64,000 bases of DNA from Amyelois transitella. Taxonomy: Eukaryota > Arthropoda > Insecta > Lepidoptera > Pyralidae. Shown here in pieces: positions 1-64,000 of the stretch. The stretch covers positions 4,794,001 through 4,858,000 of the forward strand of contig NC_083526.1 of NCBI RefSeq assembly GCF_032362555.1, read 5' to 3'. Made by a program: the position numbers and the translations under genes. The notes under the pieces were generated by a model that had not been told where the DNA came from, made no database searches, and saw only the letters and a list, made by a program, of their open reading frames with translations. Position 1 is the stretch's first letter; each line of letters starts with the position of its first letter.

Positions 1-205
1 GACTTCTAATAATCCAATATTTTTGCAAAATGATCCCTAAGCATTTTATCGCTTCTTTCACTTAATTTATACACACATTGCAACATGTCTCATTTCCAGA
101 GAAAGGATTTCCTCATCAGTGTTTCTGACCATTCATCAAATAAAGGACCCAGGTATTTTACATAATTTTTCTTAAACTGGTACATAAAAGCTTTTTAAAG
201 ATATG

Positions 206-455
206 TCGTGTAGTTGCCGGCACCAATAGAAAGAAAAATAGGACCACTCCATCTCTTTCCCATGGATGTCGTAAACTCCGACTAAGGGATAGGCTTATAA
301 ACTTAGGGTTCTTCTTTTAGGCGATGGGCTTGTAATCTGACACTACCTGAATCTCAATTTTATCGCCAAGCCAAATAGCTGAACGAAGCGTAGTGGTGTT
401 TTCGAAACAGTTGGCTCTATCTGCCTCATAAGGGACATAGACGTGATTATAAGTT
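206..455 (+). mobile_element. SINE-like repeat family 1, copy
   Basis: Nearly full-length copy of the dominant family here. In order it shows a GTTCCCGGCACCAATAGAA-like start, CCATGGATGTCGTAAAAGGC, TAGGCGATGGGCTAGCAACC, AGCTGAACGTGGCC, CTGTCTACCCCGCAAGGGAT and an ATAGACGTGATTATA tail normally followed by (TATG)n. I know this sequence as widespread in Lepidoptera. A clear tRNA-type A/B box was not recognised, so it may instead be a LINE 3' tail. Confidence 0.75.
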
Positions 456-1830
456 ATGTCAAATATATGAAACTCCTAAAATGTCAAAAGAAAATTAAAT
501 GGGAGTAAAGTGAAACCTTTTAATAGCTGTATGATTGAAATGAATAAAAAACAAATTGACGAGAGAAAGAAAGAGTGAACAATTTACGAGGATTAAACTA
601 AACACAATGGAAAGTTGATTGCGAAATATGAATGAAGCTTTCAAATGTGGGTCAAAAAGTTCTAAAGCATCGTACAAAATATGATGTCAAGCGACCTTTG
701 ATGGAGAAGTACACATAATATACTATTCAATTATATCTTTTGAAGTGTTTAAAGAAAGCATTAAGCAATCATTTGTGTATATTTATGTCGGTTATGGTTA
801 GAAGTTTCTCTTCTTTTTACAGATTGATTCGAGTCCATTTCTGCAATTTAACGTCTTTTTTGAAGCAATATAAATAAAAAGAAAGTGTTGCTAATCCCAA
901 TAGTCGATTTGGTAAAATTTTTATCAGTACCTTAAAAACGGTTTTAACTGACTTTTTTTGATGAAAATAAAACGTACTATTATTTCTTATAGACTTAAAT
1001 CAGAAAGGCCGTATTTTATTGCATCATAAACTTACAAAATAAAAGCGCTTACAACGAAGAAATTGATTGCATCTTACTATTTAATACCTTCTGAAGATCT
1101 AGACCAAGATCAACCAAGCTCTTAAGGGCTAGATTCAGCCCATGATTGTACAAAAGTGGAGCGTGAATTATCATGGCACAAATCAAAGAACTCTCACATT
1201 TTACCATGTGACATCAACCTATTATACAGTTCTCACGATGCTTTGTGTACAAAACTACAATAGGGAATGCATGACAGAACGCCAATGAAATAAGTGTGTA
1301 ATGGTTCAATTAAGAGTTTTCACATAAGGCAGCCAAATTTATAGATAGATAATATTAGGAAAGAAAACTAACTTAACATGGTTATGTAGTAACAATCAAT
1401 TGGCACCTGACAGACATTGCGAACATTTAATTTAGGAGAGATAATGAGATATAATAATCATAAAAGAAATAATCGATAAAATAATTTGTTTTTTTTTTTT
1501 TAATTTCACCGTAAATTTATCACGAAAACGATGACTTTTTCATAGAAGGCAATTAAGGAAGCCTACACAAAGCGTGATATTTTTTCTATACATTTGAATT
1601 TTGTTCGTTTTTTCTATTATTCTTTTCGATAAATCCGATGAATGGGAGATGAAAAAGATATGCGATCTCAAATAATGCGGAATTTTCACATTGACAAGGC
1701 TATCTTACCACAACCTATGGTTCTACCAACCTTCCGGTTGTAGGAGCGTCATCATAGGAAGAGGGTGATGCTCTCTAACAGCACACCCATTCTGGACCCC
1801 CTAAAAAACCTACTCAGTGTCCCTTTAGTT
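456..1830. other. AT-rich stretch, no gene seen
   Basis: A terminal exon of Osi-A would lie here or beyond position 1, but no AQxLAY-type or GLKKL-type coding was recognised on the minus strand. Confidence 0.35.
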
Positions 1831-1911
1831 CTGTATTACTCAGCCTCTATTCCTTCGTTCTAAGGTGTACTGACGATATACGTATTGGGTAAGTAAACAA
1901 ATTATAAATAC

Positions 1912-4900
1912 CTTAGCGACTATCAAAGCCTTCCCCGCCAGAACGAAGAGACCAGCAATGGCCAGGGGTATCAAAGCCGCCATCTTCATGCTGGCTCCCA
2001 TCATCATCATCCCCATCATCTTCTTCATCTTGCCTCGACCTGGAAACGCCAGTGCAGGTAATGTTAGTTGATGAAATATTGTGCTGAATTTCATCTTTTT
2101 CTCTAATTCAAATTGTAGTAAGTGGTTTACAAGTACATTCATAAATTACGTCTTTATTCCTTATTATTTCTGTTGTGGTAAATATAAAATTATCGAAGAA
2201 TGTGCTACATAGTTTGTTTGTTTGTATACTTTTTATAACGCATAAAATATAACAAATAAAATAAACAAATATAACATAAAAAAATAGTCTGTTAAATGTA
2301 AAAATAATTGGAATACAGCTGGAAATGAGATTCATATAGGGACATATTTTAAGTCCTTTATCTTATAATGGAATCTCAAGTTCTACAGTATAATCTACAT
2401 AGAAAGAAATACAGCTGGCACACCATATCTTAATTTTAGACATTTTTTTTTAAAGATTCAACCAGCTTGTTTTATTAAAAAAAAAACTCTTCACTTTATT
2501 TTATATAAGCAAAATTTCAATAAAATGAGATCAGTAGATACCGCGTGAAGGGACAACAAATGAATAAATAAACTTTTTTATTTATATTTAATATTGGATA
2601 AGGCATTTGTCTTCCATCTCACCTGATGGGTATGTGACGAGAAAGACAAAGATGTTACTCGTACATGCCTATCCAAGAGATTTTCACATTTATATTATTA
2701 ATCAATATTGTGTTCAGTGCTACTTTTAAATTAATATTCTATATTTAAAAATGGCCCTTACCATTAAAAAATCTTAATTTTTTTTAGAATTGCGGAAACG
2801 GACAAATTGCGTGAGTTTGCACTTATTACGAACTGTTACAATTACAGTAAATGATCTAGGAAATCAATTTTGTATAGTATACACTAATATTACGAACGAG
2901 AAAGTTAAAACGGACGCATTAGGTGCTTTAGGATCGGCCAAGTGCGAGTCGGAATCCGGCACGAAGGTTCCGTCAATTCTTTTTTAAATTTACTGATTCC
3001 GAAATAGTAAATAACTTCTTTATCGAAATTATTTCATATCACATTAACTACCTACTTGATTGATTTTGTAGCTGACTTTCGTTTGAAGTTTATATTGAAC
3101 TAGAGGCCGCCCGCGACTTCGTCCGCATGGAAACCCTATCAATCCCGCGGGAACTCTGGGATAAAAAGTAGCCTATGTGTTATTCTGGGTCTTCAGCTAC
3201 CTACATACCAAATTTCATGGTAATCGGTTCAGTAGTTTTTGCGTGAAAGAGTAACAAACATCCATACATCCATACAAACTTTCGCCTTTATAATAGTAGT
3301 AGGATGTTTTATTGGGTATTATTTTTGTTTTACAATTAACCACTTCATAATAAAAATGTCAAAGAGTTGCCAAAACCTGCTCGGAATCTGACGTCATATC
3401 GGCTAAGGAAGAAAATCTCACGGAAGTAAATCCTGAATAGTACCTATAATTATATCTAAGGATTAGTTAACACTGAGATAACATGCAACACAACGCTGCC
3501 CACACATTTTAAGGGGACGCCCGCGGTTGCGTCTGCGTAAAACAAAAATTCACTATTATTCCCGTTTTCGCGGGAATTTCGGAAAATTCTATCTTAGTCC
3601 ATTCCTAGACTACATAAAGAACGTACATGTCAAATTTCCAGTCCCTAGACTCAGCGGTCTGGGCGGTGCGTTGGTATGTCAATCAGTCACTCAATTTTGT
3701 TCTTTTAAATATTTGATAGATGAAATAATCTTCGCAGCTCGGTGTAGTAACAGTGTCTCGTCTTATCACAGTATGTACTAACCCTAACACAGTCAAAATG
3801 TCACCACGTCACTTACAAATAGTTACGTTCGATGGACACATTAGAACCGTAATTGCGATGACCTTTCCGTGACTGACCAGGAGAATATGGTAATGGTATA
3901 ACGACTTTCTACCTTTCTTTTTTATTGTTGAACATCTCCAGTGCTTTTTCTTTGTCATCGTGGCGATAACTTTCGATTACAACATCATTAATATCTGCTT
4001 TATAATTTTTTTTTATTTATTTTATGTAGTGTTTTTATTTTCTATGGCTGATTGATTTTCAATCGTGTTCGAAAGGAGGTTTCAAATTCGATTTTGTTAC
4101 TTTTTAATGTAATTACTTCATTGATTTATAATTAAGTCGATACTCTAAGGATAAATTTGACAATGATGACATTCAACGATAGATAAACGACCGAGGTGGT
4201 TTCAAATTCATCAAGTCAAGATCTCATGATGGACACTTGGAGTAATCGAGGGATTTTCGTCATTTCCACAAAATAAAAGAGACAGATTTAAAAAAAAAAT
4301 ATACAGAGATAAATGTACACATTAAATGTCACAAAATGTAGCTGGATCTGGAGATCCACAGATAAGATTTTATCAAGGCTTTAAAATGTGACCTGTTCCA
4401 TTTTGAAAGGCGAGGAAAATAATCTAACACTTTTTTTATTCAGTGTTATAACAATCGCAATAAAATTATGACTATTTCGATTTCAGTAGGTAATATACTA
4501 ATTATTAGCACCAAATATAATTAAATTTACCCAAATAAAGAATTGATACAAATCTTATTCATCCTCCGGAAACCGCTTAGACATAATTCCGTTGAATCAC
4601 CTCAACTTTTTGTTGTGTTACGGTCATCTCACTAATGTAGAAATTTACATCATAATGGTGATATAAAAAGAAGTGATAGTAGAAATCAGTGTACGGTTCG
4701 TGGTCAATAAAGTTTTACGCGGATACAGTACATATTCAGTTTAATGTCTTGTGGCTTATGTTCGTTGTAAGCGCTGTTATGGTTAACGCTACTTTTTATT
4801 ATTATTCAAAGCCTTAATGTAATAATTCATTCATTCATATAATCACGTCTATAACTTTGTATAAGACTTGAGAGCCTTGAAAGACTGACTGGCCACGTTC

Positions 4901-6751
4901 AGCTGTTAGGTTTAATGATGGATTGAGATTCAAATAGTGACAGGTTGCTAGCCCATTGCCTATAAGAAGAATCTCAATTTTATAAGCCCTATCCCTTAGA
5001 CATCGTATAAGACTTAAAAGAATATCTCAAGTTCGTGAGCCCTTATTTCTTCGAATACTACTATGGGCTTATATTTATTTAAACTTATATGTCGGGAATA
5101 CGCTGTGATAAGAATACAGTTCTAAAAGATGTAACCGTAAGCGTTATAGACCTTAATTACAACTTAAAAATGGTATTATTATTAATTGATAATGAAATCT
5201 AAATTTCCATTTTATTGATAATTATTGGACATCTAAACTATGCGTAATAACAGTTTTGAATATTCAATTGTTTATTGCATATAATTAAGTGTAAAGTGAA
5301 TGTCTTGTAAATTATATAAATTGTAATGAGTTTTGTAAAATTACTATTCTTTTCACTGTCACTTTCATGTGGTATTTGGTATTCAAGGCTTTAGTCCCCA
5401 ATAATGACTATCTTAGATGAAAATAAAAGATAAAATTTTTATATGATAGTATCATTCCAAAATCTTTTAAATATGTCATGTCTAAAACTTCTAACCAAAA
5501 GTTGAGACAAGTGAAAATTCATAATCATTCATTTATTCAATCAAAGTTAATTGCGAACGTATTAAGCCCTTCGTTCTTTTATTACAACTTTTACGTTTTG
5601 CTCCAATTATTATGCAAACGAATTATTATTTACATGAAACGACTCTGATATGTGTCCGAAATAAAGACATAATCATTTCAGCCCTAGTCTAGGGCCTCCT
5701 CTGGAACCGTCCATAATTATATACAGAGGGGAAAAGTTCAAGTGATTTTGATGTAAATCTTAAATATATTTAAGATTTACATCAAAATAATGATCCAGAA
5801 TATTCTATATTGCACAGAATGCCTTAACAAGAGTTTTTTTTTTTTAAGTTTTACGGATGTTTAATTTTTATTATTGAAGATTTTGTTGTTATTGTTTAAT
5901 AGTTAAACAACAGAGTATTACAGCTCAATGAGCTCTATTAGCCGAAACTGTGAACTAAATACTTAACCGACTTTGATTTAGTTAAAGCATATGTATCATC
6001 CATGTATACTTTGACGATATCATGAATGATCATTTTATGAATTAAATCGGCCAAATATCATACGCACAACTATCTAAAATTTATGCATATAAAGTGAATG
6101 ACCTCTAAAATAGGTTCCTAGGATTTTTCATGCAATGCAAATCCAGGCTAGGTATTGCATTAATGTTTCTGGCTACACGTTATTTATAAAATTACTAATT
6201 TTAATTCCAATAAATCCTTTATAATATTAAGTTGATAAGCTGTTCAGATTGGTTTAGCAGTCATAGAGCCCTGAAGACGGAAGGTGCAATAGGAACTTCT
6301 AAAGGTAAGAAAGAGATTTAAAGTTCAAAAGATGATTACCTTCTTCAACACCCTTGTTGAGATCCTGACCAGAAATCCTGGGCAAAGACAGCTGAATAGT
6401 CCTGGAATTGGCGAAAGAGGCAATCCTGTCCCACAGCATATCAGTTAGAGCCTCATTCTTATCGTTCAAATTCCTCGGCAAAGTTGACTCTATGTCATTC
6501 TCACTCATAGGCGTCACTTCCGTTTCAGAAGTTTTCACAATATCAACACCATCCACTAAAGGTATAGCATCCATCCTTGCAGCTCTGTCGAAAAAGAGAA
6601 TCGCCTTCTTCTTCAGACATGGAACAATTCCATCGCTTCTTTGACAATCTTCGTAAATCCTCATGATATATTTGACTCCCATATCATCCCTGGCCACAGC
6701 CGAATGCACTGCTGTGCATACCACAGATAACAATAACACTTTAGCAAACAT
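1912..6751 (-). CDS. Osi-A: Osiris family protein (DUF1676), 3' end not found
   Basis: Two coding exons are supported on the minus strand. Exon 1 runs 6751 down to 6340 and exon 2 runs 2039 down to 1912. Exon 1 starts at ATG 6751 with a signal peptide (MFAKVLLLSVVCTAVHSA), then the Osiris two-Cys segment (Cys36 and Cys45, spacing C-x8-C) and the DUF1676 motif LVDGVDIVK. It ends GAA GAA G before donor gtaatc. Exon 2 follows a clean ttccag acceptor in matching phase and encodes a Met-rich basic run followed by the transmembrane segment ending GKALIVAK, with a gtattt donor. The intron is about 4.3 kb and full of repeats. The exon or exons for the rest of the membrane segment and the C-terminal AQxLAY-type motif were not found in 1-1911, so they may lie off the window. 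Family membership is firm; the numbered orthologue is not assigned. In Drosophila the family acts in secreted cuticle and endosomal membranes. Confidence 0.85.
2590..2700 (+). repeat. lepidopteran repeat fragment (CATCTCACCTGATGG)
   Basis: Contains CTTCCATCTCACCTGATGGG, a block I know from moth interspersed repeats. Confidence 0.4.
2790..2990 (+). repeat. retroelement fragment (KCESxSxTK motif)
   Basis: The frame ends AKCESESGTKVPS, close to the KCESDSRTKGSVP translation common in lepidopteran repeats. A short open frame here is therefore not a host gene. Confidence 0.55.
3100..3304 (+). mobile_element. RTE-type LINE tail or derived SINE, copy 1
   Basis: CTAGAGGCCGCCCGCGACTT, then AAAAAGTAGCCTATGTG, AAATTTCATGGTAATCGG, TTTTGCGTGAAAGAGTAAC and a TAATAGTAGTAGGAT end. 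Nearly identical to copies at 27631 and 34082, so recently spread. Confidence 0.75.
3513..3710 (+). repeat. non-LTR 3' tail remnant
   Basis: GGGACGCCCGCGGTTGCGTC start, GTCAAATTTCCAGTCCCTAG and a CAGTCACTCAATTTT end. Confidence 0.5.
4843..5011 (-). mobile_element. SINE-like family 1, 5'-truncated copy
   Basis: Minus orientation, from the ACGTCTATA tail through GGTTGCTAGCCCATTGCC; the first third is worn. Confidence 0.65.
5746..5787. repeat. perfect 42-nt palindrome
   Basis: Two 21-nt arms with no spacer, centred at 5766/5767; arm begins TTTTGATGTAAATCTTAAAT. Confidence 0.9.
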
Positions 6752-6847
6752 TTTTGTGCACAGATGTTAATTTTTTTCTTTTTTTGATGGATGTGCACAG
6801 GGCGGGATGATAAAAATTACTGTTAGCGACCAGGTAAGCGCCTCACG

Positions 6848-6855
6848 TATTTATA
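6848..6855 (-). promoter_or_regulatory. TATA box of Osi-A
   Basis: TATAAATA reads on the minus strand about 100 nt upstream of the Osi-A start codon. An ACAGT initiator-like motif lies about 34 nt further downstream (near 6820), giving a predicted 5' UTR of about 70 nt. The spacing fits an arthropod TATA-Inr promoter. The start site is inferred, not measured. Confidence 0.55.
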
Positions 6856-7738
6856 GGCTATGTTGCTTAGTAAAAGAACTGCCTCAAGATTGCGGGGGAA
6901 CGTACACTAGACGATCATGAATGGTGTAGAAGGAAACTATGGAGAGCACAGATAGATATTCGATTAGACTCACGGTCGTACTGAAACATTTTTGCTTTTA
7001 CGTAAATGTGTTGGATACGTTGTTGCAGGTTCAAGAAATAACTCGTAGTCAACATGTCGAAAATGATTAAAGACTTTGCGTCCCTAAATAAAAGCAAATA
7101 ATTCATTTTTTTTTTGTTCTTTCTCCTACAAAACATTTCTCAAAGAAATGTTTGTTTTTTTATTTTCGACATAATATAATGTACATAATCTTCCGTTGCT
7201 ATTCGTCTAGTATTTGCGTCAATGTTTTATATACCTGCTTTAATAAGGGTAGGCTCAGTTTTCATATCACAACATAATGTCAACCAACATTAAAAACCTA
7301 AGCCGTAGACATTCATGTTCACATTTCATTTTTTTATTAAATTTGATAATTTTTGTTAGATTGATTCCTAAAGTACTCTTTCAATACCAAAGCTCAAACT
7401 TTCTGTCCCCTCCGTATTTTTATGGTAGAGATTAGCGGTGTGCAAGCGCACTTATTTGTGTTTGTGTGTGTGTGTAACGACATGGAAAATTGGCATTGTC
7501 TGTGTAGGTCACGGGAAGGGAACCAAGATCAAGGGAGCTGGTGAAATTTTTATCACTGAATCTGGTGAAGTATTGTGATAATTCGTGATAGATGATAAGG
7601 TGTGTGCAGTGGAAATGTGATGACTTGTTTAATTTTAGTGAACAATTAGTAGTTAAAATGAACATGAGACTGTTTGGTTTCTGCAGCAAGGTTAAACAAG
7701 ACTTATTTTCTTTTTTTTTTAATTTAGGTAAGCATTTT

Positions 7739-7812
7739 TAGGCGATGGGCCAGCAACCAGACGATTTAGCTGAACGTGGCTTATGAGTCTTGTGATAATT
7801 GGCTCTATCTAA
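7739..7812 (+). mobile_element. SINE-like family 1, fragment
   Basis: TAGGCGATGGGCCAGCAACC through AGCTGAACGTGGC and TTGGCTCTATCT; the ends are missing. Confidence 0.55.
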
Positions 7813-9309
7813 AAATTAAAAAATAAAGAGATGATATGCTTTAACAGGTTTCATGATTCCACATATGAACAAATCAATTGTTAATGCTATTGTTATATTT
7901 TATGAACAAGGAATCGGTTAAAATAAAACTGAATTTATCAAAAACTAATAAGAATAATTTAATAAAAATATGTTAGTATTACATCTAGAGATTTTAATTT
8001 CAATTTTCTAGAGGAAAAGACCAGTTACAGACTTAAAAGTTTAAAATAAATCGTTGATCTATTAGAAAAGTCCGTCTAAATTTCTGATTTCTCCCACAAA
8101 ATCTGAACAATAAAAGTAAGAGTAATCAAAAGTGGTGTCATTAACGTGTGAACTCCTCGAATGAGGTTAGAATAATTAAGTTTGTATAATTACTAAAATG
8201 ATAATTGTTGAGCAAATAACTTGCACTTAACTTTATACTTTTTATTTTATAAACAATGGAACTATAAAAATAAGTACATCATTATTTTTCTGACCATTAA
8301 ATTTAAATATTTTCTGTCAACAAACTATGAACAAACGCTCATAATGGTGAGTCTTTTGTTACTCGATCAATATATGTAATCCTTTTGACAATCGGGTGTA
8401 TTTACATTAAATACATATTTCTTTAAAAATTGATAGATCGATCAAAGAAGAGTAACAGAAACGATAAAACAATTTTCGTAATTTTTATCTGTCTGTCTGT
8501 CTGGTATCTACGTTTTAACTTCGAATGTACTCAACGGATTTGAACACGATTTTAACAGGTCCATTACATATAATTAGGAGCGTTTTCAAAACTTTGTTTC
8601 GTCAAAATCGGTTAAGGGAAAAAGAAGTTATGGGTAAATTGGTAATTTACCTCGAGCACTGCTGCCAAATTTTTGAACAAAGTTCAGTGCGGTTAATTTA
8701 ATAGCATATAATATTATGTCATTGTTTTCATTTTGATTTTATTGCAATGAAATAATAAATTGTAGGCTTTTGAGAGAAGTTCATCGTGGTCTTTTCGAGA
8801 TTGTTAGCTCTCTCTACCCCGCAAAGTTAAAAGACGTGATTATATGTATGTATGATGTTCTGAATCACAAATGCAGTCAAGTTCAATGCAATAAAATTAT
8901 AATTTCAGTTGTTAACTTCAGCACTGGTCATAAAATTGAAATGGTTTTACTACAAACGGTACACAATTAATGGTCTTCACTTGTTGGCCATGTAAAAATT
9001 GTACTTTAGAAAGAAGATGTAGATTAACAATTGCATTTTACCATAATTCTTAGCGTTTCTGTGATTTATACAAAAATGCTCCAATTTCACTTTTATGAAT
9101 TTCACAAATAGGTACTTTCTCTCAATGTGATAAGGTATTCAAAAATATGGTAATATCTTTTTTGAAAATAAAAAGTAATATTTATATTAAATAAAGATAT
9201 AGACGTGACCATATGTATGTATGTATATTAAATAAAAATTATATTCATATTATTATAAAAGATAACGAGTAAGGGGAACATAAAATTGTTGAAATGATCT
9301 AGAATGGTT

Positions 9310-9405
9310 AAATGGTAGAATGGTGAGGTCAGGTGGGATTCGCTTCGTGTGAAAACCTGACTCACCTAATTCAGGATTATTGGTCAAGAAGGCACTAAGG
9401 CACGA
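9310..9405 (+). repeat. repeat family 2 fragment
   Basis: GGTGAGGTCAGGTGGGATTC then TCGTGTGAAAACCTGACTCACC, a lepidopteran repeat seen five more times here on both strands. Confidence 0.5.
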
Positions 9406-9572
9406 AGGGACTAAGAATTGGGATTTTTATTAAATGGGTTAGCAACCTGTCACTATTTAGAACTCAATCTAAAAATAATAATAGCTTTATGGTACAGCTG
9501 AACGTGACCTTCGTGAGTCGTTCCGAGACTCTGTCTACCCCGTGAAGGAAAAAGACGTGATTATGTATATAT
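9406..9572 (+). mobile_element. SINE-like family 1, 5'-truncated copy
   Basis: Joined directly after a family 2 fragment; ends in GACGTGATTATG and a TATATATG tail. Confidence 0.6.
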
Positions 9573-9957
9573 ATGTATATAACATAAAGATCTCTAAATT
9601 GGCATATACATATATCCGTCAAGTGAAAAGTAAGATTACTCTGTGAATGAGCTACTGATCTTTAACATTTGAAAATCAACTCTTATTAATTAGAACACGA
9701 TAGTTATTATGTTGTCACTCTTATCAATTACAGACTTGTAATTATATTGTCATATTGTTAAGATTAGTTTTAAAGTGTACAAAAACATTTTTAAATAATA
9801 AAAGTAAAAAAAAAATCGTTTATTAATATAAACAGTATATTTGTATGTCCTTTCCTTATCAGGAAATTTCTTTGATTAGAATTTTTCATAATTCCATTCC
9901 CATCTGCAAGACTTCAATGGTCCACTAGAGTGAGCATGTTAAAAATATGGACAATAT

Positions 9958-10162
9958 GCCGTGTGGTTCTCAGTACTTTAGAATAGGACCAATTCATCTC
10001 TGTTCCATGGATATTGTATAAGGCGACTAAGGGAAAGGTTTATGAACTTAGGATTCTTTGTTAGGCGGTGGGCTAGCAACCTGTCAGTATTTAAATCTCG
10101 ATGAATGCAGCCTTTCAGTCTTATCAAGACTGTTGGCTCTATCTACCCCGCAAGGAACTTAT
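9958..10162 (+). mobile_element. SINE-like family 1, copy lacking tail
   Basis: Begins GCCGTGTGGTTCTC and ends at CTACCCCGCAAGGA. A short internal deletion removes the CAATTCTATCATTAAG part. Confidence 0.65.
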
Positions 10163-10272
10163 TATCAAAACGGTGTATTTAAAAAAAATTGCTGCGTGTT
10201 TGAAACACATTCGGTGTAAAAGGTCTATCCATCTCGTGACAAAGGAAGATTTAAAAAATTAAAACTTTTATT

Positions 10273-10458
10273 TTACAAATCTATCGCCTTCGTAACATGA
10301 AGTAAGTACTTAAAGTACCTACCTACTTTCTTTTGGTAATCTAACAAAATAACCGTGTCCAAATAAACTTGTTTTACGACTCCAAAAATCAAAAGGTCGT
10401 TAGGTTTTTGAGATGAATCTTTGCCATTCGCTAGTTTTGAAACAAGTATTGTTGACAT
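10273..10458 (-). CDS. doubtful small ORF followed by AATAAA
   Basis: A 61-codon frame from a true ATG (10458) with mixed, non-repetitive composition (start MSTILVSKLANGKD). Its stop is followed at once by AATAAA on the minus strand. It matches no family I recognise and shows no signal peptide or domain. It could be the end of a processed copy or chance in AT-rich DNA. Confidence 0.15.
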   Translation of the reverse strand: MSTILVSKLANGKDSSQKPNDLLIFGVVKQVYLDTVILLDYQKKVGRYFKYLLHVTKAIDL

Positions 10459-10708
10459 TTTATTAATTTTTCTTTAACAAGGGATTCGTGAGTGAAAGTT
10501 TTTTTTTGCAATTTTAAATTTCGTGTTATTGGATTGTGGATGTGTGGGAATTCTAACTTCCCAACTGAGTAATACTAAAAGCAATTGGATCAGGCTGTCT
10601 TTCTCCAAGATCCTTTCTAAAGAGGTGATGATGCAACCAGGTTTAACGCCAGGAGGATGATGATATTAAATGCAAAAGAGAATTTAAATATTTGTTTGTT
10701 TAATTTGG

Positions 10709-10875
10709 ATGTTGCAAAAGGCGACTAAGGGAAAGGCTTATAAACTTGGGATTCTTCTTGTAGGCGATGGGCTGGCAACCTGTTACTATTTGAATCTCAA
10801 TTTTATCATTGGGCCGAACAGCTGTACGTGGCCTGTCGGTCTTTTTGAGACTGTAGGCTCTGTCTACCCCGCAAG
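10709..10875 (+). mobile_element. SINE-like family 1, 5'-truncated copy
   Basis: Starts at AAAGGCGACTAAGGGAAAGG and ends at CTACCCCGCAAGTG, without the (TATG)n tail. Confidence 0.65.
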
Positions 10876-11099
10876 TGTGTGAAAGTGACTTTCTAGTGAA
10901 AGGTCAAGTAAATAGTAGCCTACAAGAGTTTGCATTAAAATCCTTATTATATTACAAGATAATGATGTAAATCCAATATATCTATCAGTTATAAAATCAA
11001 ACTCATTGGTACTTAATTATTTATAGCGAGCGACCCAATGCCGTTGTTTGAAAATTTTGCCTCGCAGGCGACTCTTACAGCCAACAAAAATGTGATCAA

Positions 11100-11355
11100 G
11101 TATGGACCAAGCAGATATAGGTACAAGGAGAGTGTCGATGGAAAGGTCGGAGTGGGAAGACCTAGACGAACGTATCTTGGTCAAATTAAGGACGTCCTGG
11201 TAAAGGGCCAGGTTAAGAGTACCCGAAACCGCCGAGGTTGCATGAAGAGTTATGAATGTGGATGAAGCGAAGGAAGTATGCAGATATCGTAGCAAGTGTG
11301 AAAGATGTAGTTTCTGCCTTCTCCTCTGGGAAAGAGGCGTGATTTTATGTACGTA
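11100..11355 (+). mobile_element. LINE 3' end with ORF2 C-terminus remnant
   Basis: Reads GRPRRTYLGQIKDVLVKGQV then KSTRNRRGCMKSY, a C-terminal motif common to lepidopteran non-LTR ORF2 proteins. The frame then shifts. It continues to CTCCTCTGGGAAAGAGGCG and a GATTTTATGTACGTATG tail. Dead copy. Confidence 0.65.
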
Positions 11356-11705
11356 TGTGTGTATGTATGGACCATGATGAGAGAGAGTAGGTATAATTAC
11401 TCGACTCACATTAAACACAGCGTGACCACATGACCCTAAAACGCCTTTTCATCACAATGAGCCTACAACGCGATAAATTCTATAATGACACTTGATGTTA
11501 TTTACATTGCTCTGAAGCGTTGTAACTTTAAGAACCGTGAATTTATTTTTATTGCAGATTTTGTTTTCATTAGAATCACTTATTCGTGAATTTACTGGAA
11601 ATTCCATGGGAACAGTACCTACCCACGTTTCTACCATAAAGCGGTTCTGTCCTACAGGAAAAAGCTTTGTCCTAAAGCCTTATCTGGATCCAATGTACCA
11701 TTCAC

Positions 11706-11966
11706 ATTACATACATATAATCATGTCTATATTCCTTACGGGGTAGACAGAGCCAACAGTCTTGAAAAGACTAAAAATCCACGTTCAGCTGTTTGGCTTT
11801 TCGACAGAATTGAGATTCAACATAGTGACAGGTTTCTAGCCCATCGCCTTAAAGAAGAATCCCAAGTTTATGAGCCTATCCCTTATTCGCCTTTTACGAC
11901 ACCCATAGGAAAGAGATGGAGTGCTCCTATTCCTTTTTCTATTGGTACCGGGAACCGCACGGCATT
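11706..11966 (-). mobile_element. SINE-like family 1, near full-length copy
   Basis: Runs from the CATATAATCATGTCTATATT tail end to GGTACCGGGAACCGCACGGCA. Confidence 0.75.
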
Positions 11967-12263
11967 CACGTTCTTCTCCACATTTCTATCACTAACTAAC
12001 TACCTGTGTATGAAGTTTAATGACAGTTGCTAAAATGGTTAACTATATAAAGTGAAATAAGAGAACGAACATACACTTTCTTTTTTTTATATGAGTATGG
12101 ATGTTAACGCAATTATTTAAAAAGTATTAACAACATTGAACCACGCCAGTAATGTAACAAAAAGCGACTCCCGTCTGATTTCTGCGATTATGTAAAAGGG
12201 AAACCCGACCATTGATTTAAGTTAATTGTAAACTTTCGTGTTGCATTATATTGATGAACTAAC

Positions 12264-12354
12264 TGTGCCCGCGACTTCTTCCGCGTGGAATAGTTATTTT
12301 GGGCATCATTGAAGCCCTCAAGGATGAATAGGTAATTTACCCCGTTTTTTTTTT
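12264..12354 (+). repeat. LINE/SINE tail fragment (CCCGCGACTTC type)
   Basis: Shares TAGTTATTTTGGGCATCATT and GAAGCCCTC with a minus copy at 51474-51552, showing an older shared repeat. Confidence 0.55.
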
Positions 12355-12412
12355 CACATTTTCCATTATTTCTTCTCTACTTATTAGTAGCGAAGAAATA
12401 ATGGAAAATGTG
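12355..12412. repeat. perfect 21-bp inverted repeat, 16-nt loop
   Basis: Arms 12355-12375 and 12392-12412 are exact reverse complements (arm starts CACATTTTCCATTATTTCTT). The left arm belongs to the preceding repeat tail. Confidence 0.85.
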
Positions 12413-12445
12413 AATAAGCGTTGCATAGTTGCATGCGTTAATAGT

Positions 12446-12665
12446 TACTAGTAGTAGAATAGGACCACTCCATCTCATTTCCCATGGATGTCGTAAGAGG
12501 CGACAAAGGGATTTTCATTTTAGGCGATGGGCTAGCAACCTGTCACTATTTGAATCGCAATTCTATCATAAAGTCAAACAGTTGAACGTGACCTTTCAGT
12601 CTCTTCAAGGCTGTTGTCTCTGTCTACCCCGCAAGGGATATAGACGTGATTATATTAATGTATGA
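12446..12665 (+). mobile_element. SINE-like family 1 copy
   Basis: Starts at AATAGGACCACTCCATCTCA and ends in GACGTGATTATATTAATG; the CTTATAAACTTGGG block is deleted. Confidence 0.7.
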
Positions 12666-13199
12666 ATGAATGAAATTGTTTGTTCGACAAAGTCGAGGAC
12701 GGTTGTTGATTTTAAGTTAACTTACCAGGTATCGCATTAGACTCAGTTTCAAATTAGCAGTAAAAATAACGCTTTACCTTTTGTAAAAAAAAATTAACAC
12801 CTAAATTATTATTAATAACGTGCTCAGTATGTGAATGTGTTCGTATGTCATACAGGTATTTATGATGTAAAGATGAGGTCTCGTTTACTGCGATTTACGT
12901 GTAACAAATCCATACTTTAAATGACTGCCTTTTTTCTTTAATATTTACAACATTAATTTTTAATAATTTTATCCATATGTTTATTTTACTACCAGAGCCA
13001 TTCCAGAACTAGTTTTTACTTGCAATAGTAAAATACGTGCATAGGTACTCAATACTCATAGACTTTCTCATGTACCTACGTATATTATTCTATATCGTAA
13101 TTCCAATCAAACCACGTTATGTGCCTTAAAAAATTATCGGTGTGGAATATGTACATATGTAATGTCACTTAATGTGACAATCATTGGAAATCACACAGA

Positions 13200-14115
13200 A
13201 ATAGGCTATTTGACTGTATTAAAAATATACATTTCTTTTATGTCATCAGTCTTAATATTATTTTTTTGGAGCGATTTGTAATAACGCAAGATAAAAATAT
13301 TGCATTATTTAAACAAAATCCGTCTCAGAAAATTAGGTTTTTATATGCAGCTGTCACGTGACTAAAAACGAACGTGATTGGCTATTTCTATTATGACGTC
13401 AATTATCCATAAACAGACTGTGGATCGTACCGTTCCTTAGTGTTCGCTATTATTTTTCAAGATTTTATAAGTGTTTGATCGCTCAGGATTACTCAGATAA
13501 CATAGGTATTTAATAATGGAAACCAATTCCGCGAAAGCTGACAGTCAAAACCTACAAAAAGTAGTCGCAATACTTAATGGTTGGAAGAAAAAATCTGGAT
13601 TGTCTTCTTCAAAGACAATCCAGATTTCTATGCTGCCGAACTGAGGAATGTGAAAACATCAATGTAAGTATATCTTGGTAACCACTGATCTTAGATCATG
13701 ATCTGAAACCACTTCTTGCGAATATTCAAATCCATCGGCATAGAAAAAAACAGTTTCGTAGGAGATTTTATTGTTGTATTAGTGCATTGAGGCACTGCAT
13801 AACATTTATAGGAACTCATTTTAATAATTTTCACACATATGACGTGGCACAAGTTAAATAAAACAAGAGAAAATCAAAACTTTATGAAACACCAACAAGC
13901 TTTGTATGATATTTACACGAAATTTACGTCACTGCATGCCATGGCCGCCATATTGCTAAAAGTCGCGTTTTGGCGGCATATTTGAATATTTCATTTTCTT
14001 TTTCGATTTTTTAATAAAATAGCTGTAATAATGGCAGAAAAGTATTTTTGTAGGGCTCCTTATAAACAAATAAATACCCTAAGATAGTTTTTAGAACTTT
14101 GTCAAATAGCCTATT
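13200..14115. mobile_element. putative non-autonomous DNA transposon, 15-bp TIRs
   Basis: AATAGGCTATTTGAC at 13200-13214 is matched exactly in inverse at 14101-14115, 0.9 kb apart, with weaker similarity further in. The interior has a short frame starting METNSAKADSQNLQK at 13516 that breaks at a fold-back. No transposase was recognised. Target duplication is ambiguous (TA/TAT possible). Confidence 0.55.
13591..13627. repeat. perfect 16-bp inverted repeat, 5-nt loop
   Basis: AAATCTGGATTGTCTT and its exact complement around CTTCA, inside the TIR-bounded element. Confidence 0.85.
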
Positions 14116-14120
14116 GTGTC

Positions 14121-14425
14121 GTGTGCCGTATTGTTCCCGGCGCCAATAGAAACACTCCATCTCATTCCTATGGATGTCTTAAAGGCGAATAAGGGATAGG
14201 TTTATAAACTTGAGATTCTTCTTTTAGGCGATGGAATAGAAACCTGTCACTCATTGAATCTCAATTCTATAATTAAGCGAAGCAGCTGAACCTGGCTCAT
14301 CAGTCTTTCAAAACTGTTGGCTCTGTCTACCCCGCAAGGGATATAGACGTGAAAACAAACAAGAAGCAATAAAGATATTACAAACAAACAAACAAACGTG
14401 ATTATATGTATGTTTGTATGTATGA
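14121..14425 (+). mobile_element. SINE-like family 1 copy with tail insertion
   Basis: Starts GTGCCGTATTGTTCCCGGC right after the TIR element. The tail GACGTGA is interrupted by a ~50-nt insertion with (CAAA)n before the GATTATATGTATG ending. Confidence 0.7.
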
Positions 14426-14849
14426 AATAGAATAATATGTTTTCGTTACCGCTGTAAGTCAGACCTCAGCCTTATAACCTTTGCATAAACTCAACATCAG
14501 ACAATCACATTTATTATCTATTATTATTTTCGATATCTTTTCGAATTGATGTCTTCGACATTTGTTAAAATTTCTTTTGATTGATATTTTTTTTACACCT
14601 GTGCCTCTTATTTTTTCTATACTGTCAATGTGATTAGTCACATTCTTTTAGTGAGAGCGTAGGGTGAGAGTTATATCACACAATTAAAATATATATGTAG
14701 ATACGTATGGTGACATACCTAAGGTTTTTAAATATTACTATTATTATAAGTGTATATAGGCTAACAAACTGTAACTATATTTGACTTTTGGCTCTGTCTA
14801 CCCCAAAATAAATAAATGAGTGATATATGTATGTAGGTCTTTTCCCTCC

Positions 14850-15085
14850 TGACTTTAGTCCCTGTTACATCATCACCACTCTGGAGAGAATCCCGGGTTG
14901 AGTCCTTGACCATGGATCCTGGATTGGATGAGTCAGGTTTTTACACGAACGACTCCCGTCTGTCATCCGCAACCTTTGCAGGGGAACCTAATTCGTATCG
15001 AATCATAGTTACACATCCAATTGCCTGAAAGTGCAGGTTTCCTCGCGATGTTTTTCCTCACCATAAGAGCATCTAGCTTTTAAAA
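14850..15085 (-). repeat. repeat family 2, long copy
   Basis: Contains GAGTCAGGTTTTTACACGAA, ACTCCCGTCTG, CAATTGCCTGAAAGTGCAGG and CCTCGCGATGTTTTTCCTCA, a block known from many lepidopteran genomes. Confidence 0.65.
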
Positions 15086-15311
15086 CATTATTTATAGGTA
15101 TACATTATTAATTTTAAAAATTATGTGGTTACTAAAAGTCCCTTAAAAATCACTAACATCTTCCTAAATTACAACTAAAGGCTTGCTATAAAATTCGTCA
15201 TGGGAAGACGATATAGTAATGATACTTTCTCTCAGTCTTCATTTGATGATAGCACATTAACTTGATATGCTTAGTGCTTATACTTATTTATTCGGGTGTC
15301 AATTTGAGATT

Positions 15312-15568
15312 TGTGTGGTTCCCGGCACCAATAGAAATAAGAATAGGACCACTCAAATTCTTTCCCATGGATGTCGTAAAAGGCGACTAAGGGATGGGCT
15401 TATAAACTTGAGATTCTTTAAGGCGACGGGCTAGCAACCTGTCAGTTAATATCAAATCTCAATTCTATCAGTAAGCCATACAGCTGAACGTGGCCTATCA
15501 GTATTATCAAGACTGTTGGCTCTGTCTACCCCGCAAGGGATATAGTCGTGATTATATGTATGTATGTC
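15312..15568 (+). mobile_element. SINE-like family 1, full-length copy
   Basis: GTGTGGTTCCCGGCACCAAT through GATTATATGTATGTATG; one of the best copies. Confidence 0.8.
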
Positions 15569-15591
15569 AATTTGAGATACACAACACACAA

Positions 15592-15615
15592 AGAGAGAGA
15601 GAGAGAGAGAAAGAG
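15592..15615. repeat. (GA)n microsatellite
   Basis: About eleven GA units with one A interruption. Confidence 0.85.
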
Positions 15616-16019
15616 ATTTGTATAACAACTTACATATCTGTCACACTGACGAAATTCATGAATTGCATACATATAGTGTGAAGTACGGAGAAGGATAAAG
15701 GACATTTTAACTCGGGCAGAGCTGCGGACGTATGCTAGTAATAAAATTAACACAAAAGTTTGCCTGATCCTTTTTACATATGGGGCGGTTTTGAGTTGGT
15801 TGGTTTGTAACCATGCGCTTTCAAACGAATGCTGTTGTGAGAGAGCATAAAACAGAAAAAGTTCTCATCGACTTGGATAGATGGCGCTTAAAGTAATTGA
15901 AAGTTTATGTTATTTTATTACAGTAGGAGGTTTTGTTCTTCGTTTAGAGCTGAAAATTTTCGGTTTTAGCGAAATTATTTGCCTGTTTGTGTGAAATCCT
16001 TTACTATTATTATAAGTAA

Positions 16020-16272
16020 CTAGCTTTCCGCCCGCGGCTTCGCCCACGTATAATTCGGTTATATATAGCGTTTTTTAATGATCTCGACAGGGCTTTTTCT
16101 TCCACAGGCTGAAATCTTGTTACAACTGGAATTAAATATAGCCTGTGTTACTCAGGGATGATGTAGCTTTCTAATGGTGAATGTTTGAAATCGATTCAGT
16201 AGTTTATCGATTACATGTGTAAACAAACAAACATATAAAAAAATAGATTGTTCCTCTTTATAATATTAGTAT
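16020..16272 (+). mobile_element. non-LTR 3' tail (CCCGCGGCTTCGCCC type)
   Basis: TTTCCGCCCGCGGCTTCGCC start, then AGCCTGTGTTACTCAGGGAT, ATCGATTCAGTAGTTTATCG and a TCTTTATAATATTAGTATA end: a widespread insect repeat. Confidence 0.65.
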
Positions 16273-16360
16273 ACATACAAATCTATATAGAAAAAGTAAA
16301 GCGAGACAAAATCATCGTCTCAAAAGAAAAAAAAAACAGGATTTATAGGACGAAGAGGCC

Positions 16361-16600
16361 TTACAGGATTTCCTTGTAAACAATATTTTTAGTTTTTTTA
16401 TTATTTACCAGTATGAACAGGTTAGAGGGAGAGCTGACACGCGAGCAAGCAACATACAGATGTCCATGAGAGAAACAATCTTCTCTTAAATCAACACCAG
16501 CGACTTTAAAAGTTTGCCCTTGAGACTTATTTATCGTCATCGCAAAGCAAACTGCATACCGATTACGCCGAGATTTATGGACCGATTTACGTGATTCTTT
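16361..16600 (-). pseudogene. Helitron RepHel helicase, C-terminal remnant
   Basis: Minus-strand reading gives CFAMTINKSQGQTFKVAG, VDLREDCFSHGHLYVACSR, VSSPSNLFIL and ends YKEIL-stop at 16361. These are the last PIF1-family helicase motifs of lepidopteran Helitrons. Upstream the frame becomes foreign sequence, so only the C-terminus survives. A separate repeat (AGGATCTGATGATGG) abuts at about 16655. Confidence 0.75.
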
Positions 16601-17129
16601 TTTTGTTCGGTAGAGTATACTTTCAAGTTGGTCCCGTTGTTACCTAGTCAGGATCTGATGATGGTATTCCAGGGAAATCAAGGGCAAACCTCAAATTTAC
16701 AGGCAATTACGTTTTTGACAATTTCATAGATCTGTTTAAGTATTTGCGTCTGATAGTCATCATCCCATGTGAATGAGCTGATGATGGAAGGTACAACTCC
16801 TCAACGGTTAGGAGTTGAAAGAAAATTCTTACGAAGTTATACGTACATGTGAGGCTATTAGGTTGACCTGATAATAAAAAGTAAATCTCATTAACGTTAA
16901 GAATTTAGGTAAAAATGGATGCGGACAAATTTCGTCTCTTCACTTGTTTCCTTTTAGCTGTTTGTATGGGTAGTGTTAACACAAAATAGGGATTTAAAGG
17001 CGTGATGTTATTAATGTTATGCATGTATGTACATAATTATGTATGTTATTATGTATGTTAAAGAGACGACTGAAAGTTGTCATACAAAGTCTTTTTTTTA
17101 TGGATGGGAAATCATCAAATGAAGGAAGG

Positions 17130-17700
17130 GAGTGTCAGACTTTTACTGACTAAAACCCACCTCGTTCCTTCAGTTGCCCTTTGCGTTCCGGGGCCACGGT
17201 ATCTCGTTAGAACTTTCCCGCAGCCCCGGCTCAGTTTATCCCGTTTCCCCCCCTTGGGGGTTGACATTTCAAAAATCCCTTCTTAGTGCTCACTTATGTT
17301 ACTAAAGGAACCTCTGTTCAAAATCTCAGACTCCTATACCGAGCGGTTTCGGCTGTGCGTTAATAAATCAGTCACCCAATCGCACCCCCTAAATCACGAT
17401 TGGAGGGTAGTTTGAAAAAACTTATAATGTCAAACATATTTACTTGCCTATGTACGTGTTCATGCCAAGTTTCAAGTTTATAAACCCAAGGAATAAGATT
17501 TTTCATAGAAACGTTTTCACCCCTTTTCCCCCCCTTGGGGGTTGAATTTCCAAAAATCCTTTCTTAGTGCTCCCCTACATATCCCAAGGAACCTACTTAC
17601 ATTCCAAATTTCAGCTGTCTACGACCAGTAGTTTCGACTGTGCGTTGTCTGTCAGTCAGTCACTCAGTAACGGAAGAGTTTTATATATATAGATTTGTCT
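17130..17700 (+). repeat. non-LTR 3' UTR repeat, two units
   Basis: Two diverged units with CCCCCTTGGGGGTTGA, AAAATCC(C/T)TTCTTAGTGCTC and a terminal CAGTCAGTCACTCAGTAACG, ending TTTTATATATATAGAT. Units start near 17215 and 17520. Confidence 0.6.
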
Positions 17701-18131
17701 TCACGGGTGTACCTACGCATGCGAGTACAAATAGTTCATCTGAATTACTTGTAGTGGCAGACATTCAAAAGGTACGTATATTTAATACTAGAGGCCGCCC
17801 GCGACTTCGACCGCATGGAAACCCTATTACTCCCGCGGGAACTCCGGCATAAAAAAAAATAAACATTTTTTACTCTTTAAATAAACCCGTGGTGTAGTTA
17901 GGTATATGCAGTGTTAATTTTATTAAAAAAATGGTGTAATGTAAAACTTACCAACATTTTTACCTATGGGTTAACCGGGTGCGACATTTTTACTCTCTTC
18001 ATGGATCCATGATGCAGGTTTAAATCGGATTCCATCGTTTAATTTCTTCCACTATTTTGAACTCCTGCCTTCCGTTCTATCTTTTGATGTTCCTGTAGAT
18101 ATTCAATAAGTAAAATAGGTAAATACATACA

Positions 18132-18394
18132 CATACATACATACATATGGTCACGTCTTTGTCCCTTGCGGGGTAGACAGAGCCAATAGTCTTGAAAAGA
18201 CTGAATGGCCACGTTCAGCTATTTGGCTTAATGATAGAATTGAAATTCATATAAAGTGACAGGTTGCTAGCCCATCGCCTAAAAAAGAATCCCAAGTTTG
18301 TAAGCCTATCCCTTAGTCGCCTTTTACGACATCCATGGGAAAGAGATGGAGTGGTCCAATTCTTTTTTGTATTGGTGCCGGGAACCACACGGCA
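18132..18394 (-). mobile_element. SINE-like family 1, full-length copy
   Basis: (CATA)n tail at the left end through GGTGCCGGGAACCACACGGC. Confidence 0.8.
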
Positions 18395-18518
18395 CATAGG
18401 TAAATAGTTAGTAGATCGTTTAATTGATATCTCCTGACATTTTAACATCACGCTCTACACTACATAGTGTTTGGGACTTCTTGTGCCCTTGCATACTTCT
18501 AGCTCAATTCATACATAT

Positions 18519-18766
18519 ATATACTATAATCACGTCTATATCCCTTACAGAGTAGAGAGAGCCAACAGTCTTGAACATACTGATAGGCCTCGTTCAGCTG
18601 TTTAGCTTACTAATAGAATTCAAATAGTGACAGGTTGCTAGCCCATCGCCTAAAAAAAGAATCCCAAGTTCATGAGCCTATCCCTTAGTCGCCTTTTACG
18701 ACATCCATAGGAAAGAGATGGAGTACTCCTATTCTTTTTTCTATTGGCACCGGGAACCACACGGCA
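18519..18766 (-). mobile_element. SINE-like family 1, full-length copy
   Basis: Same orientation as the copy ending 125 bp to its left; ends GGCACCGGGAACCACACGGC. Confidence 0.8.
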
Positions 18767-19324
18767 TCTAAATTAGTAAATAGTAAACAAGTATTTATAA
18801 CGCATTAATATTTCCGGACTATAATGAAAGTATTACCGGCAAATTTGCGGTTTTTAAATAATTACTGTATCGTGATATGATCAATTATTTGTCATAATAC
18901 AAGACATTCACTTAGTTATAAGCCGACCGAATATAGAGTGCGTTTAGTAGAACTTAGTGTGTGGGTGACTGAGTTAAAATCATGCTAATAATATTCTTGA
19001 AAGTATTTGTTTTAACCACGACCCAAAAAAGAAAATAATTTTGTATAAATTTCAAATTTAATCGTAATGATTTTTTATCAATTAAGTACCTAAAGAATCG
19101 TTATGTTAGCTATGTTAAAAATAGTGTAACGAAAGATGTTATAACATGTTTTAATCAAAGTATGCCTAAAAAGGAACTTTATATGAGATAATATGCGACT
19201 GGAATAGATTTCCAAAACAGCTTCAAAAACGAACAATACGCAAACTCTTTAGATAGGATTGTTTTGTTTTTCTAAGTAGATAGATTCACTATTTTTATAC
19301 ACAAGTTTCATGGTTAAATCAATA

Positions 19325-19402
19325 CATATGGAGTCACGTCTATATCCCTTGCGGGCCAGACAGAGCTCAGTCTTGGAAAGACTGAAAGGCTTCGCTCAGC
19401 TG
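19325..19402 (-). mobile_element. SINE-like family 1, 3' fragment
   Basis: Only the tail third (ACGTCTATATCCCTTGCGGG to GCTCAGCTGTA), ending 86 bp before the DIRS left end. Confidence 0.6.
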
Positions 19403-19488
19403 TAATCCACACAGCACCACATCCACCACATCAAAAATTTTTATAAGCACTTTACGAACTGAAACGTTATTAGATAAATGTTTAGAGC

Positions 19489-19673
19489 AATTATGCTCGT
19501 GTTTCGTCCTCAAGATTAGCAAGATTATGGTTTGTTTACACATGTAGTTACACATGACATGTGCCGCCACAGCAGTGAATATTTGAGGTAGTCAAAAAAA
19601 AAAAATATATTGAACAAAATGTGGGTAGGACGCGCTATTCGCTTGGCTGCCAACTTCTTATTTCATACTCATT
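19489..19673 (+). repeat. DIRS left inverted terminal repeat
   Basis: Matches, as reverse complement, the right terminal region 24502-24658 from the CATACTCATT end back to TTGCTAATCT. The outermost part (to 19489) is unique and is mirrored only in the internal complementary region. Confidence 0.88.
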
Positions 19674-19728
19674 CACATTCAGTGCTCCGCCACAGCACGT
19701 CGCGCTTTTTATAAATTATTTCTTAATT

Positions 19729-21287
19729 ATGTCTTCTCGAAAACGTTTCAATAGTGATTCTGTCGAATTGAAAAAATTACTTAAAAAAGTGAAAAATTTA
19801 GAAAAGAAAGTCAATGATCGTAAACGTCGTCGGATAATTGAAGAAAGTTCTTCATCATGTTCATCGTCATCAGAATTGGCGGTTTCTTCACCAGCTCGGA
19901 GCCGTGCGCAGTCACCGGAAAACCTAGAAGGTACCTAGGATAAAACTTTATTGTGCTTAAAATAGCTTCCCCTGTGTTTGCGGTATAACAACTAAATCAG
20001 AGTTATACCTACACACCAACAGTAATTGCTTGACCTGCTGTTAGAAGCTATGCATTACTGGGTTTGCGATATAACAACTTATCTGAGTTATATCTACCCA
20101 CAAGACAGTAATGTTTCTTAATTCCACGCTGCTATTCAAGGACCTGCGTCGGGAATCCTTCATCTGTAGGATATCGCATTACTGGGTTTTTCGGTATAAC
20201 AAATAACAGAGTTATATCTACCCACTATATAGTAATGCCTTCTATTGCACATGCGGTTTTTTTTTTTACCGTTCATTTCGGGTTTACAACATTGTTGTTA
20301 CCCAAGTACCCACTTGCAATAATGCAACGTGTAATTAACGGCAGTAGCATTTAACGGCATAAAATTAATTTTTCAGGCGGAATCCAGCAAGTTCCCGTTG
20401 ATGTCCATGACATCCCACGGCTTCACAGCCGTTCACCCAGCCCATGTAGGGGTAATCTCGTCGCCGAAAAAGAGATGTTACCGTTGACCTGTCCTCCTAC
20501 TGCTAATACGGAGATTCTCGATGAGAATCTTATAGAACTAGATAGTTCTATTTTGGAAATTCTTGGAGAAGATCCCACGGCAGCTACCACATATGGTAAA
20601 GATATTCAAAAAGACCTGGCCGTTCGACTTGAGCATATCGCAACACAAGGGTTATCAAGGGAAACCCGCAAGGAGTTGCTCGAAAAATTCCTCATACCGA
20701 GTAATTGTACTCTTATTGATGCACCAGCCATTAATCCTGAAATAAAGGGCGCTATACCTATAGTAGTTGCAAAAAGAACTAAAGCTATGGAATACAAACA
20801 AAAACAATTAGCTGGTGCTATTGCGGGTCTCAGTATAATCATAACTCAATTAATTAACAAGAAAGATTCTAACTCGGAAATACTAAAAAAATTAATGGAT
20901 GTTTGTCGGTTACTGTGTGACTGTCAACACAATGATTCTGTTACAAGGAAGGGATTTATTCTGAGCACTCTTAAGAAAGATATGAAAGAACAAATAGAAA
21001 ATACTAAAATAGATAAGTTTTTATTCGGTAATGACTTGGCCGAAACTTTAAAAGCCGCTAAGGCTATAAATAAATCTAGTGCTGAACTTAAGCCAGTTCC
21101 TGTAAAGCAACCTACAAGAAAAGCAGCTAATTTCTCTTCAAAAAACGTGAAAGCACCCCCGAATCGTCGGGGGACTACATCAACATCACAAAGACCCCAG
21201 GAGACTGCGCCGGAGCGGCGGACGAAGCTTCAGCGCGCCAGCTCGTCGAGGACATCGCAGCGAGCGTCGAGACACAACCACCGCTAA
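19729..21287 (+). CDS. DIRS gag-like protein, spliced (370 aa)
   Basis: Exon 1 (19729-19930) encodes a basic coiled-coil start (LKKLLKKVKNLEKKVNDRKR) and a Ser-rich stretch, and would stop one codon after GAA GGT ACC. A gtacct donor at 19931 and a tttttcag acceptor at 20376 remove 446 nt and join in frame to exon 2 (20377-21287). Exon 2 runs through EKEMLPLT into the long gag-like frame and ends in a basic Arg/Ser-rich tail. The combined length is a multiple of three. Without splicing, the second part would start at ATG 20475. Similarity to DIRS gag is by position and composition; no zinc knuckle was seen. The splice is inferred from frame continuity. Confidence 0.7.
19931..20376 (+). other. 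putative intron of the DIRS gag, with hairpin array
   Basis: GT-AG bounded, 446 nt, with stop codons, joining two gag frames in matching phase. It contains three copies of a structured unit (19967-20238) and a T-run. Direct evidence is frame continuity only. Confidence 0.6.
19967..20238 (+). repeat. three ~63-nt nested hairpin units
   Basis: Units at 19967-20029, 20052-20114 and 20176-20238. The third is clearest: GCATTACT pairs with AGTAATGC, GGGT with ACCC, and TATAAC with GTTATA around a ~10-nt loop. The second shares nearly all of this. The first keeps the inner stem but has a worn outer stem. Spacing is uneven (85 and 124 nt), so this is not a simple tandem satellite. Confidence 0.8.
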
Positions 21288-21289
21288 AT

Positions 21290-23065
21290 TCGGTAAAATA
21301 TGCCGGTAGACTTTCTCATTTCTACTGCCAATGGAAATGTTTGACCAACGATCCTACCGTCTTATCATGGATAAAAGGTTATGAAATACCTTTCATTGAA
21401 CCACCAGTTCAGACAGTGTTGTATCAACGAACGACATTGCCTTCTAGTACTGAGAAAAAATATTTCGCAAAAGCCGTTCATAACCTTTTATCTATTGGAG
21501 CAATATCTACATGTGAACCCTGCGAAGGTCAATTTATTTCAAAGGTATTTTTAATACCAAAACCAAATGGAAAAATGAGATTTATACTAAACCTTAAACA
21601 ACTTAATAAATATATTAAAACTTGTCACTTCAAATTAGAAGATTTAAGGACAGCTGTAAAACTTATCTCGAAAGATTGTTTTATGAGTACAGTTGACATA
21701 AAAGATGCCTATTTTTTTATAAAAATCCATCAAAATTCGAGAAAGTACCTTCGATTTTCCTTAAACAATCAACTGTACGAGTTCAACGTTTTGCCTTTTG
21801 GCCTTAACACTGCTCCATTTGTTTTTACAAAAATTATGAAACCCATTGTTAAACTCCTTAGACAATGCGGGTACATTTCAATTATTTATTTAGATGATAT
21901 TTTTTTTTAATTGGAGATACCTATGAATCTTGTTTAGAAAATGTATCAAAAACTATAAAACTTTTAACCTCACTAGGTTGGGTAATAAACGAAGAGAAAA
22001 GTGTTCTTAAACCAAGTACATCAAGTAGATTTTTGGGGTTTATATTAGACTCTAAGCAAATGGAAATTAGTATACCTTCAGAAAAAATAAATAGAATTAA
22101 AAAAGAACTAGAAAAATTCATTAAATTAAATCGTTGTAAGATAAGAGACTTCGCTAGCTTACTAGGTTTGCTGGTATCTGCCTGTCCTGCTGTCGAGTAT
22201 AGCTGGCTTTACACAAAAGAGTTTGAAAGATGCAAATTCTTAAATTTACAACCTGATACAGATTACGATAAATATATGACCTTACCAAAATCATTAAATA
22301 AGGATTTTACTTGGTGGCTTAGAGCTATTAGGCACCCAAAATGTAAAATCAAGGACGAGGTCTTCGAATTAGAGATTTTTACGGATGCCTCAACTACAGG
22401 GTGGGGTGCGTGGTAAAAATACTGCCAGCGGCCCTTGGAGTGCAGATGAACAAAATAGACACATTAACTATTTAGAGATCTTAGCCGCATTCCTTGGCCT
22501 TAAGACCTTTGCAAAATATTGTTATGATGTTCAAATTCTTTTAAGGATTGATAATACAACCGCTATTTCGTATATAAATCGAATGGGTGGAATTCAATTC
22601 CCTCATCTTACGCAAATCACAAAGGAATTATGGCAATGGTGTGAAATGCGACAAATCCATGTTTATGCATCATACATCAATTCCTCGGCTAATAACATTG
22701 CTGATGCGGAATCTAGAAAACCGCATCCTGATATAGAATGGGAACTCGCAGATTGGGCTTTTCTTCAAATAGTTGATAGTTGGGGACTCCCAGAAGTTGA
22801 TATTTTTGCAAGCAGAATTAATGCTAAATGCAATAAATATATTTCTTGGCATAGAGACCCAGACGCAGTATTTGTCAACGCTTTTACAATATCTTGGTCA
22901 AATATATTTTTTTATGGATTTCCTCCATTTGCCATAATTCTTAAAACTCTTCGTAAAATAATATGTGATAAGGCCAAAGGAATCTTAATTGTTCCTCATT
23001 GGCCCACACAACCGTGGTTTCCATTATTTAGGAGCCTTCTTCAAACTGTACCAGTAATGTGGTGA
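21290..23065 (+). pseudogene. DIRS reverse transcriptase / RNase H, two frame breaks
   Basis: The frame opens after the gag stop. The region to 21910 carries RT motifs: STVDIKDAYFF (first catalytic Asp), LPFGLNTAP, and the YLDD box at about 21892-21903. A T-run at 21900-21908 then throws the frame into a stop. The next segment (about 21911-22416) continues RT and enters RNase H (EIFTDASTTGWG), and a second shift occurs at about 22408-22412. The remainder (to 23065) has the RNase H continuation (NYLEILAAFLGL) and the DIRS-typical domain VDIFASRINAKCNKY and PHWPTQPWFP. Each segment is well conserved, so the breaks are recent or are sequencing errors in repeats. No methyltransferase domain was recognised. 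Confidence 0.8.
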
Positions 23066-23068
23066 TAA

Positions 23069-24112
23069 TTTAATTTTATCTCATTCCAGCCCTCGCAACA
23101 TGCATCACCAGATTACCCTGGTTGCAGGGCTATTATCCGGTCAGCGCTTCTAGGAAGAAATATTCCTGCTCCTACCATCAAAATAATGATAGCTTCACTT
23201 TCGTCAAATTCAATTAAACAATATAATACCTATATTAAAAAATGGTATTTATATTGCATGAAAAATAACTTAGATATTTACCATGCTGATATCTCGAATA
23301 TCCTTAAATTCCTTACTGATTTATATGAATTAGGTGCACAATATAGCACGCTCAATAGCTGCAGATCAGCGCTAAAATTAATTTTTGGAGAAAATATCTG
23401 CGGCGATGATAGCATCCGTCGTTTCTTTAGAGGAATATTTAAATTGCGTCCTCCTCAACCCAAATACAATCTTACTTGGGATACTTCACAAGTTTTAGAC
23501 CATTTATCCACTTGGTACCCGAATGAGTCTTTGTCATTAGAGAAAATTTCTAAAAAATTAATAACTATACTTGCCCTAATCACGGCTCATAGGGCACAAA
23601 CTTTGTCGAAAATTTATATTCACAATATCGATATGCGTAATAGTGAAATTTTGGTTAAAATACCCGATTTTATTAAAACTTCTCGCCCTGGCGTACTACA
23701 ACCAGTATTAGTCATACTATATTTTTTAGATAGACTAGAAATTTGCCCAGCTAAAACACTTTGTTCTTATATAGAAATAACAAAGGACTTACGTGGGAAT
23801 ATTCAAAATTTATTTATAAGTCTGAAAAGACCATACAAACCTGTTACCTCGCAAACGTTATGCAGGTGGATAAAAGACGCACTTAAAAGTAGTGGCATTG
23901 ACGTATCTTTGTTCACGGCACACAGCACTAGGCATGCTGCTACTTCTAAGGCCATGAAACTCGGAATAAATTTAGATTTAATAAGAAAGACCGCAGGTTG
24001 GAGTGGAACCTCAAATACGTTTATAAAATTTTATAATCGTTCTATCAGAGATAATATGAGTAATGATCAATTTGCTAAGAGCATTGTAAGAAATTCTTTA
24101 AATAATAGTTAA
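23069..24112 (+). CDS. DIRS tyrosine recombinase
   Basis: An intact frame; the first in-frame Met is at 23186, but homology-like sequence (GCRAIIRSALLGRNIPAPTI) is open upstream to about 23069, suggesting translation by readthrough or an earlier non-AUG entry. Numbering from 23186, the core N-terminal SAM-like part has SLSSNSIKQYNTYIKKW. Catalytic positions are Arg136 (AHRAQTL), His246-x-x-Arg249 (HSTRH), Trp272 (AGWSG) and the nucleophile Tyr283 (KFYNRS). The protein would integrate the circular cDNA. Length is normal for a DIRS YR. All catalytic residues are present, in contrast to the broken RT frame next door. Confidence 0.88.
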   Translation, partial: FNFISFQPSQHASPDYPGCRAIIRSALLGRNIPAPTIKIMIASLSSNSIKQYNTYIKKWYLYCMKNNLDIYHADISNILKFLTDLYELGAQYSTLNSCRSALKLIFGENICGDDSIRRFFRGIFKLRPPQPKYNLTWDTSQVLDHLSTWYPNESLSLEKISKKLITILALITAHRAQTLSKIYIHNIDMRNSEILVKIPDFIKTSRPGVLQPVLVILYFLDRLEICPAKTLCSYIEITKDLRGNIQNLFISLKRPYKPVTSQTLCRWIKDALKSSGIDVSLFTAHSTRHAATSKAMKLGINLDLIRKTAGWSGTSNTFIKFYNRSIRDNMSNDQFAKSIVRNSLNNS

Positions 24113-24313
24113 ATTTATGAAAGAGTACCCACATTGATTGTTGTACTTACATTAAATGTTACTCTTTATTTAATTGTTACACTTACTGTTTTCTCTAAAA
24201 AATAATAATAAAAGCCTTCATTTTGCAGTTTAGTTTATTTTATAAACATTCATTATATGTATCATAGATATATCTGTGATATGTGGATGTTCACGCTTCT
24301 TCTCTCAACGTCT

Positions 24314-24443
24314 ACATGTGTAAACAAACCATAATCTTGCTAATCTTGAGGACGAAACACGAGCATAATTAATGATTAAACGAACTTACCTAGTGAAGTT
24401 CTATCATAATTATGCGAAGTGTTTCGTCCGAAGAGATTAGCAA
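24314..24443 (+). repeat. DIRS internal complementary region
   Basis: 24314-24370 is the reverse complement of 19489-19545. 24367-24443 is the reverse complement of 24652-24728, with all 77 positions matching. The shared AATT at 24367-24370 marks the circle junction. It lies just after the YR stop and an AATAAA-type signal (about 24203). Confidence 0.88.
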
Positions 24444-24501
24444 CCCACCCAACCCATATCCCCAAAGAATCGTGAAACATCCATGCTCCATACCTGAACT
24501 A

Positions 24502-24728
24502 AATGAGTATGAAATAAGAAGTTGGCAGCCAAGCGAATAGCGCGTCCTACCCACATTTTGTTCAATATATTTTTTTTTTTGACTACCTCAAATATTCACT
24601 GCTGTGGCGGCACATGTCATGTGTAACTACATGTGTAAACAAACCATAATCTTGCTAATCTCTTCGGACGAAACACTTCGCATAATTATGATAGAACTTC
24701 ACTAGGTAAGTTCGTTTAATCATTAATT
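24502..24728 (-). repeat. DIRS right inverted terminal repeat and outer end
   Basis: The inner part to about 24658 mirrors the left terminus. The outer 70 nt diverge from it but are mirrored exactly in the internal complementary region. Confidence 0.85.
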
Positions 24729-25318
24729 ATAAAGTCAATAATGTATTATACGACTATATTTAAAAAACAAATATATAAGGCATAACAATAACGAAGTTCA
24801 GACATAATTATAATGTATTCGTAATGCAAATTGTAATTTTTTAAATTTTTTGGTAAACTACTCCGTAAACAAAGTTAATTGTCAAAAGGGACATGGTAGT
24901 TATAAATTACAGATAGGTAGGTACTTACAAGGCAGTTTAAACCCATCGAAGACAATTAAGATTAACACTACTACCATTACCGCTTCTCGCTCCATTCCGA
25001 AACACCATTATTGCGAATTCTCGGGAATTCCACGGGAATCCTGAAGTCTTTCCGACGCTCTTGACACCGGCTGCACGATACACAGTGTCAGCACAAGATC
25101 ATGGTCATGCGAGCCGCCATATGTGCTGGTACACGCCTCAGTGCACGGCCATACGATGCAACGATTGCACGCTCTAAAAGATTTATAGATAAATGCAGTT
25201 CCCGGTGAAAATAGATAAATGCCAGTGCTCATGGATTTTCTGCACATTTCAATAGGCGCAACCGCTTTGACTGGACACTCGTCCAGCGTTTGATAAGCAT
25301 CCGCGGGTTTCAGTCACC

Positions 25319-26092
25319 ATGCAGTGCCGCGGACAGACAGTCTTCTTGTGCTTAAGTGTTTTACTTTCTCTAGCCTCTGCTGACAATTTCGGAGCAGGGC
25401 TCAAACTTCTTGGAAGGGTCTACGACAGCTGCGAGAGTTCAAAGGAGATTCTAAAGTGCTTTAAGGTCAATGCCGCTAAATTGGTCGACCGGGCCAGTAG
25501 GATGGAAACTCTTCCGATCTTGGACGGAATATCACTAGTCCGAAGATCGGATTTAGGTAGAGCGTTCCCGTCGTCACTTCCCGAAGGCGATTTGAATACT
25601 TTACCATCGGAACAAGTGGATAAATATCTCAATCTGGCAACGTCGAAACTAATGCAGACTCATCGTGTCGTGTTATCCCCAACAACCATAGGAACAGATG
25701 TAGCAAGATCAATGGACGAAGCTAGGGGTAAACTGAAGAAGATGATTGGCCCAATCCTAGCTGGTGTTGCTATCAAAGGCGGTTTCTTAGCAATCGCATT
25801 CCAGGCTATAGCTCTGATTGCTGGTAAAGCACTACTCATCGGAAAGATTGCGTTGTTATTATCTGCTATTATTGGTCTCAAGAAACTTGTATCAGGTGGT
25901 GAGTCTCACGAGAAGACAACTTATGAAATTGTGAAGCATCCGCAGGTGTCCCAGAGTCATACTTACTCGTCTTCTCATTACGGAGGTGACTTTGACGCCA
26001 CTGGCCCGGGTGGCCACTACAGAAGAAGCGTGGAGGATGAAGCGGCAGCACAAGACAGAGCATACAGGGCGTACGCTGCTAAACAGCAGTAA
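25319..26092 (+). CDS. Osi-B: complete intronless Osiris protein, 257 aa
   Basis: One uninterrupted frame from ATG 25319 to TAA. Residues 1-21 form a signal peptide. Cys38 and Cys47 give the two-Cys region (VYDSC ... LKCF), followed by the DUF1676 motif PILDGISLVRR at about 66-76. A long hydrophobic segment spans about 143-190 (GKALLIGKIALLLSAIIGLKKL at its end). The tail is His/Ser/Tyr-rich with YEIVKHP, then RRSVED and the terminal AQDRAYRAY motif (244-252), the Osiris AQxLAY signature. Length is normal for the family. The lack of introns contrasts with its neighbours here. Codon use is GC-richer than the flanks, so all other frames over it are shadows. Predicted secreted or membrane protein of cuticle-forming epithelia, from family knowledge. 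No strong TATA box was seen upstream. Confidence 0.95.
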   Translation: MQCRGQTVFLCLSVLLSLASADNFGAGLKLLGRVYDSCESSKEILKCFKVNAAKLVDRASRMETLPILDGISLVRRSDLGRAFPSSLPEGDLNTLPSEQVDKYLNLATSKLMQTHRVVLSPTTIGTDVARSMDEARGKLKKMIGPILAGVAIKGGFLAIAFQAIALIAGKALLIGKIALLLSAIIGLKKLVSGGESHEKTTYEIVKHPQVSQSHTYSSSHYGGDFDATGPGGHYRRSVEDEAAAQDRAYRAYAAKQQ

Positions 26093-27629
26093 AGAAACTT
26101 CAAAGGAATGGCTTACGACTCTTAACAAATATAACGACTACGGGCATTATGATACTCAACGTATTTTGGCCCTTTTGCTGTAGCAAATAGGAGACAAAAA
26201 TTATTTAAAACTATTTATTGTAATGCATAACGAAACTAGATGAGATATTTAAAAGGATAACTATTTATTCGCTTGTACTTATAAAGACTACACCGAAATG
26301 TATTCAAGTATTAAAAGGCATTGTAATGTTGATAAAAAGTAATTACATAACGTTAATGTAAATAAGAGCGTATGTAATAGGTGTTAATCATGTAATCTTT
26401 TGCACTTCATATATATTTTTGTATTTTGCAGATCAATATAATGATATAACAGCTTATTATTACAGATAATAGATATTATAATATTTGTTAGTAGTGTAGT
26501 CGACGGGTACTATGCATTTCTATCCTAAACGTTCAATTGTCCAATTTTGTAAAAAATAGTTTTAAGATATTGTTAAGTTATTTAGGATTTATAAATTATT
26601 TATTAAGGTGCTGCTTTAGTATAAGTAGAAATTATTCCATTACATCTCATAATCGATAATGATAAGGTGGTCACGCGAGTACCTTTAATGAATTATTTAT
26701 TACAAAAATGTTATGTAACTCATATAATAATAATAATTGTTTTAATATTATAATTGTAATGATGATGAAAGATATTCTCGTTGAGAAAATGGGTTGAATG
26801 AAAAAAATTGACAGAGTTGCTTTGTTTTATTTACCCAATAGTTTAAAAGGAGGGATAAGATTTTTCGGGGACCTCGTTGGCGTGAGTGGTTGCCATGGCT
26901 CGAATCAAATAAAAGGATTGAAACATCACTTGTTTTTTTATTAATCTTCAACAAATCCACATTTCCGTATATAAATTTGATAATTCGAAGATAATATGGA
27001 AACAACTTACTGTAAAAAGTTAAAAAAACAATATCTACTTTAATCTGAGATAACATTTCATTCTTTTTTTTATAATACTCAGTGATTTCATAAGTAATAA
27101 ATAACATGTTTATTTATGTTCGTTTTCCTAAAAAATAAAGATAATAATCCTAGTAATTATAAAAGGCAGTTGATTGACCAAATAATTGAATTCAAACAAT
27201 TGAATAGCATTGATCTATTTTTCAATATCGGAACGAAATTCTTGTATAAAATGTAGGATAAGAATTTGTCGATTTTTTATAGCATCGAAAAGAATATTTC
27301 CCGTCGATATATTCTAGTGATTTTCAAACGGAGAGCCATTTACTATTAAAACTAAGTAATGTTCGACTTGCAGACTTAATTACAGTCATACCTTTAAAAA
27401 TACAAAATAAATCAAATTAAGTACTAGTATTTGCATTTTTTCTATGACAGTGATGCTATTTTTTATTTAATTAATCAAAACCCATAATATCGAAATTGAA
27501 AAAACTAAGATAACGGCTTATATGAATAGAAAATGCTCTTTAAGTAAGGAACAAATGATTTGAAATACTTGACACTCCATTTGGCAAAGAATAATCATTA
27601 ATTTTTCTTTTTCATTCATTTATGTTCTA
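26093..27629. other. Osi-B 3' flank, AT-rich
   Basis: Probably holds the Osi-B 3' UTR. No canonical AATAAA close to the stop was seen; variants such as ATTAAA at about 26311 are possible. No other coding signal. Confidence 0.4.
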
Positions 27630-27630
27630 A

Positions 27631-27819
27631 CTAGAGGCCGCCCGCGACTTCGTCCGCATGGAAACCCTATCAATCCCGCGGGAACTCTGGGATAAAAAGT
27701 AGCCTATGTGTTATTCTGGGTCTTCAGCTACCTACATACCAAATTTCATGGTAATCGGTTCAGTAGTTTTTGCGTGAAAGAGTAACAAACATCCATACAA
27801 ACTTTCGCCTTTATAATAT
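27631..27819 (+). mobile_element. RTE-type LINE tail, copy 2
   Basis: Lacks one CATCCATA unit and the final TAGTAGGAT; otherwise almost the same as 3100-3304. Confidence 0.75.
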
Positions 27820-28339
27820 GTTCTAATAATGATCATAATTATTTCCCTTGAATTACTCTCAGAATTAGACAATTAATGATTCTTTGAAATGGTATATTGA
27901 GAAAATCAATATTTAAATAAAATCTTGCGTTACAAACTGACTGTATAACAAATCTATTTTGGGAATTAAAGAGGACTAAGCTCAAAGAGGTAATTTAAAT
28001 TATTCGCGAGCGGAACTGCGCGTAAAAGCTAGTCTCTTGCTAAAAATGAATTTATAACGGCTAATTAGTTTTAACTACATTTAAAATTTATCGATTCGCG
28101 GAACTCGCGTGATGGTACATATAGAATTACAAAGAGAAAAGTATGACATACCAGCACGCGTCATTGCATACATAGTTGCGTTTGCGCATATGGGTTACAG
28201 TTAGAGAGTTACAGATATAATGAGATCCGACCTAGATTGGTTTTATTACCTTTAAATTAGTTATATATTTGTTCGTTTTTTTTCGGGAAAGAGGTATCAT
28301 GTTATGTATGTTTTAAGTAAATAACATTACACTGCACTG

Positions 28340-28590
28340 CATATGGTCACGTCTATATCTCTTGCGGGGTAGACAAAGCCAACCGTCTTGAAAAGACTGA
28401 ATGGCCACGTTCAGCTATTTGGTTTAATGATAGAATTGAGATTCAAATAGTGACAGGTTGCTAGCTTATCGCCTAAAAAGAATCCCAAGTTTGTAAGCCT
28501 ATCCCTTAGTCGCCTTTAACGACATCCATGGGAAAGAGATGGAGTGGTCCTATTCTTTTTTGTTTTGATGCCGGGAAACCACACGGCACA
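28340..28590 (-). mobile_element. SINE-like family 1, full-length copy
   Basis: CATATGGTCACGTCTATATC through GATGCCGGGAAACCACACGG. Confidence 0.8.
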
Positions 28591-28739
28591 AGTAAGTAAC
28601 AAATATCTATATTTGTTTGTAGCGCAAACTACACTTCCGGCATTTTAATAGAAAAGGACCATTTCATCTCCTTGAATTGATGATGTAAAAAGCGACTAAG
28701 AGAATAGTCACATTAATCTAGTGCATTATTTTCATGATC

Positions 28740-28875
28740 CAAGGTTAGGTTCCCTTCAGTTGCGGTGGTCAGACGGGAGTCGCTTCATGTACTCATCCTA
28801 TTTGAAGGAGCTCTCCCCTTCAAAGAGGTTCAGATGTAGAAAAAATTTAACGCCAGGAACTAAAAGACGAAGACT
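28740..28875 (+). repeat. repeat family 2 fragment
   Basis: GTGGTCAGACGGGAGTCGCT and CCCCTTCAAAGAGG; degenerate. Confidence 0.5.
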
Positions 28876-28949
28876 TATAGGCATACATAGGATATCAAAG
28901 ATTATAATTTTAAATTACTAAGGGAGTAATATCACAGCAGAGCAAGTAC

Positions 28950-29080
28950 ATACATATTATCACGTCTAGAACCTTTAAGGGGTAGACAGAGCCAACAGTA
29001 TCGCAAAGACTGAGAGGCCGCGTTCAGCTGTATGGCTTAATGATGAATTTGAGATTCAAATAGTGGATGCTAGCCTATCG
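28950..29080 (-). mobile_element. SINE-like family 1, partial copy
   Basis: Tail half only, ACATATTATCACGTCTAGAA to GATGCTAGCCTATCG. Confidence 0.6.
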
Positions 29081-29324
29081 ACAAAAATAATAATCTTAAT
29101 TCAGTTTAGTTTATTAGCTTAAGCTAGCATTAGCTAGTATAGATAAACGGGTAAAGATAATTATAAATGGCATCTTGTCATGTGGTATTAATTACATGTT
29201 GAATGTACCAATGAATCATACAGTCATAAAGGTATACCTAAATATAATTTACAAGGCACAAAAGAAAAAATACCTTTTTTATAATTAGTATCGGGAAAGT
29301 CACGTCCAGTCAGTCAGTCAAGAC

Positions 29325-29518
29325 CACTAGTCAAGTCAAGACTAAGGGAAAGGCTGATAAACTTCAGATTCTTTTTGAGGACGATAGTCAACCTAACACT
29401 ATTTGAATTTCAATTCCATCACAAAGCCAACCAGCTGAACGCAGTATTCAGTCTTTTCAAGACTGTTGGCTTTTTCTACCCAGCTAGGCGTACAGACGTG
29501 ATTATATGTATGTATGTT
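29325..29518 (+). mobile_element. SINE-like family 1, partial copy
   Basis: From AAGACTAAGGGAAAGGC to GTGATTATATGTATGTATG. Confidence 0.65.
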
Positions 29519-29936
29519 AAGGCCTTGTTGGAAGGGGAAGAAAATGACGGATATTTCTCAAATACAGTCAATAAAAGAATACAATGTACAAAGCTCCACT
29601 TTTTATCTAAGCTATAAATTAGGTCGTTCTCCCAAAACATTCTCTTAATTAAAGATTTACTTTTACAATTACTGCAATTACTGTTGCAATTAATATCATC
29701 AGGCACGCAACTTCTAACTACTTATAGGATATAAAAACGTAAATGGTTATAACCGTAGAATAATAGCTCATACCGATAAATCTACATGAGAGTCAGAGCA
29801 AAACTAAACAGTTATAGGCTATCTAGAAAATGTTATGAGAAATGAGTCATAGTATAGAGTGTAGTTGATGAACGATGATATAAATATGATGCAGATGAGA
29901 ATTTAAATGAGCTTAATTGATAACTATATGTGGTGA

Positions 29937-30161
29937 TACATACATACATACATATTATCACGTCTTTATCCCTTACGGGGTAGACAGAGCCAACAGTCTT
30001 GAAAAGACTGACAGGCCACGTTCAGCTGTTTGGCTTAATGGTAGAATTGAGATTCAAATAGTGACGAGTTGCTAGCCCATCGCCTAAAAGAAGAATACAT
30101 GGGAACGAGATGGAGTGGTCCTATTCTTTTTTTTATAGGTGCCGGGAACCACACGGCACAC
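29937..30161 (-). mobile_element. SINE-like family 1 copy with internal deletion
   Basis: (CATA)n tail; the AAGCCTATCCCTTAGTCGCC block is deleted; ends GGTGCCGGGAACCACACGGC. Confidence 0.75.
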
Positions 30162-30595
30162 GTGTAAATGTGGTGATGATTTAGTTTATTAATAATCATT
30201 TGCCTTATGGTCCCTTTTATGAAAACATCGCTCCATATCTTTCACATGGATGTCGTAGAGGGCGACTTAGATAAAAGGCACTTCTTATTGTCAAATAAAT
30301 ATTTGCTAGGACGCGTGGCCAGTACCTTCTTAAGTCGTTGTTCTTTTTGTAAGTTTATTTCAACTTACATCAAGTTCTAAATAACGTCGACATTTTAAAA
30401 ACTAGTCTTCTTTGATTGTGTACCGAATAGCAGAATGAAGCAAATAAGGACTCTCTGGTGGACGCGACTTGACCCATGAGTCAGCCATCGCAAGGTTCAA
30501 CCATAGTTGAGGGAACCCCACGACCTTTGACGATGGTTGACCATTTAAGTGAGCACTCCGTCTACATCCATGCTGGAATAAGACACTTACGTCTA

Positions 30596-30850
30596 GGTAT
30601 AAATATTAAATAAATAAATATATACGGGCAAATTACACAGATTGAGTTAGCCTCGTGGTAAGTTCGACATTTGTGTTACGAGATACTAACTCAACGATAC
30701 TATATATTATAATAAATACTTAAATAGATAAACATCCAAGACCCAGGCCAATCAGAGTAAGTCCATTTCTCATTATGCCCTGACTGGGATTCGAACCCGG
30801 GCCCTCCGGTGTCACAGGCAAGCGCACTACCGCTGCGCCACAGAGGCTAA
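30596..30850 (-). mobile_element. tRNA-derived SINE
   Basis: The minus strand begins GCCTCTGTGGCGCAGCGGTA (tRNA-like A box) and has a perfect B box in GGGTTCGAATCCCAG. It is followed by the lepidopteran body with GAGTTAGTATCTCGTAAC. This is a SINE head, not a functional tRNA. Confidence 0.75.
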
Positions 30851-30859
30851 GTATGGTTC

Positions 30860-30985
30860 CAATATAAAGGTTGCGGGGGTCAGATTGGAGTCGTTTCGTG
30901 TAAAAACCTGTTCACCCAATCCAGAATTTCTAGGCTCCTCTCCAAAGAGGTGAGGATGTAACTAACGACAGGAGGAAGAAGCATT
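30860..30985 (+). repeat. repeat family 2 fragment
   Basis: GGTTGCGGGGGTCAGATTGG and GTGTAAAAACCTGTTCACCC, abutting the tRNA-derived SINE. Confidence 0.55.
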
Positions 30986-32059
30986 AGCCGAGAAAGCGTA
31001 ACAGACAGACTTTCGCAATGATGCAATTCAAATGTCCATTTATCGATGACTTTGACAAAACGGCTTCAGACTTAGGAAACGCTTCCTATACGTCGTGTGA
31101 TACAAATGAATTAACAACACTTTTCTCAGGAAACAGAGCGTAAAATCAAGACAATGCAGGATGCAGTAACGGGGGCGAAAAGCGGGAGAGAGTAGACTCT
31201 TTAATTTGTTACGTTTTTATTGATGACTTGACGGATGTGTTTTTCTTGACAGGGTTCTTGGGTCATTCCCCGATCAGGTCATGATGACAAACTGACTTTT
31301 CCCGATTTTTAATATATTATTGAAAGAGTTAAGTTCAAAGTGCTCGTGATAAATCTTATTTTTTTTTTAATATTGTTTAGCAGTTATTTATTTGCCTTCA
31401 GAAAAACCAAAAGGTAATCTAAAACAAAACTTTAAAAAATGAAAATATTTATAAAATAATTTACACAAAAGGTTTTAAAATAGTTTATTTACAAACAATT
31501 TTAATAGAACACAACACTACTTTTATAGCTAAATATATTGTACTATGTGAATAGATTTATTTTTTATTTTGTAATAATAATCCTTGAAATTAGGGAAATG
31601 TTTTATAGAAAATTATATTGAAAAACGTGATGAAACAGCGATAGGAAGGTAAAATTTAATGAAGGATATCGAAAAGTACAAAATATACAAATTTATTAAA
31701 ATTTAAATAGATATTTAAGTAGTTATATAACAAATAAAGAAAGGAGAAAAGCCTTTTATTTTTAAGGTAAGTATTAGACCTCTATTCGTTATTTCTGGAA
31801 TATGTACTTTTGGAAAAGTAACGAGTGTAATTTTTGGAATAGACATTTTTGAAGTTTTTTTATAGGTAACAAGGAAAACTTACTTTAGTGTTTGATAACG
31901 ATCAAATATAGATCTAACAAGATTGACTAGAAGATATAGTAATATAAAGTTTGAAGAGAAACCTATAATAGGAAATGTATAGAGCAAATGAGAATAGAAT
32001 TAATAAAATATTATAAAATATAAATTTTCAAATTTGTTAACCTAATTACATAAATTTTT

Positions 32060-35000
32060 TCATCCAGTATTAATAGGCGTCCACGCAAAATTTCTAGCAT
32101 TTCTAACTTTGATGTCTTCTCTCGGCTCTTCGAGTTCTTTCTTGGTCACAAATAGTCTTTCAAGTCTATCTCTCAATTCATCAGGAGTTATAGGCGTGGC
32201 AGTTGATTGTTCAGCTTGATTAGACTTTTCTCTATAGTAATATTCTGCGTGGTGTGGACGTTTGTTAAAATAACCTGAAATCAAAAAGATCTATACCCAG
32301 GCGTTGGAAGTAAAGTAATTTGTGTTAATACGGCTGTTAATATAACCTCTATCTAATATTAACCTACATTATATTCTAGTCAGTATCATAGAATTGTACA
32401 AAAGAACATTTAAAAATTTTGCTATCAATTTATACACTTAGAGTTTACAAGGCCATTTTTTTATGCAACGTAGTATCTTTTTAATTTGAAAATTATATTC
32501 TATGATTTCCAGTGCAATGCTCTTTGATATATAACAATCACAAAGAAAAACAAATAATATTTGATTCTATGGTATACTTACTAGAATAAATATAATTATC
32601 TTTCGTAAAGCATTGTCCTAAGGATATTTTTCTTATATCTTATCCATTTGAAGGTTTTGTGATTGAGCACTTGCAGGAGGTCAATGCACCTAGGACGAAG
32701 TATTTTACATTTTATCTTCCTACTATTTGACCCTATAGGGTATAAGGTAAAATGGTGCTAAATATAAAAAATCTTTAAAGACCATTATTTGCTAAATCCG
32801 TTCAGTTCAGCGAGACTAAAAGGCAATCCTTCATTTTATTTTTGCAGATGTTAATATAAATAAATTAATAAGCATAAATGTTAATATTTATAAATTTATT
32901 ATATAAATAATAAAATCTCTCTCATTCCTCTGTATTCGCAGTGAACCCTTAAACTCGATATCTGGTATCATCTTTTCTCTATGTATGAATACTAACATAA
33001 GATTTAACGACAAACATACAAGTAAAATTAGTCACAAAGAGAATAATTACGAAATTAATAATACAATCAAAACTGACCTCCACTGCCTCCTGAATGAATA
33101 TCATGGTAATGAGCATTTTCAGCTGAGGTGTACCCCGTTAGAGTAGGACCACCAAAACCTCCGTAAGACCCCCCACCGTAGGACCCCCCGAAACTGGAAC
33201 CACCTCCGAACACTGTCACAGCCAGTAGTGCTAACTTAGCTAGCAGAAATGCTTTTTTGCTGGCAATCAATAGTACACCCAATATGAGGGGTAGTAATGT
33301 TGATAATTGGAATTTAAAGCCGAGTAAAAATGGTACTAATAAATTTCGTGCTAGAAGGCGACCTGAAAAAAAATTAAGTTTAAATTTGGCAAAGTTTACT
33401 TGTGAAGTGAGTGAAATAAATGTTAATGAAAATAATGAGATCATTTTTAATCTTAATCACATTATTAAGCCTTTTAAAAAAAAGAAATGGTAGGCGAAAA
33501 AGTTTCCTAGATCATATCCATGATAAATAAGATTAAAAAACATAAATATATGATCATTTTTAAACTTTAAAGCATTACCAATAGTAATAAATCTTTCACT
33601 AACAACAAACTAGTTTGTTATATTTCCGCTAGATGTCACACAAGTTTCAAGTGCTGCTGTTACAGCTAGAGAAAGTATTCTGCAATCTGTGAGTTAACTT
33701 GAAATGCTTTTAAATTTCTTAAGTGAACAGAGATGGCAGTGTTTCTCTTAAAAAAAACTTAAAGTAACAACTTTCAAATTGCCAAAAAATATTCTATTGC
33801 ATTAAAAAAAAAATTTGTCCTACTACGTCTTATGTTTTAACACTTTTTGATACATCAGAACTTTTTTTTTCTAATTAATTCCATATAATGTGAGTAGGCA
33901 CAAAAGGAGGAAAAGTGGCTATATTCTATAATTGACCTTTTTTCTTCAGTAAATTTACACAGTATCATAATTGTAAATACCTTTTCTTAAATCCCTTGTA
34001 AAACATGAACTCCGAAATTTTTGGACCAATTTTAAATAAAATTAGTACAAAAATAAAACATTTATTTCTCGAAAGTTATAACTAGAGACCGCCCGCGACT
34101 TCGTCCGCATGGAAACCCTATCAATCCCGCGGGAACTCTGGGATAAAAAGTAGCCTATGTGTTATTCTGGGTCTTCAGCTACCTACATACCAAATTTCAT
34201 GGTAATCGGTTCAGTAGTTTTTGCGTGAAAGAGTAACAAACATCCATACATCCATACAAACTTTCGCCTTTATAATAGTAGTAGGATTTACAGATGACCA
34301 AAAGTCATGGCCAAAGTTTTGATATGACTTCTTTCATTATACCATTAAAATGTTAATTCCAAATCAATTGGAATGATAAACCTACCGGTAGAGACTTCAT
34401 GGGGATGTTGGTGGTACGCTCTATCCTTCACCCTTGGGTCCATGACAAACTCCAAAACACCATTGGCCAAGGTTGGCCCGACTCTCATTACTAGACCTGG
34501 GTACAACGCACTCAGATCCCAGAGCAATGACCTCTTGGAGATGAGATTGCTGGCGTCCTCCATCATAGCACTGCATAATGAAGTAGAAAATAATTGCTTT
34601 TAGATCAAATGAAAGTGTTTTGAGATAATTGTAGAGAGATAAAAATCCCAAACATATTGAGCTTGTCCGAAAGTAAGTAAGAGACGTATGTTAAAAGATA
34701 TTAACTCAACGATTAATTTTAAACGATTAATAAAAAATACCTATAAAGATAAATATCAACGAGGCCGATAAGAAAAAAAAAATGATTTTAATCAGAAATG
34801 ATAAAATATACTTTTGAAAAATAGTTACAAAGTCAGCCCATTTTTATATTATTTATTTAGACAGAACGTTGGTTATTCAAATTAATCAAAGAATTATCAG
34901 ATAATGGTAAATTTTAAAAAAGCTGAGCTAGTTTACATAACTGAAATCTCAATTAAGTTACTATCGTAACTGCTGACACTACCTATATTGAAACTATAAA

Positions 35001-35315
35001 TTACCGGAAATCCATAGGGTCCTTATCCAAAAAGCTTGCAAAATCTCTCGGAGTTTTCTCATCTCTTACAAATGATACACCTGTAGCCAAACTAAAGCTA
35101 TCTTGTTCATTGAACTGATTGAGATTATTCAATATCTCCTTTCCAAAGCAGTATCCAAGTTCAGTTTTCCTTTGAACGCTGATACATTCATTCAACGATG
35201 AATCTTCCACTACATTTTCTTTAAACTCTTCACCTTGTTGCAATTGAATCGGTATAACTTGTATAAAATTTGAAGATATGAAAAAAACCGCTAACGTTTT
35301 CGTCACCAAAGACAT
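32060..35315 (-). CDS. Osi-C: divergent four-exon Osiris protein, 331 aa
   Basis: Coding exons on the minus strand are 35315-35005, 34570-34386, 33362-33078 and 32274-32060. All junctions are GT-AG and the phases agree (total 996 nt, 331 aa plus stop). Start ATG 35315 is the first true Met; the frame extends to a TTG upstream. Signal peptide at about 1-25, Cys44 and Cys56 (C-x11-C, wider than in the other copies here), DUF1676 motif LATGVSFVRD, then the acidic DKDPMDFR block. Exon 2 has an unusual SALYPGLVMRVGPTL segment. Exon 3 carries the hydrophobic stretch (LLPLILGVLLIASKKAFLLAK) and a Gly/Tyr-rich tail (GGSYGGGSYGG). Exon 4 is charged, with HHAEYYYREK and a final NFAWTPINTG. No AQxLAY motif was seen. 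Exon 3's donor is gtcagt, weaker than the rest. Family membership is confident; the numbered subfamily was not determined. Confidence 0.88.
34082..34287 (+). mobile_element. RTE-type LINE tail, copy 3, in Osi-C intron 2
   Basis: Sits between Osi-C exons 3 and 2, in antisense orientation to the gene; complete with the GTAGTAGGAT end. Confidence 0.75.
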
Positions 35316-35454
35316 TTTGTCAAATAACAATCACGATATCAAAGATATTAATCGTAAAGTCACATTTCAGGATAAAAAAATCTCCAAAGACGACACCACT
35401 GTTTCAAATGGTACAGTTGTTACGTATAACGAAATTGTAGCAGTTCCTCGCTTG

Positions 35455-35461
35455 TTTTATA
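35455..35461 (-). promoter_or_regulatory. candidate TATA box of Osi-C
   Basis: TATAAAA on the minus strand about 140 nt upstream of the Osi-C start codon. No clear initiator was seen at the expected spacing, so this is weaker than the Osi-A and Osi-D sites. Confidence 0.4.
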
Positions 35462-35936
35462 GACTTTCCTTGTTATGTCTGGGTGAACTTTGCCATTGTT
35501 TTGGTGAAGACCGAACGAAGACTCGTCACGGGGTATTCCCACGTCTCGACCGACAATAGGGTGAAAATTCGAGTATAATTTGCAAGATATCGCTAAGACC
35601 ATCTACTGTTACAGAACATTGCATAATTTTGGTTACGTATTGTTATGGTTTTGTGTGTTATCGTGCAATCTGTTGATGTGATCTGATTTATAAAATTTGC
35701 TCTTTGTTTTTGTATTCAAATTTCTTGAGTACATCATAGCTCGAAATCTGGCACTCACTAAGTGCTGTATTGTTTTCATTTTTTGCATTGAACCGATTAT
35801 TATAAACGTAATTATTATTTAATATTGCAAGTAATTTAAATTTCATCATTTCGACTTGCTACATATTAATAAGCATACCTGTATTCGTTTTTTTTTATAT
35901 TTGTTTTGTGTCTGTAGGACTGTCAAATTAATATGT

Positions 35937-35985
35937 TATATATCTATCTATCATATGATAGATATCTATTATATATATATATAAT
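35937..35985. repeat. (ATCT)/(AT) palindromic low complexity
   Basis: Contains ATCTATCATATGATAGAT, an exact palindrome, then (TA)n. Confidence 0.7.
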
Positions 35986-36171
35986 CAATCTTGTTTATTA
36001 TGCTGCAGGTACCTACCCGGCACTTTCTCTTTTAAATTGTTGACATAAAAAACGATTTTAAGAGAATAAACACATTCATCTGCTGCAAGCTTCTTTGCTG
36101 GTCTGGTGACGAAAAACTTTAAGTCCCGTGCATATTTATTACAATTTAACAAAAAAATACTCTATAATGTT

Positions 36172-36335
36172 TTTATGAATTGAGATTGGAGATTATGACA
36201 GTGACAATTTGCTAGTCCATCGTCAAAGGAAGAATCCAAAGTTTACAAGCCTATCCCTTAGTCGCCTTTAACGACATCCATGGGAAGAAGGTGGAGTAGT
36301 CCTATTATTATTTCTATGGGTGCCGGGAACAACAT
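36172..36335 (-). mobile_element. SINE-like family 1, tail-less copy
   Basis: Covers GAGATT to GGGTGCCGGGAAC; an isolated tail piece on the other strand lies at 36740-36785. Confidence 0.6.
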
Positions 36336-36785
36336 AATTATTGAGAATCGATTATAACATCAGAAATATGTAAATCAACGATGTCTATTATTACGTCAAG
36401 GTTTACCACGATCAAGGAGTTTCACTAGTTGAATGACCTGTGAACTAAGATTAATTATATCATTAACATGTAAGACTAGATGCTTATCGATCCGATTTTA
36501 TCGATTGCATCTTAATTTTGAATAGGTACATATTAATCGTCATCATTTTTTTGGTTTGATACATTATCTAAGCAAGTTCAAAATTGCTGTTGTAAATGAA
36601 ACTTTCTGCTTCGATAAAAATAATTACTTCCCTTTACAGAATTAAATTTTAGTGAAAGTTATGTGAAGTGCTTTTGTTTTAAAAAGTAGACTATTTACTG
36701 TAAGTATTATCCCTGTTTGTATTACATATTTACTATAGACTGTTGGCTTTGTCTGCCCTGCAAGGGATATAGACGTGATCATATC

Positions 36786-38380
36786 CATAAACGAATGAAA
36801 AGCTAGTAAAGGCCACGTGAAAACAAACAGTTATTATAATATAGTAACGAACAGCCTAATCGTAACATTAACCATAATGATTATGGTCAAAGCAATCAGC
36901 TACAAATCAAGATGACACCCAAAGCCAACAGAGAAAACACTGGAACCAATGTCATTGTAAGCTGCAAAGGCTATTACGTCAGTCACAACTTTTACTTAAG
37001 GTGAGCCGGACGTATAAAATAATATACTTTCACTCTTACAAATCAATGATTCAAAAATGACCTAACAGCAGAAAGGTCTGGAAACTGAATTGAATCTTAA
37101 AGTGTAAAATGTAAGATTGAAAATGCGATGGCTGGTTATGAAAATTAAGATGATGTAAAGTTAAGTGCAGCTAACAGGTTGTAAGACAATGAACAGGTCA
37201 GAGGCTTCAATGCGGGTTGAGTAGCCTTGGAGAGTTTCTATGTCACGAAATAATATGAGAGAAGATACTCTGAAAAAGATTGTGTATATGTAAATTTATA
37301 GTTACCGGTACAATTATATCCTGTGTCATGATATAATATATCTTTATAATTATAAAAATGGATTGAACAAATAAAAAAGAAAACAGTTTATTTTCAAACT
37401 TTGAAGTCCTAACATAACTCTATTTTATTGTTTTGCAATAAAATAAATTTATGTGTTGAATTTCCTATAATAATAACGATATTTGTAGTGCCATAGATTA
37501 TTGAATTTAATCCATAATAAGCAAGTTTCTATCAAAGGTACATGAAGATATATTAGAAAATATATATTTTTTTGTAAGCTAAGTGGTGTGAGTTTATTTA
37601 TTAAAATATATTTTATCCATTAATTACACAATTAAGGTGTGTAGAACAACAGAAATGGTTCTGAATAATGATCACTTCGATCATGAGAACTGTCTTGAAT
37701 AAAACTGAATAAAAATTTAAGAAAAACAAAGACTCATCAATACGTTAAGTAGCTTATTAATGACAAAAAGTAATCGGTAGCCAAACGATTAACAATTAAG
37801 ATAAAAACTATATATAATACCAAATTACAGATACATGTGAAATATAATTGAAATCGATTCAATAGATTCTAACTTTATCACTAATATACATCTTGCCGCT
37901 AGCTTTTTTTTAATACAAATGTGTGCTAATACAATAGTTCTCTATATCAGTAAAGATAATCAATTAATTGATCTTCTTAGCAATGTACGAGCTGTATTAC
38001 ATACATTGAACAAAAGTCTTATCGGACTAATTAACGTTCAGTTTGATTCAACAGTTTGAATCGTGGTCATAAACTACTTTCTTTCTCCGCCGTTGCCCGA
38101 GGCTCAATGACTTTCTTTATGTGCCTCACCGTCTTTTATGTATCGACGATTCCCCTCTATTTCTTTTCCATTAATTGGTTTTAATGATCATTAGATATTT
38201 AAGATATCTGTTTTGATAATTTTTAAACGTTTCTTTATTTGAATTATTTTGGTAGAATTAATCGCCGTTTAAAGAAATTTTATTATTTTTTGTAATTAGC
38301 TTTATAGTTTTCATCATTGAACTCAAAATTTAATCTTTATTTTACATAAATATTTAAAAGATTTAATAACAAATTCTTCT
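36786..38380. other. AT-rich intergenic, nothing recognised
   Basis: Neither open frames of weight nor repeat blocks I know were seen here. Confidence 0.4.
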
Positions 38381-38383
38381 TTT

Positions 38384-38548
38384 AGGCCATCGCCTATTAT
38401 AGCCCATCGGCTAGCCACCTGTCACTATTTGAATCTCAATTTTATCATAAGCCATACAGCCTAATGTGGCCTATCAGTCTTTTCAAGACTATTGACTCTT
38501 TCTACTCTGCAAGTGATATTGACATGATTATATGTATGTATGTATGTA
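38384..38548 (+). mobile_element. SINE-like family 1, 5'-truncated copy
   Basis: TAGCCCATCGGCTAGCCACC to GATTATATGTATGTATG. Confidence 0.65.
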
Positions 38549-39358
38549 ATCACAAACTTCTCTACTGCGACTGCTAAACTCGTCCGATGGGCAGGCAATA
38601 CCAGTTTAATTTCGCATTGGCTTCAATTAGCAGATCTTAATTTTGATAAATAAGACACAAAATCGATTGTCGCTGTTAACATTTAACGAAATGCTTGTAG
38701 TATGTACTTTAAAGGAAAATCAAGTGACGCAACCCGGACGCAGGAAGGCGTGAGAAGAGAACTTTCTTATTCCGATGAAATAAAGGATGTGGATTTGACA
38801 CAAATTTATGATGATGCAACGCTTGTATAAGGACCAAACGTATGTTGATTCATGTTTGACTACGTGATGTTTTTGACAATTGTGTAGGAAATTATCGAGA
38901 AAGTGGGTAATGGCTGATAATGATATGAGTAAACATACTTTTTTATAAATCAACTTGTGAAAAAAATTGTCGTCGTTGATTTTTGTGTAGACTTTTTTAT
39001 ATTGATTTAGTAGCAATTTTTCTCATTCGAATATATTCCGAATTCTCAATATTTATAGTTGATTGGAGTTTGTTTATTAAACAAATTAAAGGAAATTAAT
39101 AGCTGACTGTTAAAATTCTGTCAAATGGTTTGCCGAAGATTTTGTCTGCCTAAACTAAAATTATTTACGCCATGCACTACCTAGTTTTAATGTTTTTTGT
39201 CAAAACTTGCTAGAATCACGTATTTATTTTTCTTATTTTTTTAATGTAGTTTTATTTCTTAATTAAGGTAAAGGGTTAATAATATTTAGCCATCCAGCTG
39301 AGTCTTTTCGACTCGGTTGGCTAAGTCTTCTATATAAATAAAAAAATATGGCCTACAT

Positions 39359-39482
39359 ACTCGTACATAATATAATCATGTTTATATCCCTTGCAGGGAA
39401 GACAGAAACATAAATTGAGATACATGTAATACCATGTTCTTAGCCCGTCACCTAAAAGAAAAACCCTAAGTTTATAATCCTT
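39359..39482 (-). mobile_element. SINE-like family 1, worn copy
   Basis: ATAATCATGTTTATATCCCT to AAACCCTAAGTTTATAATCC with internal loss. Confidence 0.5.
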
Positions 39483-40209
39483 CCTATATATATGGCTTTT
39501 ATATAATAAATCTAAAACAAAATCTTTTAATTTTGACACTTTTGTTAAAGTGTCATGAGACTTAATCATATATCTACAAAAGGAACTTATTAAATCAAAT
39601 GCACAGTCAAACACTTAAATTAATTTGCCGGAATCCAGAGCGGAACCAAAGGAAAAGCTAGTTACGAGCATCCGCGTAGAAACGACTAAAGAGCGCGTCT
39701 AAACTATTCAGAAAATGTTCAGCCGAGTGTACTCTAAGATAAGGGCGATAAGGTTGACAGTCGTGAAGTTAGTTAAAGATTTCAACTTGTAGTGCACGCT
39801 TGTAGTAAATGCGTCATTCATTCACGTAGATTTCGCGGTCCGTTCATTGCATATTATATTGATATAACACATACAATATGGTGTTTGTAAAGAAACTAGC
39901 TGTTTTCTAGTTATATGAAATATTCTTTATCTTATCTCCATACATATAACGCATCATTTCCTCAGATTTGTGACCAAATTGGTCTTTGATAAATTTTTTT
40001 TTTGTTAATTTTTTTATTCATATAAGTATTTAAAAAGTAAATTTGAGGAAAGCAGATATTATATACATTCTCCTTATTCATTCTATCTAGGTTTCATTCA
40101 TCCTATGTACATGCATGTCCAAATCGAAGCATACTATTCCTGTCCCTATATCTCCTTTCGCGTCATAACATTAATTTCAAATTAGGAACGCTACATTTAC
40201 CAGTCCCTC

Positions 40210-40228
40210 AAAAAAAAAAAAAAAAAAA
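40210..40228. repeat. poly-A run
   Basis: About nineteen consecutive A; a possible retroposon tail without a recognised body. Confidence 0.8.
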
Positions 40229-40650
40229 CCAAATAGAATTGAATTAGCATTTGACATAATATTGAAAGTCATATATATAACCACGGATTGTAACTACAGG
40301 TAGAAAGTGTTTCAACATCAGGATGTGAACATGATAATTTACTCTCGTGTCTGTTAATTTGGCTGCTTATTAGTCTTGAATGAAATTGCCCACTTAAGGT
40401 GCAGGTGCGTTATTACGTAATAATAAAGATTTGACGGGCTTGTTTGATGTTTTATGGCAGATTTTGTTTGACGAATATTTTATATGTTGCGTCAGAATTG
40501 AATGGAAATGTGACACCTTAAAATGAAATGTGGCTTCAAATATATTTTGTAACACATTTCTTACTTTTTTTTGGATAGATAAAGCTTAAGGTAGCTCCTC
40601 CATATTCTCGTTGAGACGTCTCGCTTTCGGTATTCGCCGAATCAAGACGA

Positions 40651-40821
40651 GATCGAGAACAGAGGGGTTTATTTCGAGTTTAACTCGATCAAACGCGTCT
40701 ATGAAGTAAACGCGAATTTGTATGTGATTTAAACAGCGCCACCTAGTGGTAACGCGATGGTACTAACGCAATTGATGCGTTTGATCGAGTACAACTCGCA
40801 CTAACCCCTCTGTTATCGATC
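40651..40821. mobile_element. MITE-like palindromic element
   Basis: Long terminal inverted repeats of about 48 nt (left starts GATCGAGAACAGAGGGGTT; right complement GATCGATAACAGAGGGGTT) with mostly matching bases into AACTCGATCAAACGC. Unlike any other repeat in the window. GC-richer than the flanks. Confidence 0.6.
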
Positions 40822-40989
40822 TAACACAAAACTACTAGAGATTCCTTTCATGTTTGGCACGAATACCGCCTCAAAATGGACACTATAAGCAAATATCCGA
40901 GACTTGCCGACAATTACCTCCACATTCTCCTATTCTCGTGTAGTTTTGCCGAGATTGTGAAGCGGGCATTATAGACACAAAACTTGAAC

Positions 40990-41080
40990 GGCACGTTCAG
41001 AAAACGTGGCCTTTCAGTCTTTCCAAGACGGTATGCTCTGTCTATCCCACAAGGGACATAGACGTGATTATATGTATGTA
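40990..41080 (+). mobile_element. SINE-like family 1, 3' fragment
   Basis: AACGTGGCCTTTCAGTCTTT to GTGATTATATGTATGTA. Confidence 0.6.
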
Positions 41081-41192
41081 TTAGTTTAATCAAAAAACTG
41101 TTTATTTAAATTTTGCTTTACGCTAGTCTGAAGAAAAATATGACATGTGCCAACTGCTCTCTTCCCGCGCAGATTGTAAAAGTCGAACAAGG

Positions 41193-41238
41193 GACATCTA
41201 CAAACTTACAAATTAAACTTTGTAAGTTTGTAGATGTC
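41193..41238. repeat. perfect 20-bp inverted repeat, 6-nt loop
   Basis: Arms GACATCTACAAACTTACAAA and exact complement around TTAAAC. Confidence 0.9.
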
Positions 41239-41308
41239 AAACGCTTTCAAACGGTGAATATGGATTCTGTCTATCCTTTATGGGATAAAAACGTAATGTG
41301 TACGAGTG

Positions 41309-41567
41309 TGCCGTGTGGTTCCCGACACCAATATAAAAAAAGAATAGGACCACTCCATCTCTATCCCATGAATGTCGTAAAAGGCGACTTAAGGGTAGGC
41401 TTATAAACTTGAGATTCTTTTTTTAAGCAATGGGCTAGCAACCTGTCACTATTAGAATCTCAATCCTATCATTAAGCCTAACAGATAAACGCCACCTTCC
41501 AGTCTTTCAAGGCTGCTGGCTCTGTCTACCCCGCAAGGGATATAGACGTGACTATATGTATGTATGA
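41309..41567 (+). mobile_element. SINE-like family 1, full-length copy
   Basis: GTGCCGTGTGGTTCCCGACA to GTGACTATATGTATGTATG. Confidence 0.8.
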
Positions 41568-43194
41568 ATGAGTGTAAGGAGAACAATAACGGTTGCTAAA
41601 TAAGACCTCACAAGTTGGCTGAAAAAAAGAGGCAATGAATAATCATAATTACTGTGTGGAGAACAGTTGTTTCGGTACATTATAAGTGAAAATAATGTTG
41701 GTATTCATAGTACGGCTTCTAATTAAATACCTACCAAGTGTTTTTTTTAAATAAGATTTTGTTGAATAGGTATTGCACCTTCATGCTTTTAATATAAATT
41801 ATTATTTATCGTATTTGAATTTGGATTGCATTGCAGAATATTATCTTAGTTACTACGGTATATCATCTACTAAAATGTTTTAGCCCTTTACCACTCGTAA
41901 CATATTTTTCTCCCCTAACAGAATTGATTGATTAAATTAATTTCTTCAGGTTAAGTGTTCAGATTTGTCGGATAATTGTAAAACGGTTTTCCATATTAGC
42001 AAAATATTTTAGTTCACTTATTCAAGCAGGTGATGCGGTGTGCATTTTATGTAATTTCTATATGTTTTGTTTACAAATAAAATAATATCCATCGATCTGT
42101 TATTGGTTGGAACGCGAAGCGGTTTAGAATAAGATTTAAATAGAAGGCATATTCATAATTTTCATAACATTAGTCTCGGTTGAGTGTTCATCTCTCTGAC
42201 GAATATTTAAGTATACAAAGTTATGCAAAATATCAACTTGGTTATTTTCTTTAATAAAATAAAAAGACAAAGATAGCGAATGAGTATTTCACCCGCACTA
42301 TGAATACGGTCTGCGTTTTGAGATCGGCTATCTTGTTTTTTCGTCTCATCTAACTTGTAAATAATGTGTGATCGGTAGCGTGATCGTCCTACATACGGAC
42401 AACGGCACCAGTCTGCGTCTGAAAAATGTGCGTTGTGATGGCAGTAACATGAAATACATTTATAATAAGAAAGTATAGTTCGAGTGTCTCATTAAATATA
42501 TTTTTTTTTAATTGAAAGTGGTCGACCCCTATCAACAAAACAAAAAATAAAAATAAAGGAGAAGAGTCAAAGTAATAATACAAGAAAGTTTAGTTCGAGT
42601 AACTCATGAAATACATATTTTTAAAATTAATAGTAGTTGACCTCTATCAATTAAAGAAAAAAAAATATTTGAAGAAGAGTAGAAGAAAACTTTAAAACTA
42701 CTCAACGGATTTAAAAGCAATTTCATAGGTGAATAACATATAATTAAGAGAATTGTTTCGTCAAAATCGGTAAAGTGAAAAGAAGTTAAAGTCGATTGAA
42801 AAATTTAATTAATTTGCGGTTAACATGATAGTATGTATGTCACTATTTTCATTTTGATTTTTGTACTTACAACACCTAATTAATTTATTTATGTACATCA
42901 AGGAAAAAAAATAAGAATAGAACCTAACGTACCTATTACAATGATATATCTTCCACGCGCACGAAGTTGCGGACTACAAATAGTCTGCCAAATTCTCGCC
43001 ATGTGAACGGACACCTACAAAATGCGTGTGTGTGGGATGGCACAAACCGCTTGCGCATTTACTTGCATGTACGTAATTACTTGTGATTCTTTCATCGAGA
43101 AATTTAATACTCGATATTGAAATTAAAAGTTTCTTCTGGCGTATAGAAATCGAAGTCATATCATAATACATTGTTATGTTAAAACGACGAAAAA

Positions 43195-43450
43195 GTGTGG
43201 TTCCCGGCACCAATAGAAAAAAAGACTAGAACCAACCCGTCCTTTTCTCATGAATGGCGTAAAAGGCGACTAAGGAATAGGCTTATATACTTGGGTTTCC
43301 TCTTTTACGCGATGGGCTTGAAATCTGTCACTATTTGAATCTCAATTCTATCATTGAGCCAAACAGCTGAACGTGGCTATCAGTCTTTTCACAACTGTTG
43401 GCTTTGTCTACCCCGTAAGGGATAAAGACGTGACTATATGTTTGTATGTT
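43195..43450 (+). mobile_element. SINE-like family 1, full-length copy
   Basis: GTGTGGTTCCCGGCACCAAT to GTGACTATATGTTTGTATG. Confidence 0.8.
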
Positions 43451-43624
43451 AAAACAAAAGGTTAAGCACAGAGCAATTGCTTATGTAATCTTAGTATTCT
43501 TTTAGTGACCTGACAATCCTCAGAATCTCAATTCCAAGGATAAGCGTAGCTTTTGAGTTTTCTTGAGACTTGTACTTCTGTCTAACCCGTAAGAAATAAA
43601 TACATGATAAATATGTTATATAAT

Positions 43625-43758
43625 ATATGGCAACCTGTCAATATTTTAATCTAAATTTCAGTATAAAGCCATACAGCTGAACGTGGCCTTTCAGTATTTT
43701 CAAGACTTATGGCTCTGTCTTCTCCGCAAGGGATAAAGACGTGACTATATGTACGTAT
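43625..43758 (+). mobile_element. SINE-like family 1, 5'-truncated copy
   Basis: GGCAACCTGTCAATATTTTA to GTGACTATATGTACGTAT. Confidence 0.65.
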
Positions 43759-44089
43759 ATTATAGCCAAATAAAATTGAGGAAATTTATGCATAAAGCTC
43801 ACAAAGAAACGTCATACCGTAAAAGTCAATTAAGCGTGATATCCACAATTAATAATCTGTGTTCGTTTAAAGTGTCGTGTTTATGGACATTTTTTGTCCA
43901 ATTTTTTCATCAAGATCGTTACTGATAACAAAAACGGCTTTCCGTTATTACTTCCTCACTATTTGTATGTTAAAAACTAGCTGATTCCCGCGGTTACACC
44001 TTATATGGAAATGTTGAGTTTTTCGGTGTTTGCTTTTTTTTAAGGAAATAGGGAATAGTCGTGGTTAAATGTCAGTTTGGATATTTGTT

Positions 44090-44244
44090 ACTCTTTCACG
44101 CAAAAACTACTGAACCCATTACGATGAAATTTGGTATGTGGGTAGCTAAAGACCCAGAATAACACATAGGCTACTTTTTACCCCAGAGTTCCTGCGGGAT
44201 TGATAGGGTTTCCATGCGGGCGACGTCGCGGGCGGTCTCTAGTT
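44090..44244 (-). mobile_element. RTE-type LINE tail, copy 4
   Basis: Minus copy from GTTACTCTTTCACGCAAAAA to GGCGGTCTCTAGTT, slightly diverged. Confidence 0.7.
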
Positions 44245-44807
44245 TATAATAATTTTCTATCAAATAAGTACATCACAATATTACCTTTCCACGCTTTTAC
44301 ATTTGAATATTAACAAGAGGCTCGGTTTAGCTTAAGACTCAATTATTCAACGTCATTTTCATGCACGAATTGAAAATAAAAATATAAGGACATTATTTAT
44401 GGACAAACTTACTAATATAAGTTATTAGTTTCAATCACACATAATCGTCCTATTAATAATAATTTATTTCTAAAACTTTCCGTCTCAAGCGTATATGTAA
44501 CTAATTAGAAATAATTACTAGGAACCAAAACTATACTAATAATGTTAGACAATGTGTCATTTATCACATTATGCACTGTGTGTATGGGGGTGCTGAGTAT
44601 AATTTTTTATAATTATAATGTTTAAAAAAACTCTTACTAAAACTATTAATTCAATATGGTTTGTAAAAAAGCAATCAGAGTAACAATTTCGTAAAAAGAG
44701 TACGGTATTAAAATGTAGGTACTACAGTAATGAGGAGTTTCATTCGGCCTTTGAGTAGTTTCATTATATTAATTTATTGTATTTTCTACGGCTCTTATTT
44801 TTTATAT

Positions 44808-45018
44808 ATAGCCACGTCTATCTATCCCGCGAGGAGGACTGAGCCAACAGTCTTGAAAAGACAGCTGTATGATGAAATAAATATTAAAATATTATTTGCT
44901 AGGTCGTCTAACAAGAGGAATCCTCAGTTTATAAGCCTATCCCTTAGTCATCTTTTACAACATCCATGGGAAGACATGGAGTGGTTCTATTCTAAAATGC
45001 CGGAAACCAAACGGCACC
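44808..45018 (-). mobile_element. SINE-like family 1 copy with deletion
   Basis: GCCACGTCTATCTATCCCGC to GCCGGAAACCAAACGGCAC; the middle (GGTTGCTAGCCC block) is replaced. Confidence 0.6.
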
Positions 45019-45494
45019 TGTTGCTTTATCTAGAAAGAGTATTGCTCTCATTTCTGTACTTAATACTCGTAATTTCCCAAAATTTCCGGGGGAACGGCAA
45101 TGAATGGGAATTTTCATTTCATGCGGGGGGTTAAAATTGTTAAGTTAAGGTTTATTAGGCTAGCAGTTTGACTATAAATATAAAGAAACGACAGTAAATC
45201 TTTCTGCATAAGATCTACGATGATTTCTTGACACCTAGATGTTAAACACGTGATTGTACAAAACTTCTTCGCACATGCCACCTCTGTCTTAGGTACTTAA
45301 ATTATATCCCAGATATCTCGTAAACTATTTCCATTTTGTAGATGCAAAATATTATAATAATACAATTGTGATATGGTTTCAAAACGCATGTGATATATCT
45401 ATTCAAAATATTGGTGCACCACTCGATATCTTTCCCATAGATGTCGTATAAAAGACGACTAAAGGAATACGCATTGTCATGGTTCTCCTGCAAA

Positions 45495-45610
45495 AGTTAC
45501 GGAGGTCAAACGGCAGTCGCTTCGTGTATAAACATGATTTAACAGGATCACAGTCGAAATTCCCACTCCGGGCTCTTTTCTAGAAAGGCTAAGATATAAC
45601 TGAGATTAAC
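45495..45610 (+). repeat. repeat family 2 fragment
   Basis: GGAGGTCAAACGGCAGTCGC then GTGTATAAACATGATTTAAC; preceded by a short family 1 piece at 45411-45475. Confidence 0.5.
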
Positions 45611-45651
45611 TCTAGAAGGATGTGAATTATATTTAAATGATTAATTAAATG

Positions 45652-45842
45652 AGTGCCGTATGGTTACCGGCACCAATACAAAAAATAATAGAACCACTCC
45701 ATCTCTTTCCCATGGATGTCGTAAAACACGATAGGCTTACAAACTTGGGATTCTATTTTAGGCGATGGGCTAGCAACCTGTCACTGTTTGAATCTCAATT
45801 CTATCATTAAGCCAAATAGCTGAACGTGGCCATTCAGTCATT
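45652..45842 (+). mobile_element. SINE-like family 1, 3'-truncated copy
   Basis: GTGCCGTATGGTTACCGGCA to GAACGTGGCCATTCAGTC; the tail is absent. Confidence 0.7.
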
Positions 45843-47259
45843 TTTTTAGAGTAGGTACCTACATACAAAATTTAATAAGTTAAATTAAGACAATAGGATT
45901 TTGCTTATTATATTAGAAACGTAGAATGTTAAAGTGTTGATTTGAAGGAATTTAATTTAAAATTATAATAAATAGCATATTTTAGGTGCAATCATCATTT
46001 ATAACAAGCTGTGTATTGACTTTTGACAGCACGAAATACTCGGTATTATATTGTTTGAAAAGATAAAGATGCGAGGTACAATCAAGACGTAAAGCGTATC
46101 ACTTGACCGAATCTTTAAGATCGGTAAATCGATGAAGTAATTATTAATATAAATATTAATATTGTCGTGATATAAACAGTAAAGAATAGAATGTGGAAAA
46201 AAATGAGTCTTACAAATACAAATACTTTATTTGCTATAAATGCGGTACAATTATAGGTGTTACAAAGCATATACGAGTTCATTTTGGCCATTTAACCAGT
46301 CATGGCATGCAAAAATACAGAAAATTTAAATTAAATGAAAATTAAAATAATGTCATATTAAATGTTCTTCAAAATTTAGTTTTTATCGAAATATTCTTCA
46401 ACAGTCGTTCAACAACGTCTTTCACCAGTAAAACGTAATTTTCACGGTATACATATGTACCTATTGATGATATAAATGAATCGCATATCTGTAAAATTTT
46501 ACTATCGCTGAGTTAAGACCCTTTCGACTTGCTACAGCACACCTGTGTTAATTTTAAGGATTTGTTATTGTATTTTTTGTTTTGTGTCTGAAGCACTGTC
46601 GAAGAAAAGTTTTATTTATCTATATATCTATGGGTTTTTCTGATTTCACTGAAGATTGAAAGACGTTATCACATCTTTCTGGTATATGCCCTTGTTGTTT
46701 TCTTCCTGGAAATGAACCTGGAGTCATCTTTCACTACAATCCTTGAGCGGTTAAGTCAATTTAATAGAAGAAGCATCTTAGATTTGAAATTTACTGTAGG
46801 TATAGTTAGGAAATAGAGATGAGCAATTCTAAATTGTGGAGAACCAGGCAACATAGTAATAAATATATTTAAATAACTTAATATACCTAATTGAATGGAA
46901 GAATAAGTACATATCCGAGGTCCCACCCGCTTAAAAGGAAAAAATAGGAAATCTTATCTAATGCACCATTAGACCATGTGACATGCCAAATTTGAAATGT
47001 TTGGACCTAGCTGTTTGACCTGTCTGCTAATATATAAGTAAATCGATCAGTTTCGAAATAAATCTTTATGTTACGAAGTGCCAAGACAATCTGTAGGTAT
47101 ATATGCAATTATCACTTGAAAGTTGATCGCAATTCATGAAAAATTTTACTGGCTGCAGTACATCGTAGACACTTTTCTCATCAACAGTCCCGACCAACTG
47201 CATAAATGCATGGACGCATCCCTCTTAGCAACGACCAGTGTACCGTGAAACGAAGCGCA

Positions 47260-47265
47260 TATAAA
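47260..47265 (+). promoter_or_regulatory. TATA box of Osi-D
   Basis: TATAAA lies 69 nt before the chosen ATG (47329), with an ACAGT initiator-like motif at 47291, about 31-33 nt downstream of the TATA box. This supports starting translation at 47329 rather than at in-frame codons upstream of 47260, which would fall outside the transcript. Confidence 0.55.
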
Positions 47266-47328
47266 CGCTACAGGTGCTCCAGATTTAAACACAGTGCCTA
47301 TAGTCAACGTTGTGGTAACTGCATCAAA

Positions 47329-50300
47329 ATGGTACCACACTACCTCCTGATATTCACCTTGGCCGTTACCGCCAGTGCCAGAACAGCAACAACAAATCAA
47401 AACAAAGTTGACGAAAGTAGAAGTTCAGATGACACAATCCTTGGTGACCTCAAAATCGCATACGAAACCTACAAGGATTGTAGTGGCAATGACATGGCTC
47501 ATTGCTTGAAAAGAAAATTAGCGAAAGCACTAACGAGAATAGCGAAAAGTGATGAGCTATCATTATTAAGTGGCGTCACGATAGTTAAAGATATGGATGT
47601 GGCTGAAGAGAAGGTGGCGGAAGAAGCAGTGCCAAGGGGTTTGGATGAAGGATCTCTGGATAATCTCATCATGGACAAGATTATCGGATTCATGAGGACT
47701 CATACTGTTCAGGTAAATTGAGATATACATTAAAACGACTGTAAATTTATAAGGTTAAATCTGTCCAGTTTTCTAACATGATACTATTATGAAAGATAGC
47801 AAAATAAAATTGAGACAACAATGTTTCGAATTATAGTGCAACGCGATTTCTTTCTGATTGAGAGGTTACTTATGTTCTTCTTGCATATACTAGTATCAGC
47901 GATTTACAACTAAAGCACATCAGAGTCTCTGATTTAAATCACATTTGCAATACATTAACTACCTAGTAAGTACTCTTTCCAAAAGTTCCGAACTGATTTA
48001 TAAGTCCTGTTAGTCACTTTATTATCATAATTTTACATAACCAAAAAGCATCAAAGGGGTTGAAGGTGTATACTTATTTAATTCTTTTACTACTTCGTCA
48101 CAATTTTTAAGGTAAGTACAAAAGAAATAAGTTATCATCATTACACATTTTTCATTGAATTTCTAACAATTGTACTACAAGATCTTTTAATACGGGACGG
48201 CAGTGATACTTGCAATTTGAAATTTCATTCGCCAGAATTTTACTGTCACCCTTTTCAAACTTGCTTGAAGAGACCCAACAACAACCCCATCGGTTGATAT
48301 ATTTTGTGCGCTGACATATGAATGACTATCTGTAAAACATACATATAAATTTTGACTGAATGGGTCAGATATTGTCCAACAGACCAGTACTTAAATAGCA
48401 AATGTCATGTCTACTCTTTATCTAAGGTCTCGATCGATCGCAGTTTTTGGGATCAAAAGTCAAATCGGCTGCTAAATGGGTAGAAGTATTGCTTGCCAGA
48501 ATAAAATTTGGCATCTACATTCCTTCAGCCTGCGCAAAAAGTCAATCACAATGTCGCAATACGCTATCTATTTTGCACAGAAGAATCTATTTCATCTCTT
48601 CCGTGAATGGGTTGTTTGTAAATATAAATATATAAATATAATATAAAAATTAGTACTCTAATCCGATGTAAAGTCCATGGTCAGCTGACTGATGACATAT
48701 GAAGCTGGTTTAGATACCCCAGATAACTGGGTCACGGAGAATCGTGGAGATAGACTGATCCTGAGCCTTTCTTCAAGGAAAATTAAACAAAAATAAAAAG
48801 GGGGTGATGACTACCAAGCACTCATAATGTGAAACAAGGCAAGAGTAAGTGGGAACCTTGATCAAATTTAAACAGATGAGCTTGTATGAAGAGAGTGAGG
48901 AAAAAGTACGAAGCGTAATAAATATGCAGGTATTATGGAAAGTGGTAAACATTAGTTTCTGCCTACCCTAACACATTAGGAAAAAAATACGACTGTCCTT
49001 GACATAAATATTGCCTGAAGGCCAAACAAAGGAGGCTTATTATACATCGTTATAAAAGTTATGTATACTATAATGTCAGCCTTAAAGAGTATAATTTTGT
49101 TATTATTATTCCTTTCACACTCGAATAGATGAGTGATGTGATGATAGGGCCATTGACATTATAATGGCTTTTCCAATTGGGCATCAGAGTATTATGTCTA
49201 ATGATTTTCGGTTAAATAGAAAAGAATTTATCTTGTCTTGTTTCTAAACTCGTAAGCGTCAATACAAGTATAAAAATACTAAGAACTAACACATCACACA
49301 TTTTTACTTAGGTGAAGTAGGTCAACGTCAAAAATTTTGGCTTTAAACAAGTTATGAATGCAACCGGGAATACGATTTTATCAGAAAGAGATATTTACAT
49401 TTTTGGGGAAACGCAATTAACCGTGAACATTCTATAATATGATAATGATCCTTTAAGATATCAAAGTTAAAATTAAGAAAGCTTCATAATAAGTAATTGA
49501 AAACATAACGCTATGAGCTGATATTGTTTATTTTAATAGGGTTACAAAGGTAATTTTTTTCTTACGGCAAGGGGCAACTGAATATGAAACTAGTGATTCA
49601 ATTTTAATTAAATTTCCCTGCAAAGGTTAGACCCTGCAAAAAAAGCTTTACCATCGTCATTGGCCAACTCTGGGCTCCTCTCTGGAGAGGTGAAGACGCA
49701 ACGGGACCATAGACGGATAGGTGATGGATGTTAACTGATGGTACTATGGTCACTCTACGTTATTCCCATGGTTTCGTTGACAAACGCCAGGAAAAGGGTT
49801 ACAAATTAGGATTTTCCTTTTTACGCTACACGACTGGTTCGCTCCGACCGAATCAAACAAATTTTATTGCATACTCATTCACACATTCTTCTACAGCTTT
49901 ACTTCTTCATCTCTATGACAATGTCTAGCTTATTTCAAGTTGAACAGATGAATCTCCGCTTACAGTGTTAATTTCGATATATTTTTGGGGTCGTTAAAAT
50001 ATGTCTGTTTATTATTTTTAATAACATCAAATCACTAAAAACTTGTGATATCACTAGATATTGCCGATTATTATGATCTTTTTATGTTAATCTACTTCTT
50101 TAAAATGTTTACATATTGCTTTTTTATGTTTGTATCGTTATTTGGTTACATTTATATCGTTTTCTGTCACGCATCATATAGTACAAAATTTAAAATACCA
50201 TTAGGTTCTTCTTTGTCGTTACCTTTTCCTACTAATTACGTGGGGTCGCCACAGTATGTTAGTTTTTCTAATCACACTGGAAAATTTTGGCTTCAGTTTT

Positions 50301-53300
50301 ATGATCGGCCGCCTGCCTGACGTCAACTCTCTTTGGGTATGCTTTTGTGGCACCTAGATGTGGGTGCTCTTGTCGCTTAGTCGCCTTTTACGACATTCAG
50401 GGAAGAAATAGGAATGACCCAATTCTTTTTTATATATATGATAAAATACTATTAGGTAAAGTACCACTAAGTTGTTTATTCATAAAATTAGATAGCTGCC
50501 TAACACAGAGCAAAGAATTCAAAGTTAATAATGATTTATTAACTTTTACAGTCAGCTGGAGAAAAGAATCCACCACATGTACTTAAAATTCTGGGTCACA
50601 AGATGTGCACAAACAAGTGTGTTTTCTAACGCAGGTTTTCAAAGCTATAAACAACCTGTATGTGCAGAGATAAAGTGGTTGATTCCTTTTGCCTCGCTAC
50701 TTATTCGGACGCGACGGCTTGAACAGTTTACTTTCTACCGGACATATCCGACAATACATCGTCCCGTTTAATCACGTTTCCTTCATTCGATATAATAGAT
50801 TATACGTCTATGGGCTAGGTGTTAACTGCGACTCTAATAGTTTTAATTATTTTCATTTAAATCTTTACTTTCCCCTTGGCGTTAGTTTCAGTTGTATCCT
50901 CACTTCTATGGCGAGATTGTGTTAGTCAGGTTTTTACACGAATTGACTCTCGTCTGACCTTTTCAATTTTTGCAGATGAACCGCTCGCTATCCATTTTTA
51001 ATATTCCTTCCTCACGATGTTTTCCCTCACTGTAGGAGAATAATAATCAATCTAATGTACTTAATTCAGAAAAAGTAATTGATATATTCCCTCGGTAGGA
51101 TTTGAACCTGTATACCAAGCTTTTTCGTGCGGCACCTTGACACTTTGACTAACGATGTTATAAATAAATGTCTTATACCATTTTGTTACAAAGTCATTTA
51201 TTGTCTTGAATGACATTCATTTTACTTCTGGTATTAAATAGTATTTACTTAATTTGTAAAATGATCTTTAAAATTGTAATGAATCCATACGAATATTTTA
51301 AAGCTGAAGAGTTTGTTTGTTTGAACGCTCTAATCTCAGGAAACACTGGTTCGAATAAAAAAAGAATTTTTGTGTTGAATAGACCATTTATCGAGGAAGG
51401 CTATAGGCTATATAACATCACGCTGCAACTTTTAGGAGCGAAGGAGTAATGGAAAATGATAAAAAAACGGGGAAAATTATTTATCCTGGAGGGCTTCAAT
51501 GATGCCCAAAATAACTATTCTACGCCGACGAAGTCGCGGGCACGGCTACAGCATACAGAATACCGCAACAAAAATCAACATAAACAGTTATTCTAACATC
51601 ATATAACTGGCCAGTTACAATGATTAAAAAAAGCTATAAATCATAATTTGTACTAATCATGAAATGCATTTAAAAATCGCATACCGTGCGTCGACGCACC
51701 GTGACGTGCTTTCTAGTTGCATCTCAGTAATCGTGCGCTATTAATTCATCTACACTTTTTTTACAAGACACAGTCTATTAAGTTTTCTTAGTCCAGCCCG
51801 GTTAAATGTACGATTTCTTCTAATTAGCGCAGTGGTTATGCGTGACAAAATGGATTTCTCGTTGTGGATGTACTTGAATGTGGAATATCTTGTTTCTAGA
51901 GTGCACATGCATTATGCATATTCAAATGAGTAATTGACACGATTCGATATACAATCGTGTTGTTTAATTTTTAACATATGTTGATATAAAGTTAACGTTT
52001 ATTTAGTAAATAATGAAATTAATTTGAATTAATTAGTGCACATTATTAAAATTAATTGTATATTTTTTAAATTTCATATTTTTTGGGACACTGGAATGTA
52101 TTATCGATTGAAACGAAGTTTGAGACCGTAGAGGAAGTTACAAATTAATTTTTATTTAAAAAAAAAGTATTTACTCAACTTATGTCATCATAGGAAGTAT
52201 AAGTAATTATTTTAACGCTCAATATACTGGTATATTATTTTTTATATGATTTTTTTATATAACTAAGTGATCCTTTAAAATATTACTCATAAATTTTCGT
52301 AAGCATTGTTTTGAAGTGTAATAACATAGTTGCTTATGCAGTTGATATAACGACCGAGTCAACTTTTGTAATATTACTCCAGTGAAATTAAACTTATGGT
52401 TTTGTCTCTGGAGAAATGAATGCTAACGGAGATTAAGCCAACTTTCTGCCTTAAAGAACCAGTTATTAGTATTTATAATAGTAATGTTAAGGAAGGATAT
52501 ACAAGTTTCAACAAGTTTTATTAAATACCAATACAGTTCCTTGCCTCTTATGAAATTAATCTACTGTTTGTCTTCACAGGATTATTGTGTAATATTCTGA
52601 GTCTCGAACATGCCGACGATTTAAACATACTCGTTCTGTAACTAAATTATTATTTTTCAAATTCCAGGTCAAATTCCCAGGCTCGGAGCTCCAAAGTGAG
52701 ACGGAAGAAGGCCGTAGCAGAAGAAAGAAGTTGGCGCCACTTTTGGTGATCCCACTTCTGATTGGTGGAATGCTGGTGCCCCTTGCATTCGGCGCCTTAG
52801 CCCTGCTCGCCGGCAAGGCCCTCATTGTGTCCAAATTGGCTTTGGTACTCGCTGGTATCATTGGGCTGAAGAAGTTGCTGTCGAACAGTGGTGGTGGAGA
52901 GTCCCATGAAGTGGTTGTTTCAACTGGAGCCCATGGAGGTTCTGGGTGGAGCAGGTGAGGTTTTGCTGCATTTTTAAATTTTATTGAGCCTTATTAGATC
53001 TCACTGCCGTGTGGTTCCCGGCACCATTACAAAAAAGAATAGGACCACTCCATCTCTTTCCCACGGATGTCGTAAAAGGCGACTAAGGTATAAACTTGGG
53101 ATTCCTCTTTTAGGCGATGGGCTAGCAACCTGTCACTATTTGAATCTCAATTCTATCACAAAGCCAAACAGCTGAGCGTGACCTATCAGTCTTTTCAAGA
53201 GTGATGGCTCTGTCTACCCCGCTAGGGATATAGACGTGATCATATGTATGTATGTTAGATCTCACTTTTGATTGGAGGAATGCATTTTGCATTCGGTGCC

Positions 53301-53922
53301 TTGCTCTGCTCTTCGGCAAGGCTTGGTACTGATTAATGATTTTGAGTTGATAAAGTTAAAAGCCGGTTTAGAAATTTTAGAGGGGAAGTGTGAAATACAA
53401 TTTATAATTCTAGTTTTTTTACATAACGTATTATATAGTTAATTACGTCAAAAGTTTTATATAATAAAAGTTCATAAATATGGATAACGTATCATTCTGA
53501 GAAACCAATGAATGCATGTTATTTTCTATATTATTTTAGAGTAGACAAACCGTTTAGACACCGAGTTAAAAAGTCATATTCATTTATTTGCTTACTAAGT
53601 GTAGGTGTAGCCTGATACACAGATCTGATCCTAAGGCGGCCAATGAAAAATTACTATCTTCTGCCTGAGTGATATACATTAATCTAACTTATACTCTGAA
53701 GGTGAGAAATAACTTCACTTTCAGACAACCAAATGTGATGTTGTAACCATGACCTTATGATTTTTGGTTTTGGTTTTTGTTTGGTCACTTTGTCTTCATA
53801 TATTTTTTTTTTATTTATGTATTTATTAAAATTTAATTATGCACTTTTCTTTATTACTTTTTTTCTTTTTCAGGTCGCTGGAAAAGTCCCATGACTTAGC
53901 GTACAAGGCGTACACCCAATAA
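47329..53922 (+). CDS. Osi-D: three-exon Osiris protein, 239 aa
   Basis: Exons are 47329-47712, 52668-52954 and 53874-53922 (720 nt, 239 aa plus stop). Donors are gtaaat and gtgagg; acceptors are attccag and ttttcag. ATG 47329 opens a signal peptide (MVPHYLLIFTLAVTASA). Two-Cys region Cys51/Cys59 (C-x7-C), then LLSGVTIVKD, the DUF1676 hallmark. Exon 2 gives a basic turn (GRSRRKK) and a long hydrophobic segment ending GKALIVSKLALVLAGIIGLK, then a Gly/His tail. Exon 3 is only 49 nt and encodes SLEKSHDLAYKAYTQ, containing the AQxLAY-type terminal motif. Intron 1 is 4.95 kb with repeat fragments. Intron 2 carries a SINE copy. An AATAAA at 54625-54630 and others further on could end the transcript. 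Confident as an Osiris gene. Confidence 0.92.
50905..51160 (-). repeat. repeat family 2, long copy
   Basis: GTCAGGTTTTTACACGAATT, CTCTCGTCTGACC, CCTCACGATGTTTTCCCTCA, with a tRNA-like GGATTTGAACCTGTATACC near its end. Confidence 0.6.
51474..51552 (-). repeat. LINE/SINE tail fragment (CCCGCGACTTC type)
   Basis: Inverse of the fragment at 12264-12354, sharing the GGGCTTCAATGATGCCCAAA block. Confidence 0.55.
53006..53254 (+). mobile_element. SINE-like family 1 in Osi-D intron 2
   Basis: GCCGTGTGGTTCCCGGCACC to GTGATCATATGTATGTATG, sense to the gene, 52 nt after the exon 2 donor. Confidence 0.8.
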
Positions 53923-55560
53923 CCGAATGAACCCACCGAATTTTTAAATAACGAATAAGAAACACCAACTGTTTCATTCAAACATATAATATAGGTGCTG
54001 TACGTGTAAATTAATATAAATATACGGTACAGATTTGTACCCTGTGAATGATATTCCAGTATCCATAGATGAGTTTAAAAATTAAAAGTTGAGTATAAAA
54101 ATTTTGATCACCAAATTCTGAATTTAAATTTGGAAAATTAAATATACTTAATGGTCAGTATTATTCAATGATTCGAGGATGGAAATTGTTTTTATAAGTG
54201 GGATTTCATGTCCTATGATTTGCGACAAAATGGCTTGAATTAAATGGACTAAGATTGCGCGTTTGAACATTATTAAAAGATATTTATTTTCTAGGATTTT
54301 GGAAGTACCTCAATACTCTTACTAAAGGAATGGAAACTTCGTAACTTATTTAATTTATCACTAATTTATTGATGAGACCAACAGTATAATAATGTATATA
54401 ATATTTATGTACAATTTACGCGAGACTTTGGAGTGTGCTTTAATATGTTGTTATTGTATTTGTATACGTATCACAATATAAACAATAACTTTTAATATTT
54501 AAACTTTTATTTATATATGTTTATATTATTTTTTATTTATATATGCTATCAGTATTTATTTATTATGTGTACAAATGAGCATATATTTTGAACTATACTT
54601 ATTTATATTTTCTAAGTTTAACGGAATAAAGCTAATTACATGAAAATTTAGTTACAACAATTTAATAAACTCATTATATTTAAAAATCATATGTCTTATA
54701 TATAACCATTGCAATTAACTAAAATAAAACATAATATACATATATATTCTATAAGGTAAATATTATTCTATAAGGTAAATATATTATTATTATAATATAT
54801 TAACATCCTTGCGCAGGTAAAAATTTGATTGTAAAATTATTATATTTATTTTTATTCATATACAGATATTCTGTATATATAATTTATATAAGATATTTAT
54901 GTACATAGTGTAAATAAATATTGCATTTATTGTTTATTCTTAATTCATTATGAGTATTAAATGACCAAATATTATTTTTAATTCAATATTTTATGACATC
55001 ATAGAAAACTAATTTACTGATCTCACATTGTATTTTTTTCCTATTTTTATTATTATTTATTTTATCATAATAATTATGGTGTTCATTAAGTGTAAATAAA
55101 TTATTTATTATATTCGTTCACTCTACATATTTATGTATTTATTTATCTTCTTGTTTAGATATTTATACGAGTCAATAAAATAATCTAATTTATAACCGAA
55201 TAAAACTGTTGGTTACTGAGGTATTGTTCTTTTATTTTATTCAGAATCAAAATCACCTGACCCCTCAAATTTTTCTTTTATTTCCTCAAGATTAAAAAAA
55301 ATTGTGTTGAGTAAACTTTAAACTCAACCGAAATTATTTCAACAAATATTAGTAGTAAGAAAAACAACAGAATAAGATTATTTTTAAGTCCGTTTATACA
55401 ATATGAGCAATGCTAAAGGTATGTCCCATATATCTATATGTCCATCTGGGCCAAAAACTGTTACGCAAATATTTGCATTTTGGTGAAAGCAAAATTTTGC
55501 TGATAGAATATTAATTAATACTTAAATATTCATTTGAAATTTAATAACGGAAGCAAATAT
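53923..55560. other. Osi-D 3' flank, very AT-rich
   Basis: Several AATAAA hexamers (54625-54630, near 54914, near 55175) could serve as poly(A) signals. No coding signal seen. Confidence 0.4.
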
Positions 55561-57390
55561 ACATACATACATATTATCATATATTTATTCCTTACGAGGT
55601 AGACAGAGCCATAGATACGAAATCAAAGGATACGTTCAGTTGTAAAGAACTTATAAACATAACTCAGACAGTAGTAATTAGCGTAGCCGCAGAAGGATTT
55701 GAACCTGTCCATTTGAGCTTTTTTATTTGGCATCCGCAATCTGGGATTTGTTAACGAAGGCTTATAGGACATATGTCTTATTTCTTCTCTCTCTCTTTCT
55801 TTGAAGTAATCCAAAGTGTTAAAAAGGGAGAGAAGATAAGACTGGTCCCTCAAAGTCTCTTCGAAACTCATCGCTGCCATACAAATCGTTTACCAATATT
55901 CCTTTATCCAATACCCTACACAAAAAGTTAACAAAAAATGTTTCTACCAACGCATAAAGTTCTTTATACAAGAAATAATATTTATATTACATATAATAAT
56001 CTTCTAATTATGATTGGGTCTCATTTCATATTATTTTCGCTTTCGCTGATAACGTAAAGGCTTGCACACATTCAATTTACCTATCAATATGTACATATAG
56101 ATATATATCCCATATATGAAATTCTTCAGAAATAGTGTACAGCCACAGAGGAAGAATACTGTCGTGCAAAATAAAAATCACACCTCTTTTATTATAATTA
56201 CTTTTTTTAAATGTAATATACACATTAAAATTGTGGTTTAAGACTAAATACTATCTATTGCATCGTCGAAAAAGTTTTAAGAAAAATACTGTCTTTTGCA
56301 AATTATACATAACTTTATCATTACCGAGTAACTGCTAAACATACTGACAGATAACGCATAGCTCAAACCAATCAGACTTTAAATTCAGGGGTCGTTTAGG
56401 TCAAGGGGTGCACAAAGAAGATTTCCCGCGGGAACGGGAATTATCGAGATTTTCGTATTACACCGAGCGAAACCGTAGGCCTTCTCTATGTATAATATGA
56501 AACAGGCCTTATGATAGCTGTAATATTGAAAGTGACCACTTGAGATAAAGTTGCAATGTAATGCATTTTATTTGTTGTGATAAATGATTTGTATGACAAT
56601 TCCAATTTATATGAAAATCTATTTGTTATCGTCGCATCTATTGGAAACTTGCCAGTAAGCCTCCATATTGTCATAATAGCCTACATATTTGATGACCTTG
56701 TGCCCGTTTTCACCATAACTCACCCTTTTCTAAGTATTACCTTAAATAAGATACTCGTACTTACGTTACTTAATTTTACCACGCTAGGTGTTTCCTGAAA
56801 GGGACTCTCTAGTTAAGTGACGTTTTGTAAAGAGCGCCATCTTTCAAAATGTCAAATAATGTTTTAAAACAGAGTTTATGGGCAAGTGGTGAAAACAAAT
56901 GTTTTCTAAGGAATTCAAATTCAATAAAAATTCAAATTTTTTACTCATTATTATAGAATACTTCATATCGCTTAATAATAATTGTCAAATCTTTTGGTTT
57001 CACAACATTGGTTGACGTCAAATTAATTACTTAAAACTAAGTTTACTGCCGCTTCCAAGGCGTCAGTGCAGAAGAAGCGGTAACAAACGGCACTGCAGAA
57101 TTTTCTTCAGCAACGTCAACTTCACAACTATACTTATAGGAATACCCTAAATGCTGCTTAGACGACATTTAAAACTTAATTTTTACTTTTGACAATTCTA
57201 TTGCGATGTGCATAGCATTTTCAAAATAGTATATCTGTTTCCCAAGGCGACTAAGGGATTTATAAACATTCATCTACTGTTAGTCTAGTGGAGAAGAAAA
57301 AATAGTGTGTGATATCTGCTTCTCTTCCCGTGATTATTAATGTCAGTTGAGAGAAAGGCATACAAACTTGGGAATCTTCTTTTAGGCGAT

Positions 57391-57435
57391 GGATTCTACT
57401 GATAAATAGGTTGCTTACCTGTTTATCAGTAGAAT
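57391..57435. repeat. 20-bp fold-back, one mismatch, in a family 1 scrap
   Basis: Starts GATTCTACTGATAAATAGGT and returns as ACCTGTTTATCAGTAGAATC around TGCTT. Confidence 0.8.
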
Positions 57436-57783
57436 CTCAAGGCATTTCGGCAATTGGTTTTATTTGCCGCGCGATTTTTATAAATAACCAACCAATTTTT
57501 GATACATTTCTTTTTTATCTGTTTTATTTTTTCTCTTAAAACAATAATAATGGTTTAAGGCATCGACGTGTTTGTGCCCATACTAGTTATCTTGGATGTG
57601 TATATTTTTGTGCACACTCGTAGGTAGGTACTTTTTGTTAGGAACACTTTATAAAATCTTTTAATATATCTTTATCATTTAATTTTTTTACTTTTGTTGA
57701 GTTATTTGTTATTTTGCTACTTCACTTTGGCGCCTGTTTATGATTTTCCCCATTAAAAGGTGAAAATTAAACCGCGTCAAGTA

Positions 57784-58036
57784 ACTTTGTCGTGTGGTTA
57801 TAATAGAACCACTCCTATCATTCCCACGGATATCGTAAATGGCGACTAAGGGCCACCCCTTAGTCGCCATTTACGCTCATTAACTTGGGATTCCTTTTGT
57901 AGGGGTTGGGCTAGCATCCAGTCACTATATAAATCTTATTCTATTATAATTCATACCGCTGAAATTGTCCTTTTAGTCTTTTCAAAACTGTTGGCTCTGT
58001 CTATCCCACAAGAGATATAGACGTGACTATATGTAT
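57784..58036 (+). mobile_element. SINE-like family 1 copy carrying a fold-back
   Basis: Degenerate start GTTTGTCG-like, then normal blocks to GTGACTATATGTATGAATG. The usual ATAGGCTTATAAACTTGGG block is replaced at 57853 by an inverted copy of the preceding 19 nt. Confidence 0.7.
57834..57875. repeat. perfect 19-bp inverted repeat, 4-nt loop
   Basis: CGTAAATGGCGACTAAGGG and exact complement around CCAC. Confidence 0.9.
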
Positions 58037-59234
58037 GAATGCCAAGTAACAAAATATTCCTCGGCTACTATACGTTTAATTAGTCATTTATAATATTGTC
58101 CTAACAAGCCACCTTCTTGCATTTTGAGTCCGCATCACTAAAACCTCACAAAGGTAATAAATAGTCGACCCCGTAGAAAAACAATCAAATGCCGATATTG
58201 ACCTAGAAAGGTGATGTAACACAAGACGCTCTGGTATTTCTTTTAAAAAAAGAAGAAAATTGTTACAGCTCAAATACTGGAACTGAATAAAAAATTGAGG
58301 TTACATCACTAAAGTACTCGTGGTCATTTCTTTTGAAAAGAAAGCGTTTTGTAGTCTAAGAGCTTGTACAAGTAACACTGTTTGAAAATAAGATTTGTTT
58401 TAGAATAAACACTAGATATTCAAATTGAAAAATTGTCATCAAATTTTTAGTAAAACTATTTTGCTTAAAATCTTTCGATTAATTAAGTTTTCATAAATAG
58501 AATAATCAACCAACAATAGAATTCTTGTTCTATTAATACTAAGTTATTCAAATAAGCCTTAAAATCACAGCTACCCAGAACTAAGTACTCGGATCTGAAT
58601 ATGACGTTACGCGGAGTGTGACTAAAACTATGTATTAATTTAAGAATGAAAATTTGAATGCGGATAAAACAGGTTTGATCCATAAATTCTCAATAATTCA
58701 TGGGAAAGATCAATAATAAGTATAAAAAAGGGGTCGCTTTTTTAATTACTAGGAATTACATAGCATATAAAAGATCAAAAAAAAAAAAAAATTACACCTA
58801 CCTCTCAGACTAAACTGAGAAACGCGTAAGCCAGTTACGCCCGCTGACGGTGTCATGGTATATCATATAATGATGGTGCTCGACTATGTTATAAATTATA
58901 TACAACTTATTATGATATAGTAATTTCACTTTATAATGTCATACTGGCAGCGTAGCTGTGTATTTTCTCTTTTAACTTTTGTATTAATTTAATAGTAATA
59001 AGTTAACAAGGAAGTTAACATACATATATTTTACTCTTGTTTTATAGTTTCTGTACTAATTGAGCAAATTTCGATGTACCGATCTAAAAAAAAATTTAAT
59101 GCATAGATTTAAAATCCATAAATAATATTTTTTTGTTTGAATTAGGTACATACTAGTATAATTGCTAACAGTTCCTTCCACTTCAAATAAGGAAACCTGT
59201 ACATTCAGTATTTAGTAAGGTTCGCCTGCATGGT

Positions 59235-59460
59235 TGCAGAAATTGGATGGGAGTCATCATCATTTTAGGCCATAGGCCTCCCTCAATGACTTCCAACTCG
59301 CTTTGTTGGCGAGTGAGGCGACCTGAATCCAACGTTTTCCTGCGGACTTTGCCAGATCATCGGTCCATCTCGCGGGGGGCATCCTACACTGAGCTTTCCG
59401 GTACGTGGTCTCCACTCTAGGACATTTTGGCCCCATCTGCCATCAGCCCTGGACGGAAGA
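59235..59460 (-). mobile_element. RTE-type LINE ORF2 C-terminal remnant
   Basis: Minus reading VLEWRPRTGKLSVGCPPRDG matches the WRPRTGKRSVGRPP motif near the RTE ORF2 end. The frame shifts, then the CAACAAAGCGAGTTGGAAGT-like end follows. Confidence 0.65.
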
Positions 59461-60414
59461 GGTAAGTGTTTAAAACTTAACGTAGTCAATACAGAATCTC
59501 TCACAGGAGGATCTAAAGCTCTTCTCAAGAGAGATGAAGACGCAACTCAATAACGGCGCCTTTTTCCTGGAATGGTAGGCAGATACATCTTTTACGACAG
59601 GACGTCCCAGATTTTTTGGACGAAATTACGTTTGAATCGAGGGCTGGAGAAAATGCTGCATTATCATTTGTTCCGGCGCTTCTTCTACACATGCGATTTA
59701 GAAGCTATAATTAGAATAAGTGACGTGACATCCATAAGTGATATCTTGTATCCAATTTTGAAAATAAATCTATTCTATTCTATACGATTTAATTCACATT
59801 CACACGCTCCTTGTATGTAAACTATATTAATATATCCTTCTTTATTATTATATAACTATGAATCATTACCTGATAATTTGGTTGTGGTGGATGGACGCTA
59901 TATCGACAAATTTTAAGAAACTGATACCTTTGAAGCATTTTTTTTTCACAACAGCCCAGTAGCTTACTTTTCAATAGTTCAATTGGTTATTGTGATGAAA
60001 ACGAAACGTGGTTATTAATAGACCTCATTGTACCATATGAGAACTAGTTAGGTTAATAAGGGGTTGGACAATGGAGGTACGGTTTGTAGACAAAATGGAA
60101 AAAAAGTCCATGGGAATTTAGTGTTTAACGATCTATACAAACACAGAAATGACTTGAATGAATGTGGGGACGAACCGCGTTCAAAAATAATGTTTTCTTT
60201 TTATAATTAAGTATAATTTTCTTATTTCGTATTTATGAAAGTAGTAGTAATGTGGCAGAATTGTAATGAGACGTAGAGAATGTTGGAAATAGTTATAACA
60301 ATCAACAATTTGTGATTAAATTATTTCGACTGTTCATAAAGTCAGGGAAGTTTTCTTTTATATAAAAATATATATTAAATAAAGATATTACAAACAAACA
60401 AATAATTCCATTAG

Positions 60415-60495
60415 AAAACCATAAAGTTGAACATGTCATTTCGAGAATTTTGGCTCTGTCTACTCCGCAAGGGATATACACTTGATAATTTGTAG
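60415..60495 (+). mobile_element. SINE-like family 1, 3' fragment
   Basis: AAAGTTGAACATGTCATTTC to GGGATATACACTTGATAATT. Confidence 0.5.
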
Positions 60496-60979
60496 ATATA
60501 TTTTTTTTGACTTAATTTAAATTTATTTAGTTAATATTTTATTTTGTCATTCTTTTTTTTATTTATATATTTATATACAGCAAGAAAAAAAAAACATATA
60601 CCAATACGTCTTAGATATGTAAAACCGGCATTCTTGGGAATAAAAAACGCAATTTAAGATTTTATATTAGTTTAACAAAATTTTAGTACCAGAAAATAAT
60701 AGATTGAATCGCGTAAACGTAACATGAGACGGTACGCCATCTCTATCGTATTAATTACCATGTCATAACTATTAAATAAGACGTGACGTTCTCACGTCCG
60801 CCGTGACGGCAGATGTGAATGAACCACAAAATCGCTCGGATTATCATAAAAAAATTTCGGTTGCAAGCCAGTCCATCTGGTTCACTTTGCATGGAGTGGA
60901 GGGGAAGAGCGCTTAAAACAAGCTGACTTATACATTGACGCCACACTTTGTGTTCACTTAGCGTAAGGGTGTTACCAAG

Positions 60980-61468
60980 ATGAAGTGTTTATCTGTCCTA
61001 TTTCTGGCTGCGCTCGCGCACGCCATGCCGACCATCGATAAAGAAGCAAACGACCCTGGACTTGTAGGCAGCGTAATTAGTGTAGTAAAGGAGTGTGTTG
61101 ACGGAGACGTATCCTTATGCTTAAAGGTACATACATTTAGTGAAGTGACGTGAAGTGACAGTGTTAATTAAATGAACGGAATTAAAAATATTGTTTTTTT
61201 TTTCGGTTGCAGGAGAAGGCTTTGAAATATGTGGAGACTATTTCTTCGGCCAGGGAAATGAGTTTGGCTGATGGCGTGACCTTGATCGGAAATGGATCAC
61301 CGAGGTCTGCCAGGGCTTTGGAACCGTTGTCTGAGGAGCCCAAAGCCAGGGAAGCCCAAGTGGAGTCGAGATTGGTGGATTCTGCTGCTGATCTGTTGGA
61401 GAACCATGTCATCCAGTTCAGGCTGCCATCGTCTGCTGTTGAGGGCATGAAGAGGTCACTTGAAGAAG
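60980..61468 (+). CDS. Osi-E: Osiris family protein, 5' part only
   Basis: Exon 1 (60980-61126) and exon 2 (61213-61468) are joined by an 86-nt GT-AG intron in phase 0. Signal peptide MKCLSVLFLAALAHA, then Cys39 and Cys47 (KECVDGDVSLCLK), then MSLADGVTLIGNG, the DUF1676 motif. Exon 2 ends GAA GAA G before donor gtgagt, the same phase-1 position as the first intron of Osi-A. No downstream membrane-segment exon was recognised between 61469 and 64000, so the gene most likely continues past the right edge. Product and location follow from the family. Confidence 0.85.
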
Positions 61469-64000
61469 GTGAGTTTATAAGAAATGTTTACTTCCTATAA
61501 TTTAATGTTTAGGTTTTCTTATGACATGAACATTATTGAATACTGAATAATTAATGTTTAAACAAATTGTATGATTACTAATTAAATTGTAGAAACAAAT
61601 TTAAGGTTCTTCCAATAATTCTAAAAGTACGAGTATATGGTAAAAATATCTATCGATAAAAAAATGTATATAACGAAGACTTAAAAAATTGTTTTATTAA
61701 ATTTATGTCAATACATTAATTTTACTTGATATGTCATACTTAAACATATAAAAATACAATAAAAATTACAGATAACTAGAAACGAACCAATTATTTAACT
61801 TGAAATAACGAGCATATTCGCAAAAATGATTAAAAAAAAAAAACAAACTAACAATTTAACTAGAGCACAACAAAAATATTGAACTCGAATCAAACCTCTC
61901 TAAAGATCAATAAACGATTCACTTTTAAACTTTTACTTTTTCGCTTTAATCCATTTTAATTGGGACGCAAAATAAGTGAAATTTTATGTTATGTACGCAT
62001 AATATAATTCCAAATATAAAATGAGATTGTGCATTTAATTATTTTAATTAAATTACATATAATTTATTTCGTGTGTAGAAAGGGTATCGGAATTTAGGGT
62101 AAATTAAAGTAATTAGAGAGAGTTTTTTACTCTTAAGTGTTTTTATAATTATATAATCAATTACTTTTTAAACCAAAACCAATTTTAGATGTGAGATCAA
62201 GCGAATGTATTTATTTACTTGAAGGTACATATTAAGTTCTAACTATTATCAAAAGTAGACTATAAAGATTAACTTCTTAAGATGATAACATAATTAATTT
62301 CATTGAAACAGTAATAGCAAAAATTGATGTAAATTTAAATTCATTAAAAGTTATGATGCGTATCAAGAAACTGATAAAATCGATAAAACAAATGGAATAC
62401 GAAACTAAATCGATAAATATATCGATCAATGACTTGTTTACAACTTCACAAGATACGCTGGCTTTCACGCAACGGTACAGCTTGTACCATGAACTTACGT
62501 TCAAGGATGTAGCTCCTACTATATGTGTTCACCGAGTCACCGATAAGTCGCCTTATTATTTATTTTTACTTAAAATTATATCCCTTTTTTCCCCCGACCT
62601 TTGAATTCGATCGACTAATTTTGGTAAATGTATTTTTTTTTCAATAAGTAAAATTCAGACATAAGTGAATATTGTTTTATAATCTCGATTAAAAATAAAA
62701 TAAACAAAAATATTGAAAAGACTAATTTTTTTTATATTAATTAATCAACCTTACCAACATCTTAATAAAAAAAACATGTTAACAAAATTTAACTTGGATG
62801 TAACTAATTCATCATACATTATCAACAGTCAATCAAAAAGTTATGTATGGTGATTCGAGTCGTAACAATTGGAATCTTGACCCCAAAATACAAGAGGTTA
62901 CGTGTATATAATGTGACAGATTACTAATGACAACATTTACGAGTATTTTGGTATTGTTGTTTGTATGTAACAATTCACACTTTAATATTTGAGAGCAGTT
63001 TTTTCGAATATTACGCCAGGATTTATTTGCGTTCCTTCTTTATTTTCATTATCTCTCTCTGCATTTCTTTTTTTATATCTGTAGAATTGATGACGTCTAA
63101 AACTCAACTACTATTCCATCTTGACACTGTTATATCAAACCAAAAATCTATTTCCTTATTTATATTTCTTGAGGCCATTTATTTTAACATCACCTAAATC
63201 CTTAAAATTCCGGTCGTCACCGAAATCTAACTTAGTATTCTCTTCGAGTTTTCGAACAAACGCGCCAGTGGGTCAAGAAAGTAGTCACATTCCTGCTTCG
63301 GCCACCAGACGAGTTCCCATGTCCTTCTTGAACTTTCATGGTATAACCTGGTATAACCAGTTTACGGCGAGTCATCGTGAAATCGAACTTCCAGTACTTG
63401 AAAGTTGCCTTTCCAACCAGTCTTGTGCCTTTGACGCTCAATGTCTATGGACTGTCGATTGATTTATTGGAGTAATTGATGTATTACGATCACCGGTGTT
63501 TTAAGGCATATTTAACTATTAGTTAGTTAGAAAATTTAACATACTGTAAAAGTTTTAGATAGGTCCATCATCTAATAAACTATATTGAATTTCTATTGAT
63601 ATTCTCCGCAATAGAGAAAATACTTACTATATCTTACGTTATTATAATAATTTTAGTTATATATATATTTAATTAAATACAACTCAAATTATTATATGAA
63701 TTCCTAAATTAGTTTCACTTTCCATGTGAACAGAAAAAAATTAATGCATACGTAAGAAATTAAGGTGTAATACTTATAAAAATAGCTTAATTTAAATCAA
63801 GCGGAAACAGTACTATTGATCTCAAAAGATTTATAACTCATAAAACTCGCTATATCAACAAAAAAATAAGCAACGGGAGATCCAATCAGATAACAAAAAT
63901 GAACCAGAACGTAAAACAGTAACTGATGATTTGTCTACTTAGAATCACGTGCGAAACGTTACCACTTGACTAGTTTAATAAGATAACCGGGCCAGTAAGC
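61469..64000. other. presumed Osi-E intron, AT-rich
   Basis: Follows the Osi-E exon 2 donor. No membrane-segment exon was recognised. The only GC-richer patch is 63230-63470. Confidence 0.4.

Follow-up and report, generated by a model that had tools for sequence, protein, structure and literature searches.

The constitutive transport element (CTE) of MPMV is a structured part of unspliced RNA in which sites are repeated, and pairs of the Rev/RRE type consist of an ARM peptide and its RNA. Psi, a structured 5' RNA, has a role in choosing the unspliced RNA via Gag (PMC5035971), the RRE is a structured element with several sites in unspliced RNA (PMC4488727), constitutive transport elements are named (PMC4829213), and the retrotransposon Cer1 of C. 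elegans needs its own protein CERV, produced from a spliced mRNA, for the export of its genomic RNA (PMC10309623). As for the DIRS group, DIRS-1 is described without an intron of its own in passages of one article (PMC5633606), and in the 2011 DIRS overview (PMC3266345) the terms "intron", "hairpin" and "secondary structure" occur zero times. Titles and the first lines of abstracts, a coverage with subscription journals mostly outside, contained nothing on DIRS gag genes that have introns or arrays of hairpins, and at this level the selection of their own RNA by tyrosine-recombinase retrotransposons seems to be undescribed.

Here we analysed a stretch of 64,000 nucleotides of Amyelois transitella DNA (hereafter the window), in which a DIRS-type element carries an array of hairpins within the intron of its gag gene. 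Similarly to Psi, the array would be a structured 5' RNA that, in the model proposed below, is bound by Gag to choose the unspliced RNA; unlike Psi, its units are repeated, lie wholly within the intron and differ in sequence from family to family, and Gag exon 2 is devoid of a zinc knuckle. The combination of structured, multi-site unspliced RNA with a basic peptide that the element itself encodes may resemble Rev/RRE, from which it differs in that the basic segment is Gag exon 1 itself and that the units have no Rfam match. The MPMV CTE may likewise share the arrangement of repeated sites within a structured stretch of unspliced RNA, whereas the DIRS units are separate hairpins with mostly pentaloops. 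Like Cer1, the DIRS element may be a retrotransposon having to move intron-bearing genomic RNA; Cer1 is, in contrast, an LTR element, and its abstract mentions no hairpin array. The DIRS units are assignable to none of the Psi, Rev/RRE and Cer1 families.

The DIRS element and its split gag gene

The structurally complete DIRS-type element occupied positions 19489..24730 on the plus strand of the window. Its left (19513..19673, +) and right (24502..24661, +) inverted terminal repeats, complementary to each other, paired at 100% in two arms, one of 92 nt and one of 79 nt, and its outer ends (19489-19547 and 24652-24730) were complementary to an internal region forming the circle junction (24312..24443, +), of which 59 nt paired with the left end and 79 nt with the right end at 100%. 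The pol gene (21131..23065, +) was broken into three overlapping frames in the window copy; a profile search revealed RVT_1 with an E value of 2e-18 together with weak matches to Dam (E 0.0036) and RT_RNaseH (E 0.0065), neither of which reached the curated cut-off. The open frame at 23069..24112 (+) encoded a tyrosine recombinase (Pfam Phage_integrase, E 5e-12 at 23069-24109). With RT, RNase H and a Dam-like methyltransferase in pol, a tyrosine recombinase instead of an integrase, and inverted terminal repeats plus internal complementary regions, all as in DIRS1-like elements, the window element is a DIRS1-like retrotransposon. Since the circle-junction repeats lie elsewhere, at 24312-24443, a template for circle formation, one of the jobs that the sequence-only reading had suggested for the hairpins, is unlikely.

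Around the element, the frame of a DUF1676 gene (25271-26092), a domain that marks Osiris genes and agrees with an insect source, started ~0.5 kb beyond the right end, and the insertion could influence the promoter of this neighbour. To the left, two segments 86-100% alike lay 371-372 nt apart (18255-18785), and a 34-nt motif occurred at 18150, 18529 and 19333 (region 18150-19366). Elsewhere in the window, a tRNA model matched barely over its threshold at 30776-30847 (-).

Exon 1 of gag (19729..19930, +) comprised 67 codons with a coiled-coil-like stretch, a Lys/Arg-rich motif (KKVNDRKRRRII) and a Ser-rich tail. It was followed by a phase-1 GT-AG intron (19931..20376, +), predicted from the frame and the splice sites and located 442-887 nt from the left end of the element, and by exon 2 (20377..21287, +), an open frame joined in phase 1. 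Exon 2 was alignable to the gag of nine other families with 28-43% identity and contained no CX2CX4HX4C zinc knuckle; the fold of the window Gag was predicted with low confidence (mean pLDDT 58.5, pTM 0.31).

In the introns of other DIRS copies, splice sites and unit patterns were picked after inspection, and the phases were calculated later. All 15 gag introns that were parsed, of 16 tried, were in phase 1, with the first 50 codons of exon 2 open in each; locus L069, in which the donor and six units were present, was excluded from the intron analysis owing to the acceptor marker missing from the fetched stretch. Alignment of the window exon 1 peptide with 14 other exon 1 peptides indicated that exon 1 spans 30-67 codons across families; most of the peptides combine a KK[LIM]xKLExK stretch with a cluster of Lys/Arg and end in a Ser/Asp tail. 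Lys plus Arg exceeded Asp plus Glu in all 15 peptides, and a Lys/Arg cluster was recognized by eye in 14 of them; exon 1 of L083 was without such a cluster, yet its intron carries an array. In unspliced RNA, the basic exon 1 frame would stop 1-29 codons beyond the donor (two codons beyond it in the window).

Hairpin units and the conservation of their pairing

Folding, unit comparison and a covariance model confirmed what the sequence-only reading had reported, namely three nested-hairpin units of ~63 nt inside the DIRS intron (19966-20239, +): unit 1 at ~19966..20030, unit 2 at ~20051..20115 and unit 3 at ~20176..20239. Their spacing was uneven, as had been stated, at 85-86 and 124-125 nt from one unit to the next. 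The reported stacking of three stems held for units 2 and 3, which consisted of an 8-bp outer stem, GGGT/ACCC and an 8-bp inner stem and gave fold energies of -16.6 kcal/mol (z -2.5) and -17.5 kcal/mol (z -3.0), respectively. Unit 1, in contrast, kept only the inner stems, as its degenerate 5' outer arm TTCCCC was unable to pair with AGTAAT, in line with the claim that the stems are best kept in units 2 and 3; in the whole-intron fold it was closed instead by ATAGCTTC/GAAGCTAT plus a side hairpin. The described divergence outside the stems did not apply to parts of the loops, which were likewise conserved between the window units. The whole intron folded with a z of -3.2, none of 100 shuffles being as good (z -3.7 in a run of 60 shuffles). 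All variable paired columns among the three units remained standard pairs, including GGGT/ACCC versus GTGT/ACAC and G-C/A-U/G-U in the inner stem, and two pairs were altered on both sides; with only three sequences, 118 of 500 shuffles did equally well, and the window units by themselves carry little statistical weight.

An Rfam covariance-model search at the gathering score returned no match on the window units, on account of which a ribozyme or another known RNA family was set aside, and none in the introns of 15 other loci; its one tRNA match, just above threshold at 1524-1595 (-) of L069, lay on the element strand upstream of gag and thus outside that gene. Tandem Repeats Finder detected no array at the window units, and this result and the arm-swap test below oppose a satellite or tandem repeat of near-identical, unconstrained units.

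For the arm-swap test, the 5' and 3' arms of 55 units from 14 introns were permuted between units within each family; L075 (a sister of L074) and the near copies L072, L080, L084, L085 and L090 were left out, and a further L073 unit from the mismatch scan described below was not included. The duplex energy of the outer stem was -353.4, compared with -305.1 ± 11.2 after permutation, and none of 200,000 permutations was as good. The same was true upon omission of the window family (0/200,000), and upon omission of L068 as well, 6 of 100,000 permutations were as good. The inner stem formed 258 pairs versus 250.5 ± 2.3 in the permuted sets (14 of 200,000 as good). Covariation was also evident within single families and classes: in L079 both sides had changed in 7 of 11 pairs, with no shuffle of 500 as good; the GTTAAC-CGTGA class (13 units in four families) gave 0/500 on pairing, changed cells and covariation score, its counts of pairs (52/500) and pair types (494/500) not standing out; and in L068, 2 of 500 shuffles were as good. 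L083 (37/500) and L086 (97/500) were weak when taken alone. These observations strongly supported that the hairpins are a selected structure kept paired through compensatory change. Compensatory stem changes in related DIRS families, together with the presence of the units in all 11 copies of the window family (see below), also bear out the earlier view of a selected structure rather than a satellite.

As a check on the choice of units, a pairing-blind mismatch scan of 14 DIRS stretches was performed, which added one unit (L073 intron) and one weak reverse match (L079 intron); beyond the introns, these stretches yielded no unit. A repeated-hairpin score of at least 3 was reached by 10 of 15 introns, by 0/15 exon 2 stretches and by 0/360 other window segments; among the 360 background segments, 15 attained a score of 2, and when the window element was scanned as 32 sliding stretches, two in its AT-rich 3' part reached 3. 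The score was 1 for L070 and for the window family, whose loops differ in length. The fold z of the intron was below that of exon 2 in only 11 of 15 cases. Sense and antisense strands were equally stable, 23 of the 45 distinct units favouring the one and 22 the other (Wilcoxon p 0.96), and in the inner stems G.U pairs outnumbered A.C by only 12 to 4 (two-sided p 0.077). Given this equal stability, the folds themselves do not favour RNA over DNA, and it is the intron context that suggests RNA.

Copies of the element and arrays in other DIRS families

All the evidence derives from one genome (327 Mb, 33 contigs). A DNA search with unit 2 gave 23 matches in 11 places, and every place was a DIRS copy, so that the search for the unit outside DIRS elements that the sequence-only reading had proposed returned DIRS copies only (E ≤ 0.001). 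The hairpin units and the intron were present in all 11 copies of the window family, contrary to the case, also envisaged there, of units missing from most copies. Unit 2 was identical across 76 nt in each of the 11, and the covariance model R1 recovered three units at 59-90 bits in every copy plus an extra one in L008; in the window, nothing besides the units exceeded 14 bits. The extra, fourth unit of L008 was identical over 74 nt and belonged to a near-exact tandem duplication (1503-1814, 124-nt period), which is array growth caught in progress. When the older copies L002 and L008 were compared with the window, the units differed at 7 of 388 sites, the other intron sequence at 16 of 494 and gag exon 2 at 71 of 1765 (units versus exon 2, p 0.035; units versus the rest of the intron, p 0.21), and the non-coding units therefore change no faster than the coding sequence.

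Genome-wide searches for a joined exon junction, allowing up to three mismatches and run without a positive control, yielded 0 matches for the window family, as opposed to its 11 intron-bearing copies, and 0 for the L077 family, of which the genome contains eight three-unit arrays. As no spliced copies were found, either the intron is retained in the copied RNA or intronless copies fail.

The pattern GGTTRACCGTGNRTY matched the genome 36 times versus twice for the reversed control; 34 of the 36 matches fell into 11 arrays of 2-4, and two were single. For nine of the 11 arrays, a DIRS recombinase followed 2.8-2.9 kb downstream on the same strand. The array at C32:6029732 was 14 kb upstream of a recombinase, the fetched part of the gap (L082) having no gag-like frame, and that at C32:1515149 had no recombinase match nearby. 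On contig C32 (12.4 Mb), recombinase matches were numerous, a considerable share being fragmentary, and this contig might represent a sex chromosome or some other chromosome rich in repeats.

The window recombinase had at least 118 matches in the genome (the recombinase match counts are lower bounds), many at 46-54% identity with open frames, and the 5' part of gag was examined in 24 copies of other families. A donor, an intron and an array of 2-10 units were present in 20 of the 24. An exon 1-like frame was recognized by pattern in 18 of these 20, L075 being read separately; in the other four copies (L082, L088, L089 and L091), which seem truncated or disrupted, the pattern recognized no exon 1. 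Each of the 14 DIRS families read had its gag split at the same phase, the first exon being short and in most cases rich in Lys/Arg, and the gag intron held 2-10 hairpins of family-specific sequence, some of them in related classes, with gag exon 2 being 24-57% identical among ten aligned families. The arrays lay near the donor in some families and near the acceptor in others, at no fixed distance from a splice site. A distant recombinase retroelement, L092 (26% YR identity), had a single-frame gag with a Ser-rich and basic N-terminal part, in which no array of three and no intron were evident.

With the stems as defined for the unit set, 11 of the 14 families had only pentaloops, and letters of loops and internal loops were conserved between units and across four families with 49-57% gag identity. 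L077 and L078 shared a 17-nt unit core despite a gag identity of 50%, and the seven 11-mers common to their introns equalled the number contained in this core. A recombinase tree, in which 7 of 12 sequences were kept, the rest being too short or missed by its motif, paired L071 with L075, whose units are alike. Most pentaloops of L074, L076, L077, L078, L081, L083, L086 and L087 fit YGNGN (CGTGA, TGTGG, CGGGC) and might descend from one shared ancestral hairpin, a link that the model R2 did not detect beyond its own four families.

A single unit model for all families was discarded, as R1, applied to the window, its copies and L068-L077, matched the window family alone. R2, run on 25 sources, exceeded 16 bits only in its own four families, so that homology of the unit classes across all families is not supported. 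A pseudoknot between the loop CGTG and a downstream CACG was dropped as well, because L078 is without CACG and the E2 loop is changed.

A candidate signal of the unspliced RNA

Because the intron would have to go for Gag, yet stay in the RNA that is reverse-transcribed, there would be a need to tell two RNAs apart. We infer both the ligand and the job of the hairpins from this context: the array may be a cis-acting signal of the unspliced genomic RNA, bound multiply, probably by the basic N-terminus of Gag, for packaging. This reading is tentative, and we give it a probability of roughly 0.45. The intron would be spliced out solely to make the Gag mRNA, and the hairpins, confined to the unspliced RNA, would distinguish the genome RNA from that mRNA. 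The lack of a CX2CX4HX4C knuckle in window Gag exon 2 makes the basic N-terminal segment encoded by exon 1 the candidate reader, which, substituting for the missing knuckle, would bind the stem and loop of several units and would thereby earmark the unspliced RNA to be packaged and reverse-transcribed. The array would be required in cis, with intronless copies as dead ends, and in each lineage the units would duplicate and diverge, while stem pairing and the loop would be retained. In a self-contained form of such a circuit, which we regard as rather unlikely, exon 1 would provide an arginine-rich peptide and the intron its multi-copy hairpin target, only unspliced RNA would be exported or packaged, and peptide and hairpins would co-evolve into a family-specific code; if true, this would explain how over a dozen families reside in one genome without cross-packaging their RNA.

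Nuclear export rather than packaging might be the primary job: in the manner of Rev/RRE or a CTE, the array would be bound by the exon 1 peptide (37-81 residues if translated from unspliced RNA) or else by a factor of the host, which would carry the intron-bearing RNA from the nucleus, with packaging secondary. The stop of the basic exon 1 frame 1-29 codons past the donor, the multi-unit array in the intron and the precedent of CERV, an export protein of the retrotransposon Cer1 made from spliced mRNA (PMC10309623), are consistent with export, whereas the exon 1 of L083, devoid of a Lys/Arg cluster, is not, and we consider this reading unlikely. Splicing control in cis, in which the hairpins would slow or balance the use of donor and acceptor and leave RNA unspliced with no special binding protein, would agree with the location of the units inside the intron, with array positions that are donor-proximal in certain families but acceptor-proximal in the rest, and with the retention of stems whose outer sequence is free. 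Loop and internal-loop letters, unneeded for mere structure, are nevertheless conserved among units and across four families, and the distance to either splice site is not constant, which makes control of splicing distinctly unlikely. We rank packaging by Gag first, ahead of export through an ARM peptide or a host factor and, in third place, splice balance; these are not mutually exclusive.

Two further explanations would dispense with a function in the RNA. If template switching perfected hairpins without selection and slippage multiplied them, neutral quasi-palindromes would result, as might be expected from the equal stability of both strands and from the tandem duplication seen in L008 (extra unit, 124-nt period). 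Such arm correction would, however, erase G.U pairs, bulges and asymmetric loops, whereas a bulge recurs in all three L079 units and a G.U pair in all three L068 units; moreover, the loops are conserved across families and the units were confined to the intron in the 14 scanned stretches, so that this origin is improbable. The other proposal, a small parasitic hairpin element or satellite multiplied locally, had been raised by the sequence-only reading and found no support. The variable number of units (2-10 per intron) would suit it, but the window unit occurs only in DIRS copies, the units of an intron share one orientation (except for the weak reverse match in L079) and differ between families, arrays, for the most part at DIRS elements, account for 34 of the 36 genome matches of one class, and 9 of the 11 related arrays lie upstream of a DIRS recombinase; we regard it as very improbable.

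With an array at the same position in 14 families and compensatory stems, RNA selection by DIRS elements becomes directly testable; the arrays also offer an RNA handle for annotating these elements, and the diverged hairpin/peptide pairs form natural sets for studies of RNA recognition. In wider searches, viral contigs contained only six distant recombinase loci (23-25% identity), eight stretches with the unit pattern, none of which had a unit by covariance model, and no match in a gag alignment search. Phages gave no match, and an RT search of prokaryote genomes gave no match.

Besides the hairpins, the 9-mer CTACCC[TA]CA had exact occurrences in 6 of the 15 DIRS introns, and two others contained it with a single mismatch. 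Its exact copies are at 20094-20102 and 20218-20226 of the window and in the introns of L071, L073, L077, L078 and L086, and outside the window family they lie apart from the hairpins. This 9-mer, spotted after the fact, may be a second shared intron signal.
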